Positions 1 through 64,000 of a stretch of 64,000 nucleotides of DNA are shown here, one piece after another. This DNA comes from an uncultured Pelagibacteraceae bacterium (lineage in GTDB: Bacteria > Pseudomonadota > Alphaproteobacteria > Pelagibacterales > Pelagibacteraceae), in NCBI GenBank assembly GCA_902612605.1, contig CACMDY010000005.1, positions 31,372 to 95,371 on the forward strand, in the 5' to 3' direction. A program made the translations under genes and the position numbers. The notes under the pieces are model-generated. The model was given only the letters and a program-made list of their open reading frames with translations. It did no database searches and was not told where the DNA came from. The first letter of the stretch is position 1. Every line of letters starts with the position of its first letter.

Positions 1-475
1 TTTTACATTCTACATCTACTCCAATTAAATATGAGTTTAAAAAATCTTTTCCATTAATTTTATTAACTTCACCCTCTGCGAAAGCGCTAGGCAAACAAGG
101 TGCTGTAGGATGTGTTAATAACCCATAAACCCTATCTTTTGCTACGGCTAACTGCGTATCATCATAATCATCAGAATGTATTCCTACACCATTTGCCAAA
201 GCTGCAAAGTGCGTTGGAACCTTCATTTTTGAACCAATAACTGTTGCCTTCCCTTTTGCTGAACTTTTTTTGATATGTGCAAATAAGTAATTTCCTGTTC
301 TTGCAACAGAACCTGATAGTGCTAAACCAAAACCATCCAAAATATGTTTTTTTGCTAACTCAACTACTTCTTTTGGAATATTTTTAAATTTTGTTTTGTG
401 AACAAAGTTAGCAACATATTTTGTTAAGTCCTTTCCTCTTTTAGATTTAATATTTGGTGTAAAAGCTTTAGTCAT
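1..475 (-). CDS. MmgE/PrpD family protein, N-terminal part (runs off the window)
   Basis: The N-terminal ~158 residues, read on the minus strand, start MTKAFTPNIK and continue past base 1. The segment ALANGVGIHSDDYDDT is the typical MmgE/PrpD N-terminal motif of 2-methylcitrate dehydratase and related dehydratases; whole members are about 450 residues, so roughly two thirds is missing. It was absent from the ORF track because it is cut by the window edge. The ATG overlaps the tctA stop by one base (TAATG), so it is the last visible gene of the tctC-tctB-tctA operon. That coupling suggests it acts on the carboxylate imported by the transporter (inference). The substrate cannot be read from this fragment. 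Confidence 0.85.
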   Translation of the reverse strand, partial: MTKAFTPNIKSKRGKDLTKYVANFVHKTKFKNIPKEVVELAKKHILDGFGLALSGSVARTGNYLFAHIKKSSAKGKATVIGSKMKVPTHFAALANGVGIHSDDYDDTQLAVAKDRVYGLLTHPTAPCLPSAFAEGEVNKINGKDFLNSYLIGVDVECK

Positions 476-1947
476 TATTTTCCTTTCATTATTAGATTTT
501 TAATAGGTCTGTAGAATAAACTTAAAAAAGTTAATGTAAAAAATACAAGTACTATTGGCCTTGTAAAAAACATTAATATATTTTGGTCAAATATTATGAT
601 TGATTGAGCTAATGAATTTTCCACTAATTCACCTAATACAATTCCCATAATTATTGGTGCTGGAGAAAATCCTGACCGTCTTAAGAAAAATCCAACAACA
701 CCTGAAATTAGCATTATGTAAACATCTACCATAGACTGGGATAATCCATAAGATCCAACAAGACAAAATACAAATACGGATGGCCATAAATAACCTCTTG
801 GTATTAAAGAAATTCTTGAGAATATTTTAGCTCCAAGTAAACCAAAAATTAAAAAGATAAAGTTTGCTAAAAGCATGCCATAAAAAATTGTGTAAAGCAG
901 GTCAGGTTGCTGTTCAAACAAATATGGTCCAGCTCTTAATCCATGAATTTGAAATCCTCCAAGAATTACTGCTGTAGTTGCTGAACCTGGAATACCTAAA
1001 GCAAGAGTTGGTATCATTGCACCGCCGGTAGCAGCATTATTAGCTGACTCTGGAGCTGCAACACCTTCTATTTCTCCTTTTCCAAAGTTATCTTTATTTT
1101 TTGACCATCTTCTTGCCTCGTTATAACCAATCATTGCGCTAACTGTTCCGCCTTCAGCTGGAAGAATGCCTATAAAAGTTCCTATACCGGATGATCTTAA
1201 AATTGTTTTAACACAACTCTTAAATTCTGAAATTGATGGAAGTTTTATTGCTGAAAACTTAATTCTTTCTAAAAGTAATTCACTTTTTGATGCTTGGACT
1301 AATATCTCAGACATTGCAAATAAACCAATTAATACTGGAACAAAGCTTATCCCTTCAAAAAGTTCAGCAACCCCAAATGTAAATCTTGAAATACCAGTTG
1401 TAAGGTGAACTCCGATTGTTGCAACAAATAAACCTATCAAACCTCCTATAAGATTTTTAACAGGAGATTTTGAGCTTATAGAGGCTAACATTGATAATCC
1501 AAATATTGCCAATGCAAAATATTCTGGAGGTCCAAATTTATAAGCAATTCTTGCAAGTGTTGGTGCAAAAATAATTAGGACAATCAAAGAAATAATTCCA
1601 CCAACTACGCTAGATACTGCAGCCATGCCTAAAGCTTTACCTGCCTGGCCCTTCTGAGCCATTGGAAAACCATCAAAAGCTGTTGCAGCAGCAGGTGGGG
1701 CGCCAGGTGCATTAATTAATATAGCTGTGATTGATCCTCCAAATGTACCACCACAATATAATGCAGCCATAGCTGCAATCGCTTGACTGGGTTCTAAATA
1801 TATTGTGAACGGTAATAACAATGCAATAGCCATTCCTGAACTTAATCCAGGAAGAGCACCTATCAATACTCCAACAATTGTAGATCCTAGTATTAAACCA
1901 AATGTTGTTGGATTTAAAATTAAAGAGATATTTGATAAAATTTCCAT
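475..1947 (-). CDS. tctA: Tripartite tricarboxylate transporter, large permease TctA
   Basis: 490 aa, full length for the family (about 500), with many hydrophobic segments. The N-terminal GALPGLSSGMAIALLLP and the internal GGAMIPTLALGIPGSATTAVILGG are the signature PGL/GIPG loops of TctA (DUF112). It is the large inner-membrane subunit that moves a periplasmic carboxylate delivered by TctC, driven by an ion gradient. The gene shares one base with tctB upstream and one with the MmgE/PrpD gene downstream, so all are probably translationally coupled. The substrate is unknown: TctA sequence does not reveal it, and citrate is only the founding example. Confidence 0.95.
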   Translation of the reverse strand: MEILSNISLILNPTTFGLILGSTIVGVLIGALPGLSSGMAIALLLPFTIYLEPSQAIAAMAALYCGGTFGGSITAILINAPGAPPAAATAFDGFPMAQKGQAGKALGMAAVSSVVGGIISLIVLIIFAPTLARIAYKFGPPEYFALAIFGLSMLASISSKSPVKNLIGGLIGLFVATIGVHLTTGISRFTFGVAELFEGISFVPVLIGLFAMSEILVQASKSELLLERIKFSAIKLPSISEFKSCVKTILRSSGIGTFIGILPAEGGTVSAMIGYNEARRWSKNKDNFGKGEIEGVAAPESANNAATGGAMIPTLALGIPGSATTAVILGGFQIHGLRAGPYLFEQQPDLLYTIFYGMLLANFIFLIFGLLGAKIFSRISLIPRGYLWPSVFVFCLVGSYGLSQSMVDVYIMLISGVVGFFLRRSGFSPAPIIMGIVLGELVENSLAQSIIIFDQNILMFFTRPIVLVFFTLTFLSLFYRPIKNLIMKGK

Positions 1948-2411
1948 TAATAAAAATTCCTAATTATAAATTCCTCTAATATCCCTTGAGGAAATTTTAA
2001 TTGAAGTACAAGCGTAAAAAAAACAAAAACAAATACTGATATAGTTAAAGAATAAAAAAAGATTTTTATATAATCTTTCCTTTGCCATAACATAGGTGTA
2101 ACTAAAGTGAACAAAAATATAGAAATTAAAAATCCAAGTTTATCTGCTATCAAAACTATAAATAATGTATAAGCAAATGTTACAAAAGCATTTCTTCGAA
2201 TTAATTCTTTTTTATCAGACTTTAAATTTTTATTCTGAATTAATTGAAATATAGATAAAAAAATTATTAAAGAAAAAATTAATCTTGGCATCATTGTAGG
2301 TTGCATTCCCTGAGCTAAAATTTCAGGAACTTCATCAAATGTGAATGTGTATGCAAATAATGCGACTGATATAATTATGATAATACTTAGAATTTTTATA
2401 TCTTTTATCAT
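1947..2411 (-). CDS. tctB: Tripartite tricarboxylate transporter, small permease TctB
   Basis: 154 aa with four predicted membrane segments: one near the N-terminus (IKILSIIIIISVALFAYTF), a second around 45-60, and a double one near the C-terminus. This is the usual TctB layout. It lies between tctC and tctA, with its stop overlapping the tctA start by one base. No clear Shine-Dalgarno precedes ATG 2411; the sequence just upstream is the 3' arm of the hairpin at 2421-2444, so expression is likely lower than that of tctC. Confidence 0.88.
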   Translation of the reverse strand: MIKDIKILSIIIIISVALFAYTFTFDEVPEILAQGMQPTMMPRLIFSLIIFLSIFQLIQNKNLKSDKKELIRRNAFVTFAYTLFIVLIADKLGFLISIFLFTLVTPMLWQRKDYIKIFFYSLTISVFVFVFFTLVLQLKFPQGILEEFIIRNFY

Positions 2412-2420
2412 TTTGATTTA

Positions 2421-2444
2421 AATGGGGGTTGTATAACCCCCATT
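2421..2444 (-). terminator. Hairpin between tctC and tctB
   Basis: Perfect 10-bp inverted repeat AATGGGGGTT-GTAT-AACCCCCATT with a 4-nt loop, 12 bp after the tctC stop and 9 bp before the tctB start. The run after the stem on the minus strand (TTTAAATC) is a weak U-tract, so it may act as a partial terminator or as a 3'-end stabiliser of tctC mRNA. Equivalent hairpins follow all the other binding-protein genes in this window. Confidence 0.75.
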
Positions 2445-2456
2445 AAGTAATTGAAA

Positions 2457-3428
2457 TTATTTAGCTAAACCTAAACTTACTAAAGCAGCTCTTGCTTCTT
2501 TGTAAATAGATTTAATTTCAGCATCCCAAGCTTTAGCTCCTGCAACACTTGATGCATCCAAACCAGCACCTTGTAAATAGTTTTGGTAAACTGGATGTTT
2601 CATTGCTTTAAGGAATCCTTTTTCAAGAGTATCAATAGTTTTTTGTGGTGTACCTTTAAGCACAACAACGCCTCTAACTGTAGCAAAAGAAGCATTAATA
2701 CCTTTTTCTTTAAGAGTTGGTGTATCTGGTAATGCAGACATTCTTTCATCTGCCATTACTGCTAGTACTCTCAATTCGCCTGCATCTAATTGATCTTTTC
2801 CTTCATCAAGGTTTAATCCAGCAGCTTCGATTTGATTTCCTACTAAACTAGTCATTATCGCTCCACCACCTTCGAATGGTACAAAAGCAATTTTTGTTTT
2901 TGCTTCCCTTGCGAATATTAATCCTGAAATATGATCAACACTTCCTACGTTAGTACCACCATATTTAATTGGTTTTTTTTGACCAGCTTTAATTAAATCT
3001 TCAATTGTTTTGTAAGGACTTTTTGCATTTACAAATATTACAATTGGGTCAACTGTAGTTCTTGCAACACCAACAAAATCATCAATTGTCAGCTCCGCTT
3101 GCCCTCTAGCCATTCTAAATAAATGAGTTGGCGTAATAGCTAGTACTGTATGACCATCTCTAGGCTTCGATTTTACGTAAGCCATTGCCTTGTTACCTGC
3201 ATCACCTCTTTTTGGAGTGATGTAAGCATTATTTTTAAGATTTTTTCTTGTTCTAATTAACAACATTCTTGCAGTTGTATCAGTTCCTCCACCTAGACCG
3301 GCGTGAGTAACAACTTCAATTGGTTTAGATGGAAAACCATGACCGTCAGCAACGGCAATATTTCCCAAACCAATAAATGAAGTAACTACTAAAATAGCGC
3401 TAAGTAACAAATTTAACGTTTTTTTCAT
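2457..3428 (-). CDS. tctC: Tripartite tricarboxylate transporter substrate-binding protein TctC
   Basis: 323 aa. A signal peptide (MKKTLNLLLSAILVVTSFIGLGNIAVA, cut near ADG) is followed by the Bug/TctC fold: FPSKPIEVVTHAGLGGGTDTTAR at the start of the mature protein (first ligand loop) and KYGGTNVGSVDHISG and FVPFEGGGAIMTSLVGNQIEA in the second lobe. Length matches the family. A good SD (GAGAGGAAA) precedes ATG 3428. It binds a carboxylate in the periplasm and hands it to TctAB. First gene of tctC-tctB-tctA-MmgE/PrpD; the following hairpin probably raises its message level relative to tctBA. Confidence 0.95.
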   Translation of the reverse strand: MKKTLNLLLSAILVVTSFIGLGNIAVADGHGFPSKPIEVVTHAGLGGGTDTTARMLLIRTRKNLKNNAYITPKRGDAGNKAMAYVKSKPRDGHTVLAITPTHLFRMARGQAELTIDDFVGVARTTVDPIVIFVNAKSPYKTIEDLIKAGQKKPIKYGGTNVGSVDHISGLIFAREAKTKIAFVPFEGGGAIMTSLVGNQIEAAGLNLDEGKDQLDAGELRVLAVMADERMSALPDTPTLKEKGINASFATVRGVVVLKGTPQKTIDTLEKGFLKAMKHPVYQNYLQGAGLDASSVAGAKAWDAEIKSIYKEARAALVSLGLAK

Positions 3429-3528
3429 TGTTTTCCTCTCGTAAAGTTAAAATTTATATAATCAAAGTGAAATTGCTAATACAAGGATCATTTGACCACA
3501 CCCAAATACGATTATTAAATAAAAGTAA

Positions 3529-3783
3529 CTAAATATTTGATTTTAACTTCTCTTTATATAATGAGATACCCTTTTCGACCTTATTCTTATATGATTTCTT
3601 AAAACCTTCTAATTGCCAACCTGAAAGTCTGTTTTCTATTTCTTTTAGATTGTTATTTTTCCAATCATCAGTTGTTTCAGGGTCTTTCCAGATTTTCTTT
3701 TCTTCATCAGATCTACCACATCCATAACACAAACCTGATACTGGATCAGTCTTACAAATACTTATACAAGGACTTACAATCAC
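3529..3783 (-). CDS. DUF1289 family small Cys-rich protein
   Basis: 84 aa. It starts MIVSPCISICKTDPVSGLCYGCGRSDEEKKIW, the DUF1289 signature: an N-terminal CISxCxxD..xGxCxGCxR four-cysteine cluster that probably binds a metal or iron-sulfur cluster. The remaining half is charged and helical. Biochemical role unknown for the family. It lies 6 bp downstream of nrdB on the same strand, so it may be co-transcribed with ribonucleotide reductase. Whether that has meaning for RNR metal handling is only a guess. Confidence 0.85.
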   Translation of the reverse strand: MIVSPCISICKTDPVSGLCYGCGRSDEEKKIWKDPETTDDWKNNNLKEIENRLSGWQLEGFKKSYKNKVEKGISLYKEKLKSNI

Positions 3784-3789
3784 TTAATC

Positions 3790-4803
3790 CTAGGAGAAAG
3801 CGTCTATCCAGTTACCTTGCGTAGATGCTTTTGAATATTCAGTGGCTCTACCTTCAAAGAAGTTCATATGCTCTACCGCATTTAACATAGTATCTAACCA
3901 TGTTAATGGATTTTTCTGAACATCATATATTGGCTCAAGACCTAACTGAGTTAATCTTCTATTACCAATGAACCTAATGTAATCTTTAACTTCTTGAGCA
4001 GTTAAACCTTGCATTGGACCCATTTCAAAAGCCAGATCAATAAATGCATCTTCATGTTCAATTATAGTTCTGCAGGCTTCATAAAGTTCTTTTTTAAGTT
4101 TCGGAGTCCAAATCTCAGGGTTTTCTTTAATGAACTCTTTAAAAATTCTAATCATAGAATTACAATGAAGAGTTTCATCTCTTACTGACCAAGTAACTAT
4201 CTGACCCATTCCTTTAAGTTTGTTGTGTCTTGGAAAGTTTAATAAAATTGCAAAACTTGCAAATAACTGAAGGCCTTCTGTGAAGGCGCTAAATACTGCA
4301 ACAGTTTTTGCGATATCTTCTTTTGAGTTTACGTTAAAGTTTTGCATGTAATCGTATTTATCTTTCATTTCTTTGTACTTCATGAATGCAGAATATTCAG
4401 ATTCTGGCATTCCAATAGTATCTAATAAATGTGAATAAGCAGCTACATGGACTGTCTCCATAGAAGCAAATGCTGTCATCATCATTAAAACTTCTGTAGG
4501 TTTAAATACAGTTGTGTAATGTCTTAAATAACAGTTATTAACTTCAACATCTGCTTGAGTAAAAAATCTAAAAATTTGAGTTAATAAATTTTTTTCTGAC
4601 TCTGAAAGATTTTTTTGCCAATCTCTGACGTCATCACCAAGTGGAACTTCCTCTGGTAACCAATGAATTCTTTGTTGAGTTAACCAAGCATCATAACACC
4701 ATGGGTATCTGAATGGTTTATAAACTGGGTTCTCAACTAATAGACCCATTTTTTTTGGTTCTATAATTTTTTGTTTTGTATCTTTTAGGCTTTCTACTGA
4801 CAT
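3790..4803 (-). CDS. nrdB: Class I ribonucleotide reductase, beta (radical) subunit
   Basis: Carries the dimetal site and radical for dNTP synthesis. Visible ligands follow class I R2 order: D in FTQADVEVNNCYLRHY, E and H in MMTAFASMETVHVAAYSH with the candidate radical Tyr in HVAAYSH, E in AFTEGLQLFASF, and E/H in VRDETLHCN. The track ORF begins at a GTG (4812), but that codon overlaps the Shine-Dalgarno GAGGAG. ATG 4803 (MSVESLKD) has ideal spacing, so I chose it, giving 337 aa. It overlaps the nrdA stop by 10 bp, so translation is coupled. The C-terminal tail ends NWIDAFS and should dock on NrdA. Confidence 0.95.
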   Translation of the reverse strand: MSVESLKDTKQKIIEPKKMGLLVENPVYKPFRYPWCYDAWLTQQRIHWLPEEVPLGDDVRDWQKNLSESEKNLLTQIFRFFTQADVEVNNCYLRHYTTVFKPTEVLMMMTAFASMETVHVAAYSHLLDTIGMPESEYSAFMKYKEMKDKYDYMQNFNVNSKEDIAKTVAVFSAFTEGLQLFASFAILLNFPRHNKLKGMGQIVTWSVRDETLHCNSMIRIFKEFIKENPEIWTPKLKKELYEACRTIIEHEDAFIDLAFEMGPMQGLTAQEVKDYIRFIGNRRLTQLGLEPIYDVQKNPLTWLDTMLNAVEHMNFFEGRATEYSKASTQGNWIDAFS

Positions 4804-6731
4804 GATAAACACTCCTCATATTCTGGTTGTTGATTTTCTTGTTTTTTAGATTTGTAAACGTTTGCAGTTACGTCTGTAGAATTTGCATCGTTTACGTTTT
4901 CCGCTCTTTGTATTGATTTAGATCTGCAGTAATAAAGGCTCTTCAATCCTTTTTTCCAAGCTTGGAAATGGATTTGGTGTAAGTCCCTTTTATGAATATC
5001 TGCAGGTATAAATATATTTATTGATTGTGCTTGTGAAATATGTGGTGTTCTATCTGCACCTAATTCCACAATCCATTTCTGGTCTAATTCAAAAGCCGTT
5101 TTAAATACGTCTTTTTCTTGTTGGGTTAAAAAATCAAGATGAGAAACTGAGCCTTGATTTGTTGTTATACTTGACCATGTTTCATCATCATTTTTACCGT
5201 GTTTCTCTAATAATTTACTTAGATATTTATTTCTAACGTTAAATGATCCAGACAAAGTTTTATGTGTATAACTATTTGCTGCAATTGGCTCTACACCTGG
5301 AGATGTTCCACCACAAATAATTGAAATTGAAGCAGTAGGAGCTATAGCAGTTTTATTTGAAAATCTTTCATTAATTCCATAGTCTGCTGCATCTGGACAT
5401 GCACCTCTTTCATCGGCTAAATCTTTTGAAGCTTGATCAACCTGTTTTTGGATACTTTCAAATATTTTTTTATTCCAAACTTTACTCATCACAGACTCAA
5501 AAGGAATCATTTTTTGTTGGAAGAATGAATGAAGACCCATAACGCCTAGGCCAACACTTCTCTCTTTTAATGCGGAATAAACTGCATCACTAAATGACTC
5601 AGGTGCTTTTTCAGTAAAGTCCGTTAATACGTTATCTAAAAATCTCATTACGTCTGGAACAAAGTTTTCATCGTCTTTCCATTCATCATAAGTTTCTAAA
5701 TTTAAAGATGATAAACAACATACTGCCGTTCTATCTCTACCCTCTTTATCAATTCCTGTTGGTAAGGTTATTTCACTACACAAGTTAGATGTCTTAACAG
5801 TTAAACCAGCAAGCTTATGATGTTGAGGTATCATTCTATTAACTGTATCAATGAAAACAATATAAGGTTCTCCAGTTTCAATTCTTGCAGTTAATAACCT
5901 AATCCATAAATTTCTTGCAGAAACAGTAGCTTGTACTGATTGATCTTTTGGACTTTTTAATGCCCATTGTTCATCTAGTTCTACGGCTCTCATAAATGCA
6001 TCTGAAACTAAAACACCGTGGTGTAAATTCAATGATCTTCTATTTGGATCACCACCTGTTGGTCTTCTCATTTCAATAAATTCTTCTATCTCCGGATGAT
6101 CAATTGGAAGATAACAAGCTGCTGATCCTCTTCTTAAAGAACCTTGACTGATCGCCATTGTCAAAGAGTCCATAACTTTTATAAAAGGAATAATGCCTGA
6201 AGTTTTTCCAACTCTACCAATTTTTTCTCCAATAGATCTTAAGTTACCCCAATAACTTCCAATACCTCCGCCTTTGGCAGCCAACCAAACATTTTCACTC
6301 CATAGATCTAATATTCCAGTTAAGCTATCCCCTGCTTCATTTAAGAAACAAGAAATTGGTAAACCTCTTTTTGTTCCACCGTTTGATAAAACTGGTGTTG
6401 CTGGCATGAACCATAAATTACTTATGTAGTTGTAAAGTCTTTGCGCGTGCAAGTTGTCATCTGCATAATGACTTGCAACTCTTGCAAATAAATCTTGGAA
6501 AGACTCGTTTTCTCCAAGGTATCTATCACTTAGTGTTGCTCTTCCAAAATCTGTTAAATTATTATCTCTAGATCTATCTATTTTAATAGTTATCCCTTTA
6601 GAATTTTGAAACAACTCTGTGTTGTTATTTAGTGAAAATAAGTCTGGTCTTTTGTCATTATTGCTGATTTTTTCCGCCGGTTTATAATCAGAGACAGCCT
6701 TCCTGATTGCCTGAGACAATATTTTGTTCAT
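4794..6731 (-). CDS. nrdA: Class I ribonucleotide reductase, alpha (catalytic) subunit
   Basis: 645 aa. Catalytic features are present: PISCFLNE and CCLSSLNLETY (the active-site disulfide pair), NLCSEITLP (thiyl Cys and Glu), SLYYCRSKS (Tyr pair for radical transfer) and the C-terminal shuttle ECLSCQ. Compared with about 760 aa for E. coli NrdA, the N-terminus is short and I see no ATP-cone before the catalytic core, so dATP overall-activity inhibition through a cone is probably absent. First gene of nrdA-nrdB-DUF1289. The NrdR-like boxes at 6772-6818 indicate NrdR repression. Confidence 0.96.
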   Translation of the reverse strand: MNKILSQAIRKAVSDYKPAEKISNNDKRPDLFSLNNNTELFQNSKGITIKIDRSRDNNLTDFGRATLSDRYLGENESFQDLFARVASHYADDNLHAQRLYNYISNLWFMPATPVLSNGGTKRGLPISCFLNEAGDSLTGILDLWSENVWLAAKGGGIGSYWGNLRSIGEKIGRVGKTSGIIPFIKVMDSLTMAISQGSLRRGSAACYLPIDHPEIEEFIEMRRPTGGDPNRRSLNLHHGVLVSDAFMRAVELDEQWALKSPKDQSVQATVSARNLWIRLLTARIETGEPYIVFIDTVNRMIPQHHKLAGLTVKTSNLCSEITLPTGIDKEGRDRTAVCCLSSLNLETYDEWKDDENFVPDVMRFLDNVLTDFTEKAPESFSDAVYSALKERSVGLGVMGLHSFFQQKMIPFESVMSKVWNKKIFESIQKQVDQASKDLADERGACPDAADYGINERFSNKTAIAPTASISIICGGTSPGVEPIAANSYTHKTLSGSFNVRNKYLSKLLEKHGKNDDETWSSITTNQGSVSHLDFLTQQEKDVFKTAFELDQKWIVELGADRTPHISQAQSINIFIPADIHKRDLHQIHFQAWKKGLKSLYYCRSKSIQRAENVNDANSTDVTANVYKSKKQENQQPEYEECLSCQ

Positions 6732-6771
6732 TAAACTCCCTTATTATCTTTATACTAAAAAATCTAGTAAA

Positions 6772-6818
6772 TAACTAGATATAGTGTGTAGATTTACCTG
6801 ATATACTATATAAATTGT
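6772..6818. promoter_or_regulatory. Tandem NrdR boxes upstream of nrdA
   Basis: Two 16-bp elements, taactagatatagtgt (6772-6787) and atactatataaattgt (6803-6818), each match the NrdR-box consensus acactatatatagtgt at 13 of 16 positions. Their starts are 31 bp apart, the three-helical-turn spacing known for paired NrdR boxes. They sit 41-87 bp upstream of the nrdA ATG, within the promoter region shared with the divergent phosphohexomutase gene. The nrdR gene itself is not in this window. Confidence 0.8.
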
Positions 6819-6892
6819 AAATCAATAGAACATTTATAGAACTTATTAAATATTTATCAATAAAAATTTTAAAAAAATGTACATATATCCAC

Positions 6893-8347
6893 ATGAATAA
6901 TTCGGGAAAAATTGATCCATACGGCTTTCGGGAATATGACGCACGATGGGTATACGAAAAAGACATAGATGAAGATGGAATCGTTCAACTTGGTAAAGGT
7001 CTTGGAACTCAAATAATTAATCATACAAAGAAAAACAATCCAAGAATTATAGTTGGCCAAGATTACAGGTCTTACAGTGAACATATCAAAGAAAAATTAA
7101 AAGAGGGTTTGGTTTCAACTGGGTGCAAAATCGAGGATATAGGATTATCTTTATCCCCAATGGTTTACTTCGCTCAATTTAATTTAAATTCAGATGCAAT
7201 AGCTATGGTTACAGCTAGTCATAATGAAAATGGTTGGACAGGTGTAAAAATGGGTATCAAAAAAGGACTTACTCATGCACCTGAAGAAATGAAAGAACTA
7301 AAAGATATTACTCTCAATCAAAAATTTATTAATGGTAAAGGAAATATGAAAAAAATTGATGGTTTCCAAGATATTTATAAAAATGATTTGATAACAAAAA
7401 ACCCATTAAATAAAAAAATTAAAGCAGTTGTTGCATGTGGTAACGGAACAGCTGGAATATTCGCACCTGAAATTTTAAGAGGTATTGGGTGTGAGGTTAT
7501 TGAACTTGATTGCAACCTTGATTGGACTTTTCCAAAATATAATCCAAATCCAGAAGATTTAGAAATGTTACATGCAATTTCAAAAGCTGTGAAAAATAAT
7601 AATGCAGACATAGGATTTGGATTTGATGGTGACGGAGATAGAGTTGGCGTTATTGACGATAAAGGTAACGAAATCTTTTCAGATAAAATAGGGCTTTTAA
7701 TTGCTAGAAATCTATCAAAAGATCATAAAAATAGTAAATTTATTGTTGATGTAAAATCCACAGGTCTATATTCAAATGATAAAGTATTAAAAGAAAATAA
7801 TTGTGAAACAATTTATTGGAAAACAGGACACTCCCATATTAAAAGAAAGGTAAATGCTGAAAAAGCTTTAGCTGGATTTGAAAAAAGCGGACATTTCTTT
7901 TTTAATGAACCTCTAGGTTACGGATACGACGATGGAATAAATTCTGCAATCCAGGTTTGTAAATTACTAAATAAAAGTGAAAAAAGGATTAGCGAAATTC
8001 TCAACGAAATACCAATAACTTATCAAAGTCCCACAATGGGTCCATACTGTAAAGATAGTGAAAAATATGAGGTTATTAATAAATTGGTTCAGGAAATTAA
8101 GAAAATTAAAGAAGATAAAATTAAAATTGATGATCAAGAAATTAATGAAATACTAACAGTAAATGGAATAAGATTTTCTTTTAAAGATGGATCCTGGGGT
8201 TTAATAAGAGCATCTTCTAATAAACCCTCATTAGTAATAGTAATTGAAAGCGCAACTTCTGAAAAAAGAAAGATAAAAATCTTTGAATTTATTGATAATT
8301 TAATCCAAAAAACTGGTAAAGTTGGGGATTACGATCAAAAAATTTAA
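6893..8347 (+). CDS. Phosphomannomutase/phosphoglucomutase family enzyme
   Basis: 484 aa. Alpha-D-phosphohexomutase with all four signature loops: the phosphoserine loop VTASHNENGWTGVK, the metal loop GFGFDGDGDRVG, the sugar-specificity loop GFEKSGHFFFNEP, and a C-terminal phosphate-binding segment around IRASSNKPSLVI. It interconverts hexose-1- and hexose-6-phosphates for surface polysaccharide or nucleotide-sugar synthesis. AlgC-like dual specificity is likely but the preferred sugar cannot be told. Transcribed divergently from nrdA over a 160-bp gap; followed by the structured element at 8401-8437. Confidence 0.92.
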   Translation: MNNSGKIDPYGFREYDARWVYEKDIDEDGIVQLGKGLGTQIINHTKKNNPRIIVGQDYRSYSEHIKEKLKEGLVSTGCKIEDIGLSLSPMVYFAQFNLNSDAIAMVTASHNENGWTGVKMGIKKGLTHAPEEMKELKDITLNQKFINGKGNMKKIDGFQDIYKNDLITKNPLNKKIKAVVACGNGTAGIFAPEILRGIGCEVIELDCNLDWTFPKYNPNPEDLEMLHAISKAVKNNNADIGFGFDGDGDRVGVIDDKGNEIFSDKIGLLIARNLSKDHKNSKFIVDVKSTGLYSNDKVLKENNCETIYWKTGHSHIKRKVNAEKALAGFEKSGHFFFNEPLGYGYDDGINSAIQVCKLLNKSEKRISEILNEIPITYQSPTMGPYCKDSEKYEVINKLVQEIKKIKEDKIKIDDQEINEILTVNGIRFSFKDGSWGLIRASSNKPSLVIVIESATSEKRKIKIFEFIDNLIQKTGKVGDYDQKI

Positions 8348-8400
8348 AATTCAACTATAAAGAGTTAATAAAGTTTTAGAGAATCGATTAATATATAATT

Positions 8401-8437
8401 GAGGTGGCGGAGGGAGACTGAAACCACCTCGTCTCCT
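8401..8437. other. Compact H-type pseudoknot-like element in a 3' region
   Basis: GAGGTGG (8401-8407) pairs with CCACCTC (8424-8430), and GGAGAC (8413-8418) pairs with GTCTCC (8431-8436). The two stems interleave, so together they make an H-type pseudoknot with 5-nt connecting loops. The element is G/C-rich in a very AT-rich gap between convergent genes and touches the TSUP stop codon. No U-tract follows on either strand. On the minus strand CTCCCTCCGCCA also resembles a tRNA-Ser 3' end, so a tRNA remnant is an alternative. Confidence 0.45.
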
Positions 8438-9269
8438 AAGTCACTAAAAACCTATAAAGAAATAAAGTACCAATAACATAAAGAAAAACACCAAATAACC
8501 TTTGTGTTTTAACTCTATCTAGATCTTGAACTGTTTTTGCTCCAATCCTTGCCATGAATGTTGTTATTGGAACAAATATTATAAATGCTGGTATATTAAT
8601 AAATCCTATGCTTAATGGGATATCAGCTTTTAACATCAAACCAGATGTAAAAAATCCAATTGATCCAAATAAAGCAATTATAAATCCAATAGCTGCAGAG
8701 CTTCCTATTGCTAAGTTAATAGGATAACCAAAGTATCTTAATATAGGAACATTCATCATAGCTCCTGTTATACCCATGGGTGCAGAAATTAATCCTGACA
8801 AAAATCCAAATATTATTCTTGGGAAAATATTAAATTTTTTTTTAATTTTTTTTTTCTTTTCACTTTGTAACAACAAGTAAGCTCCAAAAAAGAAAACAAC
8901 TGCAGAAAAAAAGAATAATAATGTTTTAGTATTCATCAATGCTGCCATCAATGTTCCAGAGAAAACTCCAATTATTACAAATGTTCCATAATTTTTAATA
9001 ATATTAAAATCAACAGCATTATATTTTCTATGTGTTAATACTGAAGCTGTAGCAGTTAAAATTGTTATTGAGAAAGCCGTCCCTACAGATAAATGCATTA
9101 AATAATCTTTATCCACGTTAAATGCTTCAAACACAAAAAATAAAAATGGAACTGAAATTAATCCTCCACCGATACCAAAAAAACCTGCAAAAAAACCAAC
9201 TGGAACAGCGGCTGCCATCATTAAAAAAATAAAATAAATATTATTAATCTCTAAAAGAGTATTATTCAA
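8436..9269 (-). CDS. TSUP (TauE/SafE) family membrane permease
   Basis: 277 aa with about eight membrane segments in two repeats. The first repeat contains GFFAGFFGIGGGLISVPFLFF and the second LSGLISAPMGITGAMMNVPIL, the paired Gly-rich helices of TSUP proteins, which export sulfite or organosulfur anions or carry small carboxylates. It overlaps the dusA stop by 8 bp and is the last gene of the matPQMA-like operon. Given that context, an organic-acid or sulfite efflux role is possible, but the sequence does not decide. It is shorter than, and distinct from, the TSUP gene at 58412. Confidence 0.88.
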   Translation of the reverse strand: MNNTLLEINNIYFIFLMMAAAVPVGFFAGFFGIGGGLISVPFLFFVFEAFNVDKDYLMHLSVGTAFSITILTATASVLTHRKYNAVDFNIIKNYGTFVIIGVFSGTLMAALMNTKTLLFFFSAVVFFFGAYLLLQSEKKKKIKKKFNIFPRIIFGFLSGLISAPMGITGAMMNVPILRYFGYPINLAIGSSAAIGFIIALFGSIGFFTSGLMLKADIPLSIGFINIPAFIIFVPITTFMARIGAKTVQDLDRVKTQRLFGVFLYVIGTLFLYRFLVT

Positions 9270-10263
9270 TTTGACCTGCCGATATACTTTGTGGATTAAA
9301 TTTTACTTTATCCATTATGTGATCAATTTTCTTAATATCGGCATCTCTTACACACATATTTTCACTTAGATATCTTTTCCAAAAACTTGAACCTGTTTGT
9401 CCATGAAATAAACCAAGAGTATGTCTCATAATTTGATTTAATCTTGTACCCTTTTTAATTTCTTCTTTTACATACTCAATTAGTTTCTCAACAACTTCTT
9501 GTCTTGTCAAAACTTCACTATTATTATAAATTTGATTCTCGATATCTGCTAACATGTAAGGGGAATGATAAATTGACCTTCCAATCATAACACCATCTAC
9601 ATTATCCAAATGTTCTTTGATTTGATCAGTAGACGTAATGCCTCCATTAATTATTATTTCTAAATCTTGAAAATCTTTTTTTAATCTATTTACGTATTCA
9701 TATTTCAAAGGTGGAATATTTAAATTTTGTTTAGGAGTAAATTTTCCTAACATTGCCTTTCTGGCATGGATTATAAAAGTTTTAACACCTGTTTCTTTTA
9801 AAATATTTATAAAATTATATAAATTTTCATATTGATCCACATTATCAAATCCAATTCTAGTTTTAACTGTTACAGGAAGAGAAGTTTTTGAAATCATTTC
9901 ACTTAGACAATCAGCTACAAGATTAGGTTCTTGAATTAAACAAGCTCCAAATCTATTTTTCTGAACCTTTTTACTTGGACAGCCTAAATTCAAATTTATT
10001 TCATCATAGCCAAATTCTTCTCCTAAATGAGCAGCATTTCCTAATAATTTTGGAGAAGAACCTCCTAGCTGCAGAGCAACAGGTTTTTCCCTCATATCAA
10101 ATTCTAATAGTTTCTTTTTATCTCCTCTATCAATAGCTTCTGAGACAATCATTTCAGTATAGAGAAGAACATTTTTACTAATTAGTCTTAAGAAAAATCT
10201 TTCATGTTTGTCTGTGCAGTCCATCATAGGAGCAACAGAAACAGTTCTATTTAATCTAGACAT
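9262..10263 (-). CDS. dusA: tRNA-dihydrouridine synthase DusA
   Basis: 333 aa. FMN enzyme that reduces U20/U20a in the tRNA D-loop. Family marks: VAPMMDCTDKHERFFLR at the N-terminus, ALQLGGSSP, EINLNLGCPSKKVQKNRFGACLI with the catalytic Cys in GACL, TVKTRIGFD, the FMN phosphate site IINGGI, and DGVMIGRSIYHSP. Length and the RFF..R motif fit the DusA branch. It overlaps matA upstream and the TSUP gene downstream by 8 bp each, so it is probably carried along in this operon rather than linked to it by function. Confidence 0.95.
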   Translation of the reverse strand: MSRLNRTVSVAPMMDCTDKHERFFLRLISKNVLLYTEMIVSEAIDRGDKKKLLEFDMREKPVALQLGGSSPKLLGNAAHLGEEFGYDEINLNLGCPSKKVQKNRFGACLIQEPNLVADCLSEMISKTSLPVTVKTRIGFDNVDQYENLYNFINILKETGVKTFIIHARKAMLGKFTPKQNLNIPPLKYEYVNRLKKDFQDLEIIINGGITSTDQIKEHLDNVDGVMIGRSIYHSPYMLADIENQIYNNSEVLTRQEVVEKLIEYVKEEIKKGTRLNQIMRHTLGLFHGQTGSSFWKRYLSENMCVRDADIKKIDHIMDKVKFNPQSISAGQIE

Positions 10264-11563
10264 ATTTTTTAAGTTTGCTTGATATATTAATTTTCTTTTC
10301 GTTTACATACTCTTGATGATTTTGCTCAATTTTACCGAGTTCATACTTGTAATTAACCATTATTCCAAATGATCGTCTAAGTCCTACATCAGAAACGTTA
10401 GCATTAACCACAATGTCATCAATTTCAGCACCATTTTTTAAATGGAACCTACATACATCATTTATAGGAAAACCTAAATCATTTTTTTGAACAGCCAAAT
10501 AATTTAAAGCGAGTTTTATAAGTAAATCTTTGTTATCTATAAATTTTCTATCTCCAATTTTAATATCTAATGATTTTAAAAACTCAACTTTAACAAAATT
10601 ATTTTTTTGAACTATCTCACTTATTTTCTCATTTTCTGATGACTTAACCCAATCAGCAAAACCCTGCATAGGTGATAAAGTTCCAAAATTTTTTACATCA
10701 GGTAGCTCTTCTTGTAATTCGTATACCACTCTCTTGATTAAGAAGTTGCCAAGCGTAACTCTTGATAGTCCTTCTTGACAGTTGCTAATTGAATAAAAAG
10801 TTGCTGTATCATAATCTTCCTTTTTTCCATCATTAGGTCTTGTTAACTCTTGAATAGATTTAGCTAGTCCTTTAGTTAGCGCGATCTCAACAAAAATTAT
10901 TGGCTCATCTTCTAATGCTGGATGAAAATAAGCAAAAAATCTTCTGTTTTCTCCTAATCTAATTTTCAATTCATTCATATCTTTCATTGAATGAACTTTT
11001 TCATATTTTAATAATTTTTCTAATATTGCAGCTTTTGTATCCCAGGTTATTTTTCTTAATTTTAAAAATCCAGGATTGAACCAATTTTTAAAAATATCAA
11101 TCAAATCGTAATCTAATTCTTTTAATTCGGGATTTTTTAATAAAAACATTTGTAGATCTTCTCTTAAAGAAACAATCTCTGCTGTCCCGTTTGGAGCCAT
11201 GTTTAATCTAATAAACAATTCTTTTCTAATTCCTGATGTAATTCTTGATAAATTTAAAATTGATCTACTATTTTTATTTTCGGTATAGTCTTTTATAGCA
11301 TTGTCAATATTTGCTGTATCAGGTTTATATTTTTCATTTACTTGAAGTAAGAATTTTAATTTATCTTCATGAGATAAGTTATGATATCTAAAAAGAATAT
11401 CTCTTGCTAATGTAATGCCAAATGCTGCACCTTTAGAAGATAACAGGTCATCACATAGCTCAATTAAATCTCTTTTTTTAGAGAATTTTTTTAATGATTT
11501 TTTCTCTAAAATTTTTTGACCAGCATCAGCAATCGTCTCGAATATTCTTTTTATATTTAACAT
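10256..11563 (-). CDS. matA: Malonyl-CoA decarboxylase
   Basis: 435 aa. Converts malonyl-CoA to acetyl-CoA and CO2. An N-terminal helical domain (about 1-150) is followed by a GNAT-like catalytic domain. FGTLSPMQGFADW carries the catalytic Ser (TLSPIPGF in animal enzymes) and FHLKNGAEID the catalytic His; YSISNCQEGLSRVTLGNFLIKRVV is another family block. It lies 15 bp after the TRAP large-permease gene, in the order P-Q-M-A known for the Sinorhizobium meliloti malonate operon matPQMAB. No MatB (malonyl-CoA synthetase) follows; instead dusA and a TSUP gene overlap downstream. The symbol rests on the family plus this synteny. Confidence 0.9.
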   Translation of the reverse strand: MLNIKRIFETIADAGQKILEKKSLKKFSKKRDLIELCDDLLSSKGAAFGITLARDILFRYHNLSHEDKLKFLLQVNEKYKPDTANIDNAIKDYTENKNSRSILNLSRITSGIRKELFIRLNMAPNGTAEIVSLREDLQMFLLKNPELKELDYDLIDIFKNWFNPGFLKLRKITWDTKAAILEKLLKYEKVHSMKDMNELKIRLGENRRFFAYFHPALEDEPIIFVEIALTKGLAKSIQELTRPNDGKKEDYDTATFYSISNCQEGLSRVTLGNFLIKRVVYELQEELPDVKNFGTLSPMQGFADWVKSSENEKISEIVQKNNFVKVEFLKSLDIKIGDRKFIDNKDLLIKLALNYLAVQKNDLGFPINDVCRFHLKNGAEIDDIVVNANVSDVGLRRSFGIMVNYKYELGKIEQNHQEYVNEKKINISSKLKKYV

Positions 11564-11578
11564 GGTGTTTTTTATATA

Positions 11579-12910
11579 TTAAAAACCTAAACTTTTACCC
11601 ATTATTTTGTCAGGTAACCAAGTGACAATCTCAGGAAAAATACACAAAATAAGTATAGCTAGAGCCATAATTATCATAAATGGTATAGATCCCTTTAAAA
11701 TTTCTGACAAACTAACATCTGGTGTAATACCTTTAATTATATAAAGGTTTAATCCAACGGGTGGAGTGATAAGACCAATTTCCATATTAATTGTAAATAC
11801 AATCGCAAACCAGTACGGATCAAATCCCAGTTGAGTTATAACTGGCAATAATATTGCTGAGGTCATAACAATTACGGCAACTGGAGGTAAAAAGAAACCT
11901 GCAATCAACAGAAATATATTTATTAAAATAAATACTACCCATTTATTAGAGCTCATCTCTACCATACTTTGAGCTAATGATTGAGTTACGTAAAGTTGTG
12001 ATAATGTAAATGCAAAAAGATAAGAAGCTGCGATGATAAACATTATCATCACACTTTCTTTCATTGAAACTTTAACAATATTCCATATTTTTTTTGGTTG
12101 GTAAATTTTGTAGACGACCGCAATCAAAACAAAAACTAAAAAGGCTCCAACCCCTGAAGCTTCTGATGGAGTAGCAACACCACCATATAAAACATATAAG
12201 ACACCAGCAATGATTGCTAGGAAAGGAAGTATTCTTGGTAAAACCTCAATTTTTTCTTTAAAAGTTGGCGGAGTTCTATTCTTTAAAGCTTTAGCTGAGT
12301 TTTTATCTATAAAGTAACTGTGTATCAGTGCCCAGATAGCAAACATACCAGCAAGCATAAATCCAGGTATCAATCCGCTTAAAAATAATCTTCCGATTGA
12401 TGTTCCAGTTGCGATTCCATAAACAATTAAAACAATACTTGGAGGTATTAAAACTCCTAATGTTCCTCCCGCTGCTATAGTACCTGTTGCAATTTGATCT
12501 GAGTATCCTCTTTTTCTCATCTCAGGAATTCCCATAGTACCAATTGCAGCACAAGTTGCAGGACTTGATCCACTTAACGCAGCAAAGATTGAACAAGCTC
12601 CAATATTAGAAATGACTAAACCTCCTGGTACCCTCCATAACCATCTGTCCAATCCTGTATATAAATCTTTTCCTGCTGGAGAATTGGCAACTGCCATTCC
12701 CATTAATATAAACATTGGTATTGAAAGCAGGACGAACGAATTTAATCCTGCATAGAAAGTTTCAGCAAAAACATCTAACATTTGAAAACCTTCGAAAGCA
12801 ACTAAAAGAGCTATTGATACAAAGCTTAAACCAAAAGCGATTGGTATTCCCGAAAACAAAACTATTAAAGTAAAAACAGCTACGATTGTTGCAATTATTA
12901 ATGGATCCAT
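11579..12910 (-). CDS. TRAP transporter large permease (DctM type), probable malonate system
   Basis: 443 aa, about 12 TM helices, typical DctM length. Family motifs include SIPMFILMGMAVANS, GASGSSPATCAAIGTMGIPEM-like SALSGSSPATCAA, GTLGVLIPPSIVLIVYG and the C-terminal NMEIGLITPPVGLNLYIIKG. It carries substrate across the inner membrane with sodium once DctP delivers it. It shares one base with the dctQ stop, and the malonyl-CoA decarboxylase gene follows after 15 bp. Malonate or a related dicarboxylate is the likely substrate by operon order only. Confidence 0.94.
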   Translation of the reverse strand: MDPLIIATIVAVFTLIVLFSGIPIAFGLSFVSIALLVAFEGFQMLDVFAETFYAGLNSFVLLSIPMFILMGMAVANSPAGKDLYTGLDRWLWRVPGGLVISNIGACSIFAALSGSSPATCAAIGTMGIPEMRKRGYSDQIATGTIAAGGTLGVLIPPSIVLIVYGIATGTSIGRLFLSGLIPGFMLAGMFAIWALIHSYFIDKNSAKALKNRTPPTFKEKIEVLPRILPFLAIIAGVLYVLYGGVATPSEASGVGAFLVFVLIAVVYKIYQPKKIWNIVKVSMKESVMIMFIIAASYLFAFTLSQLYVTQSLAQSMVEMSSNKWVVFILINIFLLIAGFFLPPVAVIVMTSAILLPVITQLGFDPYWFAIVFTINMEIGLITPPVGLNLYIIKGITPDVSLSEILKGSIPFMIIMALAILILCIFPEIVTWLPDKIMGKSLGF

Positions 12911-13404
12911 TAGTTAGTATCCTGTTCGTCTGTAAGCTTAATAATCTCTGCTATATATTGTAAAATCATTAACGCAGCACCTATCATCATTGAAGAATAT
13001 GGTACCCACAAAGGAGGATCCCAAACAGTTCCCGTTGAGTAATTTTTAGTAAAAGCTTCCTCAACCATTAGAAAACCAAAGTAGAATAAAATTAAGAAGA
13101 ATAATAAACTGACTAATGAGGTAAAAATTTTAAGTCTTAAAATATTTTTTTTTGATAGAAAATCATAAATCCACTCCATGCTGACATGAGCTTTTTCACT
13201 TAAAACATATGCACTACCTATGAATGTTGAAGCAACTAGAAGCATTGTAACAAGCTCTGTTTGCCACGTTATTGCTCTTTGAAAAAAGTATCTTTCAAAA
13301 ACTAATTCAACAATAACAAGAATTGATAAAAGTAAGGCTAAAACAGCAAAAGCTCCACAAGCTCTTGCAACATAATCACAGAATTTTAAGTATTTTTCTT
13401 TCAT
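12910..13404 (-). CDS. TRAP transporter small permease (DctQ type)
   Basis: 164 aa with four TM helices. The conserved DctQ stretch AITWQTELVTMLLVASTFIGSAYVLSEKAHVSMEW (Trp-x-x-Glu and the downstream His) is clear. Its ATG directly follows nine Ts of the terminator-like hairpin at 13405-13442, and the only G-rich sequence at Shine-Dalgarno distance (AGGGG) lies in the hairpin 3' arm. Initiation is therefore probably weak or structure-controlled. Overlaps dctM by one base. Confidence 0.92.
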   Translation of the reverse strand: MKEKYLKFCDYVARACGAFAVLALLLSILVIVELVFERYFFQRAITWQTELVTMLLVASTFIGSAYVLSEKAHVSMEWIYDFLSKKNILRLKIFTSLVSLLFFLILFYFGFLMVEEAFTKNYSTGTVWDPPLWVPYSSMMIGAALMILQYIAEIIKLTDEQDTN

Positions 13405-13442
13405 AAAAAAAAACCCCTACTTATAGAGAATAAATAGGGGTT
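13405..13442 (-). terminator. Intrinsic terminator between dctP and dctQ
   Basis: AACCCCTA (13412-13419) pairs with TAGGGGTT (13435-13442) around a 15-nt loop. On the minus strand the stem is followed by TTTTTTTTT directly abutting the dctQ ATG. Partial termination here would give excess binding-protein mRNA over permease mRNA. The 3' arm also contains the only SD-like AGGGG for dctQ, so folding would mask it. Confidence 0.85.
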
Positions 13443-13456
13443 CTTTATATATTATT

Positions 13457-14467
13457 TTATTTAACTGCTAAAGCCATTTCCATTAGCTTATCGCCACCTG
13501 GAACTTTTTCAGCAAAAGCTTTATGAGATGATTTTTTTGCAATCTCAACCCATGCAGCATGATCATTAGCATCCATATACACTAATTTCACACCTGCAGC
13601 TTTGTATGCTTCCTCAAACTTTTTATCTAAGTTCTCTACTTGAGCTGTCATATATTTTTCAGCAACTTTTCCTGCTTTCATCAAAGCCACTTGTTGGCTA
13701 GAATTTAAAGCATTGTAGCTTTTCTTAGACATTAAAATTGGCTCATACATAAACCATAAACCAAATTTCCCTGGAGGAGTTGCACATTTTACTTGTTCGT
13801 AAATTTTGTAACTTACAAAACTTCCTGAACTAGTATTTGCACCTGTTAATACACCAGTTTGTAATCCAGTATAAATTTCAGATGATGGCATACTTTGAAT
13901 ACCTGCACCAGCAGCCTCTAACATTTGGTTGAAAGCTTTTCCTGCAGCTCTCATCACTTGTCCTTTAGCATCACTTGGATTCTTGATACATTTAGTTTTT
14001 GATGCGAAACCACCACCTAACCATGCATCTGATAGTACTACAACACCGGCATCACTGATTATTTTTTTAATCTCAGTCATCATTGGACCTTTATTAAATC
14101 TCAATGCATGCTCATGATTTTTTACAGTTCCTGGCATCAATGTAGCATCAAACTCTGGATGGAATTTTGATGCATAAGCTAATGGGAAAGCAGAAATATC
14201 TAATTGACCTGTAGTCATAGGCTTCCACTGTTCTTTTGGCTTATAAAGTGACTTAGCTGGATAAATTCTTATTTCTAAATCAACGTTTGCTTTTTTTACT
14301 TCATCAGCAATAATTTGTACCATTTCATGACGTGGGTCAAAAGAGCCATCAGCTCTTGGTGTACCTGGCCATTGGTGACTTGCTTTTAATGTAACTGCAT
14401 ATGCAGATCCTACTATTGAAAAAGCTATAATTATTGAAGACAAATATAATGTTATTTTTCTTAACAT
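13457..14467 (-). CDS. TRAP transporter solute-binding protein (DctP type)
   Basis: 336 aa from ATG 14467. The track start (14542) adds 25 residues without homology; at 14467 the SD AAAGGGGAAAA precedes a clean signal peptide, MLRKITLYLSSIIIAFSIVGSAYA. The mature part reads TLKASHQWPGTPRADGSFDPRHEMVQ. The ligand-binding Arg is expected in AKGQVMRAAGKAF, and GLQTGVLTGANT resembles the family's target loop. Periplasmic receptor for the DctQM permease; first gene of the matPQMA-like operon. The gene on the other side (CaiB type) is divergent, sharing an 82-bp promoter gap. Confidence 0.93.
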   Translation of the reverse strand: MLRKITLYLSSIIIAFSIVGSAYAVTLKASHQWPGTPRADGSFDPRHEMVQIIADEVKKANVDLEIRIYPAKSLYKPKEQWKPMTTGQLDISAFPLAYASKFHPEFDATLMPGTVKNHEHALRFNKGPMMTEIKKIISDAGVVVLSDAWLGGGFASKTKCIKNPSDAKGQVMRAAGKAFNQMLEAAGAGIQSMPSSEIYTGLQTGVLTGANTSSGSFVSYKIYEQVKCATPPGKFGLWFMYEPILMSKKSYNALNSSQQVALMKAGKVAEKYMTAQVENLDKKFEEAYKAAGVKLVYMDANDHAAWVEIAKKSSHKAFAEKVPGGDKLMEMALAVK

Positions 14468-14549
14468 AGTTTTCCCCTTTTTATTTATAATGATGATATT
14501 AAATTGAACTTGAGCAGAAGAGTCAATATAAGGAAATGACATACTTATT

Positions 14550-15692
14550 ATGGATGGTCCTTTAAAAAATTTATTAGTTGTTGATCTTACTAGGGTTTTA
14601 GTAGGACCATATTGTACAATGATTTTATCTGATCTCGGTGCACGTGTAATTAAAGTAGAAGCACCAGAAATTGGTGACGATTCGAGAAAGTTTGGACCTT
14701 TTGTAAAAGACTATTCAGCATATTTTATGTCACTGAATAGAGGAAAAGAAAGTATTGCTCTTAATCTAAAAAATGAAGATGATAAAAAAATATTTGATAA
14801 AATTTTAGCAAAGGCAGATATTTTAGTAGAAAATTTTAAACCGGGCACTTTAGAAAAATGGGGATATGGTTGGAAAGATGTAAGCAAAAAATATCCAAAA
14901 TTAATATATGCATCTGCATCTGGTTTTGGTCAAACCGGCCCTTTAAAAGAATTACCAGCTTATGACATGGTCGTTCAGGGAATGGGTGGACTGATGAGTG
15001 TTACAGGTCATCCAAATAGCGAGCCAACAAGAGTTGGAACATCAATTGGTGATATTACAGCAGGTCTTTTTACTGCAATCGGAATTAATGCAGCTTTGTA
15101 TGATAGACAAAAAACGGGCAAGGGAATGTTTATAGATGTTTCAATGTTAGACTGCCAAATTGCAATTTTAGAAAATGCAATTGCAAGATATTTATCTAAA
15201 AATGAAATTCCTAAACCGATGGGATCTAGACATCCTTCAATCGCTCCATTTGAGGCATTTAAAACAAAAGATAGTTATATAATCATTGCTGCAGGTAACG
15301 ATAAATTATATGAAAAACTTTGCGAAGTATTGGGCATACCTGAAATGGTGAGCGATAAAAGATTTAATACAAATTCACTAAGATGTGAAAATATGAATGA
15401 ACTAAAATCAATTTTTGAAAAAAAACTTTCTTCAAAAAATACTTCCGAATGGGTAAATGAAATGGAAAAATTGAAGATACCATGTGGACCAATATTTAAT
15501 ATTAAAGAGGCTGTAGAAAATCCCCAAGTAGAAGCTAGAAACATGATTGTTAAGGCTTATCATAAAGTAGTTGGTGATTTTAGATTAGCAGGCAATCCTA
15601 TAAAAATGTCTTCATACGAAGATAAAAGTACTAGAGGTGACATTCCTGATCTTGATGAACACAGGGAACAAATATTAAAAGAGTTTTCTTAA
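14550..15692 (+). CDS. CaiB/BaiF (family III) CoA-transferase
   Basis: 380 aa. Starts GPLKNLLVVDLTRVLVGPYCTMILSDLGARVIKVEAP, the standard family III N-terminus; YFMSLNRGKESIALNLK and the acceptor Asp region YDMVVQGMGGLMSVTG follow. These enzymes move CoA between carboxylic acids through an aspartyl-CoA thioester. It is transcribed away from the matPQMA-like operon, which lacks MatB. It may therefore supply malonyl-CoA by transfer from a donor such as succinyl-CoA (inference). The ATG at 14550 gives the family start. The 3' end abuts the rpoZ stop. Confidence 0.92.
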   Translation: MDGPLKNLLVVDLTRVLVGPYCTMILSDLGARVIKVEAPEIGDDSRKFGPFVKDYSAYFMSLNRGKESIALNLKNEDDKKIFDKILAKADILVENFKPGTLEKWGYGWKDVSKKYPKLIYASASGFGQTGPLKELPAYDMVVQGMGGLMSVTGHPNSEPTRVGTSIGDITAGLFTAIGINAALYDRQKTGKGMFIDVSMLDCQIAILENAIARYLSKNEIPKPMGSRHPSIAPFEAFKTKDSYIIIAAGNDKLYEKLCEVLGIPEMVSDKRFNTNSLRCENMNELKSIFEKKLSSKNTSEWVNEMEKLKIPCGPIFNIKEAVENPQVEARNMIVKAYHKVVGDFRLAGNPIKMSSYEDKSTRGDIPDLDEHREQILKEFS

Positions 15693-16220
15693 TTAAGAAT
15701 TATTTTCTTCGTCGCTTACGTTATCTGAAACTTGTTCTTCTGCTTCTGAAACTTGATCTAGTGAAACGTCATCATTTTCTTCAGTCTCACTTGGAGCTTC
15801 TACATTAACTTCAGGTTGAGCTGATGGTGATAATTCAGCAAGATCCTCTTTTGAGACTTGAATTTTTTCAGGGATTTTTCTAGCTCTTTTAGAAGGAAGA
15901 ATTGGTACACCACTTTTTGAGATTTCACCTTTGTATTGATTCTCAAAATCATCACCAATATCTTCATCTTCTTCAGCTGTATCATCAATTTGTTCTACGT
16001 GTTTTCTTAGTTTGTAAACTGCAGCTTCAGTTAAATCTGGAACTTTAATTGTTTCTTCAGCTATTTCTCTTAATGCAATAACTGTGTGCTTGTCGTTGTC
16101 TCTATCTAATGTAGGTTCAATTCCTGAATTAAGTTGAGTAGCTCTTTCTTTAGCAACCAAAACTAATTCATAAGGGCTATCTACTTTGTCTATACAGTCT
16201 TCAACGGTAACTCTTGCCAT
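15693..16220 (-). CDS. rpoZ: RNA polymerase omega subunit with long acidic tail
   Basis: 175 aa. Residues 1-70 are the omega fold ([30 protein letters not shown], then a helix with [14 protein letters not shown]), which helps assemble the beta-prime subunit. The usual length is about 80-130 aa; here about 95 extra residues follow. They are very acidic at both ends ([16 protein letters not shown] and [15 protein letters not shown]) with a basic [18 protein letters not shown] patch between. The tail is predicted to be disordered and has no motif I know. Start ATG 16220. Confidence 0.92.
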
Positions 16221-16261
16221 GGGCGATTAAATATACTCCAAGATCAACAAAATCAAGTGTT

Positions 16262-17470
16262 TTATACTAATATTGGATTTAATTTTTTTCTAATTAAAAA
16301 AAGAAGAATAAAAGAAATAAGTATATAAAGTGCAGATATTATAGCAATTTTCTCAATTGAAAATCCGATATCAATTAAAATACCAAAAAGAGCAGTTCCG
16401 AAAGCTGTTGAAAAAACCATAAGTGCGGTTGTCAAAGCTTTAATAGATCCAATATGCTTTACACCATAAACTTCGGCCCAAGTAGAAGATCCCAAAACAT
16501 TTGCCAAACCATTTGATATTCCAATTAAACCTAGAAATATAAATGCAGTAAATTGTGCATCAAAATAAACAATTACAAAAGTCGATAGAAATAAAGGAAT
16601 GTTCATAAATATTAAAAGTTTTCGACTTGTGAATTTATCAATCAAAAAACCGGATAATAAGAGTGTAATTACCGAAAACACTGAATATGACATAAAAGAC
16701 TGAGCAATTACAAATGGTCCCCAGTTTTTTGACTCAGTGATAAATGATTGGTAAACAAATACACCAGTTGCAATCCAAGGCATTGCCAGCATATTCATAC
16801 TTACGATATAAAATTTATAATCCTTTATTACTTCAATTCTTTTCCATTGCTTAATATTTTCCTCTTTAAATTCTTCACCTTCAGTACTTTCTCTCGTATC
16901 AAGTTTAACAGTTCGAACTAAAAAGAATGATGCAATCGGTAAAAATATTAAAACTAATATTGCAATTACAGTCCAAATATTATGCCAAGTTGTTAATGAC
17001 AACAAAAATACCATTAGAACGGGTAAAATAAATTCAGCACTAGATAAACCAAACCAACAAATACTTAATGCTCTACCCCTAGATTTTGTAAAATATCTTG
17101 AAACAGTTGTTGTTGCGGTATGAGACATCATTCCCTGTCCTGAAAATCTCATTAAGAAAATTGCAATGAATAAAAAAACTATAGATGAAATTTTTGAAAA
17201 GAAAAAACAAGAAAACGATAAAAGTAATGTTACATAAATTGCAAATCTAAAAATATTTATGTCATCAATTTTCTTTCCAACCCATATAAGTAGTAAACTA
17301 CTGCACAATGTTGCAGATGCATATATTGAGCCAAATTGTCCATGAGTTATCGATAGTGTCTCTCGTATACTTGTATTGAATATTCCAAGAAAAAAACTCT
17401 GTCCAAAGCTTGAAAAAAATGTAAATATAAAACCAAATACAATTACTTTTAAACTTAAATTTTTAAACAT
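16262..17470 (-). CDS. Major facilitator superfamily transporter
   Basis: 402 aa with 12 hydrophobic segments and a charged central loop (RTVKLDTRESTEGEEFKEEN), typical MFS size. A loop 2-3 motif GKKIDDINIFRF and the SRYFTKSRGRALSICWFGLSSAEFILP stretch resemble the oxalate/formate-like (OFA/MCP) antiporters. No substrate can be assigned. It begins 8 bp from the divergent dehydrogenase at 17479 and ends 41 bp before the rpoZ start. Confidence 0.88.
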   Translation of the reverse strand: MFKNLSLKVIVFGFIFTFFSSFGQSFFLGIFNTSIRETLSITHGQFGSIYASATLCSSLLLIWVGKKIDDINIFRFAIYVTLLLSFSCFFFSKISSIVFLFIAIFLMRFSGQGMMSHTATTTVSRYFTKSRGRALSICWFGLSSAEFILPVLMVFLLSLTTWHNIWTVIAILVLIFLPIASFFLVRTVKLDTRESTEGEEFKEENIKQWKRIEVIKDYKFYIVSMNMLAMPWIATGVFVYQSFITESKNWGPFVIAQSFMSYSVFSVITLLLSGFLIDKFTSRKLLIFMNIPLFLSTFVIVYFDAQFTAFIFLGLIGISNGLANVLGSSTWAEVYGVKHIGSIKALTTALMVFSTAFGTALFGILIDIGFSIEKIAIISALYILISFILLFLIRKKLNPILV

Positions 17471-17478
17471 AAAAAAAT

Positions 17479-18354
17479 ATGACTTCTAAAGTTGCTTTCA
17501 TAGGTCTTGGTGTAATGGGTTATCCAATGGCAGGATATATATCAAAAGCAGGACATAATGTAACTGTTTTTAACAGAACAAAATCAAAAGCGGAAAAGTG
17601 GATTGGTGAATACAAAGGTAATATGGCTGATACACCATCTGAAGCTGCTAAAGATGCTGATTTTATTTTTACGTGTGTTGGAAATGATGATGATTTAAGA
17701 CAAGTTTCTTTGAGTGATAATGGGTTATTTCATAATGCTAAAGAAGGAAGTGTATATATAGATAATTCAACAGTGTCTGCTGAAATTTCTAGAGAACTTT
17801 ATAAAGCTGCAAAAGATAAAGGATTTGGTTTTTTAGATGCTCCTATATCTGGAGGACAATCAGGTGCTGAAGGTGGAATATTAACTGTCATGGTTGGTGG
17901 AGATGATGGTGATTTTAAAAAAGCAGAGCCAATAATTGATTGTTATAGTAAAAAAGTAACTTTAATCGGACCATCAGGTAGTGGACAATTAACTAAGATG
18001 GTTAATCAAATGTGTATTGGAGGTTTAGTTCAAGGTTTATCCGAAGCAGTAAATTTTGGAATTAATGCAGGTTTAGATATGGATAAAGTTATGGAAACTA
18101 TTTCAAAAGGTGCAGCTCAATCTTGGCAAATGGAAAATAGATATAAAACTATGGTAGCTGATAAATTTGATTACGGATTTGCTGTAGATTGGATGAGAAA
18201 AGATTTAAAAATTTGTATTGAAGAAGCAAAAAGAAATGGTTCACCTGTTCCAGTAACTGAAATTGTTGATGGTTATTATGCTGAGGTTCAAAAAATGGGT
18301 GGAAACCGTTGGGATAGCTCAAGTTTAATAGCTAGATTAAAAAAGAAAAAATAA
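17479..18354 (+). CDS. NAD(P)-dependent beta-hydroxyacid dehydrogenase (HIBADH/GarR family)
   Basis: 291 aa. Rossmann signature VAFIGLGVMGYPMAGYISKAGH, the substrate motif FLDAPISGGQSGAEGGILTVMVGG, and GPSGSGQLTKMVNQMC with the catalytic Lys. The family includes 3-hydroxyisobutyrate dehydrogenase, tartronate semialdehyde reductase and succinic semialdehyde reductase; NRTKSKAEKW after the second strand suggests NADP(H). The exact substrate is undetermined. Followed after 2 bp by a PNPOx-like gene, so the pair with the carbonic-anhydrase-like gene forms an operon. Confidence 0.92.
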   Translation: MTSKVAFIGLGVMGYPMAGYISKAGHNVTVFNRTKSKAEKWIGEYKGNMADTPSEAAKDADFIFTCVGNDDDLRQVSLSDNGLFHNAKEGSVYIDNSTVSAEISRELYKAAKDKGFGFLDAPISGGQSGAEGGILTVMVGGDDGDFKKAEPIIDCYSKKVTLIGPSGSGQLTKMVNQMCIGGLVQGLSEAVNFGINAGLDMDKVMETISKGAAQSWQMENRYKTMVADKFDYGFAVDWMRKDLKICIEEAKRNGSPVPVTEIVDGYYAEVQKMGGNRWDSSSLIARLKKKK

Positions 18355-18356
18355 TT

Positions 18357-18962
18357 GTGTCTACCACTGTTCCCTACTACGAGGATTTTTCCGAAATAAA
18401 AAAGAAAATTTGGTTAATGTTAACTGATGCAGTTACTAACAGATCGTCTCCATTTAGAATACCTGTTTTTTCATGTGGGAGTGATAACGATATCGAAAGT
18501 AGAATTGTTGTTCTTAGAAAATCAGATGAACAAAATAATTTAGTGCAATTCCACAGTGATATTAGATCTGATAAAATTAAAATTTTAGAAAAAAACCCAA
18601 ATTCATCGATGTTATTTTATGATAAAGATGAAAAAATTCAGGTTAGATTAAAAGTTGAAGCAATTATCAATCACAATAATGATATAACAAAACAATCTTG
18701 GGAAAAAACTCAACATATAAGTCGTAAATGTTACTTAGTAGATAATGGACCAGGTACAGAGTCTGATATACCGACATCTGGCTTAAAACCTGAATTAGAT
18801 AATTTCGACTATACAAAAGAACAAAGCGAAGAAGGATATAAAAACTTTACTGTTATACAGTGTAAAATTAAATCTATTGAATGGTTATATTTAGCTGCAA
18901 AAGGTCATCGAAGAGCTAGATTTGACATTGATAATAGTAAAGATACTTGGTTGGTGCCATAA
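18357..18962 (+). CDS. Pyridoxamine 5'-phosphate oxidase-like flavin-binding protein
   Basis: 201 aa from a GTG start 2 bp after the previous stop. Blocks RSSPFRIPVFSCG, ESRIVVLRKSDEQNNLVQFHSDIRSDKIKILEKNPNSSMLFYDK match the FMN-binding split-barrel of PNPOx-like proteins, and the C-terminal IKSIEWLYLAAKGHRRARFDID resembles the family's W-L..GHRRA end. It probably binds FMN as a dimer. Canonical PNPOx substrate residues are not all clear, so vitamin B6 oxidation is possible but not certain. Confidence 0.8.
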   Translation: MSTTVPYYEDFSEIKKKIWLMLTDAVTNRSSPFRIPVFSCGSDNDIESRIVVLRKSDEQNNLVQFHSDIRSDKIKILEKNPNSSMLFYDKDEKIQVRLKVEAIINHNNDITKQSWEKTQHISRKCYLVDNGPGTESDIPTSGLKPELDNFDYTKEQSEEGYKNFTVIQCKIKSIEWLYLAAKGHRRARFDIDNSKDTWLVP

Positions 18963-19357
18963 TGAAAAAATATGAAGCTATGGTTTTGTCATGTATGGAT
19001 CCAAGGTTTCAGCCAAAAGTTTTTAATTACTTGAAAAAAAAGAAATTAACAGGAAAATATAGCTCATTTACTATTGCTGGAGCGGCCATTGGTGTAACTT
19101 CTAAAAAATTTAAAAAATGGCAATCAACTTTTTTGGATAATTTATCAACTTCGATAAAGTTGCATAATATTAATAAATTAATTGTAATTAATCACGAAGA
19201 TTGTGGTGCAGCTAAAATAGTGAATGGAAAGAAAGAATTTAATTCAACTATTGAAAAGAAAATTCACAAGGATTCTTTTAAAAAAATTAAATTAATTATA
19301 GATAAAAAATTCCCAGAGTTGAAAATAAATTTTAAAATTTTGTCGCTAAAAGATTAA
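18962..19357 (+). CDS. Small beta-carbonic-anhydrase-like protein
   Basis: 131 aa from ATG 18962, which overlaps the preceding stop (TAATG); the track start at 18947 lies inside the previous gene. The two zinc motifs of beta carbonic anhydrases are present: SCMDPRF (C-x-D-x-R) and INHEDCGAAK (H-x-x-C). It is much shorter than classical enzymes (about 200 aa) and lacks their C-terminal part, resembling the minimal forms seen in some bacteria. Hydration of CO2 is therefore possible but unproven. Confidence 0.72.
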   Translation: MKKYEAMVLSCMDPRFQPKVFNYLKKKKLTGKYSSFTIAGAAIGVTSKKFKKWQSTFLDNLSTSIKLHNINKLIVINHEDCGAAKIVNGKKEFNSTIEKKIHKDSFKKIKLIIDKKFPELKINFKILSLKD

Positions 19358-19365
19358 TCTTTTAA
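19348..19365. terminator. Palindrome at convergent gene ends
   Basis: TAAAAGATTAATCTTTTA is a perfect 18-bp palindrome covering the stop codon of the carbonic-anhydrase-like gene and the first bases after the DUF1330 stop on the other strand. Its A/U-rich arms could act as a weak bidirectional terminator. The short length makes chance possible. Confidence 0.35.
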
Positions 19366-19652
19366 AGCCCCTTAATTATTATATTTGTCCCCTCAGCATT
19401 ATCCAATCTTATTTGTTTTATTGGTTTATATTCCTCTGAATTATACCATTCCAAAGCCCTTTCATAACTTGGAAATTTTAGAACTATTATTCTTGGAAAT
19501 TTAGTTTTACCATCAAATATTTGATACTCACCATTTCTTACCAAAAACTCTCCATCAAATTTTTTTACAATTGGATTAACTTTTTCAATGTACTCTTTAT
19601 AATTTTCTGGATTAGTTACTCTTAATTGTGCAATTACATACCCAGCTGGCAT
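19362..19652 (-). CDS. DUF1330 family protein
   Basis: 96 aa. MPAGYVIAQLRVTNPENYKEYIEKVNPIVKKFDGEFLVRNGEYQIFDG followed by RIIVLKFPSYERALEWYNSEEYKPIKQIR is the complete DUF1330 profile, a dimeric alpha/beta ferredoxin-like barrel. Function unknown. It follows the gamma-carbonic-anhydrase-like gene by 1 bp, so the two are co-translated. Confidence 0.9.
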   Translation of the reverse strand: MPAGYVIAQLRVTNPENYKEYIEKVNPIVKKFDGEFLVRNGEYQIFDGKTKFPRIIVLKFPSYERALEWYNSEEYKPIKQIRLDNAEGTNIIIKGL

Positions 19653-19653
19653 A

Positions 19654-20166
19654 TTAAAAAACAGTTTTTACGTATCTTTTCCAATTATCTTGGTAATGTT
19701 TTGCGTTCTCTGTAATTTTACCTATTTCTTCGTCAGTAAGTTTTCTTACTACTCTTCCAGGCGCTCCAACTACTAATGAGTTATCTGGAATTTCTTTGTT
19801 TTCAGTTATTAATGCTTTAGCACCAATAATGCAATTTTTACCTATTTTTGCATTATTTAAAATGACAGCTCCAATACCTATTAAACTATTATCTCCAATT
19901 GTACATCCATGGAGCATAACTATATGACCGATGGTTACGTCTTTACCAATTCTTAAAGGGCAACCTGGGTCCGTATGCAAAACGCTTCCATCTTGAACAT
20001 TTGAACCTTCTCCGACATGAATATTTTCATTATCCCCTCTAATTACAGCATTAAACCAAACACTAGAGTTTTTTTCTAATGTGACATCTCCAATAATAGT
20101 TGCATTTGGTGCTACCCAATTTTCGCCAGAGTTTTTTGGTTTTTTATCTTCCAAATCGTAAAACAT
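19654..20166 (-). CDS. Gamma carbonic anhydrase-like hexapeptide protein
   Basis: 170 aa. Left-handed beta-helix built from hexapeptide repeats from about residue 18 (GENWVAPNATIIGDVTLEKNSSVWFNAVIRGDNENI). Candidate zinc ligands of the YrdA/PaaY group are seen: H in GSVLHTD, H in TIGHIVMLHGCTIG. Trimeric. Members act as carbonic anhydrases or related hydrolases, and activity varies. Starts at ATG 20166, 20 bp from the divergent thioredoxin-like gene. Confidence 0.9.
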   Translation of the reverse strand: MFYDLEDKKPKNSGENWVAPNATIIGDVTLEKNSSVWFNAVIRGDNENIHVGEGSNVQDGSVLHTDPGCPLRIGKDVTIGHIVMLHGCTIGDNSLIGIGAVILNNAKIGKNCIIGAKALITENKEIPDNSLVVGAPGRVVRKLTDEEIGKITENAKHYQDNWKRYVKTVF

Positions 20167-20186
20167 AATTTATATATTATTACATT

Positions 20187-20741
20187 ATGCCTATTAAAAC
20201 ACCAGTATGTGATTTTGGGAAAAAAGCGGAAAACTTTGAATTAAAATCTACTGAGAACAAATTAATATCTTTAAATGATATTAAAGGTGAAAATGGAACT
20301 TTGGTAATGTTTATTTGTAATCATTGTCCATATGTAAAAGCAATTATTAGAGATGTAGTGGAGGACTGTACTAAGCTTAGTGATTTAGGAATAAATTCAG
20401 TTGCAATATGTTCTAATGATCCAATTAATTATCCGGAAGATTCTTTTGAAAAAATGATAGAGTTTGCAATTAAACATAAGTTTAATTTTCCATACCTAAT
20501 TGATGAAACCCAAGAAATTGCAAGAAAATACGATGCTGTATGTACTCCAGATTTTTTTGGTTATGATAAAGATTTTGGTCTTCAATATAGAGGAAGAATA
20601 AGAGAATTAAGAGAACTAAAGCCTGTGAGATCTGGAGATAGTGATTTATTTTTTGCTATGAAACAAGTTTCAGAAACAGGTAAAGGTCCTGAAGAACAAT
20701 TCCCAAGTATGGGTTGTGGTATTAAGTGGTCATCTAATTAA
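20187..20741 (+). CDS. Thioredoxin-fold peroxiredoxin-like protein
   Basis: 184 aa. FELKSTENKLISLNDIKGENGTLVMFICNHCPYVKAIIRDV shows the AhpC/TSA-like start with a CxxC (CNHC) in the active position. It continues with FPYLIDETQEIARKYDAVCTPDFFGYDKDFGLQYRGRI, whose cis-Pro loop (CTPDFF) also holds a Cys. Cytoplasmic, as there is no signal peptide. Belongs to the PRX_like1 type; the redox partner is unknown. Its stop overlaps the next gene's ATG by one base. Confidence 0.87.
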   Translation: MPIKTPVCDFGKKAENFELKSTENKLISLNDIKGENGTLVMFICNHCPYVKAIIRDVVEDCTKLSDLGINSVAICSNDPINYPEDSFEKMIEFAIKHKFNFPYLIDETQEIARKYDAVCTPDFFGYDKDFGLQYRGRIRELRELKPVRSGDSDLFFAMKQVSETGKGPEEQFPSMGCGIKWSSN

Positions 20742-21823
20742 TGTATTTAATAATAACTAGAACTTTCCCTCCTGAAGTTGGTGGTATGCAAAATCTAATG
20801 TGGGGATTAGCTAGATCTTTATCAAAAATTGATATGGTTAAAGTTTTTGCCGATTATCACGAGGATCATAAAAAATTTGATGATAAAGTTTCATTTACAA
20901 TTGAAAGAGTTAGTGGAGTTAAATTATTAAGAAAATATAGAAAATCTCTACTAATAAATGAATATTTAAATGAAAATAAAAATGTAAATTGTATCATTGC
21001 AGATCATTGGAAAAGTTTAGAACTTATAAAATCCCCAAAAAAGAAAATATGTTTAATTCATTCTAAAGAAATTAATCATCCTAAAGGATCTAGATTAAAC
21101 AAAAAAGTTTTAGAAGTTTTAAATAATGTTGACCATGTGGTAGCAAACTCAAACTTTACGAAAAATTTAGCGTTTAGTCTTGGGGTTGAAGAAAAAAGAT
21201 TAATAGTCATAAATCCAGGTATTGATCCTGTTGAAGAAATTTCAAAAGATGACCTTAAACAAGCAGAAGAAATACTAAATGGAAAAAAACAAAGGCTAAT
21301 TACTGTTTCTAGATTTGATAAAAGAAAAAATCACGAAAAAGTTATAATGGCTATTCGGAATTTAAAAGAGAAATATCCTGATATTACTTACACTTGTATA
21401 GGATACGGAGATGAAGAAGAAAATTTGAAAAAATTAGTTATAGAACTAAAACTTGATAAATATGTAGTTTTTTTAAGTGATATCTCTAATGAATTAAAAA
21501 ATGCACTAATAGCAAAATCCAATATTTTTATAATGCCCTCAATAATTTACAAAACTTCAGTTGAGGGATTTGGAATTTCTTTTATTGAGGCTGCACAATA
21601 TGGGATTCCGTCTATAGGTGGTAAAGATGGTGGCGCTTCTGATGCAATTGTTCATAATAAAACGGGATTAATTTGTGATGGTAACAGTCTAGATGAAATT
21701 TATTCAAGTATAGATAGTTTATTTGAAGGCAATAAATATATTGAGTTTGGAAAAGAGTGCAAAAGTCATTCCGAAAATTTTCTTTGGGATAAGATAATTG
21801 AAAACTATAAAAGAATCTTATAA
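20741..21823 (+). CDS. Glycosyltransferase family 4
   Basis: 360 aa, GT-B fold. N-terminus ITRTFPPEVGGMQNLMWGLARSL is the glycan-acceptor side. VANSNFTKNLAFSLGVEEKRLIVINPGID and LITVSRFDKRKNHEKVIMAI mark the nucleotide-sugar domain, and PSIIYKTSVEGFGISFIEAAQYGIPSIGG contains the E-x7-E motif. Probably adds a sugar to a surface glycan or lipid. Linkage and donor are unknown. One-base overlap with the thioredoxin-like gene. Confidence 0.92.
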   Translation: MYLIITRTFPPEVGGMQNLMWGLARSLSKIDMVKVFADYHEDHKKFDDKVSFTIERVSGVKLLRKYRKSLLINEYLNENKNVNCIIADHWKSLELIKSPKKKICLIHSKEINHPKGSRLNKKVLEVLNNVDHVVANSNFTKNLAFSLGVEEKRLIVINPGIDPVEEISKDDLKQAEEILNGKKQRLITVSRFDKRKNHEKVIMAIRNLKEKYPDITYTCIGYGDEEENLKKLVIELKLDKYVVFLSDISNELKNALIAKSNIFIMPSIIYKTSVEGFGISFIEAAQYGIPSIGGKDGGASDAIVHNKTGLICDGNSLDEIYSSIDSLFEGNKYIEFGKECKSHSENFLWDKIIENYKRIL

Positions 21824-21832
21824 AGTAAAAAC

Positions 21833-22249
21833 ATGCTAGATAAATTTAATGGAATAATTTATTTAAGTATTTTTATTTTACATTTTATTGTTTACGCCGT
21901 TTATGCTTTCAGAACAGTTGTTGCAACAAAGTCATTTTTAGATCAATACAATATAGATCAATCTGCGGCTGTGATGGTTAGATTTTTTGGAGCACCGTTT
22001 ATTGCATCAGTTTTAGTAGCACTATACATAATGTTAATTAAAGCAGATGGTTTGGCAGGAACATGGGGTTTCTTTACATTAATTTTTGCTCAAAACGTTT
22101 TATATTTTTTAATTGGGATATATACAATTTATATCAATAAACTTGGACATAACGAAAAAACAAATAGCGAAGGTGTCATTGCTTCAGGAATTTTAACAGT
22201 ACTAAGTGGGATACTTTGTTACGGCCTAGCTGATAAAATTTATATTTAA
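21833..22249 (+). CDS. Small integral membrane protein of unknown function
   Basis: 138 aa with four predicted TM segments (about 8-27, 48-68, 75-97 and 115-135). No recognisable motif; short polar loops contain DQYNIDQSAAVMVRFFG and NKLGHNEKTNSEG. It follows the GT4 gene by 9 bp on the same strand and overlaps the convergent tctA by 4 bp. Composition matches its neighbours, so it looks like a real lineage-specific membrane gene. Confidence 0.75.
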   Translation: MLDKFNGIIYLSIFILHFIVYAVYAFRTVVATKSFLDQYNIDQSAAVMVRFFGAPFIASVLVALYIMLIKADGLAGTWGFFTLIFAQNVLYFLIGIYTIYINKLGHNEKTNSEGVIASGILTVLSGILCYGLADKIYI

Positions 22250-23745
22250 CTTTTTTTTCTAAAAGTTGAAAAAATTTGCCAACCAACAATTGTTACTGTT
22301 ATCAATAATATTATTAGTGTTATAGGTCTATCCCATAAAAAATTTGGTGAACCATCACTTATTAAAAGTGATCTTCTCAATGTTTCCTCCATTAATCCGC
22401 CGAGTACAAAAGCTAATATTAAAGGTGGCATGGGGAAATCATAGAGCCTTAAAAAAGTTGCAACTACAGAAATCCCTATCATTAAAAAAATATCAAAATT
22501 ATTAAATGACATTAGATAAATTCCTGTCACTGAGAAAAATAAAATTAAAGGAATTAAGTAATTTCTAGGTACCGCTAAAATTCTAGCTATATAAGGAATT
22601 AAAGGTAAATTTAAAATTAAAAGCACAACCATGCCAATGTACATTGACATAATAACTGACCAAAAAATTTCAGGGTTTGTTTGATAAAGTCTTGGTCCAG
22701 GCTGAATACCAAATCCTAAAAGAGCTCCGAGCATTACAGCAGTTGTTCCACTTCCAGGAATTCCTAATGTTAGTAACGGAACAAAAGAACCCGAGCAAGC
22801 TGCATTATTTGCAGTTTCTGGTGCAGATAAACCATGAATACTACCTTTTCCAAATTTTTGTTTTTCTTCTTCATTTACATAATTTCTTTCCATTCCATAT
22901 GCTAAGAAAGATGCAATTGTCGCGCCCGCTCCAGGCAAAACACCAATTAAGAAACCAAGTATGGATGACCTAGGTATTGTTTTAGCCATTTTTATAGTTT
23001 CCTCTTTATTTACTTTAATTGAGCCTAATTCTGTTAATGAAATTTGTTTTGCAGCACTGTTTGGATCTTTCCCTCTAAAAATAATCGTTAGAGCTTCACT
23101 CATTGCAAATGTTGCCATTACAATTAATACAAAGCTTATTCCATCAGTTAAGTTCATATTGTTAAATGTGAACCTTGTTATATCTGACAATGAATCTTGA
23201 CCAACTGTTGCTAGCATTAATCCTAGAACAACCATCATCATTGCTTTTAAAAACTGTCCTTTAGATGAGAATGCAGAAATTGCAGTTAAACCCAAAATCA
23301 TTAGTGCAAAATAGTCAGGCGACCTAAAAGCTAAACTTACTTTTGACAAACTAGGAGCTGCTACTAATAAAAATATTGCAGAAATTGTTCCACCAGCAAA
23401 TGAACTATAAGCTGCTATTGCTAAAGCTTTACCAGCTTTTCCTTGTTGTGCCATTGGATAACCATCAAAAGCAGTAGCAACAGTTCCCGGTATTCCAGGA
23501 GCATTTAACAAAATAGAAGATGTAGATCCTCCAAATACTGCACCATAGTAAACTCCTGCCATTAAAATTAAACCAGTTGATGGATCAAAGCCGTAGGTAA
23601 TTGGTATCATTAATGCAATTGCAGTCATTGGTCCAAGTCCTGGTAACATTCCAATTATTGTTCCTGCAAAACATCCAACCATCACCATTAAAATATTTGT
23701 TAGAGATAAAGCAGTTGATAATCCGATAAGTATTCCTTCGATCAT
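22246..23745 (-). CDS. tctA: Tripartite tricarboxylate transporter, large permease TctA (second system)
   Basis: 499 aa. Signature GMLPGLGPMTAIALMIP near the N-terminus, GGSTSSILLNAPGIPGTVATAFDGYP, and GSFVPLLTLGIPGSGTTAVMLGALLGFGIQPGP. Clearly a paralogue of the gene at 475, not a recent duplicate judging by many differences. Overlaps tctB by 4 bp. Last gene of tctC-tctB-tctA, with no catabolic gene attached on the same strand. Confidence 0.95.
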   Translation of the reverse strand: MIEGILIGLSTALSLTNILMVMVGCFAGTIIGMLPGLGPMTAIALMIPITYGFDPSTGLILMAGVYYGAVFGGSTSSILLNAPGIPGTVATAFDGYPMAQQGKAGKALAIAAYSSFAGGTISAIFLLVAAPSLSKVSLAFRSPDYFALMILGLTAISAFSSKGQFLKAMMMVVLGLMLATVGQDSLSDITRFTFNNMNLTDGISFVLIVMATFAMSEALTIIFRGKDPNSAAKQISLTELGSIKVNKEETIKMAKTIPRSSILGFLIGVLPGAGATIASFLAYGMERNYVNEEEKQKFGKGSIHGLSAPETANNAACSGSFVPLLTLGIPGSGTTAVMLGALLGFGIQPGPRLYQTNPEIFWSVIMSMYIGMVVLLILNLPLIPYIARILAVPRNYLIPLILFFSVTGIYLMSFNNFDIFLMIGISVVATFLRLYDFPMPPLILAFVLGGLMEETLRRSLLISDGSPNFLWDRPITLIILLITVTIVGWQIFSTFRKKS

Positions 23746-24212
23746 CCCATAACTCCAATGTATTTTAAAAACGGATCACGAAGATAAATATTTAATAATC
23801 CGTGCAACAAATACATAAATGCAGCAACAAATGGGAAAGATAAAATAAACATCAGTCCCCATCTTCTTTCACCTAAGAAATAGTAAGATGCAAAAAGAAA
23901 TAAAGAAGTTGATATAAAGTATCCAATTTTTAAAATTACAGCAGCATATATTAGTGAGATAATTATAAGATAAATTATACTTTTGTAATCTAAGTGTTTA
24001 TGATTTACCTCTGTGGTAACTTTTTCAGGTAAAATTATTTTTAAACTCGATAAAATTATTCCTGCCCAACCTAAATATATTGGGAAAGTCCTAGCATTGA
24101 ATGGTGCGTTCTCATCAAATGCAAATACTTGAATGTTGTAAGCAGTGTATAGATAAAATACTGATAAAACTAAAAAAAGCAGTGAGATAAATTTTGTAGG
24201 ACTTATTCTCAC
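23742..24212 (-). CDS. tctB: Tripartite tricarboxylate transporter, small permease TctB (second system)
   Basis: 156 aa, four TM segments (KFISLLFLVLSVFYLYTAYN at the start, then about 45, 80-125 and 125-145). No ATG is available: the start is GTG 24212 (MRISPTKF), because an earlier ATG in frame would read straight into a stop. The first nine or so codons are also part of the terminator-like hairpin at 24172-24215. No SD is evident, so tctB probably relies on readthrough and reinitiation after tctC. Confidence 0.87.
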   Translation of the reverse strand: MRISPTKFISLLFLVLSVFYLYTAYNIQVFAFDENAPFNARTFPIYLGWAGIILSSLKIILPEKVTTEVNHKHLDYKSIIYLIIISLIYAAVILKIGYFISTSLFLFASYYFLGERRWGLMFILSFPFVAAFMYLLHGLLNIYLRDPFLKYIGVMG

Positions 24213-24215
24213 TGC
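24172..24215 (-). terminator. Terminator hairpin overlapping the start of tctB
   Basis: GCAGTGAG (minus, 24215-24208) pairs with CTCACTGC (24186-24179) across a 21-nt loop, followed on the minus strand by a run of seven Ts. It begins 27 bp after the tctC stop. Both arms lie at or inside the tctB reading frame, so terminator and coding sequence are superimposed. Confidence 0.8.
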
Positions 24216-24242
24216 TTTACATTCTTTAATAATCTATAAAGA

Positions 24243-25217
24243 TTATATTACTCCAAGTTTTTTCATCAGAGCTGTCATTTCAACTGTTTGTTTTTCTAAG
24301 AACGCATCAAATTTAGAACCTGGGTTATAAATATTTACCCATGCATTTCTTTTTCTAACAGCTTCCCACTCTGGTGTCTTTTGAACATCACCAAGCATTT
24401 TAGAGATTTTGTTATAGTCACTCATACTCATGCTTTTTGGTGCGAAGAAACCTCTCCAGTTAACAAACTGAACATCATATCCTTGCTCTTTTAATGTTGG
24501 AGCTTCTGGTGCATCACCTACTCTTTCAGGAGCTGTGATACCAATTATTCTTACTTGATCTCTAGCACCCATTACTTCACCTAAGCCTGTTGAAAGTATT
24601 TGAGTTTCTCCGGATAAAAGTCCAGCAAGCGCTTTTCCACCAGCATCATATGGAACATAAATCACATCGTTTGGATTTGCTCCAGCTGCTTGGAAAGCTA
24701 ACGCACCAATTAAATGGTCCATGCTTCCTCTTACAGATCCTCCAGCCATTTTAATTGACTTTGGATCTTTTTGATATTGATCAACTGCATCTTTGAAATT
24801 TTTGATAGGTGAATTTTTTGCAACAACTATTGCACCATAATCTCCAATTACACCTGCAATTGGTTTAACATCTTTATAGGATAATGTGCCAGTTCCTTTT
24901 ACATAACCTTTGTGTCTTGTAATAGATCTTAACACCAATGGTGTTGACTGAACTAAAACTGTATCTTTCGGAGCGTTATTGATTAGGTAAGCCAAAGCCT
25001 TACCACCTCCACCACCTGACATATTTTCAAATGATGCACTTTTCAAAAAACCAGCTTTTGTTAATGCTTCTCCAGTACCTCTAGCAGTTCCATCCCAACC
25101 ACCACCAGCACCACCGCCAATTAAAAAATGTAATTTTTCAACTGCAAATGAACTTGTTGATGAAAATAGAAGGAAAGCAGAGAATAAAACTGAAATAAAA
25201 GTTTTAATTAGTTTCAT
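24243..25217 (-). CDS. tctC: Tripartite tricarboxylate transporter substrate-binding protein TctC (second system)
   Basis: 324 aa from ATG 25217. The track start at 25259 adds 14 residues, but the SD GAGAGGAAAT and the signal peptide MKLIKTFISVLFSAFLLFSSTSSFA both fit 25217. Mature protein EKLHFLIGGGAGGGWDGTARGTGEAL gives the Gly-rich first ligand loop; MAGGSVRGSMDHLIG and YVPYDAGGKALAGLLSGETQ give the second. Wider GGGAGGGWDGTAR loop than the first TctC, so probably a different ligand. Confidence 0.94.
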   Translation of the reverse strand: MKLIKTFISVLFSAFLLFSSTSSFAVEKLHFLIGGGAGGGWDGTARGTGEALTKAGFLKSASFENMSGGGGGKALAYLINNAPKDTVLVQSTPLVLRSITRHKGYVKGTGTLSYKDVKPIAGVIGDYGAIVVAKNSPIKNFKDAVDQYQKDPKSIKMAGGSVRGSMDHLIGALAFQAAGANPNDVIYVPYDAGGKALAGLLSGETQILSTGLGEVMGARDQVRIIGITAPERVGDAPEAPTLKEQGYDVQFVNWRGFFAPKSMSMSDYNKISKMLGDVQKTPEWEAVRKRNAWVNIYNPGSKFDAFLEKQTVEMTALMKKLGVI

Positions 25218-25278
25218 TATTTCCTCTCTTATTATATTTATGAAACCATCATTAAACATAAGTTATAAATTTTAGTCA

Positions 25279-26358
25279 ATGCTCAAATATAATTTTTCCA
25301 AAAACATAAAGGAATATATTTTAGCTTTAGTAGGTAGTTATAAAGCTCTATTTTTAGGACTTGTTGGTGGATACTTAGGTACTTTAATTAATCTGCCTTT
25401 GCCCTGGTTATTAGGATCTCTAGGTTTAAATTTATGTTTCGCATTTACAAATTTTAAAATAGTTTTTCCAACTAAATTATTAAATCCCATATTTTTAATT
25501 GTTGGTATAATTCTTGGTGGAACTTTAAATGTAACATTATTGTATAAAATTCATCTATGGATTTTTTCGTCATTAGCGATGTTAATTTGCACAATAGTCA
25601 GCACTATTCTTGCTGGTTATTATTTTTTTAAAGTTTGTAAATTTAGTAAATTCATTTCAGTTTTAGCAGCTCTTCCGGGCGCATTTGTTCCAATATCTGC
25701 GGCATTATTAGAATTTGGTAAATCAAAAAATGATAAGGGTGTTTTGATCCCTCAGGCTACTAGAGTAATATTTATTGTAAGTTTTGTTCCTATTTTTTTT
25801 ATAAATAATTTAGGCTTCTCAGAAATGACAGGTTACAATTATGAAAATATCTATAACGAAAGATATTTTTTAGAAATATTATTTTTATTAATAATCTGTT
25901 TCATTTTTGCAAACATCTTAAAAAATTATAAAATTCCATCACCTACCTTAGTTGGTGCAATGGCTTTATCTGGTACTTTTTATACTTTTGAAATAATTAA
26001 TGCCAGATTTCCAGATGCATTTATAAATATTGCTTTTATATTTTTAGGCACCGCTTTAGGTACCAGATTAAACGGATTAAAAATTAAAGAGTTATTATTT
26101 TTTATATTTCATGGAATAGTAGTTAGTTCAATTTTAGTAATTGTTGCAATGATAACTGCTTATTTACTCACTTATATAGGGTTTGAATTTATTCCAACTT
26201 TTTTAAGTTTTGCACCTGGAGGAATTCATGAAATGGTTGTTATTAGTGTTGCTTATAACATTGATCCAATATTTGTGAGCTACCATCATTTTTTAAGAAT
26301 TTTCATAATAGTATTATTTTTGCCTTTTTTATTGTCAAAATTTAGAAAAACTAATTAA
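25279..26358 (+). CDS. AbrB family membrane protein (ammonia monooxygenase-type)
   Basis: 359 aa, about ten TM segments in two duplicated halves: GLVGGYLGTLINLPLPWLLGSLG in the first and PSPTLVGAMALSGTFY with SFAPGGIHEMVVISVAYNIDP in the second. This is the AbrB (membrane AbrB duplication, not the transcription factor) family, implicated in regulation or small-molecule export. It is divergent from the second tctC with a 61-bp gap. AbrB proteins are often found beside TTT transporters, so a link to that system is plausible. Confidence 0.88.
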   Translation: MLKYNFSKNIKEYILALVGSYKALFLGLVGGYLGTLINLPLPWLLGSLGLNLCFAFTNFKIVFPTKLLNPIFLIVGIILGGTLNVTLLYKIHLWIFSSLAMLICTIVSTILAGYYFFKVCKFSKFISVLAALPGAFVPISAALLEFGKSKNDKGVLIPQATRVIFIVSFVPIFFINNLGFSEMTGYNYENIYNERYFLEILFLLIICFIFANILKNYKIPSPTLVGAMALSGTFYTFEIINARFPDAFINIAFIFLGTALGTRLNGLKIKELLFFIFHGIVVSSILVIVAMITAYLLTYIGFEFIPTFLSFAPGGIHEMVVISVAYNIDPIFVSYHHFLRIFIIVLFLPFLLSKFRKTN

Positions 26359-27292
26359 TTGCTTCTTGCATTCTTTGAAACACTTTATCTGCTGAAAGTT
26401 TAGACAAATCTGAAACTTGAATTGCTTTAAAATGTTCTCTTTCAATACTAACTTTTTTTGCAGTAGTATGTGATCCAAATAAAACTAATCCTTTTACATT
26501 TAAATGTGCAGCTATATGTGCTGGCCCAGTATCATTAGATATAACAAAATAACTATCTTTAATTAATGATGAAAGTTGTAAAATATTGAGAGCTTTATCA
26601 TTATCTAAAATAATATTAGCATCAATATCATTTGCCAATTTGATTTCATTTGGACCGGGGGCAATTAATATTTGGATTTCATCCCTAAAAGAAGATTTAA
26701 TTTTTTTTATCAATTCATTGTAATATGGCCATCTCTTTATAGTTAAATGAGATGATGAAAACGGAAATAAGATTATATATTTATTTAAATTATATTTTTT
26801 TTTGATTTCTGAAATATCCTCACAGCTCCAAGAAAAGTCTGGTTTCGTTACGTGATTGGTTTTAATTCCTGAAACATTTAATTGATGTTCAAAGCGATTT
26901 AGTACAGCGTCTTTATCAAAATCAATCTTACTAGTTCCTTCAGGAAGTGTTGTTTCTGTTGATGACCAAATATCTGATGTTGCTTTTGGAAATAGAACCT
27001 TTTTATAAAAAATAGTTCTTTTAGAATTTTGAAGGTCGTAAACTTTAATAAATTTATATTTTTTTATCTTTCTCATTAATAAATATAAATAAATTAAGTT
27101 AAACCTAGAGAGTCTTTTATCTAAAATGACATCAGTTATATTTGGATTTTTTTTTAATAGATCATAATAAGGTTTAGTTGACAGTATATAAAGATCATCA
27201 TTTGGATGATTATCAGATATATCTTGAATTGCACCACTTGCTTGCGCTATATCACCTAAAGATCCGTGTTTTATAATAAGTATATTAGACAT
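26351..27292 (-). CDS. Glycosyltransferase family 9 (heptosyltransferase-like)
   Basis: 313 aa, GT-B fold. ILIIKHGSLGDIAQASGAIQDI at the N-terminus, IILFPFSSSHLTIKRWPYYNELIKKI at the nucleotide-binding domain, and SLIKDSYFVISNDTGPAHIAAHLNVKGLVLFGSH with the conserved DTGPxH motif. Such enzymes add heptose or related sugars to the lipopolysaccharide core. Overlaps the AbrB gene end by 8 bp (convergent). Confidence 0.9.
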   Translation of the reverse strand: MSNILIIKHGSLGDIAQASGAIQDISDNHPNDDLYILSTKPYYDLLKKNPNITDVILDKRLSRFNLIYLYLLMRKIKKYKFIKVYDLQNSKRTIFYKKVLFPKATSDIWSSTETTLPEGTSKIDFDKDAVLNRFEHQLNVSGIKTNHVTKPDFSWSCEDISEIKKKYNLNKYIILFPFSSSHLTIKRWPYYNELIKKIKSSFRDEIQILIAPGPNEIKLANDIDANIILDNDKALNILQLSSLIKDSYFVISNDTGPAHIAAHLNVKGLVLFGSHTTAKKVSIEREHFKAIQVSDLSKLSADKVFQRMQEAIN

Positions 27293-27324
27293 ATTTTTAA
27301 CAACTTAACATAATATCAATTTAT

Positions 27325-27714
27325 ATGAATAAAATTTTAGTAGAAGTATCGGTTGGAGAATTGCTGGATAAAATTTCAATTTTAGAAATTAAATCTGAAA
27401 AAATTAAAGATCCTGAGAAACTAAACTTTATAAATGATGAATATAAAATTTTAAAAGATCAATTAAATACAAATATTAAAAATTATAGTGAAATTAAAAG
27501 TTTATATAATTCACTAAAAGAAATTAATTCAAAGCTTTGGGTAATAGAAGATGATAAAAGGCTTTGCGAAAAAAATTCTGATTTTGGTGAAAAATTTATT
27601 AAATTATCAAGAGATGTTCACTTCCTTAATGATGAAAGGGCTAAATTAAAATTAGAAATAAATAATAAAACTGGTTCTAAAATTAAAGAAATTAAAGAAT
27701 ACACCAAATATTAG
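27325..27714 (+). CDS. DUF6165-like small coiled-coil protein
   Basis: 129 aa, soluble and highly charged. MNKILVEVSVGELLDKISILEIKSEKIKDPEKL followed by helical, heptad-like segments to residue ~120 (NDERAKLKLEINNKTGSKIKEIKEYTKY). Resembles the DUF6165 family; I am moderately sure of that name. No catalytic motif. Divergent from the GT9 gene (32 bp gap), and such proteins are often found near glycosyltransferases, suggesting an envelope-glycan link (inference). Confidence 0.65.
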   Translation: MNKILVEVSVGELLDKISILEIKSEKIKDPEKLNFINDEYKILKDQLNTNIKNYSEIKSLYNSLKEINSKLWVIEDDKRLCEKNSDFGEKFIKLSRDVHFLNDERAKLKLEINNKTGSKIKEIKEYTKY

Positions 27715-27716
27715 TT

Positions 27717-28439
27717 TTATTCCCAGTCAAACCTTTGAAAAGAGTCAAATATCTTGAAAATACCTTGTGACCATTGATTACAAACTTTAGAAAATTCAGG
27801 GTCATTCATATTTAAACATTTAAGTGATGCTATTTTGATTTCATCTTTTTTGATCACAGCAAAATCTATAGGTGGGCCAACTGTTAAATCACTTTTTAAT
27901 GTTGAGTCCATTGATATCAGGGCGCATCTAGATGCATCTCCAATTGAAACTTTTGGTGTAATTACTCTATCTAAAATAGGTTTTCCGTATTTAACTTCTC
28001 CTATGACCAAATATGGTTTGCTATCTGCTGGACGAATATAATTGCCCTGAGGGTAAACTAAATATAATTCTGGTGGTTGATCTTTTATTTGACCACCAAC
28101 AATAAATGTTGAGCCTAATAATACACTGTCAGTATTAATCCCTTGTGGAGACGAGTGTTCAATATTAAGCGAGCCTATATATGATGCAATCTGCTCAAAA
28201 TCACTACAAGTATTTAAATTCATAATACCTGTTTCACTTTTTAAATCTTTTTTGATGGAATTATAAACTGCTTGAGAGGTTCCAAGATTTCCTGATGTAA
28301 CAATTACAATTGTTCTATCTCCAATATCATGTGTTAGCATTTTGGAATATATATTGACATTATCAAGTCCAGCATTCGTTCTAGAGTCTGATGCAAAAAC
28401 CAGTCCTGTCTCAGTTTTAATGCCAATACAATAAGTCAT
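27717..28439 (-). CDS. Anbu-type proteasome-like peptidase
   Basis: 240 aa, Ntn-hydrolase of the ancestral beta-subunit (Anbu) group. After Met removal the N-terminus is TYCIGIKTETGLVFASDSRTNAG, giving Thr1, Asp17 and Lys32 (IYSKM) as in proteasome and HslV subunits. Length is that of Anbu rather than HslV (about 180). It is divergent from the ATP-grasp gene at 28554. Known Anbu operons also hold an alpha-E domain gene and a transglutaminase gene, neither seen here. The native substrate is not established. Confidence 0.9.
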   Translation of the reverse strand: MTYCIGIKTETGLVFASDSRTNAGLDNVNIYSKMLTHDIGDRTIVIVTSGNLGTSQAVYNSIKKDLKSETGIMNLNTCSDFEQIASYIGSLNIEHSSPQGINTDSVLLGSTFIVGGQIKDQPPELYLVYPQGNYIRPADSKPYLVIGEVKYGKPILDRVITPKVSIGDASRCALISMDSTLKSDLTVGPPIDFAVIKKDEIKIASLKCLNMNDPEFSKVCNQWSQGIFKIFDSFQRFDWE

Positions 28440-28553
28440 AATAAATTAAATGTTTAAATTATATGTGATTACAATAAAACCCATTTATTTCATATCAGCT
28501 ATCTAATTTAATCATTTGCTTATTCAACTCTTATGTAAAAAAATTAATCTAAT

Positions 28554-30002
28554 ATGTCTGATTTTTGGAAAAACTACGACTCAAAATCTACTTTTGATGG
28601 TTATATCAGCAAAGAAAAGAAGTTGAGAAGTCATGCTAAAATCATTGCAGGGATACTTGAAAAGTATGGGAAAAAAAAATTACAAGAAATTGAAAAAAAT
28701 TGTCAAAGTACAATAAGTGCTAGGGGAATAAATTTTAGAGTTTATGCTGCAAATAATAGAGCTGAAGAAAAAAAATGGCCTTTAGATATTATTCCTAGAA
28801 TCATACCAAAAAGCCAATGGTTAAAGGTTGCTAAAGGACTTGCACAAAGAGTTAAGGCACTAAATTTATTTATTGATGACGTGTACAATGCAAAAAAAAT
28901 ATTTAAAGATAAAGTAATACCAAAAGAATTAATTTTTAATTCCCCTTTATATTTAAAAGAATGTGAGGGTTTCTCCCCTAAACACAAATCATGGTCAAAC
29001 ATATCTGGTATAGATCTGATAAAAAATATAGATGGAGATTTTTTAGTTTTAGAAGATAACTTAAGAGTTCCATCGGGAGTTTCATATATGTTGGAAAATA
29101 GGATGGTTATGAGAGATATTTTTCCAGAATTATTTACAAGATATAAGGTTTCCTCAGTACATCAATATGCAAATAAATTATATAATTGTATGACAGAGTG
29201 TATTCCAAAGAAAACTACCAACCCACACATGGTTTTATTGACACCTGGTATCTACAATTCTGCTTATTTTGAACACTCCTTTTTAGCTGAACAAATGGGT
29301 ATAGCTTTAGTGGAGGGCAAGGATTTATTTGTTGAAAACGATCACGTCTATATGAAAACTGTTAAAGGACCTTTAAAAGTAGATTGTATTTACAGAAGAA
29401 TTGATGACAATTTTATGGATCCTAAAGTTTTTTTCAAAGGATCATTGCTAGGTGTGCCTGGCGTTTTTAAATGTTGGAGAAAAGGTAATGTTGGAATAAT
29501 AAATGCATTGGGTACAGGAGTAGCAGATGATAAAGCAGTTTATTCATATGTTAATAAAATGATCATTTATTATTTAGGAGAACAACCAATTATTGATCAA
29601 GTTGAAACTCTTCTGTGTGGAGATAAAAAAAATAGAGATCATGTTATAGATAATATTTCAAAATATGTAGTTAAACCTTCCAATGCTTCAGGTGGTTATG
29701 GAATCATGATTGGCCCAAAAGCTTCTAAAGCTGAAAAAGAAGAAATGATTAAAAATATTAAAATAAATCCAAGAAACTATATCGCACAACCTTTGGAAAT
29801 TTTATCAACAGTTCCAACAATTACCCCTGACAATATTGAACCAAGGCATTTAGATTTAAGACCTTTTATATTAACTGGAAAATCTACTTATGTTACGACG
29901 GGAGGATTAACTAGAGTTGCTTTAAAAAAAGGAAGTACAATTGTAAATAGTTCGCAAGGTGGAGGCTCCAAAGATACATTAATTGTTGATAGTAGAAACT
30001 AA
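28554..30002 (+). CDS. Circularly permuted type 2 ATP-grasp protein
   Basis: 482 aa. KALNLFIDDVYNAKKIFKDKVIPKELI, ISGIDLIKNIDGDFLVLEDNLRVPSGVSYMLENR and VKPSNASGGYGIMIGPKAS with the C-terminal DLRPFILTG match the circularly permuted ATP-grasp family (formerly DUF404/407) that co-occurs with Anbu. It probably forms an amide bond on an unknown acceptor. It faces away from the Anbu gene over 114 bp. Its stop overlaps the convergent CaiB gene by 4 bp, so the alpha-E gene usually following is absent. Confidence 0.9.
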   Translation: MSDFWKNYDSKSTFDGYISKEKKLRSHAKIIAGILEKYGKKKLQEIEKNCQSTISARGINFRVYAANNRAEEKKWPLDIIPRIIPKSQWLKVAKGLAQRVKALNLFIDDVYNAKKIFKDKVIPKELIFNSPLYLKECEGFSPKHKSWSNISGIDLIKNIDGDFLVLEDNLRVPSGVSYMLENRMVMRDIFPELFTRYKVSSVHQYANKLYNCMTECIPKKTTNPHMVLLTPGIYNSAYFEHSFLAEQMGIALVEGKDLFVENDHVYMKTVKGPLKVDCIYRRIDDNFMDPKVFFKGSLLGVPGVFKCWRKGNVGIINALGTGVADDKAVYSYVNKMIIYYLGEQPIIDQVETLLCGDKKNRDHVIDNISKYVVKPSNASGGYGIMIGPKASKAEKEEMIKNIKINPRNYIAQPLEILSTVPTITPDNIEPRHLDLRPFILTGKSTYVTTGGLTRVALKKGSTIVNSSQGGGSKDTLIVDSRN

Positions 30003-31192
30003 ACTATTACTTTTCTATTATAAAAATCTTTAATTTGATCATCTTTATAACCAAAAATCTGCATAACTTGTTTTGTGTGTTCTCCTAAGTTTGGAGCACC
30101 TTTTGATTTTTCTGTTTTGCTTTTTGAAAATTTAATTGGCATACCAATAGCCTTACTTTTTCCTGCCTTTTTATTATCTACTTCAATAACCATCTCTCTT
30201 TCAATTGTTTGAGGATCTTTAAACATATCTGTTATTGAATTTATAGGTCCGCATGGTAATCCATTATCATCGAAGATTTTTAGCCATTCATTGGAAGTTT
30301 TTTTAACAAGTTCTTCATTGAGAATATCAACTAATTCTTTTAAATTTTGTTTTCTATTTAAATTAGATGAAAACTTCTCATTTTCTTGCAAATCTTCTCG
30401 ACCAATTGCTTTAAGTAACATCAACCAAGTATTTTGATTTGAAGCACCTACCGTAATCCATTTATCTTTTGTTTTAAAAGCTTGATAAGGGGCTGTTAAA
30501 GGATGTGCTGATCCTAAAGGACCAGGTGCCTCTCCAGTTGCACCTGCAATAGCAGACTGCCAGTAAGTATGAACAATACCTGCTTCATATAAAGATGTAT
30601 CAACTTTTTGTCCCTCTCCTGTTTTTTCCCTGTGAACTAAAGCTGCTAAAATTCCACTAGCTGCAAGTAAACCAGCTGTAATATCTGTTATAGGTGCACC
30701 TACTTTCATTGGTGGTTTATCTTTGCTTTCTCCAGTAATACTCATGAGTCCACTCATTCCTTGTGCAACCAAATCAAATCCTCCTTTATTTGCATAAGGA
30801 CCTGTCCTACCGTATCCGGATATTTCACACAAAATAATTTTAGGATTAATTTGTGACATAACATCATATCCAACTCCTAATTTTTCTAATGTCCCTTTTC
30901 TAAAATTTTCCAAAACTACATCAGAATTTTTTACCATCGTTTTAAATATCTCTATTCCATCTTTGTCTTTTAAATTTAATGCGATACCTTTCTTGTTTCT
31001 ATTCATCATCATGAAAGCTGCAGACTCACCGTTAATTTCTGGTGGTAAGAAGTTTCTGGTATCGTCTCCACCGGGAGTCTTTTCTATTTTAATTACCTCT
31101 GCACCTAGATCAGCTAATAATAATCCACAAGTTGGGCCAGCCATTATTTGTGCCATCTCAAGTACACGAATGCCTTTTAATGATGCAGTCAT
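29999..31192 (-). CDS. CaiB/BaiF (family III) CoA-transferase, second copy
   Basis: 397 aa. GIRVLEMAQIMAGPTCGLLLADLGAEVIKIEKTPGGDD, AAFMMMNRNKKGIALNLKDKDG, and FDLVAQGMSGLMSITG with the catalytic Asp. It lies 3 bp after the enoyl-CoA hydratase gene and ends the operon dctP-dctQ-dctM-ECH-CaiB. It probably attaches CoA to the acid imported by the TRAP system so that the hydratase can act (inference). It differs clearly in sequence from the copy at 14550. Confidence 0.93.
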   Translation of the reverse strand: MTASLKGIRVLEMAQIMAGPTCGLLLADLGAEVIKIEKTPGGDDTRNFLPPEINGESAAFMMMNRNKKGIALNLKDKDGIEIFKTMVKNSDVVLENFRKGTLEKLGVGYDVMSQINPKIILCEISGYGRTGPYANKGGFDLVAQGMSGLMSITGESKDKPPMKVGAPITDITAGLLAASGILAALVHREKTGEGQKVDTSLYEAGIVHTYWQSAIAGATGEAPGPLGSAHPLTAPYQAFKTKDKWITVGASNQNTWLMLLKAIGREDLQENEKFSSNLNRKQNLKELVDILNEELVKKTSNEWLKIFDDNGLPCGPINSITDMFKDPQTIEREMVIEVDNKKAGKSKAIGMPIKFSKSKTEKSKGAPNLGEHTKQVMQIFGYKDDQIKDFYNRKVIV

Positions 31193-31195
31193 CTA

Positions 31196-31978
31196 TTACT
31201 TATTTTTGAATTTTGGTTTTGTTTTATTTAAAAAAGATTGATATCCGATTTTGAAATCTTGGGTATCATAACATTTGTAACCTAGATTATTTATTTTTTC
31301 TGTGACTTTTCCATTTTTTAAAATGTTTCTTGCAAATTGCTTATGCCACCTTGCAACTTTTGGGGCACCTTCACATATTAATTCTGCTGATTTATAAGCT
31401 TCTTTTTCAACATCTTTATCATTAACTACTCTATTAACTAGTCTCTTCTGAAATGCTTCATCAGCTCCAAATACTCTTCCTTCAAATAATATTTCCATTG
31501 CAGTTGTGTAATTGGTCACTTTTAAAAGTACCTCAAGTTCTTTTGCAGCCATAGTTAAGCCTAATCTTTTGATTGGAACTCCAAACCTGGAGCTTTTGCC
31601 GCAAATTCTAATGTCACAACATCCCGCTATTTCCAATCCACCACCAACACATATTCCTTCAATCAAAGCAATTGTTGGTATTGGGCAATCAAAAATTGCT
31701 CCAAGTGTTCCGTGTAAAAACTTACCGTAAGATTTTGCTAATTTTGATGAAGATCTTTGTTTTTTAAATTCTCCAATATCATTTCCTGGTGAAAAAGATT
31801 TACCACCCTCTCCTCTTATAATGATGCATCTTAAATTTTTATTCTTAGATAACTTTTTGAAAACTTTGCCAAGCTCAATCCACATTGGCTTAGTCATTGC
31901 ATTTAGTTTTTCTGGTCTATTAATAATAACTTCAATTAAATGTTTATTTTTTTTATTTACTTTAATTAATTTGCTCAT
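31196..31978 (-). CDS. Enoyl-CoA hydratase/isomerase family (crotonase) protein
   Basis: 260 aa. HLIEVIINRPEKLNAMTKPMWIELGKVF, IIRGEGGKSFSPGNDIGEFK (first oxyanion segment) and IALIEGICVGGGLEIAGCCDIRICGKSSRFGVPIKRLGL (second, with a Glu in the hydratase position). It starts directly after the dctM stop and precedes the CaiB gene. Whether it hydrates, isomerises or dehydrates its acyl-CoA cannot be decided. CaiD-like chemistry is one option. Confidence 0.9.
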   Translation of the reverse strand: MSKLIKVNKKNKHLIEVIINRPEKLNAMTKPMWIELGKVFKKLSKNKNLRCIIIRGEGGKSFSPGNDIGEFKKQRSSSKLAKSYGKFLHGTLGAIFDCPIPTIALIEGICVGGGLEIAGCCDIRICGKSSRFGVPIKRLGLTMAAKELEVLLKVTNYTTAMEILFEGRVFGADEAFQKRLVNRVVNDKDVEKEAYKSAELICEGAPKVARWHKQFARNILKNGKVTEKINNLGYKCYDTQDFKIGYQSFLNKTKPKFKNK

Positions 31979-33262
31979 TTAGCTCCTATAAAAAAACTCA
32001 ACTAATGTCATCGGTATAGCTGGAACATAAGTTACTAACATTAACAATACTAATAATACACATATAAAGGATATATTAGATCTTGTTACATCCCATATAT
32101 CTGCTTTTGCAACTGAACAAGCCGTAACTAGAACACTTGCAACTGGCGGTGTTTGTTGACCAATTGCTAAATTTAATGTCACAATTATACCAAAGTGAAC
32201 TGGATCAATTCCTACAGCATTAACTAATGGCATTACAATTGGAACTGTTAAAATTATTGCAGCAACTGAATGTAAAAAGAAACCTATTACTAAAAGAAAT
32301 ACATTAAGTATTCCTAAGACTGCATATTTATTATTTGTAAAATCAATAATTGACTCTGCAACTTTTTGTGGGATTTGTTCTATTGTTAAAAATTCACCAA
32401 GTAATACAGATGCAGCTACCAATAACATTACTGAAGCTGTTTGAATTGCTCCTTCACAAGCTGACTCGTATAATCTTTTAAAGTCTATTTCTTTATAAAT
32501 AAATCCAATAACTAATGATGCAACAACCGCTAAACCTGCTCCTTCAGTTGCAGTTACAACTCCTCCAAAAATTCCACCTAAGATAATAATTGGTAATAAA
32601 AATGCTAATGCTGCATCTTTTGCAGTTTTCTTAACATTTGGAATATTAAATGTTTCTTCAACAGGAAAATTTTTACGTCTTGCAGTAATATATGCTGCCA
32701 ACATTAAGAAGAAGCCACCTATTACTCCTGGAACAATTCCAGCTACAAACAGTTGTACTACTGAACTTTGAGCCATTACTGCATAAACAATCATTGGTAT
32801 TGAAGGTGGAATAATTATCGCTAATGATGCTGAGGATGAAGTTACTGCAGCAGCGAAAGGACCAGGGTATCCTTTTTTCTTCATCGCTGGAATTAAAATA
32901 GATCCAAGTGCAGCTACATCTGCTACAGCTGAGCCAGAAATTTCAGCAAAAAACATAGAGGTAGCAATGTTAATCATGCTTAGACCACCCTTGATAAATC
33001 CAACAAGCGCTGAAGCAAAAGCTATTAATCTTCTAGAAATACCTGCACTATTCATAATTGATCCGGCTAGGATAAATAATGGAATAGCAATCAATGGGAA
33101 CTTCATTGATCCATCAAACATTACGATTGCTGTATCAATTAAAAAACTTGTTCCAGTTTTCAGTACCATTGCAATAATTGTTGTTACTGCAAGGCCGATA
33201 GCTATAGGTACATTTATAGATAAAAGAAGTAGCAGGACTGCAAACATTGTAAGAATTATCAT
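31979..33262 (-). CDS. TRAP transporter large permease (DctM type), second system
   Basis: 427 aa, about 12 TM helices. AIPLFILAGSIMNSAGISRRLIAFA, MFFAEISGSAVADVAALGSILIPAMKKKGY, SSASLAIIIPPSIPMIVYA and NLAIGQQTPPVASVLVTACSVA are the DctM signature blocks. Shares one base with dctQ; the enoyl-CoA hydratase gene follows without a gap. Confidence 0.94.
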   Translation of the reverse strand: MIILTMFAVLLLLLSINVPIAIGLAVTTIIAMVLKTGTSFLIDTAIVMFDGSMKFPLIAIPLFILAGSIMNSAGISRRLIAFASALVGFIKGGLSMINIATSMFFAEISGSAVADVAALGSILIPAMKKKGYPGPFAAAVTSSSASLAIIIPPSIPMIVYAVMAQSSVVQLFVAGIVPGVIGGFFLMLAAYITARRKNFPVEETFNIPNVKKTAKDAALAFLLPIIILGGIFGGVVTATEGAGLAVVASLVIGFIYKEIDFKRLYESACEGAIQTASVMLLVAASVLLGEFLTIEQIPQKVAESIIDFTNNKYAVLGILNVFLLVIGFFLHSVAAIILTVPIVMPLVNAVGIDPVHFGIIVTLNLAIGQQTPPVASVLVTACSVAKADIWDVTRSNISFICVLLVLLMLVTYVPAIPMTLVEFFYRS

Positions 33263-33771
33263 TAAATATCTCCTGTTTGCTCGTCACCAGTTGTCTGAAG
33301 AACTAAATTTTTATAATCTTCAGGAATTCTTAAAGTTTCAGATAAAATAAATAAACATGATGCAATTGGAATAACTGATTGCACAAAAGGTTGTGGAACC
33401 CACTCTAATGTTACTAAAGTCTCTCCAGTTATAAGAGTTAAAACTAAATAACCGTAATAAGCCAATAATATTAAAAAACCATAAACAACTAATTTTGACA
33501 CAACAAAGAAAATTTTTCTAAGAACTAATGGAAAGGCTTTGAAAATACTTGGAACACTTATATGAGCACCTTTCAAAGCTGCGTATGCTGAACCATAATA
33601 GGTTATCCAAGCAAGCTGAACAGCTGCAACCTCGTCATACCAAACTAAAGCGCTACCAGCAAAACGAAAAGTAACACCAAGCAAAACTGTTACTGCTAAT
33701 GCTACCATCATTATAAACAGTATTAGTTTTAATATTTTTTCGTAAGAATTTATAAATTTTTGCAATGTCAT
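33262..33771 (-). CDS. TRAP transporter small permease (DctQ type), second system
   Basis: 169 aa, four TM helices, with FAGSALVWYDEVAAVQLAWITYYGSAYAALKGAHISVPSIF, the DctQ hallmark block with W-x-D-E and the GAH motif. Starts ATG 33771 after the run of A in the hairpin region 33780-33802. It has no SD except an AGAGG inside that hairpin, so its translation may depend on hairpin opening. Confidence 0.92.
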   Translation of the reverse strand: MTLQKFINSYEKILKLILFIMMVALAVTVLLGVTFRFAGSALVWYDEVAAVQLAWITYYGSAYAALKGAHISVPSIFKAFPLVLRKIFFVVSKLVVYGFLILLAYYGYLVLTLITGETLVTLEWVPQPFVQSVIPIASCLFILSETLRIPEDYKNLVLQTTGDEQTGDI

Positions 33772-33779
33772 TTTTTTTT

Positions 33780-33802
33780 CAGGCCCTCTGGTAGAGGGCC
33801 TG
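33780..33802. terminator. Strong hairpin between dctP and dctQ (second TRAP system)
   Basis: CAGGCCCTCT-ggt-AGAGGGCCTG is a perfect 10-bp stem with a 3-nt loop, 12 bp after the dctP stop. On the minus strand it is followed by As, not Ts, so it does not look like a classical terminator in the gene direction. It is better read as a 3'-end protecting or processing hairpin. Confidence 0.7.
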
Positions 33803-33814
33803 TTACAAATTATG

Positions 33815-34789
33815 TTAATTTGCTAAAGACGATACTTTATCAATTAACACACCACCAGTTGGTACTTCTGACGCGAATTGATCGTATATTCCTTTACTTG
33901 CACTAATGAAAGCACCTTTATCAGCTTCATTAACTTGAACTCCAGCTGATTTGATAACTCCCAATAAAGATTTTTCAAGATTAGCAGCTTCAGCGTACAC
34001 AAATTTTTGTGTATCTTTAGCAGCTTGCTCTAAAATACTTTGTACATCTGCAGGAAGTTTGCTCCAGTGGTCTTTATGTACTGTTACATAAGCAGGAGTG
34101 TAAACGTGACCTGTGATTGATAAATATTTTTGAACTTCTTGGAATTTAGCACTAGCAATCTGAGCATATGGGTTTTCTTGTCCATCCATAGTACCTGTTT
34201 TCAAAGCAGTAAATACTTCTGAGAAAGACATTGGAGTTGGGTTTGCACCATATGATTGGAACATTTTAACTCTCCATTTTGATTTAGGAGTTCTTAATTT
34301 AATTCCTTTTAAGTCACCTGGAGTGTTAATTGGTCTAGTGTTGTTTGTGATATGTCTAAATCCATTTTCCCAAACAGCAATAACCTTGTATCCAGTTTTA
34401 TCTTCAAGATTTTTAAACATTCCTGGTAAAACTTGGCTTTCAACTTTATTCATGTGTTTTCTGTCTTTGATTATGAAAGGCATATCAAATACACCAAACT
34501 CATCATGAATAGATGCCATTACTGATGAAGGTAACCACATGTTAACTGTACCTAATTTTAGTTTTTGCATTCCTTGTTTGTCTTTACCAAGTTGTGAAGA
34601 ACCAAAAACAGTTACTTTTCCTTTGCTGCCTAATCTCTCATTTGCAAGTTTAGCAAAATGATCAACTGATGCAGAAAATAAAGATCCAGGTTTTCCTACG
34701 TGTCCAAATTTTACTTCAGTTGAATTTGCTGAGAAACTTAGAAATAGAGACGATAATAAAACAACAATTATCTTAAAATATTTGTTCAT
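33815..34789 (-). CDS. TRAP transporter solute-binding protein (DctP type), second system
   Basis: 324 aa. Signal peptide MNKYFKIIVVLLSSLFLSFSANS, then TEVKFGHVGKPGSLFSASVDHFAKLANERLGSKGKV. The ligand Arg is in GDLKGIKLRTPKSKWRV; SFSEVFTALKTGTMDGQENPYAQIAS is the family signature around the ligand loop. First gene of dctP-Q-M-ECH-CaiB. The ligand is unknown, but the attached acyl-CoA genes favour a monocarboxylic acid. Confidence 0.94.
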   Translation of the reverse strand: MNKYFKIIVVLLSSLFLSFSANSTEVKFGHVGKPGSLFSASVDHFAKLANERLGSKGKVTVFGSSQLGKDKQGMQKLKLGTVNMWLPSSVMASIHDEFGVFDMPFIIKDRKHMNKVESQVLPGMFKNLEDKTGYKVIAVWENGFRHITNNTRPINTPGDLKGIKLRTPKSKWRVKMFQSYGANPTPMSFSEVFTALKTGTMDGQENPYAQIASAKFQEVQKYLSITGHVYTPAYVTVHKDHWSKLPADVQSILEQAAKDTQKFVYAEAANLEKSLLGVIKSAGVQVNEADKGAFISASKGIYDQFASEVPTGGVLIDKVSSLAN

Positions 34790-34877
34790 ATTTCCCTCTT
34801 AAGTTTGTTTTTTTTAAAAGAGATTACAGAAAATATGGATGCAGTGCTAGAGATTAAATTGGCGTATCAGAAGAAAA

Positions 34878-35147
34878 TTATCGATCTTTAAATTCAAGAT
34901 TGCCTCGGGAGTCGACACTCTTTTTAACATGCTGATAGTAGGTAGGGTTATCAATCAGTCTTGACATATCTATACCCTTATTCTCATAACGTCTTTTTAT
35001 TGTCATTCTTGGGATTATTACGAGGTTCATATTATCAATGAAGTCCTCGGTCCATTCTTTTTCTATCTTATCCTTGACCAATCTTTTCAAAAATACCCTT
35101 AAATCAGAACAACTAAGGTGTTTAATTTTTTCGTTATACAATACCAT
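34878..35147 (-). CDS. Small protein of unknown function
   Basis: 89 aa: MVLYNEKIKHLSCSDLRVFLKRLVKDKIEKEWTEDFIDNMNLVIIPRMTIKRRYENKGID, soluble, basic, no signal peptide or motif that I know. It follows the secreted Cys-rich gene by 24 bp on the same strand and ends 88 bp before dctP. Composition is slightly less AT-rich than neighbours. ORF length and position favour a real gene, but function is unknown. Confidence 0.6.
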   Translation of the reverse strand: MVLYNEKIKHLSCSDLRVFLKRLVKDKIEKEWTEDFIDNMNLVIIPRMTIKRRYENKGIDMSRLIDNPTYYQHVKKSVDSRGNLEFKDR

Positions 35148-35171
35148 TTTGATGAATATATAATCTTGGTA

Positions 35172-35873
35172 TTATCTTGCAAGTTTAATGAATATATCTC
35201 CCATGCCTGACTGAAGCTGATCTAATGGAGTATTGTTTCGAAGAGTGCAATATCTACCTGTCACCTGGTGCCTATCTATGGCATTAACATTATATTGAGT
35301 GCAGGTTTTGGCTTTGTGTAATAAACCAATGACCAGTTTTCCATCTACAACTGAAACCTGTTTCGTATCTAAATCATTGCCATTACAAAAATATTTTTTG
35401 TTTACCCTTTCAGGAAAATCTGTTTTCCCACAAGGATTTTCAATTGTGAAAACATAAAATTCTTTTTCTATACCTTTAAATTTATGTTTCATTTTAGTTG
35501 TTTTTGAATATTTCATTAAATCACAGGAACATGGAATACAGCATCTATAATATTCACCACATATTTTCTTACCTGTATTATTTTCACTTAAATAAACATA
35601 TTCTGGTACTGCATTTGGACTTATTAAAGAACCTGATACCGCACAATATAATTTATTATATTCAACAAAATCTTCATAAGAGATATCTTTATCAATTATA
35701 TATTTAAAAAATTTAGGACCTGCCGCATTTCTATTTCTGTCTGGGAAAATTTTATTCCAATCATTAACGATATCTTGATAATAGTTTTTTTCTTGAGAAT
35801 TTACTGAATTTGTCGGAATTGAAAAAAAAATAATAAATATAATAAGACTAAGTATATTTTTAATACTATACAT
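35172..35873 (-). CDS. Secreted cysteine-rich protein of unknown function
   Basis: 233 aa. A hydrophobic leader (IKNILSLIIFIIFFSIPTNS, cut near SVNS-QE) is followed by a soluble domain with about nine Cys, including YCAVSG, CGEYYRCCIPCSCDLM (a CxxxxxCCxxCxC cluster), CGKT and KTCTQYN. Cys spacing suggests disulfides or a metal site in the periplasm or outside. I recognise no family. It ends the surface-related run beginning with the fusion gene at 41458, 11 bp after a 47-aa membrane peptide. Confidence 0.7.
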   Translation of the reverse strand: MYSIKNILSLIIFIIFFSIPTNSVNSQEKNYYQDIVNDWNKIFPDRNRNAAGPKFFKYIIDKDISYEDFVEYNKLYCAVSGSLISPNAVPEYVYLSENNTGKKICGEYYRCCIPCSCDLMKYSKTTKMKHKFKGIEKEFYVFTIENPCGKTDFPERVNKKYFCNGNDLDTKQVSVVDGKLVIGLLHKAKTCTQYNVNAIDRHQVTGRYCTLRNNTPLDQLQSGMGDIFIKLAR

Positions 35874-35884
35874 TAATTAATGAT

Positions 35885-36028
35885 TTAAAAACCCATATTT
35901 GACCAGTTACTTCGGTCTTGAGTTTTGCTATTGAATTTTTTTATTTCTTCCTCAGATGGTTCTCTAAAAAGATACATTACAATTCCTGAAACAAATAATG
36001 CCAATAATGATAAAGAACAAATAGTCAT
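35885..36028 (-). CDS. 47-aa single-TM peptide (not in ORF track)
   Basis: Reads MTICSLSLLALFVSGIVMYLFREPSEEEIKKFNSKTQ and ends SNWSNMGF. One TM helix (residues 3-21) is followed by an acidic/basic tail, a common plan for small accessory membrane proteins. It lies 11 bp before the Cys-rich secreted gene and 58 bp after the FG-GAP gene, on the same strand, with in-frame ATG and TAA. No clear SD. Function unknown; real-gene status is inferred from position and composition. Confidence 0.5.
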   Translation of the reverse strand: MTICSLSLLALFVSGIVMYLFREPSEEEIKKFNSKTQDRSNWSNMGF

Positions 36029-36086
36029 AAGCTTGATATATAAAAGCTTTATAATTTTTCAACACTATATAATGAGTAGTATTGTC

Positions 36087-37520
36087 CTATAATTTTTGTC
36101 TAAATTCGTAAGTTTTATTTAATTCATCAATATCAAATGATTCTATTGATCCATCGGTCCATTTAATTTCAACTTTAAAGTTTTTTTCACCTTTTCTTAT
36201 TCCATAATGAGCAACGGGTTCCATCTGACAAAGATATCCTGAGCCTGCATCAATTGTTTTTGAGTGAATTCTTTTATTAGATTTCATTGTTACTGTTGCC
36301 CCTCTTGCTGGAGCTCCATACTGATTAAGTGGTTTAATACGTAGATAATTAAAATTTTGTACATCTGCTTTATATAAAGTTAAAGGTTGAAAACCTGACT
36401 CTCCATGTGAAACTAATAGCTCTAAAATTCCATCGCCATCAACGTCTGCAACAGCCGCTCCAGTTCCAAGTCCAACGGTCTCAAGACCATTTTCCATTTT
36501 AATTTCTTTAAATTCTCCACCTTCTAAAACTTTAAAAAGTTTATTTGGTTCTCCAATATTATTCATGAAAATTTCATCATATCCATCATTATCAAAATCA
36601 GCAGAAATGACTGTTCTTATTTTTGTAGGATCATTGTACGGAGATGTTGATATATCTTTAAATTTATCACCATCTAAAACATATGCTCTATGCATTCCAT
36701 CCCAGTTTGAAGATAAAATATCTAATCGTCCTCTATATAAAAGATCACTTAAAGCTGTGCCTCTACCATTTTCAAATCTATCTTGAACTGCATACTCTTT
36801 AGCTACATCTTGGAATGAACCTTTAGAATTATAATATAAAAAGTTATCTCCTCTTTCATTTGCAGCAAAAATATCAGATCTATCTGAAAGAATATGTCCA
36901 GATACTATGGCTCTACCTCCAGTAATTTTATCAATTGATAATGATTTAGCTTGGTCCTTTATTCGATCTCTAATTAATTCATAAAATCGGGTAGGACCAC
37001 CATAATTTGCAACATAAATACCATATGCACCATCACCATTTCTATCTACACAAACTACTGACCTTCCAGCTGTTAAGTTTAATTCATTTTGATTAATTTC
37101 TTTTTCAAATAAATCCTCAAATTTATTATTATTTAAATCTATTAATCGATCAGAATAAATTTTTGATCCACTATATGTATCTGTATTTAAGAAATATATT
37201 TCTTCATAGCCATCTTGATCAATATCACATGCTGCTACACCAATTGTTCTTCTTTCTTCATCTGTAAATATTTTTTCATTTACAATATTTATTAATTTTC
37301 CATTCTTATAAGAAAGGGCTAAATTTTTGAAACCAAAGCCAGTTACCACAAAGTCATAATTATTATCTTGGTTAACATCAGTAACTGAAACTCCATAGCT
37401 TAATCGAAACTCATTTTCTGCTATTTGATCGGTAATATTTATGAAAAAATCTTTGGCATTAGCATAATTAAATACTGATAAAATGCTAAGAAGTATGAAG
37501 ATAGTTTTTTTCATATTCAA
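36087..37520 (-). CDS. Exported FG-GAP/VCBS repeat protein with ASPIC/UnbV C-terminus
   Basis: 477 aa. Signal peptide MNMKKTIFILLSILSVFNYANA. Five or more FG-GAP-type repeats with calcium-loop motifs are visible: DVNQDNNYD, DIDQDGYEE, DRNGDGAYG, DFDNDGYDE and DVDGDGILE, forming an integrin-alpha-like beta-propeller. The C-terminal 80 residues (YLRIKPLNQYGAPARGATVTMK to KVEIKWTDGSIESFD) are an ASPIC/UnbV domain, as in CRTAC1-like proteins. Probably a calcium-stabilised periplasmic or surface binding protein; the partner is unknown. It lies downstream of the pilin and a two-TM gene. Confidence 0.9.
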   Translation of the reverse strand: MNMKKTIFILLSILSVFNYANAKDFFINITDQIAENEFRLSYGVSVTDVNQDNNYDFVVTGFGFKNLALSYKNGKLINIVNEKIFTDEERRTIGVAACDIDQDGYEEIYFLNTDTYSGSKIYSDRLIDLNNNKFEDLFEKEINQNELNLTAGRSVVCVDRNGDGAYGIYVANYGGPTRFYELIRDRIKDQAKSLSIDKITGGRAIVSGHILSDRSDIFAANERGDNFLYYNSKGSFQDVAKEYAVQDRFENGRGTALSDLLYRGRLDILSSNWDGMHRAYVLDGDKFKDISTSPYNDPTKIRTVISADFDNDGYDEIFMNNIGEPNKLFKVLEGGEFKEIKMENGLETVGLGTGAAVADVDGDGILELLVSHGESGFQPLTLYKADVQNFNYLRIKPLNQYGAPARGATVTMKSNKRIHSKTIDAGSGYLCQMEPVAHYGIRKGEKNFKVEIKWTDGSIESFDIDELNKTYEFRQKL

Positions 37521-37564
37521 GCTCTTTATTGGAATTTAAAAATTAATATATGAGATAAATTAGC

Positions 37565-37762
37565 TTACTCAAGTAAGCCTAAAATTGAATAAATAACTAA
37601 CCCTATAATTGCAGCAAAGAAAATTAAGAATGAAATTTGACTAAAAATATTATTCTTTGATCTAATTTCTCCCTTTTTGTACTTTCTAATCTGAATTATG
37701 CCAAATCTGATTACTATCAAACCAAGTATTAGTAATAATACTTTAAATAGAAATTCAATCAT
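37565..37762 (-). CDS. Small two-TM membrane protein
   Basis: 65 aa: MIEFLFKVLLLILGLIVIRFGIIQIRKYKKGEIRSKNNIFSQISFLIFFAAIIGLVIYSILGLLE. Two TM helices (4-24 and 43-63) are joined by a basic cytoplasmic loop. It sits 50 bp after the pilin and 44 bp before the FG-GAP gene, same strand. No family recognised. Confidence 0.68.
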   Translation of the reverse strand: MIEFLFKVLLLILGLIVIRFGIIQIRKYKKGEIRSKNNIFSQISFLIFFAAIIGLVIYSILGLLE

Positions 37763-37812
37763 TTGTTCTAATCATCTTCTTTCATATATTCTAAAAGCTT
37801 TAGACTGCACGA

Positions 37813-38316
37813 TTATTTTAAACTTACATCTATATCATTACTGATGGAGTCATCTGATCCACAACCATCTTTAAAACATGCCCTCAATTGTAACTTCGTT
37901 CCATTAGTGCTTATACTAACTTGACCAGGAGTGAAGCCTGTTCTAGATCTAATACATGGAAGAGAGGTATCATATGGGTTTCGATATGATTTTAATACAC
38001 CTTCATCTATACCTGGCGTGACTGATCCTCTTAAAGATCTTACATTAGAAAGAGCTTGCATTATATTAAATGCTCCTGTTGCTGTGTTATAGTTTGAGCA
38101 ACTTAATTCTCCATTCATCGCATCTGAATTTCCAATCTGACAAAGTAATAACTCTGTTTCAATATATTTGACAACAGAAGTGTAACAGCTTCTTGAAGCT
38201 GAAGCTTTTGCACCACTTGTATAACCACTATAAGCAACTACACCTACAGCAGCAAGAATACCTATGATTGCTACAACAACTAATAGTTCAATTAATGTGA
38301 AACCTTTATTTTTCAT
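37813..38316 (-). CDS. Type IV pilin-like protein (prepilin)
   Basis: 167 aa. KNKGFTLIELLVVVAIIGILAAVGVVAYSGY is a textbook prepilin leader: short basic leader, Gly-Phe cleavage point, Glu5, then a hydrophobic helix. The soluble part has three possible disulfides (CYTSVVKY, CQIG, CSNY, CIRSR, CFKDGCG). It overlaps the preceding gene by 11 bp. Prepilin peptidase and PilB/C/Q are not in this window. It could be a pilus subunit or a pseudopilin for uptake or adhesion. Confidence 0.92.
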   Translation of the reverse strand: MKNKGFTLIELLVVVAIIGILAAVGVVAYSGYTSGAKASASRSCYTSVVKYIETELLLCQIGNSDAMNGELSCSNYNTATGAFNIMQALSNVRSLRGSVTPGIDEGVLKSYRNPYDTSLPCIRSRTGFTPGQVSISTNGTKLQLRACFKDGCGSDDSISNDIDVSLK

Positions 38317-38857
38317 TTTTTTTATTTGCTTTGTAATTTTCCATCCATTTTTTAAAAACTACTATAGCATCATTCATGTCTTTTGTTTTATTTGGATGAT
38401 TTTTTGCTCTACCTAACATAGTTGCAATAACATTTACTTGATATTTTATTGGTCTTTTTTTTATAGCTGAAACAGTAAACAATGCTTTTTCCTTATCTTT
38501 AAAACCTAAGCCTTTTAAGGTTGTCTCTGGTTTATAATCTGAAAATAAAGAAAGATTTAATGGTTTAAATTTTTTATCCTTGATGAGTTTATTCATTGGC
38601 ATTTTATCAACTATTCCAAAGATTTTTTTTGTATATATTTTATCTAACTCAATTTTTTTTGTGCCATCAAAACCAAATAAAGTAATTTTAAATTTTTTTG
38701 ATTTGTCTAATTTTGTAACTAATTTTATATATCTTTTGTGAAAGCCTTTAATTTCTTTTTGATACAAATCTTTTGATCTTTTATATTCTGGATGATTGTA
38801 ATTAGGTGTATTAAGGACTAACAATCTACATTTCCATAGATATTTTTTAAAACTCAT
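38306..38857 (-). CDS. Unknown protein, possibly DUF4174-like
   Basis: 183 aa. KYLWKCRLLVLNTPNYNHPEYKRSKDLYQKEIKGFHKRYIKLVTKL and FKITLFGFDGTKKIE resemble the DUF4174 pattern (a W-k-x-R-ll-l start and a late l-l-G-x-D-G strand). The C-terminal 80 residues (KPLNLSLFSDYKPETTLKGLGFKDK to WMENYKANKKNEK) match nothing I know. Very Lys-rich, no signal peptide. It lies 9 bp after the fusion gene and overlaps the pilin start, so it is co-translated with both. Confidence 0.6.
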   Translation of the reverse strand: MSFKKYLWKCRLLVLNTPNYNHPEYKRSKDLYQKEIKGFHKRYIKLVTKLDKSKKFKITLFGFDGTKKIELDKIYTKKIFGIVDKMPMNKLIKDKKFKPLNLSLFSDYKPETTLKGLGFKDKEKALFTVSAIKKRPIKYQVNVIATMLGRAKNHPNKTKDMNDAIVVFKKWMENYKANKKNEK

Positions 38858-38866
38858 TAAAAAATA

Positions 38867-41458
38867 TTAATTATAAATTTTGTCTCTTACAAGCTTACTT
38901 AATAAACTATATCCAAGTTCATTCATATGTAGTGGATCTTCATCGTAAAACTTATCATAACCAGCATTTATCATTGGTGTTGTAATATCAACATAATCCC
39001 ACATTTTTAAATTGGTTAAGTGTTTTTTTATCTTTGAATTCGCATCTAAAATTGTTGTCATTAAGTCTCTTCTAAAGGGACTGGGTTTAATTGAAATAAA
39101 AAAACATTTAGCTTTTGGCAATTTTTCTTCAACTTGGTTAGAAAATAATGAAAATTCTTTTAATAATTCATCACTATCCATTCCATAACCAATGTCATTA
39201 TCTCCGGCATAAAAGAAAAGATTAGATGGGTTTAAAGGAGCAACCAATCTATCAAAATATCTTCTACAAGAGACTAAAGTTGAACCCCCAAAGCCTAAAT
39301 TATAAAGATTATTTATTGATAAATCATTTTTGGCATTATCCCACATTTTAAAAGTTGAACTACCATACAAGGCAACACTGTTATTTGTTTTTGTCTGTTG
39401 AAAAGAATTATGCTCTAATTCTCTAACATCTAATTCAAACTCTTCTTCAACTGGACTGACTAAATTTACGTTAGTTTTCAAATTCTCTATTTTATCTATG
39501 TTGTCTTGAACATTTTTAGCCAAATCAATAGCTTCTTCTACATAAGATCTAAATTTAGTTCTGTAATTATCTAAAAAACTTTTCATCTCCTCTTGATTTT
39601 CTGGATCTTTAATGTGATCACTTATAGTTATTGGCTCCTTAATAACTGCTGAATATATTGTTTTAGAAACTGGATAATCAAAATTAGCAAGGGCAATTGG
39701 AATTAGTTTTGGTTTAGGATTAAGTTTAAATGCAAGATTAAATGCACCAGCTTTAAATGGTCCTGGAGATGTTATTGTTTTATTATCTTCTGTTTCTGAT
39801 GTTCCTTCGGGCGCAATTACAATCGGTTGTTTTTTATTAAATACCTTTTGAGCTTCATCAAAAAGCTTTTGTTTTCTTAATTTTTTTTCCTCTTCGCTTT
39901 CGTCCAACTTATCAGACTCTGGGGTATGAACGAAAATGTAATCTAAATTTTCATAGTAATTATATCTCCAAAATTCTGTATTTCTACTTGTTCTAACGAT
40001 ACGTTGGCCTCCATCATTATACTTTGGATGTAATATTTTTGAACTGATGAAATGACTATCGATTGAAAATGAATGCCCATTTGCAAGCTGATTATCATCT
40101 ATAGCTGCTAAGTGATTGTAGAAAAAAATATTTGTTGGTTCATCTGGCAAATTTTCCCAACCCTTGATTACATATTTAACATTATCAAAAGCTTTTGTGA
40201 AATTTGAATTGGTTAACTCTCTTAATTTTGTTTTATCTGAGTTACTAGAAGAATTTGAAACTCTATTATAAATAATATTTAATTGGCTGTGGAAACGAGA
40301 CTCTCTTTCTAAATTATTTAAGGTATCTTTTATTAAACTAGATAATGATTTTTCTATCTCATTCCCTTTAATAAGTAGTTCGTAAACTACATCAAATGCC
40401 ATTGCATAAGTATGAGTACTCTTCAACAAATGTGGAATACTATATAACTTAGAACTAGCAGGTATTCTCGCAGTATTATCTTTCAATAATAAATTAACAA
40501 ATTCTAATTCGTTTTCCGCTGAATATTTTGTTAGACCAGTTGCACTTTGTTGGAAACGTCCTAGCTGCCACAATTGTCTTTTGAAAATCTTTATTGATAA
40601 TTCAGGGTCAGAAATAATCAGATTTTCAAGTGCTTCGTTGGAAATATGTAAAACTTTTGTATCCCTGGTAGATTTAATTGTATATGGATTAAAAAAATCT
40701 CCTTTCCCTGAAGATAAAGTTAGAGCAATACCAGCTCTAGTTAGAGTTCTAAAATTTCTTCTTATTTTTCCATTAATAAAGTTATGGAATAAGCCATCAA
40801 CTTTACCACTTAATAATATCTTTAAACCTTTAGAAACATCTCCCTCTTTGACTATATATTGATTTGATGAATACATCTTAATATTACCTAATTTAATAAA
40901 CTTTTCTAAGTCATCATCAGTAAGTGTTGAAAAAAAAGTAGCAGATTTAATTCTATGTATATTTGTAATACTTTTTTCTGATGGGATGCCTGGAGAAATT
41001 TGTATTTCATCATCTTTATACAAAGTGTTTAAATTTCTTGAAGAGACAAGCAGTTGGAAAGAAAAAAAAGAAATTGCTGAGTATAATGTTGATATAAGTT
41101 TACTATTTTTTTGTTGTAAATTTCTTAAATCATCTAGTTTTATCGAGATATATTCTGTTCCACCTTCAATAAATATTTCACCCATAAACCTATTGGGTTG
41201 ATTCAGTCCAGATATACCTAATGGTATTGCAGGCTTTGTTATTTTTGCAAAGGTTATAGATTTAGTTTCAAAATACTTAGTAAATGTAGCTTTGCCTTTA
41301 ATTAAAAAATAAATGTTTTCTGAAATTTGATGCTGCTTTGCTAAAACTTCATCACTTGCAGCTATTATATGTTCTGATATTTCATCTATTAGTCCAAAGG
41401 ATTCTTTTAGATTTCCCAAATCAAAGCCATTTTGCTGAAATAATTCAGATAATTTCAT
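38867..41458 (-). CDS. cNMP-binding / acyltransferase / SGNH-hydrolase fusion protein
   Basis: 863 aa, with no TM start. Residues about 20-130 and 165-300 look like two cyclic-nucleotide-binding beta-barrels (FFSTLTDDDLEKFIKLGNIKMYSSNQYIVKEGDVSKGLKILLSGKV is clear; the first is degenerate). A PlsC-like acyltransferase follows at about 430-640, with NHLAAIDD (H-x4-D) and IVIAPEGTSE (EGT motif), then LIPIALANF. The C-terminal ~175 residues are a complete SGNH/GDSL hydrolase: LYGSSTFKMW (Ser), NLGFGGS, FYAGDNDIGYG (Asn) and DPLHMNELGY (Asp-His). So an enzyme that could both add and remove acyl groups, perhaps under nucleotide control. Heads the pilin operon. Confidence 0.88.
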   Translation of the reverse strand: MKLSELFQQNGFDLGNLKESFGLIDEISEHIIAASDEVLAKQHQISENIYFLIKGKATFTKYFETKSITFAKITKPAIPLGISGLNQPNRFMGEIFIEGGTEYISIKLDDLRNLQQKNSKLISTLYSAISFFSFQLLVSSRNLNTLYKDDEIQISPGIPSEKSITNIHRIKSATFFSTLTDDDLEKFIKLGNIKMYSSNQYIVKEGDVSKGLKILLSGKVDGLFHNFINGKIRRNFRTLTRAGIALTLSSGKGDFFNPYTIKSTRDTKVLHISNEALENLIISDPELSIKIFKRQLWQLGRFQQSATGLTKYSAENELEFVNLLLKDNTARIPASSKLYSIPHLLKSTHTYAMAFDVVYELLIKGNEIEKSLSSLIKDTLNNLERESRFHSQLNIIYNRVSNSSSNSDKTKLRELTNSNFTKAFDNVKYVIKGWENLPDEPTNIFFYNHLAAIDDNQLANGHSFSIDSHFISSKILHPKYNDGGQRIVRTSRNTEFWRYNYYENLDYIFVHTPESDKLDESEEEKKLRKQKLFDEAQKVFNKKQPIVIAPEGTSETEDNKTITSPGPFKAGAFNLAFKLNPKPKLIPIALANFDYPVSKTIYSAVIKEPITISDHIKDPENQEEMKSFLDNYRTKFRSYVEEAIDLAKNVQDNIDKIENLKTNVNLVSPVEEEFELDVRELEHNSFQQTKTNNSVALYGSSTFKMWDNAKNDLSINNLYNLGFGGSTLVSCRRYFDRLVAPLNPSNLFFYAGDNDIGYGMDSDELLKEFSLFSNQVEEKLPKAKCFFISIKPSPFRRDLMTTILDANSKIKKHLTNLKMWDYVDITTPMINAGYDKFYDEDPLHMNELGYSLLSKLVRDKIYN

Positions 41459-41569
41459 AAGTAAAATGAATAGATATACTCAATTTGAATTTATTGATTA
41501 AGAATAAATGCATATCTGGGTTGAAAAGTTATCAATAGTTTACCTTATTTATTTTAGTATGAAGGAGTT

Positions 41570-41707
41570 GTGAAACGTAAATTAAAAAAAAATAAATCAA
41601 TAAACAAATCTAAAACGCTTTCAAAAAAGCCAAAAGTAATAAACCCCAACTTTTTTTATTTTTATAATGAAAATGGAAAGTTAGTTGGAATTCCTTACGG
41701 TAATTAA
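41570..41707 (+). CDS. 45-aa basic peptide with conserved-looking tail (not in ORF track)
   Basis: GTG start after GAAGGAG; an in-frame stop upstream rules out a longer form. Sequence (M)KRKLKKNKSINKSKTLSKKPKVINPNFF then YFYNENGKLVGIPYGN. The Lys-rich first half and the aromatic-Gly tail look purposeful. A four-codon ORF (ATGAAGGAGTTGTGA) overlaps the GTG by four bases and may couple its translation, since GGAG to GTG is only 2 nt. It ends 4 bp from the convergent photolyase gene. Function unknown. Confidence 0.5.
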   Translation: MKRKLKKNKSINKSKTLSKKPKVINPNFFYFYNENGKLVGIPYGN

Positions 41708-41710
41708 ATT

Positions 41711-43168
41711 TTATCTTCTTTGAGATAAACTAGCGTGTTTACTTAATACTTCAGCTGAAATCACTTTTGCTTCTGTTGTTTTCTTAACATTCCAGATTTT
41801 TTCCTTAGCAATTTTAGTCGATATTTTATTATCAACTATTGGTGATGGATAATCTTTACTAATTTCTAAATTAATTCCTTTTTGTTCAATGAATGTCAAT
41901 TTCCATGGTTCATGAATTAATTTTCCTGGAACATTTTTTAATTCTGGAACCCATTTTTTTATAAAATCTCCAGTGGGATCTTGATCAATTGATTGTTTAA
42001 TTGGATTGTAAATTCTTATTGAATTTATTCCTGTTGTTCCTGACTGCATTTGAAACTGTGAATAATGTATACCTGGCTCATAATCTGTAAATAATTTTGC
42101 TAAATGTTTTGATGTTTTTTTCCAATCAAGCCATAATTGATAAGACGCAAATGAAACTAACATTGCTCTCATTCTAAAATTAATCCATCCATTAGTTCTA
42201 AGATACCTCATGCAAGCATCAACAAATGGATAACCAGTAGATCCATTTTTCCATGCTAAATGATAATCTTCATTAAAATCATTTTCTCTTATTCCATTAT
42301 AAGCACTATTCATATTTCTAAATTCAATTTCTGGTTCATCATATAACTTTTGGATAAAATGACAGTGCCAGGCTAATCGACTTTTAAAAGCAATTAAAGA
42401 CTTCTTTTTTGAAAAAGATAAATTGGATTTTAACTTGTCATTAGTCTTTTTAAAAATTTCTTTAATAGAAATATTTCCGAATGCAATATGAGGGCTTAAT
42501 CTAGAACAAGAAGTTTCTCCAGTTATTGGTGAAGACATTTCTTTTTGGTAATTTTCTGATCTATCATTAAGGAAAGAATCTAAAAGTTGTAGAGCGTTTT
42601 GTCTTCCACCAATTTGAATTTTTCCATTTTCTAAATTGTTTGTTTCTACTTTCGATAAATCTTCTAAATAATTATCTGAAATAAACTCACAATTTAAATT
42701 TGAATTAACGCTTTCACTATCTATAAATTTATTCCAATTATGTGACCATTTATTTCTTATTCTATGATTTAATTGAACACCAAATTGATTTGATATTTTC
42801 CAATTAATATTTTTTTCTTTAAATAAAAAACTAACTTCTTTGTCTAAGTTAGTTATGTACATGTTCTTGAATATTATATTTGAATAAACCTCATTTATTT
42901 TAAATTTATCAGTCAAATGACTTAAAATTTCTAATGTATCTCCGTAATATATATTGAGTTTAGCATTATATTTTTCACTTAGTGTTTTTGATAAATCGTC
43001 TAGTGATGATTTTAAAAAATCTAGATGAAATGAGCTTGATGTAGGTAATTTGTGATATTCTTTATCAAATATGTAAATTGGTAAAATCTTTCCTGATTTT
43101 GCAGCTTCGTTAAATGCATCATTATTAGATACACGTAGATCGTTCCTGAACCATACGATTTTGTTCAT
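41711..43168 (-). CDS. phrB: Deoxyribodipyrimidine photolyase
   Basis: 485 aa. N-terminal antenna domain ([33 protein letters not shown]) and C-terminal FAD domain with [69 protein letters not shown] and the [21 protein letters not shown] region. It repairs UV-induced pyrimidine dimers using light. The photolyase/cryptochrome class is not fully certain, though repair is the likely role in a surface-ocean cell. It follows a 63-aa gene by 9 bp. Confidence 0.92.
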
Positions 43169-43177
43169 TTTTAATAA

Positions 43178-43369
43178 TTAAAGACTGATTTTGAAAGTTC
43201 TTGAAGTTTTATCGTCTGATACTTTTAAAATTTTAAATTTTGAAGTTTTTTCAAGTTTTTGTCCTTTGTTTGTAACAAAAGATTTCATTTTCTTAACTTC
43301 ACCCTCAGGCATTTTTCTTGTGTATTTAAGAGTATGTTTTTTTGATCCAATAACGAATATAGTTTTCAT
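43178..43369 (-). CDS. 63-aa basic protein of unknown function
   Basis: MKTIFVIGSKKHTLKYTRKMPEGEVKKMKSFVTNKGQKLEKTSKFKILKVSDDKTSRTFKISL, soluble, Lys-rich, beta-strand rich. The opposite-strand ORF is much less protein-like, so I prefer this strand. It probably shares a transcript with the photolyase gene 9 bp downstream. No family recognised. Confidence 0.58.
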   Translation of the reverse strand: MKTIFVIGSKKHTLKYTRKMPEGEVKKMKSFVTNKGQKLEKTSKFKILKVSDDKTSRTFKISL

Positions 43370-43398
43370 GCAATTTTAATTACAAATATATTTATTAT

Positions 43399-43559
43399 CT
43401 GTCTCTGTGACATAATTTTCATTTAAGAGTTTGGGAATATTTAGATTATTTTGATATCGAGAATTTACTAAAGAGACAGGTTGTATTCAAATAATATATT
43501 TATAAAAAATAGAAATAAATTTGTTGAATACAACCTACCTAAAACTTATTTTTATAAGT
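43399..43559. repeat. Nested inverted repeats in an unusual intergenic stretch
   Basis: The 348-bp gap 43370-43717 is the only gene-free stretch above 300 bp. It contains CTGTCTCT (43399-43406) complementary to AGAGACAG (43472-43479). A perfect 13-bp inverted repeat follows: AGGTTGTATTCAA (43478-43490) with TTGAATACAACCT (43524-43536), which shares two bases with the first. A hairpin ACTTAT-tttt-ATAAGT (43544-43559) is next. The stems read on both strands, so transcript direction is undetermined. Confidence 0.7.
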
Positions 43560-43572
43560 GAAGGAGGTGCAA

Positions 43573-43602
43573 ATGCTCAGAATAACGCCACCTGACACTT
43601 AG
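43573..43602 (+). CDS. Possible nine-codon leader ORF behind a perfect SD
   Basis: AAGGAGGTGCAA precedes ATG with optimal spacing; the frame reads MLRITPPDT-stop. Such a near-perfect SD is rare in this window. It lies between hairpins and the terminator at 43674, with no larger plus-strand gene following. On the minus strand the same bases read CACCTCCTT, like the 16S 3' end. Either an encoded micropeptide or an SD/anti-SD RNA element. Confidence 0.3.
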   Translation: MLRITPPDT

Positions 43603-43673
43603 CTGGTGAGATATCACATATTAAAAATAACACAAACTAAATCCATTTGATGGATTTGGCCAAAATGGCATAA

Positions 43674-43719
43674 AAAAGGGGAGCTCTTTTGGTAATAACC
43701 AATTGAGCTGACCCCTTTT
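43674..43719. terminator. Bidirectional terminator after the aminotransferase gene
   Basis: AAAAGGGG (43674-43681) pairs with CCCCTTTT (43712-43719), with an inner AGCTC/GAGCT stem and a TTGGT/ACCAA tip. On the minus strand it overlaps the aminotransferase stop codon and is followed by six Ts; on the plus strand by TTTTA. It ends the DAO-68aa-aminotransferase operon and could end any plus-strand transcript from the 43.4-43.6 kb stretch. Confidence 0.85.
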
Positions 43720-44866
43720 AATAATTTTTAGACATAAAATCTTTAATTCGCTTAGCACCTTCAATTATATCTTTTGTGCTTCTTGCGTATGAGAATCGTA
43801 TAGTAGAATTTCCTCTTTTTTGATCAAAATCAATTCCTGGTGTTATTGCAACATTTGCTTCATCTAAAACTTTTTTACAAAAAGCTAAGCTATCATTTGA
43901 ATATTCAGATATATCAACATAGATGTAAAAAGCTCCATCAGGTGGTGAAAACTTTTTTAATCCTGCCTTAGGTAATTCCTCTAATAGTATCTCTCTATTT
44001 TTTTTATATACTTCTACATTTGATTGTAACTCTTCATTTGCATCTAAAGAAGCAAGAGCTGTAACTTGACTTGCGTGTGGAGGGCAAACAAATAAATTTT
44101 GCGAAAGTCTTTCTACTTGTCTGACATGATCTTCTGGTACAACCATCCACCCTATTCTCCAACCGGTCATGGAAAAGTATTTTGAAAAAGAATTAATTAC
44201 ATAGCAATTATCTGTAATCTCTAAAGCTGATGTTGGATTATTTTCATATTGAATTCCATGATAAATTTCATCACTAATAAAACTTACATTATTATCATTT
44301 GCAGTATTAATTAAATTCTCTAAAGATTGTTTATCCAGCATAGATCCAGTTGGATTTGCAGGTGATGCAACAAGAATTCCATTTAAATTATTATTTGTAA
44401 TATCTTCTGGAACAGGTTGAAATCTATTTTGAAGTTTAGTTTGAATATCTACAGTTTCCAAACTTAGTGATTTAAGTATTTGTCTATAACTAGGATAACT
44501 TGGAGATCCAATTCCAACTCTGTCTCCACTATCAAACAATGCCGAAAAAGATAATATAAAGGCTCCGGAAGACCCTGTTGTAACTACTATTCTATTTGGA
44601 TTTAAATCTAGATTGTACCAATCTCCATATAACTTTGAAATTTTTGTTCTTAAAGCTGGTAGACCAAGTGATACCGTATAACCAAGATTATTTTTATTTA
44701 TCTCATTTGTAATATAATCTTTTGCAATTTTAGGTGCTGGTGTTCCCGGCTGCCCTACCTCCATATGAATAATATCTTTGCCTTTTTCTTCAGCAATTCT
44801 AGCAGATTCCATTACATCCATTACAATAAATGGATCAACATCTGATCTTTTTGATTTTCTCATCAT
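43718..44866 (-). CDS. Pyridoxal-phosphate aminotransferase class I/II (aspartate-type)
   Basis: 382 aa, fold type I. IVVTTGSSGAFILSFSALFDSGDRVGIGSPSYPSYRQI, LVASPANPTGSMLDKQ, FISDEIYHGIQYE, then NSFSKYFSMTGWRIGWMVVP with the PLP-binding Lys, and TIRFSYARS with the carboxylate-binding Arg. Third gene of an operon with a DAO-type oxidase and a 68-aa membrane-anchored protein (4-bp overlap). The amino donor/acceptor cannot be stated; the context suggests removal of an amino group during catabolism. Confidence 0.92.
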   Translation of the reverse strand: MMRKSKRSDVDPFIVMDVMESARIAEEKGKDIIHMEVGQPGTPAPKIAKDYITNEINKNNLGYTVSLGLPALRTKISKLYGDWYNLDLNPNRIVVTTGSSGAFILSFSALFDSGDRVGIGSPSYPSYRQILKSLSLETVDIQTKLQNRFQPVPEDITNNNLNGILVASPANPTGSMLDKQSLENLINTANDNNVSFISDEIYHGIQYENNPTSALEITDNCYVINSFSKYFSMTGWRIGWMVVPEDHVRQVERLSQNLFVCPPHASQVTALASLDANEELQSNVEVYKKNREILLEELPKAGLKKFSPPDGAFYIYVDISEYSNDSLAFCKKVLDEANVAITPGIDFDQKRGNSTIRFSYARSTKDIIEGAKRIKDFMSKNY

Positions 44867-45069
44867 TTTATTTGATCTTCACAAAATTTTTTAATTTGTT
44901 CATTTGATAATCTGTCCTCTTTAGCTTTTTTAGAATCTAATTCAGCTTTTCCAATTATACATGCTTTAATAGTTTTGTTTCTATTAAAATCGTTATAATA
45001 GTTAGTTGAGATGTAAAGAGCTATAATTCCTAATACTAAAAAAACTATAAGCTTTAAATTTTTTTTCAT
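44863..45069 (-). CDS. 68-aa N-terminally anchored protein
   Basis: MKKNLKLIVFLVLGIIALYISTNYYNDFNRNKTIKACIIGKAELDSKKAKEDRLSNEQIKKFCEDQIK: one TM helix (7-25) or an uncleaved signal, then a charged periplasmic tail with two Cys (KACII and KKFCED). It overlaps the upstream oxidase gene by one base and the downstream aminotransferase gene by four. No family recognised. Confidence 0.68.
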   Translation of the reverse strand: MKKNLKLIVFLVLGIIALYISTNYYNDFNRNKTIKACIIGKAELDSKKAKEDRLSNEQIKKFCEDQIK

Positions 45070-46373
45070 TAAATTTCAGTTTGAGCTTTTATCCTTTCGT
45101 AAGCTAATCTAGTGTATATTCCTAAATTTAAAAAGGGTTGTGGCGGTAACCAGTTTGGTTTTTTTCTTTGTTGTATTACTTCAATTTCATTAGATTGTTG
45201 ATTAGAGGCCATTAGGGCTATTTGTTCACCGAATAGTGTTCCTACTCCAATTCCAGATCCATTGTAACAGCCTGCGCTAAATATATTATCATCAATTTTT
45301 TCAAATATTTGAGAGCTATTACCACTTCTACATACAATTCCTGACCAACTGCTCTCTATTAAATTATCAGGTAATTGTTTAAATCTTTTCTTGATACCTT
45401 TTTTATGAATTGCAACTCTTTTATTTAATTTATTTCTACTCATTGAAAAAGGGTTTCTTAACTCTGCAGTGTTTCTTATAAGTATTCTCCGATCTTTGGT
45501 CATTCTAATTGTAGCACCCATTGGTCTTATTGGAAGAACACCCCATTCTTTTGGAGATCCTATATCTTTAAACTCTTTATCTGTTAGTTTTCTCGTAAGA
45601 CTGGCAGTTAATGTAATTGGAAAGCTATAATTTTTTTTTACTTTTAAAGATTTCAAAAAACCGTTTGTACAAAATATGATTTTTTTAGTTGTTATTTTGT
45701 TTTTTTTTGTAAAACATTCAATTTTGTTATTAATCTTTTTCCAACCATTAATTTGTGAATTTTCATATACTTTTACATTATCTGGTAAAGTATCAACCAT
45801 TGCTCTGGCTAGTTTACCAGGGTTTAAAAGAATTCCTCCTGAGGTAAAAACTCCAATTTTATAAAAAGGGGTTCCCAATTTTTCAGTCAACTCTTTGTTA
45901 AATAAAATTTTATTTTTAAAACCAAGACTATTCAATAATTTACTGAACGATTGAGCTTTTGTCTCATCTTGCTCTTTCGAAGAAGCAAAATATTTTCCAC
46001 ATTCATTCCAATCACAATCAACTTGATATTCTTTTATAAATTTTCTCACAGCTTCTATACCCAATTGGTATATTTTTGTTTTTTTGACATAATTCTCTTT
46101 GTCGCTATTTGATGTAAAACCATCATTCAATGTAGTATCAACTAGGTAGCCTGAATTTCTTGAACTACCACCCTCTCCTGCTAATTGGGCATCAATGAGA
46201 ACAATTTTTTTATCTTTTTTTACCTCTGAAAGTTTTCTGGCAGCTGACAATCCTGTATACCCAGCTCCTACAATTAAATAATCACAATAAATATCTTGAT
46301 CTAGTAATTTAATATTACTTCTTTCAGGAAGTTGGTTTGTCCACCCACAGGAATTGTCGTTAATTAAATCCAA
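45069..46373 (-). CDS. FAD-dependent oxidoreductase, DAO/PuuB-like
   Basis: 434 aa from a TTG start (46373); no ATG lies near. CDYLIVGAGYTGLSAARKLSEVKKDKKIVLIDAQLAGEGGSSRNSGYL is the FAD dinucleotide fold followed by the GGSSRNSG stretch of the DAO superfamily (gamma-glutamylputrescine oxidase-like). SSWSGIVCRSGNSSQIFEKIDDNIFSAGCYNGSGIGVGTLFG ends the FAD domain. It oxidises a C-N bond of an unidentified amine or amino acid. Divergent from the BKACE gene; operon with the aminotransferase. Confidence 0.88.
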   Translation of the reverse strand: MDLINDNSCGWTNQLPERSNIKLLDQDIYCDYLIVGAGYTGLSAARKLSEVKKDKKIVLIDAQLAGEGGSSRNSGYLVDTTLNDGFTSNSDKENYVKKTKIYQLGIEAVRKFIKEYQVDCDWNECGKYFASSKEQDETKAQSFSKLLNSLGFKNKILFNKELTEKLGTPFYKIGVFTSGGILLNPGKLARAMVDTLPDNVKVYENSQINGWKKINNKIECFTKKNKITTKKIIFCTNGFLKSLKVKKNYSFPITLTASLTRKLTDKEFKDIGSPKEWGVLPIRPMGATIRMTKDRRILIRNTAELRNPFSMSRNKLNKRVAIHKKGIKKRFKQLPDNLIESSWSGIVCRSGNSSQIFEKIDDNIFSAGCYNGSGIGVGTLFGEQIALMASNQQSNEIEVIQQRKKPNWLPPQPFLNLGIYTRLAYERIKAQTEI

Positions 46374-46437
46374 TTGAATAATAGTTTATTTGTTAAAAAT
46401 ATTATTTATTTTTTTCAAAAAAGAGTAGACTTTAATT

Positions 46438-47223
46438 ATGCAATTTTATCAACCTAAAGAACTCCCAAAAATTATGGTAGCACCCAACGGAGTGAGACCT
46501 ATGAAGAAGGATCATCCAAAAGTTCCTATAACTATTGATGAAATTGTTAATACAGCAAAATTATCATACGAAGCGGGTGCTGAGGCAATTCATTTCCACA
46601 TCAGAGATAAAAATAGCCAACATATATTAGACGCTAACGACTGCAGTGAAGCATTAATAAAATTAAATAAGATAGTTCCTAACATGCACTTACAAGTTAC
46701 TACTGAAGCTGTCGGGAGATATTCACCAAGTGAAATGCGTAAATATGCATACGATGTTAAGCCACCAGGAATATCAATTGCAATTAGAGAATTAATTCCA
46801 AGCAGAAATCCAACCGATGAAGATATAAAACTATATAAATATTTATCTGATGAAAAAATTAATGTTCAACATATTTGTCATGAACCAGAAGATATTGATT
46901 TACTCTCAAATGTTTTAAATAAATCTGAAATTGAAAAAGATAACTCCTGGTGCTTATTTGTAATCGGTCACTATACTGGTAAAATTAGTGATCCAAATAA
47001 AATACCTTTATATTTAGAAAAATTAGAAAAAAATAAATTTAAAGCGGATTGGGCTATATGCGCGTTCGAAAAAGAAGAATTTACTTGTTTGAAAGAAGCA
47101 ATAAAACTTGGTGGAAAAATAAGAATTGGATTTGAGAATTCATTATATCTTCCTTCTGGTGAAATTGCTCAAGATAATGAAACAAAAATAAAAATTATAA
47201 AAAAAGAATTAAATCTAAATTGA
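46438..47223 (+). CDS. Beta-keto acid cleavage enzyme (BKACE, DUF849)
   Basis: 261 aa. TIM-barrel Zn enzyme with KIMVAPNGVRP at strand 1 (N for the substrate), EAGAEAIHFHIRDKNSQHILD (the HxH zinc pair), and KIRIGFENSLYLPSGEIAQDN (the RxGxE motif at the C-terminus). BKACEs split a beta-keto acid with acetyl-CoA into a CoA ester plus acetoacetate, as in lysine fermentation. Slightly short (usual about 275-300). It overlaps the hydroxylase gene by 9 bp, convergent. The keto acid is unknown. Confidence 0.92.
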   Translation: MQFYQPKELPKIMVAPNGVRPMKKDHPKVPITIDEIVNTAKLSYEAGAEAIHFHIRDKNSQHILDANDCSEALIKLNKIVPNMHLQVTTEAVGRYSPSEMRKYAYDVKPPGISIAIRELIPSRNPTDEDIKLYKYLSDEKINVQHICHEPEDIDLLSNVLNKSEIEKDNSWCLFVIGHYTGKISDPNKIPLYLEKLEKNKFKADWAICAFEKEEFTCLKEAIKLGGKIRIGFENSLYLPSGEIAQDNETKIKIIKKELNLN

Positions 47224-48660
47224 ATAATTTTTAATTTTTGAAATTTTGTTAGATTTTATAGAACCAATTATAAATCTATCTGGTCTAACTATAAGTCCTT
47301 CAGATTTTATATTATTAAGATATTCACTTAAGCCATTTACATTATTAGACAGTACATAATTAATTTTATTGGAAATTTTTTTCTTTAATTTTGGTGTAAT
47401 TATTACAATAGGTTTGGAAGAAAATTTTTCATCTAAATTTTTTCCATTTTTTAATTTAAATTGAGGAAATATTTTTCCTCGAAGTTTATCATTAACTTTT
47501 CCAAGTCCTTTGCCCAGTTTTGGTTTAATAGATTTCATAGATTTTACACCTTCTTTATTTGATGAAATATTTTTTGTAATTTTTGTTGAGCTAACAGCAT
47601 TTATAAATGAACCCATTCTCATAGTTGTACTCACATACTCTTTAACATTGGAATATCTTTCGCTTTGATATGTATTCAGCAATTTATCTGAGTGATTATT
47701 CTTTAAACAATGTGATATTTTCCATGCCAAGTTTGAAACATCTCTTATTCCTGCACACATTCCTTGACCCATAAAAGGTGGCATCAAGTGCGCAGCATCA
47801 CCTGAAATAAATATTCTACCTTTTCTCCAACTTTTGCTAATTGCAGATTTGAATGTGTATATAGTTTTTCTCTCGAGTATAGCATCTTTTTTAGTAAGCC
47901 ATGGTTTAAGGAAATTCCATATGTACTTTTCAGACATAATAGTTTCTTCTTTTTCTTTGTTATTAATTACAAACTCCCACCTTCTCCTTCTGCCTACATT
48001 TCTGCAATATGTTGCAGGTCTCACTTTGTTAGAAAATTGAATTGTACAATCTGGAAGATTATTTTTCTTTTTCTTCAAAATTAAATCAACCACTGCCCAT
48101 TTTTGAGTAAATCCTAAATTACTCATACTTGTTTTTATCTGATTACGAACCGTTGAGTTTGCACCATCACAACCAATTAAATATTTAGCCGAAATATTCA
48201 GAATTTTGTTATTTTTTATGTCTTGATAAATTATTTGAACATTGTTTTTAGTATTTGTGGCTTTTAAGAGTTTGGTATTTTGTTGGATATAAACCTTTTT
48301 GAAAGATTTAAGTCTATTTCTTAATTGCCTTTCTAAATCAGGTTGGTGAAATCTATAACTTGGATACCATCCATTCTCAGTTATTTCTTTTGGTCTAGGC
48401 CAATCTAAAATTACATCACCCTTTTTATTTACAAACTTAGTTCCTTTATTAATTAAAGTATATTTTAGAAATTTATCTGTAATTCCAATTGTTTGGAATA
48501 CTCTCATAACCTCGTCATCAAAATGGACTGCTCTTGGAAGAGGGTAAAAACTATTTTCTTTTTCTAAAATTAAAATTGAATAACCTTGAATTGCTAATAA
48601 GTTTGCTAAGGTTCCTCCTGTTGGACCTAATCCAACAATTACTACATCATATTCTTTCAT
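47215..48660 (-). CDS. FAD-dependent aromatic hydroxylase, MhpA-like
   Basis: 481 aa. GxGxxG motif YDVVIVGLGPTGGTLANLLAIQGYSILILEKE, then LPRAVHFDDEVMRVFQTIG and SYRFHQPDLERQLRNRL, typical of 3-(3-hydroxyphenyl)propionate hydroxylases, plus GRIFISGDAAHLMPPFMGQGMCAGIRDVSNLAWKI (GD motif). Hydroxylates a phenol ring next to its hydroxyl using NAD(P)H and O2. E. coli MhpA is about 554 aa, so this one is shorter at the C-terminus. It follows the extradiol dioxygenase by 12 bp, a natural pair. Confidence 0.88.
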   Translation of the reverse strand: MKEYDVVIVGLGPTGGTLANLLAIQGYSILILEKENSFYPLPRAVHFDDEVMRVFQTIGITDKFLKYTLINKGTKFVNKKGDVILDWPRPKEITENGWYPSYRFHQPDLERQLRNRLKSFKKVYIQQNTKLLKATNTKNNVQIIYQDIKNNKILNISAKYLIGCDGANSTVRNQIKTSMSNLGFTQKWAVVDLILKKKKNNLPDCTIQFSNKVRPATYCRNVGRRRRWEFVINNKEKEETIMSEKYIWNFLKPWLTKKDAILERKTIYTFKSAISKSWRKGRIFISGDAAHLMPPFMGQGMCAGIRDVSNLAWKISHCLKNNHSDKLLNTYQSERYSNVKEYVSTTMRMGSFINAVSSTKITKNISSNKEGVKSMKSIKPKLGKGLGKVNDKLRGKIFPQFKLKNGKNLDEKFSSKPIVIITPKLKKKISNKINYVLSNNVNGLSEYLNNIKSEGLIVRPDRFIIGSIKSNKISKIKNYSI

Positions 48661-48672
48661 TAATTTTTAAAT

Positions 48673-49647
48673 TTATTTCTTTTTAGCAATATTTGAATAT
48701 AGCCAAGGGCAATCTACTAATAAAGGAGCTTGTTTACCTTCTGCAGCAGTTTGCATTCTTTTATCTCTAAATTTTTTTCTTTCCTCTTCTGGTAAATACA
48801 ATCTTTCATGTCCCCAAAAGCTTGGGCCTTCAAAAGTTTCAATAGCTTCCCACGTCTTAGGATCAATTATTCTTCCACCCCATCCATTTTCTACAAAAAA
48901 ACCAGATGGTGTTATTGAATAAAATGAAGTCATGTAATCATTAGTATGCCTTCCCATTGTATAAGCAATTTTGTCGTCTTTTAAATTCATTAAGTCATAT
49001 CCCTGTCCAACATCATCTAAAGAATTGTACTCAACCATAAAATGGTGAAATCCTTGTTGACCCGATCCAAACAATGCAAAACTATGATGTCTACCATTAA
49101 CATGAAAGAAACATAAAGATATTGGTGTATTGCTATAATCGCTGATTTTAAAATCTAAAAGGTCTTTGTAGAAAGGAACAAGTTTATTAAAATCTTTAGC
49201 ATGTAAAACAACATGACCCATTCCTAATGCACCAGTTTTAAATCCTGAAATTGGTCTAGATGGTTTGAAAGGATCACTATCTTTCATTGGATCAAATATT
49301 AATTCTATCTGATTGCCCTGAGGGTCTTTAAAATAAATTAAATCTTTAACAAATCTTTTGTCTGCAAATGAGGATTGTCCATGAGTTACTGGGATATTAT
49401 TATTCTCAAGACGATCAGCATACATTTTTAAATCTTCTTTTTTCTCAACCTCCCAGCCCATAAAGGCCAAACTATCTCCAGTGTCTCCCGTCACAACTAA
49501 TCTTTGCTTTTGATCATCCATTCTAAATGAAAGAGAGTCTTTTGCCCTATCCACTTGCTGCATTCCCAAACATTTTCTAGAATAATCTGACCAGTCTTCA
49601 ATTCGGTCTGAATTAACACCGATGTAGCTTAATGCATTTATTGCCAT
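48673..49647 (-). CDS. Type I extradiol ring-cleavage dioxygenase (VOC family)
   Basis: 324 aa, two VOC modules (about 1-120 and 135-290). The catalytic module holds the 2-His-1-Glu iron triad in the usual places: GMGHVVLHAKD (His), QQGFHHFMVEYNS (His) and PSGFFVENGWGGR (Glu). BphC-like enzymes cleave catechols next to the diol. Next to an MhpA-like hydroxylase, so hydroxylation followed by meta-cleavage is plausible. The preceding gene on this strand is the TRAP receptor, with a strong terminator in between. Confidence 0.9.
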   Translation of the reverse strand: MAINALSYIGVNSDRIEDWSDYSRKCLGMQQVDRAKDSLSFRMDDQKQRLVVTGDTGDSLAFMGWEVEKKEDLKMYADRLENNNIPVTHGQSSFADKRFVKDLIYFKDPQGNQIELIFDPMKDSDPFKPSRPISGFKTGALGMGHVVLHAKDFNKLVPFYKDLLDFKISDYSNTPISLCFFHVNGRHHSFALFGSGQQGFHHFMVEYNSLDDVGQGYDLMNLKDDKIAYTMGRHTNDYMTSFYSITPSGFFVENGWGGRIIDPKTWEAIETFEGPSFWGHERLYLPEEERKKFRDKRMQTAAEGKQAPLLVDCPWLYSNIAKKK

Positions 49648-49670
49648 TCAATTATTATACAGGATTAAAA

Positions 49671-49700
49671 TTGAGCCTGCATTATTTAATGCAGGCTCAA
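49671..49700 (-). terminator. Strong terminator after the third dctP gene
   Basis: TTGAGCCTGCATTA-TT-TAATGCAGGCTCAA is a perfect 14-bp stem, 14 bp after the dctP stop and 23 bp before the extradiol dioxygenase start. On the minus strand it is followed by TTTTAAT. It isolates the dctP message from the ring-cleavage genes, or lets only part of the transcript through. Confidence 0.88.
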
Positions 49701-49714
49701 AAATTAGGTTTAAA

Positions 49715-50728
49715 TTAACCGTCTATTTTAGATATTATTTGTCTTGCTCTTTTTAGAACTGCGTCACCATCAAGGCCTTTGCCTTTCATTTCAGCAAGCC
49801 AGTTTGCTTCGATAGGTGCTAATATTTTCTTATATTCAGCTATAACATCATCAGAAGCTACTATGATCTCATGTCCAGGTTTATTCTCTACCTCAACTCT
49901 CATTTTAGCATTTTGACTATCTATTAATCCAGATGCCCAGTCACCAAACCACTGACCACTAAATTTATCTACACATCCTTTACCTTTGGCTGATAAACCA
50001 TCATATTTACCTTGGTTCATTATCAAACCAAATGTTGCATTAGTTATGTTAACTTCAGTGTGATACTTAGTTACATCAAATAGTCTGAAAGATCCGATTG
50101 CAGTGTAAGGGAATGGAGTTCCATCAATTACACCTTTGTTAAGTGCTTCCGATGTTCCAGGAGCTGGCACTCTTACTCCAGTTGCTCCAAGAGTTTTTAA
50201 AATTGTTCCAGCAATTTTACTTGGTACTCTCATTTTCTTACCTTTAAAGTCAGCAGGTCTTACAACTTTATCTGACTTCATATGTATTTGATATCCAGGG
50301 TTAGAATGTAAACCAATTAGTTTAATTCCTGCCATCTCTTTATCTAAGTAACCTTCTTCATAAAGAGTATTTAAAGCTCTAGACCCTGCTTTTGAAGTTT
50401 TTGTTAAAAAAGGTAATTCAATTACAGAGCTCAATGGAAACTGTCCTCCGATATATCCAAGTACCGTCCATGAAATGTCTGCTACACCTTTTGTAACAAT
50501 ATCATATTGTTGTGGTGGTTTTCCTAACACACCTCCTGCAAACATTTTAACATTAACTGCTCCAGCTGAACATTCGTTTACTTTGTCAGCCCATGCAGCA
50601 AGAATTTTGCTTGCGATAAATGCTTTTGGTGGTTCAAATGTTGCAAGTTTAAGTTCAGTTGCTGAAGCAGCATTTACTATACCTAAACTTAAAACACCAA
50701 AAACAAATCCAATTATTTTGTTTTTCAT
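49715..50728 (-). CDS. TRAP transporter solute-binding protein (DctP type), third system
   Basis: 337 aa. Signal peptide MKNKIIGFVFGVLSLGIVNAASA, then TELKLATFEPPKAFIASKILAAWADKVNE. The ligand Arg is expected in ADFKGKKMRVPSKIAG, and VPAPGTSEALNKGVIDGTPFPYTAIGSFRLFD resembles the substrate loop. It sits apart from its permease: dctQM are divergent at 51676, beyond a FAH-family gene. Pairing is by proximity. Neighbours suggest an aromatic acid ligand. Confidence 0.93.
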   Translation of the reverse strand: MKNKIIGFVFGVLSLGIVNAASATELKLATFEPPKAFIASKILAAWADKVNECSAGAVNVKMFAGGVLGKPPQQYDIVTKGVADISWTVLGYIGGQFPLSSVIELPFLTKTSKAGSRALNTLYEEGYLDKEMAGIKLIGLHSNPGYQIHMKSDKVVRPADFKGKKMRVPSKIAGTILKTLGATGVRVPAPGTSEALNKGVIDGTPFPYTAIGSFRLFDVTKYHTEVNITNATFGLIMNQGKYDGLSAKGKGCVDKFSGQWFGDWASGLIDSQNAKMRVEVENKPGHEIIVASDDVIAEYKKILAPIEANWLAEMKGKGLDGDAVLKRARQIISKIDG

Positions 50729-50764
50729 ATTTCTCCCTCTAAAATTTATATTAAAATTTTAACT

Positions 50765-51622
50765 CTAAATTGAGATTATTTCATCCTTAATAGTGTTAGA
50801 TAAAACACCAATATCAGTGATTTCGACTTCAACATTGTCTCCTGGTTTCATAAAAACAGGTGGATTTCTTTTAAAGCCTACTCCACCAGGAGTTCCGGTT
50901 ACCAAAACATCGCCTGCTCTCCATGCCATAGCTTTGGATACATACGAAATTAAAATTGGTATATCAAAAATTAATTGACTTAGTTTAGCATTTTGCATTA
51001 CTTCGCCATTTAGCCTAGTCTCTATTGTTAAACTTTTATAGTCTGGAATGTCCTCTGCTAAAACCATGTGAGGACCAAAACTTCCTGTCTTTTCAAAATT
51101 TTTTCCCATACCAAATTGTCTAGTATGTCTTTGCCACTCTCTAATAGTACTTTCGTTGTAACAAGAAAAACCGACGATATGCTTTAATGCATCCTCTGGT
51201 TTGATATGTTTACCACCCTCATCCATTACAACTGCCATTTCTCCTTCAAAGTCTAAACTTTCTGATACAGTAGGCCTTTGTATTGCTTGCATATGCGCTG
51301 TTTGGCTTTCTGGAAATCTATGAAATATAACTGGGTTTTCCTCAACAGTACGGTTTGTTTCTTTTACATGTTCACTATAATTCAAACCTACACATATAAT
51401 TTTACCTGGATTAGGAATTAAAGGCGAATATTTAATTTGATCAAGTTTTATAGATCCTGGATTGCTCTTTGCATATTCTTTTGCTTCTTTAATCTTTTTT
51501 ATCTTTATTAATTCTTTTAAACTTGAAGCTCCATCTATCTTTCCAGTCAAATCAGTTATTAAATTATTTTCAATAATTCCAAACTTTTCACTGTTATCAT
51601 GATTGAATGAGATAAATTTCAT
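50765..51622 (-). CDS. Fumarylacetoacetate hydrolase family protein
   Basis: 285 aa, C-terminal FAH domain with an N-terminal extension. IICVGLNYSEHVKETNR, ESLDFEGEMAVVMDEGGKHI (E-x-E metal ligands), GFSCYNESTIREWQRHTRQFGMGKNFEKTGSFGPH and ISYVSKAMAWRAGDVLVTGTPGGVGFKRNPP. These are the acylpyruvase/fumarylpyruvate hydrolase/HpcE-type signatures: it hydrolyses or isomerises ring-cleavage products. The exact reaction is open. Precedes dctP on the same strand and is divergent from dctQM, fitting an aromatic-degradation cluster. Confidence 0.92.
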   Translation of the reverse strand: MKFISFNHDNSEKFGIIENNLITDLTGKIDGASSLKELIKIKKIKEAKEYAKSNPGSIKLDQIKYSPLIPNPGKIICVGLNYSEHVKETNRTVEENPVIFHRFPESQTAHMQAIQRPTVSESLDFEGEMAVVMDEGGKHIKPEDALKHIVGFSCYNESTIREWQRHTRQFGMGKNFEKTGSFGPHMVLAEDIPDYKSLTIETRLNGEVMQNAKLSQLIFDIPILISYVSKAMAWRAGDVLVTGTPGGVGFKRNPPVFMKPGDNVEVEITDIGVLSNTIKDEIISI

Positions 51623-51649
51623 ATTTTTATAACTTTATACGTTAATCTC

Positions 51650-51674
51650 TGATAAATTAGAAGAAAGTTTATCA
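51650..51674. promoter_or_regulatory. Dyad TGATAAA-N11-TTTATCA before dctQ
   Basis: Perfect 7-bp inverted repeat in the 53-bp divergent gap between the FAH-family gene and dctQ, ending 1 bp before the dctQ ATG. It overlaps the ribosome-binding region, so a repressor or an RNA hairpin masking translation would both fit. No matching regulator is in the window. Confidence 0.4.
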
Positions 51675-51675
51675 A

Positions 51676-52152
51676 ATGAAATTTAAAATTAATTACATAT
51701 TTGATCTTTCAGCGATTATATCAGGATTAATATTATTATCTTTAGCTATACTAACTTTTTGTGATGTCTTTGGTAGAAGATTTCTAAATTCTCCTGTTAC
51801 AGGAACAATTGAATTAGTTGAATTCGGAATGGCCTTGGTTGCATTCTTAGCAATGCCAAGAGCTTTCTTTTTAAATGCAAATGTTTCTGCAGATTTTATA
51901 AAAAATGTCTCAAACAATACCTTTCAAATTTTCATAAACATTTTTAGATTTATTTTAATGATAGTGATTATGTCCATGATGGCATATGCAACAACAAAAG
52001 AAGCTATGGCTTTTTTTAAAAATGAAAGAGTAACTATTGATTTAGAAATATATTTTTATCCTTTTTATTATGCGGCGTCAGTTGGCATGTGGTTAAGTGT
52101 TGTTGCTATAGTTTTTTGGCTACTTAATGCTTTAAGGAGTGAAAACTCATGA
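51676..52152 (+). CDS. TRAP transporter small permease (DctQ type), third system
   Basis: 158 aa, four TM helices. DVFGRRFLNSPVTGTIELVEFGMALVAFLAMPRAFFLNANVSADF is the DctQ block (R-R-F, then T-x-E-L and an NVSAD/H motif). Its stop overlaps the dctM ATG by four bases. The receptor is most probably the divergent dctP at 49715. Confidence 0.9.
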   Translation: MKFKINYIFDLSAIISGLILLSLAILTFCDVFGRRFLNSPVTGTIELVEFGMALVAFLAMPRAFFLNANVSADFIKNVSNNTFQIFINIFRFILMIVIMSMMAYATTKEAMAFFKNERVTIDLEIYFYPFYYAASVGMWLSVVAIVFWLLNALRSENS

Positions 52153-53459
52153 GCTTTGATCCAATTGTAAGCGGTTCGTTATCTTTTTTAGTTGTACTAA
52201 TTCTTATGGCATTAAATGTACCAATAGGTATTTCAATGTTGGTAGTTGGTTTTACAGGTTTTGCTTTAATAACAGGTTTTGAACAAGCTCTTTTTGTTTT
52301 AGGAACTGCTCCGTTTGAAGCTGTCTCTAAATATACTTTATCTGTATTACCTCTTTTCGTTTTAATGGGAAATCTTGCAAATAGAGCAAACTTATCTCGA
52401 AATTTATATGATGCAGCTTATGCAGTAGTTGGTCACTATAAAGGTGGATTAGCAATGTCTACTGTTGGTGCATGTGCTGGATTTGGAATGATTTGTGGAT
52501 CTTCAATTGCAACAGCAGCTACGATGTCACAAATGGCAGGACCAGAGATGAAAAGACACGGATATAGCGATGCATTAATAAGTGGTTCCGTTGCATCAGG
52601 TGGAACATTAGGAATTATAATTCCACCAAGTGTAATATTGATAATTTATGCCTATTTAACTGAGCAATCTATACAACAATTATTTTTTGCAGCTCTGATA
52701 CCAGGATTGATTGCAGTAGTTTTATATATGATTGCTATCAGAGTTTATTTAGTAATTTACCCTGATCAAGGGGGTCATGGAGAAAAAATGACTGCAAGAG
52801 ATAGAATATCTGCTCTAACAAAAGTTTTTCCAATATTTTTAATCTTTGCGATAATTATGGGTGGTCTTTATCTTGGTTTCTTTACAGCAACTGAAAGTGC
52901 AGCAGTTGGGGTTATTTTGGTGATTATATTTATTTTTTTTAGGGGTGAACTAACGATTGAACTACTTAGAAATTCTATATGGGATACTGTTAAAACTGTT
53001 GGTGCTCTTTATTTAATTGTTATTGGTGCAAGTGTTTTTAATTTTTTAATAACAGTTACTCAATTACCGTTCACAGTAGTAGATTTTATTAATGACCTTC
53101 AACTAACTCCATTAGGGATTATTTTAGTTATATGCGCTATTTATTTAGTTCTTGGAACTGTAATGGACTCTCTTGCAATGTTATTTTTAACTATTCCTGT
53201 TTTTTATCCTGTAATTGCTGATGCTGGAATTGATCCAGTATGGTTTGGAATATTTGCTGTAATTGTTGTTGAATTTGGTTTGATTTCACCTCCTGTTGGT
53301 ATGAATTTGTTTGTAATTAAAGGAGTGATGAACAAAACGCCTCTTCAAACAATTTGGTTTGGTACTTTACCGTTCTTAATTACTGATGTTATTAGACTTG
53401 CGTTATTAATAGCTTTTCCAGCTTTATGCTTGTACTTGCCGAGTTTAATGTATCCTTAG
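52149..53459 (+). CDS. TRAP transporter large permease (DctM type), third system
   Basis: 436 aa, about 12 TM helices: SVLPLFVLMGNLANRANLSRNLYDAA, GMICGSSIATAATMSQMAGPEMKRHGY, GGTLGIIIPPSVILIIYA and VEFGLISPPVGMNLFVIKGV. Together with dctQ it is the third TRAP system of the window, here split across strands from its binding protein. It abuts the sulfatase gene end-to-end (convergent). Confidence 0.94.
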   Translation: MSFDPIVSGSLSFLVVLILMALNVPIGISMLVVGFTGFALITGFEQALFVLGTAPFEAVSKYTLSVLPLFVLMGNLANRANLSRNLYDAAYAVVGHYKGGLAMSTVGACAGFGMICGSSIATAATMSQMAGPEMKRHGYSDALISGSVASGGTLGIIIPPSVILIIYAYLTEQSIQQLFFAALIPGLIAVVLYMIAIRVYLVIYPDQGGHGEKMTARDRISALTKVFPIFLIFAIIMGGLYLGFFTATESAAVGVILVIIFIFFRGELTIELLRNSIWDTVKTVGALYLIVIGASVFNFLITVTQLPFTVVDFINDLQLTPLGIILVICAIYLVLGTVMDSLAMLFLTIPVFYPVIADAGIDPVWFGIFAVIVVEFGLISPPVGMNLFVIKGVMNKTPLQTIWFGTLPFLITDVIRLALLIAFPALCLYLPSLMYP

Positions 53460-53460
53460 A

Positions 53461-55038
53461 TTACCAAACACCAATCATTATACCACCATCTTCAGAATAA
53501 TCTCTCTCTTTCAAAACAAATTCATCGTCAGCAGCAGTTCTATTTTTTCGATCTGTTAATCTTTCTAGTAAAATATCTTTCATTTGATTTAGTATGTTTT
53601 GATGATCTTTAGATTGGCCAAGATCATTAAATTCATCTTTATCTTTTTCCAAATCAAATAATTGTGGTGGAAAACCTTTATAATAAATATATTTCCATTT
53701 ATCGTTTCTAATCATATAGGCTCTTGCATCTGAAGCACCTATATTTAAAATTTTTCTTGCTTCATTAAATGAATAATCTATCTCGCTAAATACACTCTCT
53801 CTCCATTTGCTAATTTTTTCATCTCTTAGAATTGGAATTAAAGAAGAACCTTCAAGTCTATGTTTGCTAGCTTTACTTTCTACAGCATCTAAAAATGTTG
53901 GAAGTAAATCAATTGCCTCTATAAATCTTTTCTCTTTTTTTCCTCTTGTTTTATTTGCTTCTTCACTTGGATCATAAATAATCATGGGTACTTTTACTAT
54001 TTGCTCATGAAATAATTCTTTTTCACCAAGCCAATGATCACCATGATAATCACCATGATCTGATGTAAAAACAATCATAGTATCTTGCATATTTCCATTT
54101 TCTTCCAAAAACTTAAAAAGTCTTCCTAGATTGTCATCAATTTGTTTGATTAAACCCATATAACCAGCAAGAACTGTCTCTCTTACGTTTTCTTGTGAAA
54201 ATGTTTTTGAAATACTATTTTCCATAAAAGCTTTATAAACAGGATGATTAATATTTTTTTCTGAGTCTGATCTTTGAACAGGATAAAATTGATTTTGCGA
54301 ATACATATTATGATATGGAGCGGGTGCAATATAAGGCCAATGTGGTTTTATATATGATAGATGTAAAAACCATTGTTCTTTAGTTTCTTTTATAAAATCG
54401 ATTGCTCTATTAGTCATAAATGCAGTTTCTGAATGTTTTTCTGGTAACCTAGACGGTTTATTTGAATTTCTTAATCTCCAACCACTTAAAATTTCTCCGT
54501 TTTCTCCATCAACTGAATTAGCCCAGCTGTCCCATGGATTATCTCCATCATATCCTAATTTATTTAACCATTCGTTATAGGATAATTTTTTTTCAGATTT
54601 TTTTATAATGTTGTTTGGATGAAGACCATCATCTCTCTCATATGGATCAAACCCTGGTTCCATTACTACAGAACCAATTTCTGTTGTTTTTGAAATTCCC
54701 AATCTATTCATGCTATTAATATCAGGTCTCATATGTGTCTTGCCGACAACACAAGTTTTTATTCCTGACTGCCTCAAGTAATCACCGATAGTTAATTCAC
54801 CAATTGGAAGTGGTACTTGGTTCCATGTGGAGCCATGACTAAATACTGTTCTTCCTGTGTAGTAAGATGCTCTTGATGGGCCACATACAGGTGCTTGAAC
54901 ATAAGCAGACTCAAACATTACACCTTTTTTTGCTAAACTATCTAAGTGAGGAGTTTTTAAATGTGGATGACCATAACATGAAAGGTAATCCCACCTAAGT
55001 TGATCAGCCATTATAAAAAGAATATTCTTAACTTTCAT
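53461..55038 (-). CDS. Sulfatase / alkaline-phosphatase superfamily hydrolase
   Basis: 525 aa. NILFIMADQLRWDYLSCYGHPHLKTPHLDSLAKKG gives the metal Asp pair; APVCGPSRASYYTGR is the C-x-P-S-R formylglycine motif, and TSDHGDYHGDHWLGEKELFHE the second metal site. No signal peptide, so cytoplasmic. Length and sequence also resemble phosphonate monoester hydrolases. Needs a formylglycine-generating enzyme, which is not in this window. It lies 46 bp after xsc on the same strand, suggesting sulfur-compound use. Confidence 0.9.
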   Translation of the reverse strand: MKVKNILFIMADQLRWDYLSCYGHPHLKTPHLDSLAKKGVMFESAYVQAPVCGPSRASYYTGRTVFSHGSTWNQVPLPIGELTIGDYLRQSGIKTCVVGKTHMRPDINSMNRLGISKTTEIGSVVMEPGFDPYERDDGLHPNNIIKKSEKKLSYNEWLNKLGYDGDNPWDSWANSVDGENGEILSGWRLRNSNKPSRLPEKHSETAFMTNRAIDFIKETKEQWFLHLSYIKPHWPYIAPAPYHNMYSQNQFYPVQRSDSEKNINHPVYKAFMENSISKTFSQENVRETVLAGYMGLIKQIDDNLGRLFKFLEENGNMQDTMIVFTSDHGDYHGDHWLGEKELFHEQIVKVPMIIYDPSEEANKTRGKKEKRFIEAIDLLPTFLDAVESKASKHRLEGSSLIPILRDEKISKWRESVFSEIDYSFNEARKILNIGASDARAYMIRNDKWKYIYYKGFPPQLFDLEKDKDEFNDLGQSKDHQNILNQMKDILLERLTDRKNRTAADDEFVLKERDYSEDGGIMIGVW

Positions 55039-55084
55039 TTATTTCCTGACAGTTAATTATTTTTATAATGAAATTTTACTAATC

Positions 55085-56869
55085 TCAACTAACAAGAGAC
55101 TTTTGAGGTTTCATATCACTCTTGCTTATACCAGCTACTTTAACTGGTTTTTTCATAGCATCTCTTCTGAATGGCTCACCTAATTCTTGATTTAGAATTA
55201 TTTCGATAAATGTAGTAATACCCTTTTTCTGATCTTCACATGATTGTTTAATAGCTTTAGTGGTTTCTTCCATTGTATTTGCGATAACACCTTTTAATCC
55301 ACATGCATTAGCAACTTTTGCATAACTTAATTCTGGATCTAACTCTGTTCCAACAAAGTTATCATCGAACCACAAAATTGAATTTCTTTTTTCAGCACCC
55401 CATTGATAATTTCTAAAAATTACCATTGTTATTGCAGGCCACTCTTCTCTTGCACAAGAACTCATTTCATTCATACTTATTCCAAATGCTCCATCACCAG
55501 CAAAACCTATAACTGGAGTATCTGGACATCCAATTTTTGCTCCAAGAATAGATGGAAATCCATAACCACATGGTCCAAATAAACCTGGTGCCAAATATTT
55601 TCTTGGCTTTTCAAATGTTGGGTATGCATTACCAATTGCACAATTATTTCCAATATCGCTTGAAATTATAACATCTTCTGGCATTCCAGCTTGAATAGCT
55701 CTCCATGCTTGTCTTGGTGACATTCTATCTTTATCTCTTTCTCTTGCTTCTTTGTTCCAAACAGTTCCTGGATCATCATCCTCATGATCTAAACTCGTGA
55801 GAGTTTGTAACCATGCAGATTTTGTTTGATGAATTAGATTTTTTCTATCTTCTCTACCATTATCTCCAGCATTTGATGAAAGTTTTTCTAATATCTGTTG
55901 AGCTACCATTTTAGCATCACCACAAATACCAACTGTAACTTTCTTTGTTAAACCAATACGATCGGGGTTCATATCTACTTGAATAATTGTTGCATCTTTT
56001 GGCCAGTAATCAATTCCATATCCTGGTAATGTTGAAAATGGATTTAATCTTGTTCCTAAAGCTAAAACAACGTCAGCTTTTGAAATTAATTCCATTGCAG
56101 CTTTAGATCCGTTGTAACCTAATGGACCAACAGCTAGTGGATGGCTTCCCGGAAAGCTATCATTATGTTGATAACCATTACATACAGGTGCATCAAGCTT
56201 TTCTGCTAATTTTTTACAATCATCAATCGCATCACCTATAACAACTCCTGCGCCAGATAAAATTACTGGGAATTTTGCTTCTGATAATAATTTTGCAGCT
56301 CTATCAACAGCATCTTTCCCGCCACCTTGTCTTTCAAATCTTACAATTGGAGGTAACTCTATATCTATAACTTGTGTCCAAAAATCTCTTGGTACATTTA
56401 TTTGTGCAGGCGCTGAACCTCTAAATGCTTTTTCTATTACTCTGTTTAAAACTTCTGCCATTCTTGATGGGTCTCTAACTTCTTCTTGATAACACACCAT
56501 GTCTTTAAATAAATTCATTTGCTCTACTTCTTGAAAACCACCTTGGCCCATAGTTTTGTTTGCAGCTTGTGGTGTAACTAAAAGTAGTGGAGTATGATTC
56601 CAGTAAGCAGTTTTTATTGGTGTAACAAGTCCTGTAATACCTGGACCATTTTGAGCAATCACCATTGACATTTTTCCAGTTGCTCTCGTGTAACCATCAG
56701 CAATCAATCCACCATTTGTTTCATGAGCAACGTCCCAAAAAGTTATTCCAGCTTCTGGGAAAAGATCAGAAATAGGCATGAATGCAGAACCGATAATACC
56801 AAACGAATGTTCGATACCATGCATTTGTAAAACTTTTACAAAAGCTTCTTCGGTTGTCATTTTGGCCAT
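55085..56869 (-). CDS. xsc: Sulfoacetaldehyde acetyltransferase
   Basis: 594 aa, thiamin-diphosphate enzyme of the acetolactate synthase fold. AHETNGGLIADGYTRATGKM carries the catalytic Glu, ITGLVTPIKTAYWNHTPLLLVTPQAANKTMGQGGFQEVEQ is characteristic of Xsc, and FAGDGAFGISMNEMSSCAREEWPAITMVIFRNYQWGAEKRN is the ThDP/Mg motif. Reaction: sulfoacetaldehyde plus phosphate gives acetyl phosphate and sulfite. It is divergent from suyAB; no pta is nearby. Full length for the family. Confidence 0.95.
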   Translation of the reverse strand: MAKMTTEEAFVKVLQMHGIEHSFGIIGSAFMPISDLFPEAGITFWDVAHETNGGLIADGYTRATGKMSMVIAQNGPGITGLVTPIKTAYWNHTPLLLVTPQAANKTMGQGGFQEVEQMNLFKDMVCYQEEVRDPSRMAEVLNRVIEKAFRGSAPAQINVPRDFWTQVIDIELPPIVRFERQGGGKDAVDRAAKLLSEAKFPVILSGAGVVIGDAIDDCKKLAEKLDAPVCNGYQHNDSFPGSHPLAVGPLGYNGSKAAMELISKADVVLALGTRLNPFSTLPGYGIDYWPKDATIIQVDMNPDRIGLTKKVTVGICGDAKMVAQQILEKLSSNAGDNGREDRKNLIHQTKSAWLQTLTSLDHEDDDPGTVWNKEARERDKDRMSPRQAWRAIQAGMPEDVIISSDIGNNCAIGNAYPTFEKPRKYLAPGLFGPCGYGFPSILGAKIGCPDTPVIGFAGDGAFGISMNEMSSCAREEWPAITMVIFRNYQWGAEKRNSILWFDDNFVGTELDPELSYAKVANACGLKGVIANTMEETTKAIKQSCEDQKKGITTFIEIILNQELGEPFRRDAMKKPVKVAGISKSDMKPQKSLVS

Positions 56870-56910
56870 ATCAAATCCTTCTTAATTCTATTTTTTAATT
56901 GTCAAAGTGC

Positions 56911-56930
56911 CCAATTCATATATAAATTGG
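56911..56930. promoter_or_regulatory. Palindromic operator candidate between xsc and suyAB
   Basis: ccaattcatatataaattgg is identical to its reverse complement at 18 of 20 positions. It sits near the middle of the 90-bp divergent gap, 41 bp from the xsc ATG and 29 bp from the suyA ATG. A single site could control both desulfonation branches together. No regulator gene is in the window. Confidence 0.55.
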
Positions 56931-56959
56931 ACTGAATTTCAAACAAAGAAATCGTCACA

Positions 56960-57247
56960 ATGGCTGGCACAGATATTATAATCCACGATGAAAAAGACAA
57001 TGTAGGTGTTGTAGTTATTGAAAAAATTACTCCTAAACAAGACTGTGATTGCTGGATTATGGAAAATGATAAATCAGTAAAAATTCAATCGATGGATGAA
57101 ATACCTTTGGGTCATAAAATTGCAATGACTGATCTTAACGAGGGAGATACAATATTAAAGTACGGGCATGATATTGGCAAAGTAGTAAAATCAATTAAAA
57201 AAGGTGAGCATGTACATGTTCACAACGTAAAAACTAAAAAGTGGTAA
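56960..57247 (+). CDS. suyA: (R)-sulfolactate sulfo-lyase small subunit (SuyA-like, SAF domain)
   Basis: 95 aa. [33 protein letters not shown] then [44 protein letters not shown] is the complete SAF domain seen in small subunits of the UxaA/altronate-dehydratase family (GHKIA and the G..H-V-H-N end). With the large subunit it would cleave (R)-3-sulfolactate to pyruvate and sulfite. The Suy assignment relies on xsc and TSUP neighbours; another hydroxyacid dehydratase is possible. Confidence 0.75.
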
Positions 57248-57248
57248 A

Positions 57249-58415
57249 ATGGAAATTCCAAAAACGTTTTTAGGATATAAAAGAGAAGATGGAAGAACAG
57301 GTACAAGAAATCACGTAATAATTCTTCCTGTTGATGATATTTCAAATGCTTGCGCTGAAGCTGTAGCTAATAATATTAAAGGTACGATTGCACTTCCACA
57401 TTCTTATGGAAGATTACAATTTGGAGCAGACCTAGAACTTCATTTTAGAACAATGATTGGAACAGGAAAAAATCCAAATGTTGCAGCAGTGATAGTTATT
57501 GGTATTGAGCCTAAATGGACAAAAAGAATTGTTGATGCAATTGCAACGACTGGAAAACCAGTTGAAGGTTTTAGTATAGAAGGTGTGGGAGATATAGATA
57601 CTATCGCAAGAGTTTCAAAAAAAGCTCAAGAATTTTCAATTTGGGCATCTGAGAAACAAAGAGAAGAACGTCCTATAAGTGATTTATGGATTTCAGTTAA
57701 ATGTGGAGAATCTGATACAACTTCAGGATTGGCATCAAATCCTACAGTTGGAAATTTAATGGATAAATTAGAGCCCCTTGGTGTTCATTTATGTTTTGGT
57801 GAAACATCTGAGCTAACAGGTGCTGAAACTGTATGTGAAAAAAGAGGAAAAACTCCTGAAGCTCAAGAAAAGTTTAGAAAAACTTGGAGTTCGTATAATG
57901 ATTTCATCTTAAAAGAAGCAACAGACGATCTTTCCGAAAGTCAACCAACAGCTGGAAATATAGCAGGTGGACTTACTACAATCGAAGAAAAAGCATTTGG
58001 TAACTTTCAAAAAATTGGTGGATGCAAATTTATTGATGTACTAGAACCAGCAGAAGAACCAACTAAAGGTCCAGGCTTATACTTTATGGATACCTCATCA
58101 GCTGCTGCTGAATGTGTTACTCTACAAGCTGCAGGAGGATTTAATCTTCACCTATTTCCAACTGGACAAGGAAATATAATTGGAAACCCAATTGAACCAG
58201 TAGTAAAACTAACTGCTAATCCATTAACTGCTAGAACCATGAGTGAGCATATTGATGTTGATGTTTCTAAAATTTTATCAAGAGAAATGAATTTAGATGA
58301 AGCTGGCGATGAATTAATCAAAGCCACAATAAGAGTTGCAAATGGAAGATTAACTTGTGCTGAAGCACTAGGCCATAGAGAATTTGTTATGACTAAATTA
58401 TACAGAAGTGCTTAA
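57249..58415 (+). CDS. suyB: (R)-sulfolactate sulfo-lyase large subunit (SuyB-like, UxaA family)
   Basis: 388 aa. [37 protein letters not shown] is the UxaA N-terminus, [30 protein letters not shown] follows, and [23 protein letters not shown] and [28 protein letters not shown]-type stretch ([15 protein letters not shown]) complete the fold with Fe/metal-binding Cys. It starts 1 bp after suyA. It ends in a 4-bp overlap with the TSUP gene, convergent. Confidence in the UxaA family is high; in sulfolactate as substrate, moderate. Confidence 0.78.
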
Positions 58416-59497
58416 GCTTTAAGTTTAGCTTCTCTTGCTTTGTTCCACTTAGAAATATAATTTCTTAAAATTGCAGCTCCAATTCCAAGAACTACTGCTA
58501 ATACAACTGATGTAAGTCCATAAAATACTGGAAGGTCTTTAGAATAATCTAAAATAAACTGTGCAATGTTACCAAGGTTTTTAGTTCCATTTACTACTGT
58601 TTCAACTATTAGATCTTCTTTAATAAATGTGTCATAAGCAATTGCAATTCCGACTAATAATAAAAGTACTGCTAAGATTGTTTTAAATTCTGAGCTATCA
58701 ACTTTTTCACCAATTTTTTGACCAAACTGAACACCAATAATTGAACCAAGTATAAGTACGAAAACTAAAACAAGATCAATTGTTCCATAATTAAAAGCAT
58801 GAAGAACTGTTACAATTGCACTTACAAAAATTGTAACAAACAGAGATGTGCCAGGAATTAGTTTAGTTGGCATTCCAATAATATAAATCATTGCAGGAAC
58901 CAATATAAATGCACCACCAACTCCCATAATTGCAGCGATATATCCTACAATTAAACCAATAATAATTGGAGTAAATGCGCTTTCATAAACCTTTGATTTT
59001 TTAAAACGCATTCTAAAAGGTAGTCCATGTATCCAATAATGAGTATGTAATTTTTTTCTAACAACAATTTTTTTTCTAGCCTTATCAATTTCTGATACTC
59101 CTTGAATAAGCATTAAAGTTCCAAGTATAGCTAAGATATACATGTAGGCTAAAGAGATAACGATGTTTATTTTTCCAATATCCTGAAAATAAGAAAAAGT
59201 TAAGATCCCTAGTAAAGTTCCAATAGTTCCTCCGACTACAATCATCAATCCCATTTTATAATCTAGTGTTCCTTTTAAATAATGGGTGGTTGAACCTGAT
59301 ACTGATGTTCCTAAAATGTTACTTGCTTCATTTGGAACTGCATAAGCTGGTGGAATACCTAAAAAAATTAAAAATGGTGTCATTAAAAATCCCCCGCCTA
59401 CACCAAACAATCCTGAAAGAATACCAACTGCTAAACTTAAACCAAATATAAAGAGTATGTTAATTTCGACTTGAGCTATTGGAAGAAAATATTCCAT
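58412..59497 (-). CDS. TSUP (TauE/SafE) family sulfite exporter-like permease
   Basis: 361 aa, about nine TM helices with the two Gly-rich repeats [30 protein letters not shown] and [39 protein letters not shown] proteins beside xsc (TauE) and in sulfonate clusters export sulfite. The sulfite exit role is well supported by genes on both sides: suyAB and aprMBA. Last gene in the apr direction; a 48-aa membrane peptide lies just upstream. Confidence 0.9.
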
Positions 59498-59548
59498 ATA
59501 ATCTAACTATTCCTCTCATAATCCAAAGTCAATGATTATAAGAATAAA

Positions 59549-59695
59549 TTAAATAAAATTTTGAAATGTTCCTAGAATTATAATTGCCCAAGTAAAAAAT
59601 ATAAAAAGATAAAGAAAAGATTTAATTATTTTTGAAAGCTGATTTGAAAATAATAAAGGGATTTTCTTAATATTTTGATTAAAAGCTTGAAACAT
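59549..59695 (-). CDS. 48-aa single-TM peptide (not in ORF track)
   Basis: MFQAFNQNIKKIPLLFSNQLSKIIKSFLYLFIFFTWAIIILGTFQNFI: an amphipathic basic N-terminal half, one TM helix (27-45). It lies between the unknown 116-aa gene and the TSUP gene in the same orientation, 51 bp from each. No SD is visible. It could be a small partner of the exporter or of AprM; this rests on position only. Confidence 0.48.
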   Translation of the reverse strand: MFQAFNQNIKKIPLLFSNQLSKIIKSFLYLFIFFTWAIIILGTFQNFI

Positions 59696-59746
59696 AACCG
59701 CGAGATAACACAAGTTTTATTAAATGCAAATAATATTTAATTAAAT

Positions 59747-60097
59747 TTAAAAAATAGTTGCCCCGAAGACTTTGACCTCATCTCCCTCTTCTCCAAGGAC
59801 AAGTCGACCTAAAAAGTCTCCTGGTATCTCTGTACTGTTTTGTTTATAGATAACAGTTACGTACAAGCCTCTTCTTAGACAGCCTATCGCCTTACACCCT
59901 TCTTTAAGGCTTGAGATCAGCTTATTGCTAGCCCACTGCTTACCAAGCTCTACTTCGTTGGCCCCGTAAAGCATTTGTGATGATAAATCCCTGGTAAAAC
60001 CACCATAATCTTTCATGTTGGAACATCTAACCATGTTATCCCAGATAGGATCAGCAATTTTAATGATTTCTTCGTCTGATTTGTCGACAATACTCAT
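59747..60097 (-). CDS. 116-aa protein of unknown function beside aprA
   Basis: MSIVDKSDEEIIKIADPIWDNMVRCSNMKDYGGFTRDLSSQMLYGANEVELGKQW and then KEGCKAIGCLRRGLYVTVIYKQNSTEIPGDFLGRLVLGEEGDEVKVFGATIF. Soluble, mixed alpha/beta with strands at the end; I see a faint likeness to SnoaL/NTF2-like folds but cannot assign a family. It lies 9 bp after aprA. Base composition is clearly richer in G+C than neighbours (about 45% over 59761-60000 by hand count). Confidence 0.72.
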   Translation of the reverse strand: MSIVDKSDEEIIKIADPIWDNMVRCSNMKDYGGFTRDLSSQMLYGANEVELGKQWASNKLISSLKEGCKAIGCLRRGLYVTVIYKQNSTEIPGDFLGRLVLGEEGDEVKVFGATIF

Positions 60098-60106
60098 TTA
60101 AAATGG

Positions 60107-61966
60107 TTAGGAAGCTTGCTTCTTCTCTTTATCATCAACTATATGATAAACAGGCTTTTTCTCCATTTCAAATTTTCCAGTTTCAGGATCTCTTCTAGAA
60201 ACAGTTAAGCAATGCCAGTTTTCATCATCAAGCTTCATATGATCGCCTCTGTAATAGTACCCTGGCCAACGCGTTTCTTCTCTAAATAACGTATGATGAG
60301 CAACACATTCTGATGTTACAGCTCTATGCTTAAGTTCCCATGCTCTCATCAATTGATGATAATCTTCCGCTCCGACATGATCTAAGTCTTCTTGAAGTAA
60401 TTGTAGCTGTTCTAAGCCTTTTTTAAGTAGATTATCGTTTGTCATGTAATTATTTGTTAACCCACCACAATATTCATCCATAATTTTCTGTAGTCTTTGT
60501 AACCCTTGTATAGGTAAAATATAGCTTGGAGAAACAGTTCCTCCAGTAATTTCATTTCTTCCCACCGTATAGTTCTCAATTGGCTTAAATATTTCTTCTT
60601 TGAGCTTCTCTAATTGTGCATCAGAAACTTCGATATCATCAGCTTTTTTATCTTGAATATATTTAACAGCAGCTTTAGACGCTAACCTTCCTTCTGTGAA
60701 TGAACCAGATGAAAATTTATGAGCACTTCCACCAACTGCATCTCCTGCTCCAAATAATCCATCAATAGTCATCATTCTGTTGTATCCCCAGAAATATTCA
60801 TCAGGTGCTATATCTTCTGGTCCACTAACCCATGCTCCTGAACATGTAGCATGAGATCCCATTACATATGGTTCTGAAGTTGTTAATTCAGGGTTTGTGT
60901 ATTTTGGATCAATATTTTGAGATGCCCATACAACCGCTTGTCCAACTGTCATTCCCAAGAAGTTTTCCCATCCAACTGTTTCTAAATGCGGGTCTTGAAA
61001 TGCTTCTTTTGTAACCATGTGTATTGGTCCACCACCCGCAGCTGTCTCTTGAATAAATGCATGATTTCTTAAACAAGTTGGTGTTGGATGATGGTCTATA
61101 TATTCACCAACTAATTCTTTAGTAGCTTCATACCATTTCTTCTCATAATTTTCGCCATTAGCGTTTTGAGTATATGTTTTTAAATGAAGGAAATATGCTC
61201 CAACTGGACCATAACCATCTTTAAATCTACAAAGTACAATTCTATTTTCCATTTGAGTCATTTTTGCACCTGCTTGAATAGGTAGTGCATAAGCAGATCC
61301 ATTACTCCAGGGTGCATACCATGTTCTACCCATACCTTCACCAACAGCTCTTGGTTTAAATATGTGCGATGCTCCTCCAGCAGAAACAACTACTGTTCTA
61401 GATTTAAATACATGAAAATTCCCAGTTCTAACATTAAAGCCAACTGCACCAGCTATTCGATTTGGATTTTTTTCATCTTTTAAAAGATGGGTAATCATTA
61501 TTCTGTTATAAATTTTATCAGCAGATTTTTTTGCAGCTTCAGCTACAATTGGTTTGTAACTTTCACCGTGTATCATAATTTGCCACTTACCTTCTCTTTG
61601 ATATCTTCCAGTCTCTTTGTTTTTCATCATTGGAAGACCCCATTCATCAAACATGTGAACAGTTGAGTCTACATGACGTGCCATGTCATAACCTAAATCT
61701 TCCCTAACAAGACCCATCAAATCATTTCTAGCGTACCGTACATGGTCCTCTGGCATATTCTCGCCCCACTGCATTCCCATATAACAGTTAATAGCATAAA
61801 GACCTTGTGCGACGGCACCGCTTCTATCTATATTTGCTTTTTCAACACATATTATTTTTAAATCTCTTCCCCAGTGTCTTGCCTCAAAGGTAGCCCCTGT
61901 TCCAGCCATACCTCCACCGACAACTAGTACGTCACATTCTTCGATGATAGTTTTGTGCTTAGCCAT
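60107..61966 (-). CDS. aprA: Adenylylsulfate (APS) reductase alpha subunit
   Basis: 619 aa flavoprotein. FAD fold CDVLVVGGGMAGTGATFEARHWG, RSGAVAQGLYAINCYMG, ENRIVLCRFKDGYGPVGAYFLHLKTYTQNANGE and ETRWPGYYYRGDH near the C-terminus are AprA hallmarks, the last with the substrate Arg/His. In aerobic SAR11-type cells it is thought to run oxidatively: sulfite plus AMP to APS, with electrons to AprB and AprM. Overlaps the aprB stop by one base. Length is normal. Confidence 0.96.
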   Translation of the reverse strand: MAKHKTIIEECDVLVVGGGMAGTGATFEARHWGRDLKIICVEKANIDRSGAVAQGLYAINCYMGMQWGENMPEDHVRYARNDLMGLVREDLGYDMARHVDSTVHMFDEWGLPMMKNKETGRYQREGKWQIMIHGESYKPIVAEAAKKSADKIYNRIMITHLLKDEKNPNRIAGAVGFNVRTGNFHVFKSRTVVVSAGGASHIFKPRAVGEGMGRTWYAPWSNGSAYALPIQAGAKMTQMENRIVLCRFKDGYGPVGAYFLHLKTYTQNANGENYEKKWYEATKELVGEYIDHHPTPTCLRNHAFIQETAAGGGPIHMVTKEAFQDPHLETVGWENFLGMTVGQAVVWASQNIDPKYTNPELTTSEPYVMGSHATCSGAWVSGPEDIAPDEYFWGYNRMMTIDGLFGAGDAVGGSAHKFSSGSFTEGRLASKAAVKYIQDKKADDIEVSDAQLEKLKEEIFKPIENYTVGRNEITGGTVSPSYILPIQGLQRLQKIMDEYCGGLTNNYMTNDNLLKKGLEQLQLLQEDLDHVGAEDYHQLMRAWELKHRAVTSECVAHHTLFREETRWPGYYYRGDHMKLDDENWHCLTVSRRDPETGKFEMEKKPVYHIVDDKEKKQAS

Positions 61967-62436
61967 TAATAGTAAACGCCTTGCTTAAATGAATTCTTAT
62001 CTAATGTTGGTAAATCTTTTTCAGTATTTAAACCATGTGGCTCATTATATAAAATTTGTGAGTTAATCTCTCCTTGATTAGGAGTATCAGCTTCAGCTAA
62101 TTTTGGTATGAATTTTCCCCAAGGTTTTGTTGTTATTGGTGATACAAAATTCTTCTCTGTACCGTTTCTAAATTTAATTCTCCAAGAAATGGTTCCTTTT
62201 TCTTCTTCTCTTCTAACTCTAACACTATGACCCATTGGAGCAAAATCAGCATATCCTCTTACATCAATTGCATGATTGGGACATGCCTTAACGCATGAAT
62301 AGCATTCCCAACAAAAATTTGGTTCTATATTTTTCGCTCTTCTTATAGTTTCGTCTATGTGCATGATATCTGATGGACATATATCTACACAATGACCACA
62401 ACCATCACATCTCGTCATATATACAAAAGTTGACAT
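61966..62436 (-). CDS. aprB: Adenylylsulfate (APS) reductase beta subunit
   Basis: 156 aa. Two [4Fe-4S] motifs: CDGCGHCVDICPSDIMHI and CWECYSCVKACPNHAIDVRG. RGYADFAPMGHSVRVRREEEKGTISWRIKFRNG and the tail that wraps AprA follow. Relays electrons between AprA flavin and the membrane partner. Same operon, aprM-aprB-aprA. Confidence 0.96.
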   Translation of the reverse strand: MSTFVYMTRCDGCGHCVDICPSDIMHIDETIRRAKNIEPNFCWECYSCVKACPNHAIDVRGYADFAPMGHSVRVRREEEKGTISWRIKFRNGTEKNFVSPITTKPWGKFIPKLAEADTPNQGEINSQILYNEPHGLNTEKDLPTLDKNSFKQGVYY

Positions 62437-62475
62437 ATCTACTTATTACCTTTCTTTAAAATTTTATCAATCATA

Positions 62476-63270
62476 TTAATAGTGCTTTGGTGCCTCACGT
62501 TTAATTCCAAGTCCAAATTGTTCTGGAGCATTTGCAGGTGGAGGCAGGTTATCTCTAGAACCATCTGCCTCTGCTAAATTTTTTTGTATTGCAGCACCTG
62601 GTTTGTAGAACATATGAGCAAATTTAGACCAGTAAACTCCTCCAAATAAAACTATGTTAGCAACCGCGAACAAAATTAAAAATAAAATACTTAATCCAGT
62701 TGATCCTGAATATTGGAAATACGACCAGGCTAAACCAAACGTAGAAGATAATACTAAAGCTAAAACAAATAAATCTGCTTTTATGATTCTAAAAACTGAA
62801 TGAGCTTCAGCAGATACATCTACTCTTAAAAAAAACCAAAACCAATATGCTCCAAGGCAAGTTAAGATTGCACCAACATGCCAAATGATTGGCCATATAG
62901 ATGGGGTTACAGCATTAGGAGAAGAATATCCAAATATCATAACACCTGACCCTATCCAAAATAATATTGTTCCATACATTCCTAATACGTGGGCAAACCT
63001 TCTTTTACCTAAACCTAGTTCAGATGTAGTTCCAATATCATGTACTACTGTTTTAGAAATTATTGCTGTTTTCTCTCCAAGACTTAATTCTCTACTTGCT
63101 GCTTTCTTTGCTTTTTTTGCATTATTAAAAAAATATTTTACGTTCTTCTTATGAATAATATCCATCAGTGTTCCAATCACCACTAATGCCAACATCAACA
63201 AAACAAATGCTTGCAAAGCAATTGAAGGGACTGTTGAAGAAAGGACAGCAAATGGATTTGTTGTGAACAT
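62476..63270 (-). CDS. aprM: Putative APS-reductase membrane anchor AprM
   Basis: 264 aa, five or six TM helices. His residues in HVLGMYGTILFWIG, IIWHVGAILTCLGAYWFWF and FAHMFYKPGAAI could ligate heme b, as in NarI/DsrM-type membrane proteins. AprM is known as the proposed electron link of Apr in sulfur-oxidising alphaproteobacteria and SAR11. SD GGAG lies 8 nt before ATG 63270. First gene of aprM-aprB-aprA. Confidence 0.88.
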   Translation of the reverse strand: MFTTNPFAVLSSTVPSIALQAFVLLMLALVVIGTLMDIIHKKNVKYFFNNAKKAKKAASRELSLGEKTAIISKTVVHDIGTTSELGLGKRRFAHVLGMYGTILFWIGSGVMIFGYSSPNAVTPSIWPIIWHVGAILTCLGAYWFWFFLRVDVSAEAHSVFRIIKADLFVLALVLSSTFGLAWSYFQYSGSTGLSILFLILFAVANIVLFGGVYWSKFAHMFYKPGAAIQKNLAEADGSRDNLPPPANAPEQFGLGIKREAPKHY

Positions 63271-63323
63271 ATTATTATCTCCGCTAAATATAATACTAAT
63301 CTAATCTCATAATCTATAAAAAA

Positions 63324-63344
63324 TATTAGTTCAACTGACTAATA
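63324..63344. promoter_or_regulatory. Inverted repeat upstream of aprM
   Basis: TATTAGT-tcaactg-ACTAATA, a perfect 7-bp dyad, lies 54 bp upstream of the aprM ATG and 33 bp after the HIT stop. It may be an operator for aprMBA, or a weak terminator of the HIT gene; there is no U-tract, which favours an operator. Confidence 0.35.
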
Positions 63345-63376
63345 ATCTCATCTGAAGAAAAAAATGTTAATAAAGT

Positions 63377-63775
63377 TTACTTTTTCCTTACATAATGCTG
63401 TTTAGCAGAAATTACAGCTCGAACACCGCCTTGTGGATTTTTAACATCATTTTTTCGTCTTGGAATCAGATGAATGTGACAATGATTAATAGATTGTCCA
63501 GCAACCTTGCCTGAATTGGTACCAATATTAAAACCTTTTACAGATTTATCGTTCATTTCAATTTTTTTTTTTAGTTTCTTTATTAATTTATTGCAGGCTA
63601 AGATTTCTTTTGAGGTTAGATCAAAATAATTTTTAACACACCGCTTTGGAATTATAAGTGAATGAAATTTTGATACAGGGTAAGTGTCAGTAGTTGCATA
63701 AGCTAGTTCGTTTTCAAAAAGATATCCCTTTTTCTTTGTAAAACAGAATATGCAAGGGTTATTAGGATTTCTCAT
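63377..63775 (-). CDS. HIT family nucleotide-binding hydrolase
   Basis: 132 aa. NPCIFCFTKKKGYLFENELAYATTDTYPVSKFHSLIIPKRCVKNYFDLT is the HIT fold start with a CxxC, and GQSINHCHIHLIPRRKND holds the histidine triad (H-x-H-x) of the nucleotidyl hydrolases. Substrates are dinucleoside polyphosphates or AMP-conjugates. It overlaps the preceding aminotransferase by 3 bp (ATGA). Confidence 0.92.
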   Translation of the reverse strand: MRNPNNPCIFCFTKKKGYLFENELAYATTDTYPVSKFHSLIIPKRCVKNYFDLTSKEILACNKLIKKLKKKIEMNDKSVKGFNIGTNSGKVAGQSINHCHIHLIPRRKNDVKNPQGGVRAVISAKQHYVRKK

Positions 63776-64000
63776 AAATAATTACTCAATTTTTTTTGTT
63801 TTAGTATTTTAGTTTGATATTTGCTTATAAAAGCTTCATAGGATTTATATTTTTTTCTATTCCAGTTTTTCTCTTTTATGGATGAAACTGTGGAAACTCC
63901 CTTTCCAGATCCGATTAGAAGTATCTCCTCGTATTGATTTAATTTATTTATATTAATATTAGTTTTTTTTATCTTAAATTGTTTTTCAAAAAACTTTAGA
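63772..64000 (-). CDS. Class IV aminotransferase, C-terminal part (runs off the window)
   Basis: The last 75 residues end the gene on the minus strand: KLNQYEEILLIGSGKGVSTVSSIKEKNWNRKKYKSYEAF and a Lys-rich tail. EEILLIGSGKGVSTV resembles the C-terminal block (V-L-G-T-G-x-x-V-x-P-V) of class IV PLP enzymes such as aminodeoxychorismate lyase or branched-chain aminotransferase. The start and PLP Lys lie beyond base 64000. The stop overlaps the HIT ATG. Absent from the ORF track because it is cut. Confidence 0.72.
   Translation of the reverse strand, partial: LKFFEKQFKIKKTNININKLNQYEEILLIGSGKGVSTVSSIKEKNWNRKKYKSYEAFISKYQTKILKQKKLSNYL

Follow-up and report, generated by a model that had tools for sequence, protein, structure and literature searches.

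The window (the whole stretch of 64,000 nucleotides of an uncultured Pelagibacteraceae genome that was analysed) contains a full-length open reading frame with an ATG start that encodes a protein of 863 amino acids (Table 1). Pfam identified in it a cNMP_binding domain (CNB, PF00027; residues 195–282, 36.9 bits against a cut-off of 27.5), an Acyltransferase domain (PF01553; residues 502–590, 30.8 bits against 23) and a Lipase_GDSL_2 domain (residues 715–851, 34.8 bits against 32.9), with no match to patatin and no separate match of its own for a first CNB domain. The motifs NHLAAIDD, APEGTSE, GSS, GDND and DPLH, all quoted in a preliminary description of the gene, were found in the protein, and the four domains proposed there for a single chain were borne out, three of them by Pfam and the tandem CNB by Foldseek. 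The architecture had also been called unusual, which agrees with our finding that the whole-protein layout is spanned by none of the Pfam or NCBIfam models; our literature search found no paper describing a CNB-PlsC-SGNH architecture. By its domains, the protein belongs to the PlsC/LPAAT superfamily and to the SGNH hydrolases, and as a whole it is a new architecture. An AF2 model of the full-length chain was confident only in the CNB domains and part of the SGNH domain, with a pLDDT of 51 for the acyltransferase domain (AT).

Table 1 Features of the 863-amino-acid protein and its locus, in window positions unless a locus is named
Feature	Position	Strand	Evidence
863-aa protein, CNB-CNB-linker-acyltransferase-SGNH	38867..41458	-	ORF call, Pfam, relatives, alignment
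CNB-like domain 1, residues 1–150	41009..41458	-	Foldseek tandem CNB and alignment
CNB-like domain 2, residues 165–310	40529..40966	-	Pfam PF00027 and PKG alignment
Helical linker, residues 311–425	40184..40528	-	Family-specific, conserved; no Pfam match
PlsC/LPAAT-like acyltransferase domain (AT), residues 426–650	39509..40183	-	Pfam PF01553, hhalign
H449, acyltransferase His (NHL)	40112..40114	-	Invariant in 11-row alignment; lost in f357
D467, proposed catalytic Asp partner (HX17D)	40058..40060	-	Invariant where H449 present; lost together in f357
PEG motif of acyltransferase, residues 550–552	39803..39811	-	Alignment, long relatives
SGNH hydrolase domain, residues 685–863	38870..39406	-	Pfam PF13472; PDB relatives
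SGNH block I GSS, residues 699–701	39356..39364	-	Motif conservation in long relatives
SGNH block III GDND, residues 752–755	39194..39205	-	Motif conservation in long relatives
SGNH block V DPLH, residues 841–844	38927..38938	-	Motif conservation in long relatives
DUF4174-like gene	38306..38857	-	9-bp gap, downstream of the 863-aa gene
SGNH-fused relatives of family f357 with AT His and Asp lost	L149:1053-3713, L150:7179-9791		

In contigs of GTDB species, we kept 80 of 116 loci encoding relatives. They comprised 49 loci from Pelagibacteraceae (85–99% identity, one of them cut by the contig end) and 31 from other marine Alphaproteobacteria (~55% identity). The full-length form occurs in at least 48 of the Pelagibacteraceae loci and in the 31 other alphaproteobacterial loci, and also in a gammaproteobacterial family (f66, 30% identity) and an alphaproteobacterial one (f357). 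Within the genus the gene is accessory, being carried by 4 of 36 sampled relatives and missing from several complete or near-complete congeners. The dN/dS values within Pelagibacteraceae were 0.01–0.17 in every domain, CNB1 being the most relaxed, and the gene is therefore maintained rather than present by chance; some members of a very abundant ocean lineage thus keep a CNB-AT-SGNH gene under purifying selection. A mobile origin from phages or plasmids was considered and rejected: there was no viral or phage match, and the plasmid matches were those of Persicobacter and of SGNH-only proteins. Two CNB-AT genes (L145:7729-9765 and L151:2080-5040) are broken in frame, by two TAG codons in genome G791 and one TGA in G968, which may reflect decay, sequencing error or recoding.

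Structure comparison by Foldseek matched the ~300 N-terminal residues of the model to the tandem CNB modules of PKG and PKA (E 1e-12), which supports a sequence-degenerate first CNB domain and upholds, by structure prediction, the cNMP folds that had been proposed for this region. Most of it was modelled with a pLDDT of 55–88 per 10-residue block, with lower values around residues 81–90 and 140–165, and TIGR03896 aligned weakly to residues 34–293. Cyclic-nucleotide control of the enzyme, which the preliminary description had considered possible, found no support. In our alignments, the CNB1 cassette (GISGLNQPNR) has kept the Arg and lost the Glu, which is replaced by I, V or W among relatives, and the CNB2 cassette (GIALTLSSGKGDFFNPYTIK, aligned with PKG) has lost both residues. 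Searches that do give matches in control genomes detected no cyclase of class I (PF01295), class III (PF00211) or class IV/CYTH (PF01928) and no GGDEF protein in this 99.3%-complete Pelagibacteraceae genome, streamlined to 1.36 Mb, where the 863-aa protein is the only CNB-fold (PF00027) protein found. Since both the cassette residues and the genomic cyclase fail, the protein falls outside the cyclic-nucleotide-responsive class. That cAMP or cGMP gates acyl addition and removal through the CNB domains is thus very improbable, although the closest folds are the PKG/PKA tandem CNBs and CNB1 retains the cassette Arg; external uptake or a cyclase of unknown class would be possible sources of cNMP.

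The tandem CNB most likely acts as a scaffold, mediates docking or senses another ligand. If some other small molecule bound in the CNB pocket gated the enzyme, there would be a precedent in the regulatory subunit of trypanosomatid PKA, which also has a tandem CNB with an altered cassette and binds purine nucleosides independently of cyclic nucleotides (PMC10959531); its structures 6hyq, 6hyi and 6flo were among our Foldseek matches. Such gating would be consistent with the maintenance of the tandem fold by purifying selection and with the conservation across phyla of the non-canonical CNB1 cassette, G[IVW]Sx[LF]xxPxR. However, the trypanosomatid subunit regulates a kinase and binds nucleosides via a cassette Glu that contacts the ribose and replaces the Arg-phosphate contact, and this Glu has no clear counterpart in the 863-aa protein. 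We consider gating by another small ligand rather unlikely.

The AT domain is homologous to PlsC over its whole length (hhalign probability 98–99%), and H449, Arg489 and PEG are invariant in an 11-row alignment. The preliminary description took both enzymes to be active from their motifs; this stands for the SGNH domain, whose motifs are intact, but does not for the AT as read from NHLAAIDD. In fact, the Asp of this string five residues after the His (D454) is a Glu in most of the relatives of ~55% identity, and other relatives have S, P, T or M there. By contrast, every sequence that has the His also has D467, 18 residues past H449. Profile alignment with ordinary PlsC proteins indicated an 18-residue insert after the His, with the hhalign gap falling after D454 and not before it. 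In a model of the AT alone (pLDDT 53), a helix begins directly after D467, at low confidence, and the top fold matches were GPAT and mycobacterial PatA at non-significant E values (0.07–0.2). It seems more likely that the AT uses an HX17D site (H449 and D467) rather than HX4D. A changed His-to-Asp spacing accompanying a changed substrate has a precedent in SalA of marine roseobacters, an LPAAT with an HX5D motif whose product is a sulfur aminolipid (PMC8319176). Because the same genome encodes a separate ordinary PlsC, the 863-aa protein would be an extra lipid acyltransferase and not the housekeeping enzyme.

The two f357 relatives (genomes G908 and G1004) have replaced the AT His by Ser together with D467 by Cys while their SGNH domain is intact. 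Their AT is predicted to be a pseudo-acyltransferase, and the pair of acyl-adding and acyl-removing activities would therefore be dispensable in some lineages. These proteins favour the alternative that the AT domain is largely non-catalytic, with a binding or regulatory role, and that the SGNH esterase does the chemistry. However, the His, D467, Arg489 and PEG are all invariant in the 11-row alignment, which includes SGNH-less proteins, and we regard a non-catalytic AT as improbable for the family.

The PDB relatives of the SGNH domain are acylhydrolases, including lysophospholipase L1. Its blocks I (GxS), II (the G of GFGG), III (GxND) and V (DxxH) are all present and conserved in nearly all long relatives. 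Among 86 of these, the AT His, PEG, GFGG and GDND occur in all or nearly all, and GSS and D-x-LH are missing in about one each. The SGNH site looks active. Standalone SGNH proteins ~35% identical to this domain are encoded in two genomes (L090 in G267 and L100 in G079) beside a gene that by eye resembles an OpgC-like membrane acyltransferase, a further case of an SGNH gene with an acyltransferase neighbour.

The pairing of an acyl-adding with an acyl-removing domain in one chain, also part of the preliminary description, was supported by two observations in relatives. In Persicobacter (Bacteroidota; locus L115), the protein is split into a 655-aa CNB-CNB-AT protein (5893-7860) and a 209-aa SGNH protein (7862-8491), with a gap of one base between their genes. 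In families f40, f209, f221 and f312, only CNB-CNB-AT is found and the SGNH part is missing. Five SGNH-less genomes, from four families and two classes, were compared, and in four of them the sole gene for an AXE1 (PF05448) esterase adjoins the CNB-CNB-AT gene, divergent to it in G688, G791 and G968, while in G070 the two genes converge and overlap by 20 bp; in the fifth, G074, it lies 2.6 kb away. AXE1 was absent from six genomes with the SGNH-fused form, a seventh (G908) having only a weak partial match elsewhere; genome G785 was uninformative as its contig ends at the gene. The varying orientation of the AXE1 gene argues against a merely frozen operon. In the tree, the forms accompanied by AXE1 cluster together while the position of the Persicobacter sequence is unresolved, and one replacement may therefore suffice instead of five independent events. 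As judged from these loci, an acyl-esterase partner appears to persist through an exchange of fold between SGNH and AXE1. That the partner is retained and yet swappable speaks for a coupling in which acyl groups are added to and removed from one ester substrate or related ones, and suggests that the opposing acyl reactions work as a pair. The swap thus provides, across bacteria, a sequence-level argument for their functional coupling, for which the related Gammaproteobacteria are a possible test bed.

The domain combination sets the protein apart from known systems. With PlsC/LPAAT enzymes (PF01553; OlsA, SalA) it shares whole-domain homology, the NHx...D dyad region and the conserved Arg and PEG, but it has the insert of ~18 residues after the His, with the Asp at H+18 instead of H+5 (the motif of SalA being HX5D; PMC8319176), and its AT is fused to CNB and SGNH domains. 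SGNH/GDSL acylhydrolases such as lysophospholipase L1 and PAF-acetylhydrolase-like enzymes possess all the same catalytic blocks, but they are often standalone or exported, whereas here the domain follows an acyltransferase at the C-terminal end of a protein without an evident signal peptide. The mycobacterial protein acetyltransferase Pat also joins a CNB to an acyl-transfer domain, which in Pat is regulated by the CNB, and NCBIfam NF058543 gave a weak match to L086; however, Pat has a GNAT fold, acetylates lysines and truly binds cAMP, and it lacks a hydrolase domain. Neuropathy target esterase (NTE, PNPLA6-7) resembles our protein in having several CNB domains ahead of a lipid acyl hydrolase, but it has a patatin domain and a transmembrane anchor, and no acyltransferase is present. 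NTE/PNPLA6, for which direct cAMP binding has not been shown (PMC6995513), is a further precedent for CNB folds without a demonstrated cyclic-nucleotide response.

The domains, motifs, conservation, fission and fusion, exchange of the esterase partner and absence of the tested cyclase families can be read directly from the sequences; enzyme activities, substrates, topology and direction of control are inferred. We give an even chance to the 863-aa protein being a cytosolic or peripheral-membrane enzyme for the remodelling of lipid acyl esters, with repurposed CNB domains. The PlsC-type domain would add an acyl chain, donated by acyl-ACP or acyl-CoA, to a lyso-lipid by means of H449 and most likely D467, and the tethered SGNH domain would strip an acyl chain or a short-chain ester off that lipid or one related to it, so that one chain would carry out deacylation and reacylation. 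The two N-terminal CNB folds may have been repurposed as a scaffold, for docking to membranes or proteins, or as a sensor of some ligand that is neither cAMP nor cGMP. As a more speculative extension, which we hold rather doubtful, a non-cyclic-nucleotide ligand at the tandem CNBs might determine how far a single polypeptide adds acyl chains to a membrane lipid or takes them off, as an acyl-ester switch whose esterase half (SGNH or AXE1) is exchangeable between lineages.

As for the substrate, a lyso-lipid acceptor would be in keeping with the PlsC-type fold. Typical substrates of AXE1 esterases are acetylated sugars. AXE1 as the other possible partner is a hint that the esters are short-acyl or sugar-linked, and with its preference a phospholipid would be a poorer match than a short-acyl substrate or a glycolipid; we give a glycolipid or an aminolipid the same odds as a phospholipid. 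It is possible, though on the unlikely side, that the protein makes and turns over a special lipid (for example an aminolipid or glycolipid) instead of remodelling phospholipids, the AT making the ester and SGNH or AXE1 trimming it. Both the swapped AXE1 partner, which points to short-acyl or sugar esters, and the altered His-to-Asp spacing, which in the HX5D SalA marks a substrate-specialised marine LPAAT (PMC8319176), would be consistent with such a role. However, no gene for lipid head-group biosynthesis was recognised beside the 863-aa gene in the loci read.

In those Pelagibacteraceae loci that were examined, the 863-aa gene has the DUF4174-like gene as its neighbour and possible operon partner. 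Conserved neighbours were nevertheless rejected as a clue to function, DUF4174 and pilin genes being found only in Pelagibacteraceae and other alphaproteobacterial loci having different ones. CP_ATPgrasp_2 (circularly permuted ATP-grasp) genes occur near CNB-AT genes in three lineages (window 28554-30002, L057:3-1058 and L144:10349-11800); they adjoin the CNB-AT gene in G688 and are some kilobases off in the window and L057, and this proximity is probably coincidental. Also in the window (35172-35873) is a gene for a conserved Cys-rich exported protein of 233 amino acids, without Pfam or NCBIfam matches, which by eye resembles the methylamine dehydrogenase light chain.

A variable pilin cassette is flanked by the DUF4174 gene on one side and by a membrane ORF of 65 aa on the other (window 37565-38857; loci L006–L053). 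The window has a single type IV pilin-like gene (37813-38316; N_methyl, PF07963), and among 45 Pelagibacteraceae loci such genes, arranged in tandem, number 0, 1, 2, 3, 4 and 5 in 19, 12, 8, 3, 1 and 2 loci, respectively. The first 40 residues of the encoded proteins are on average 86% identical, and their C-terminal part ~22%. Hypervariable regions with pilins are already known from SAR11 (PMC2217521), and this tandem cassette may be a locus of phage-receptor or adhesion diversity.
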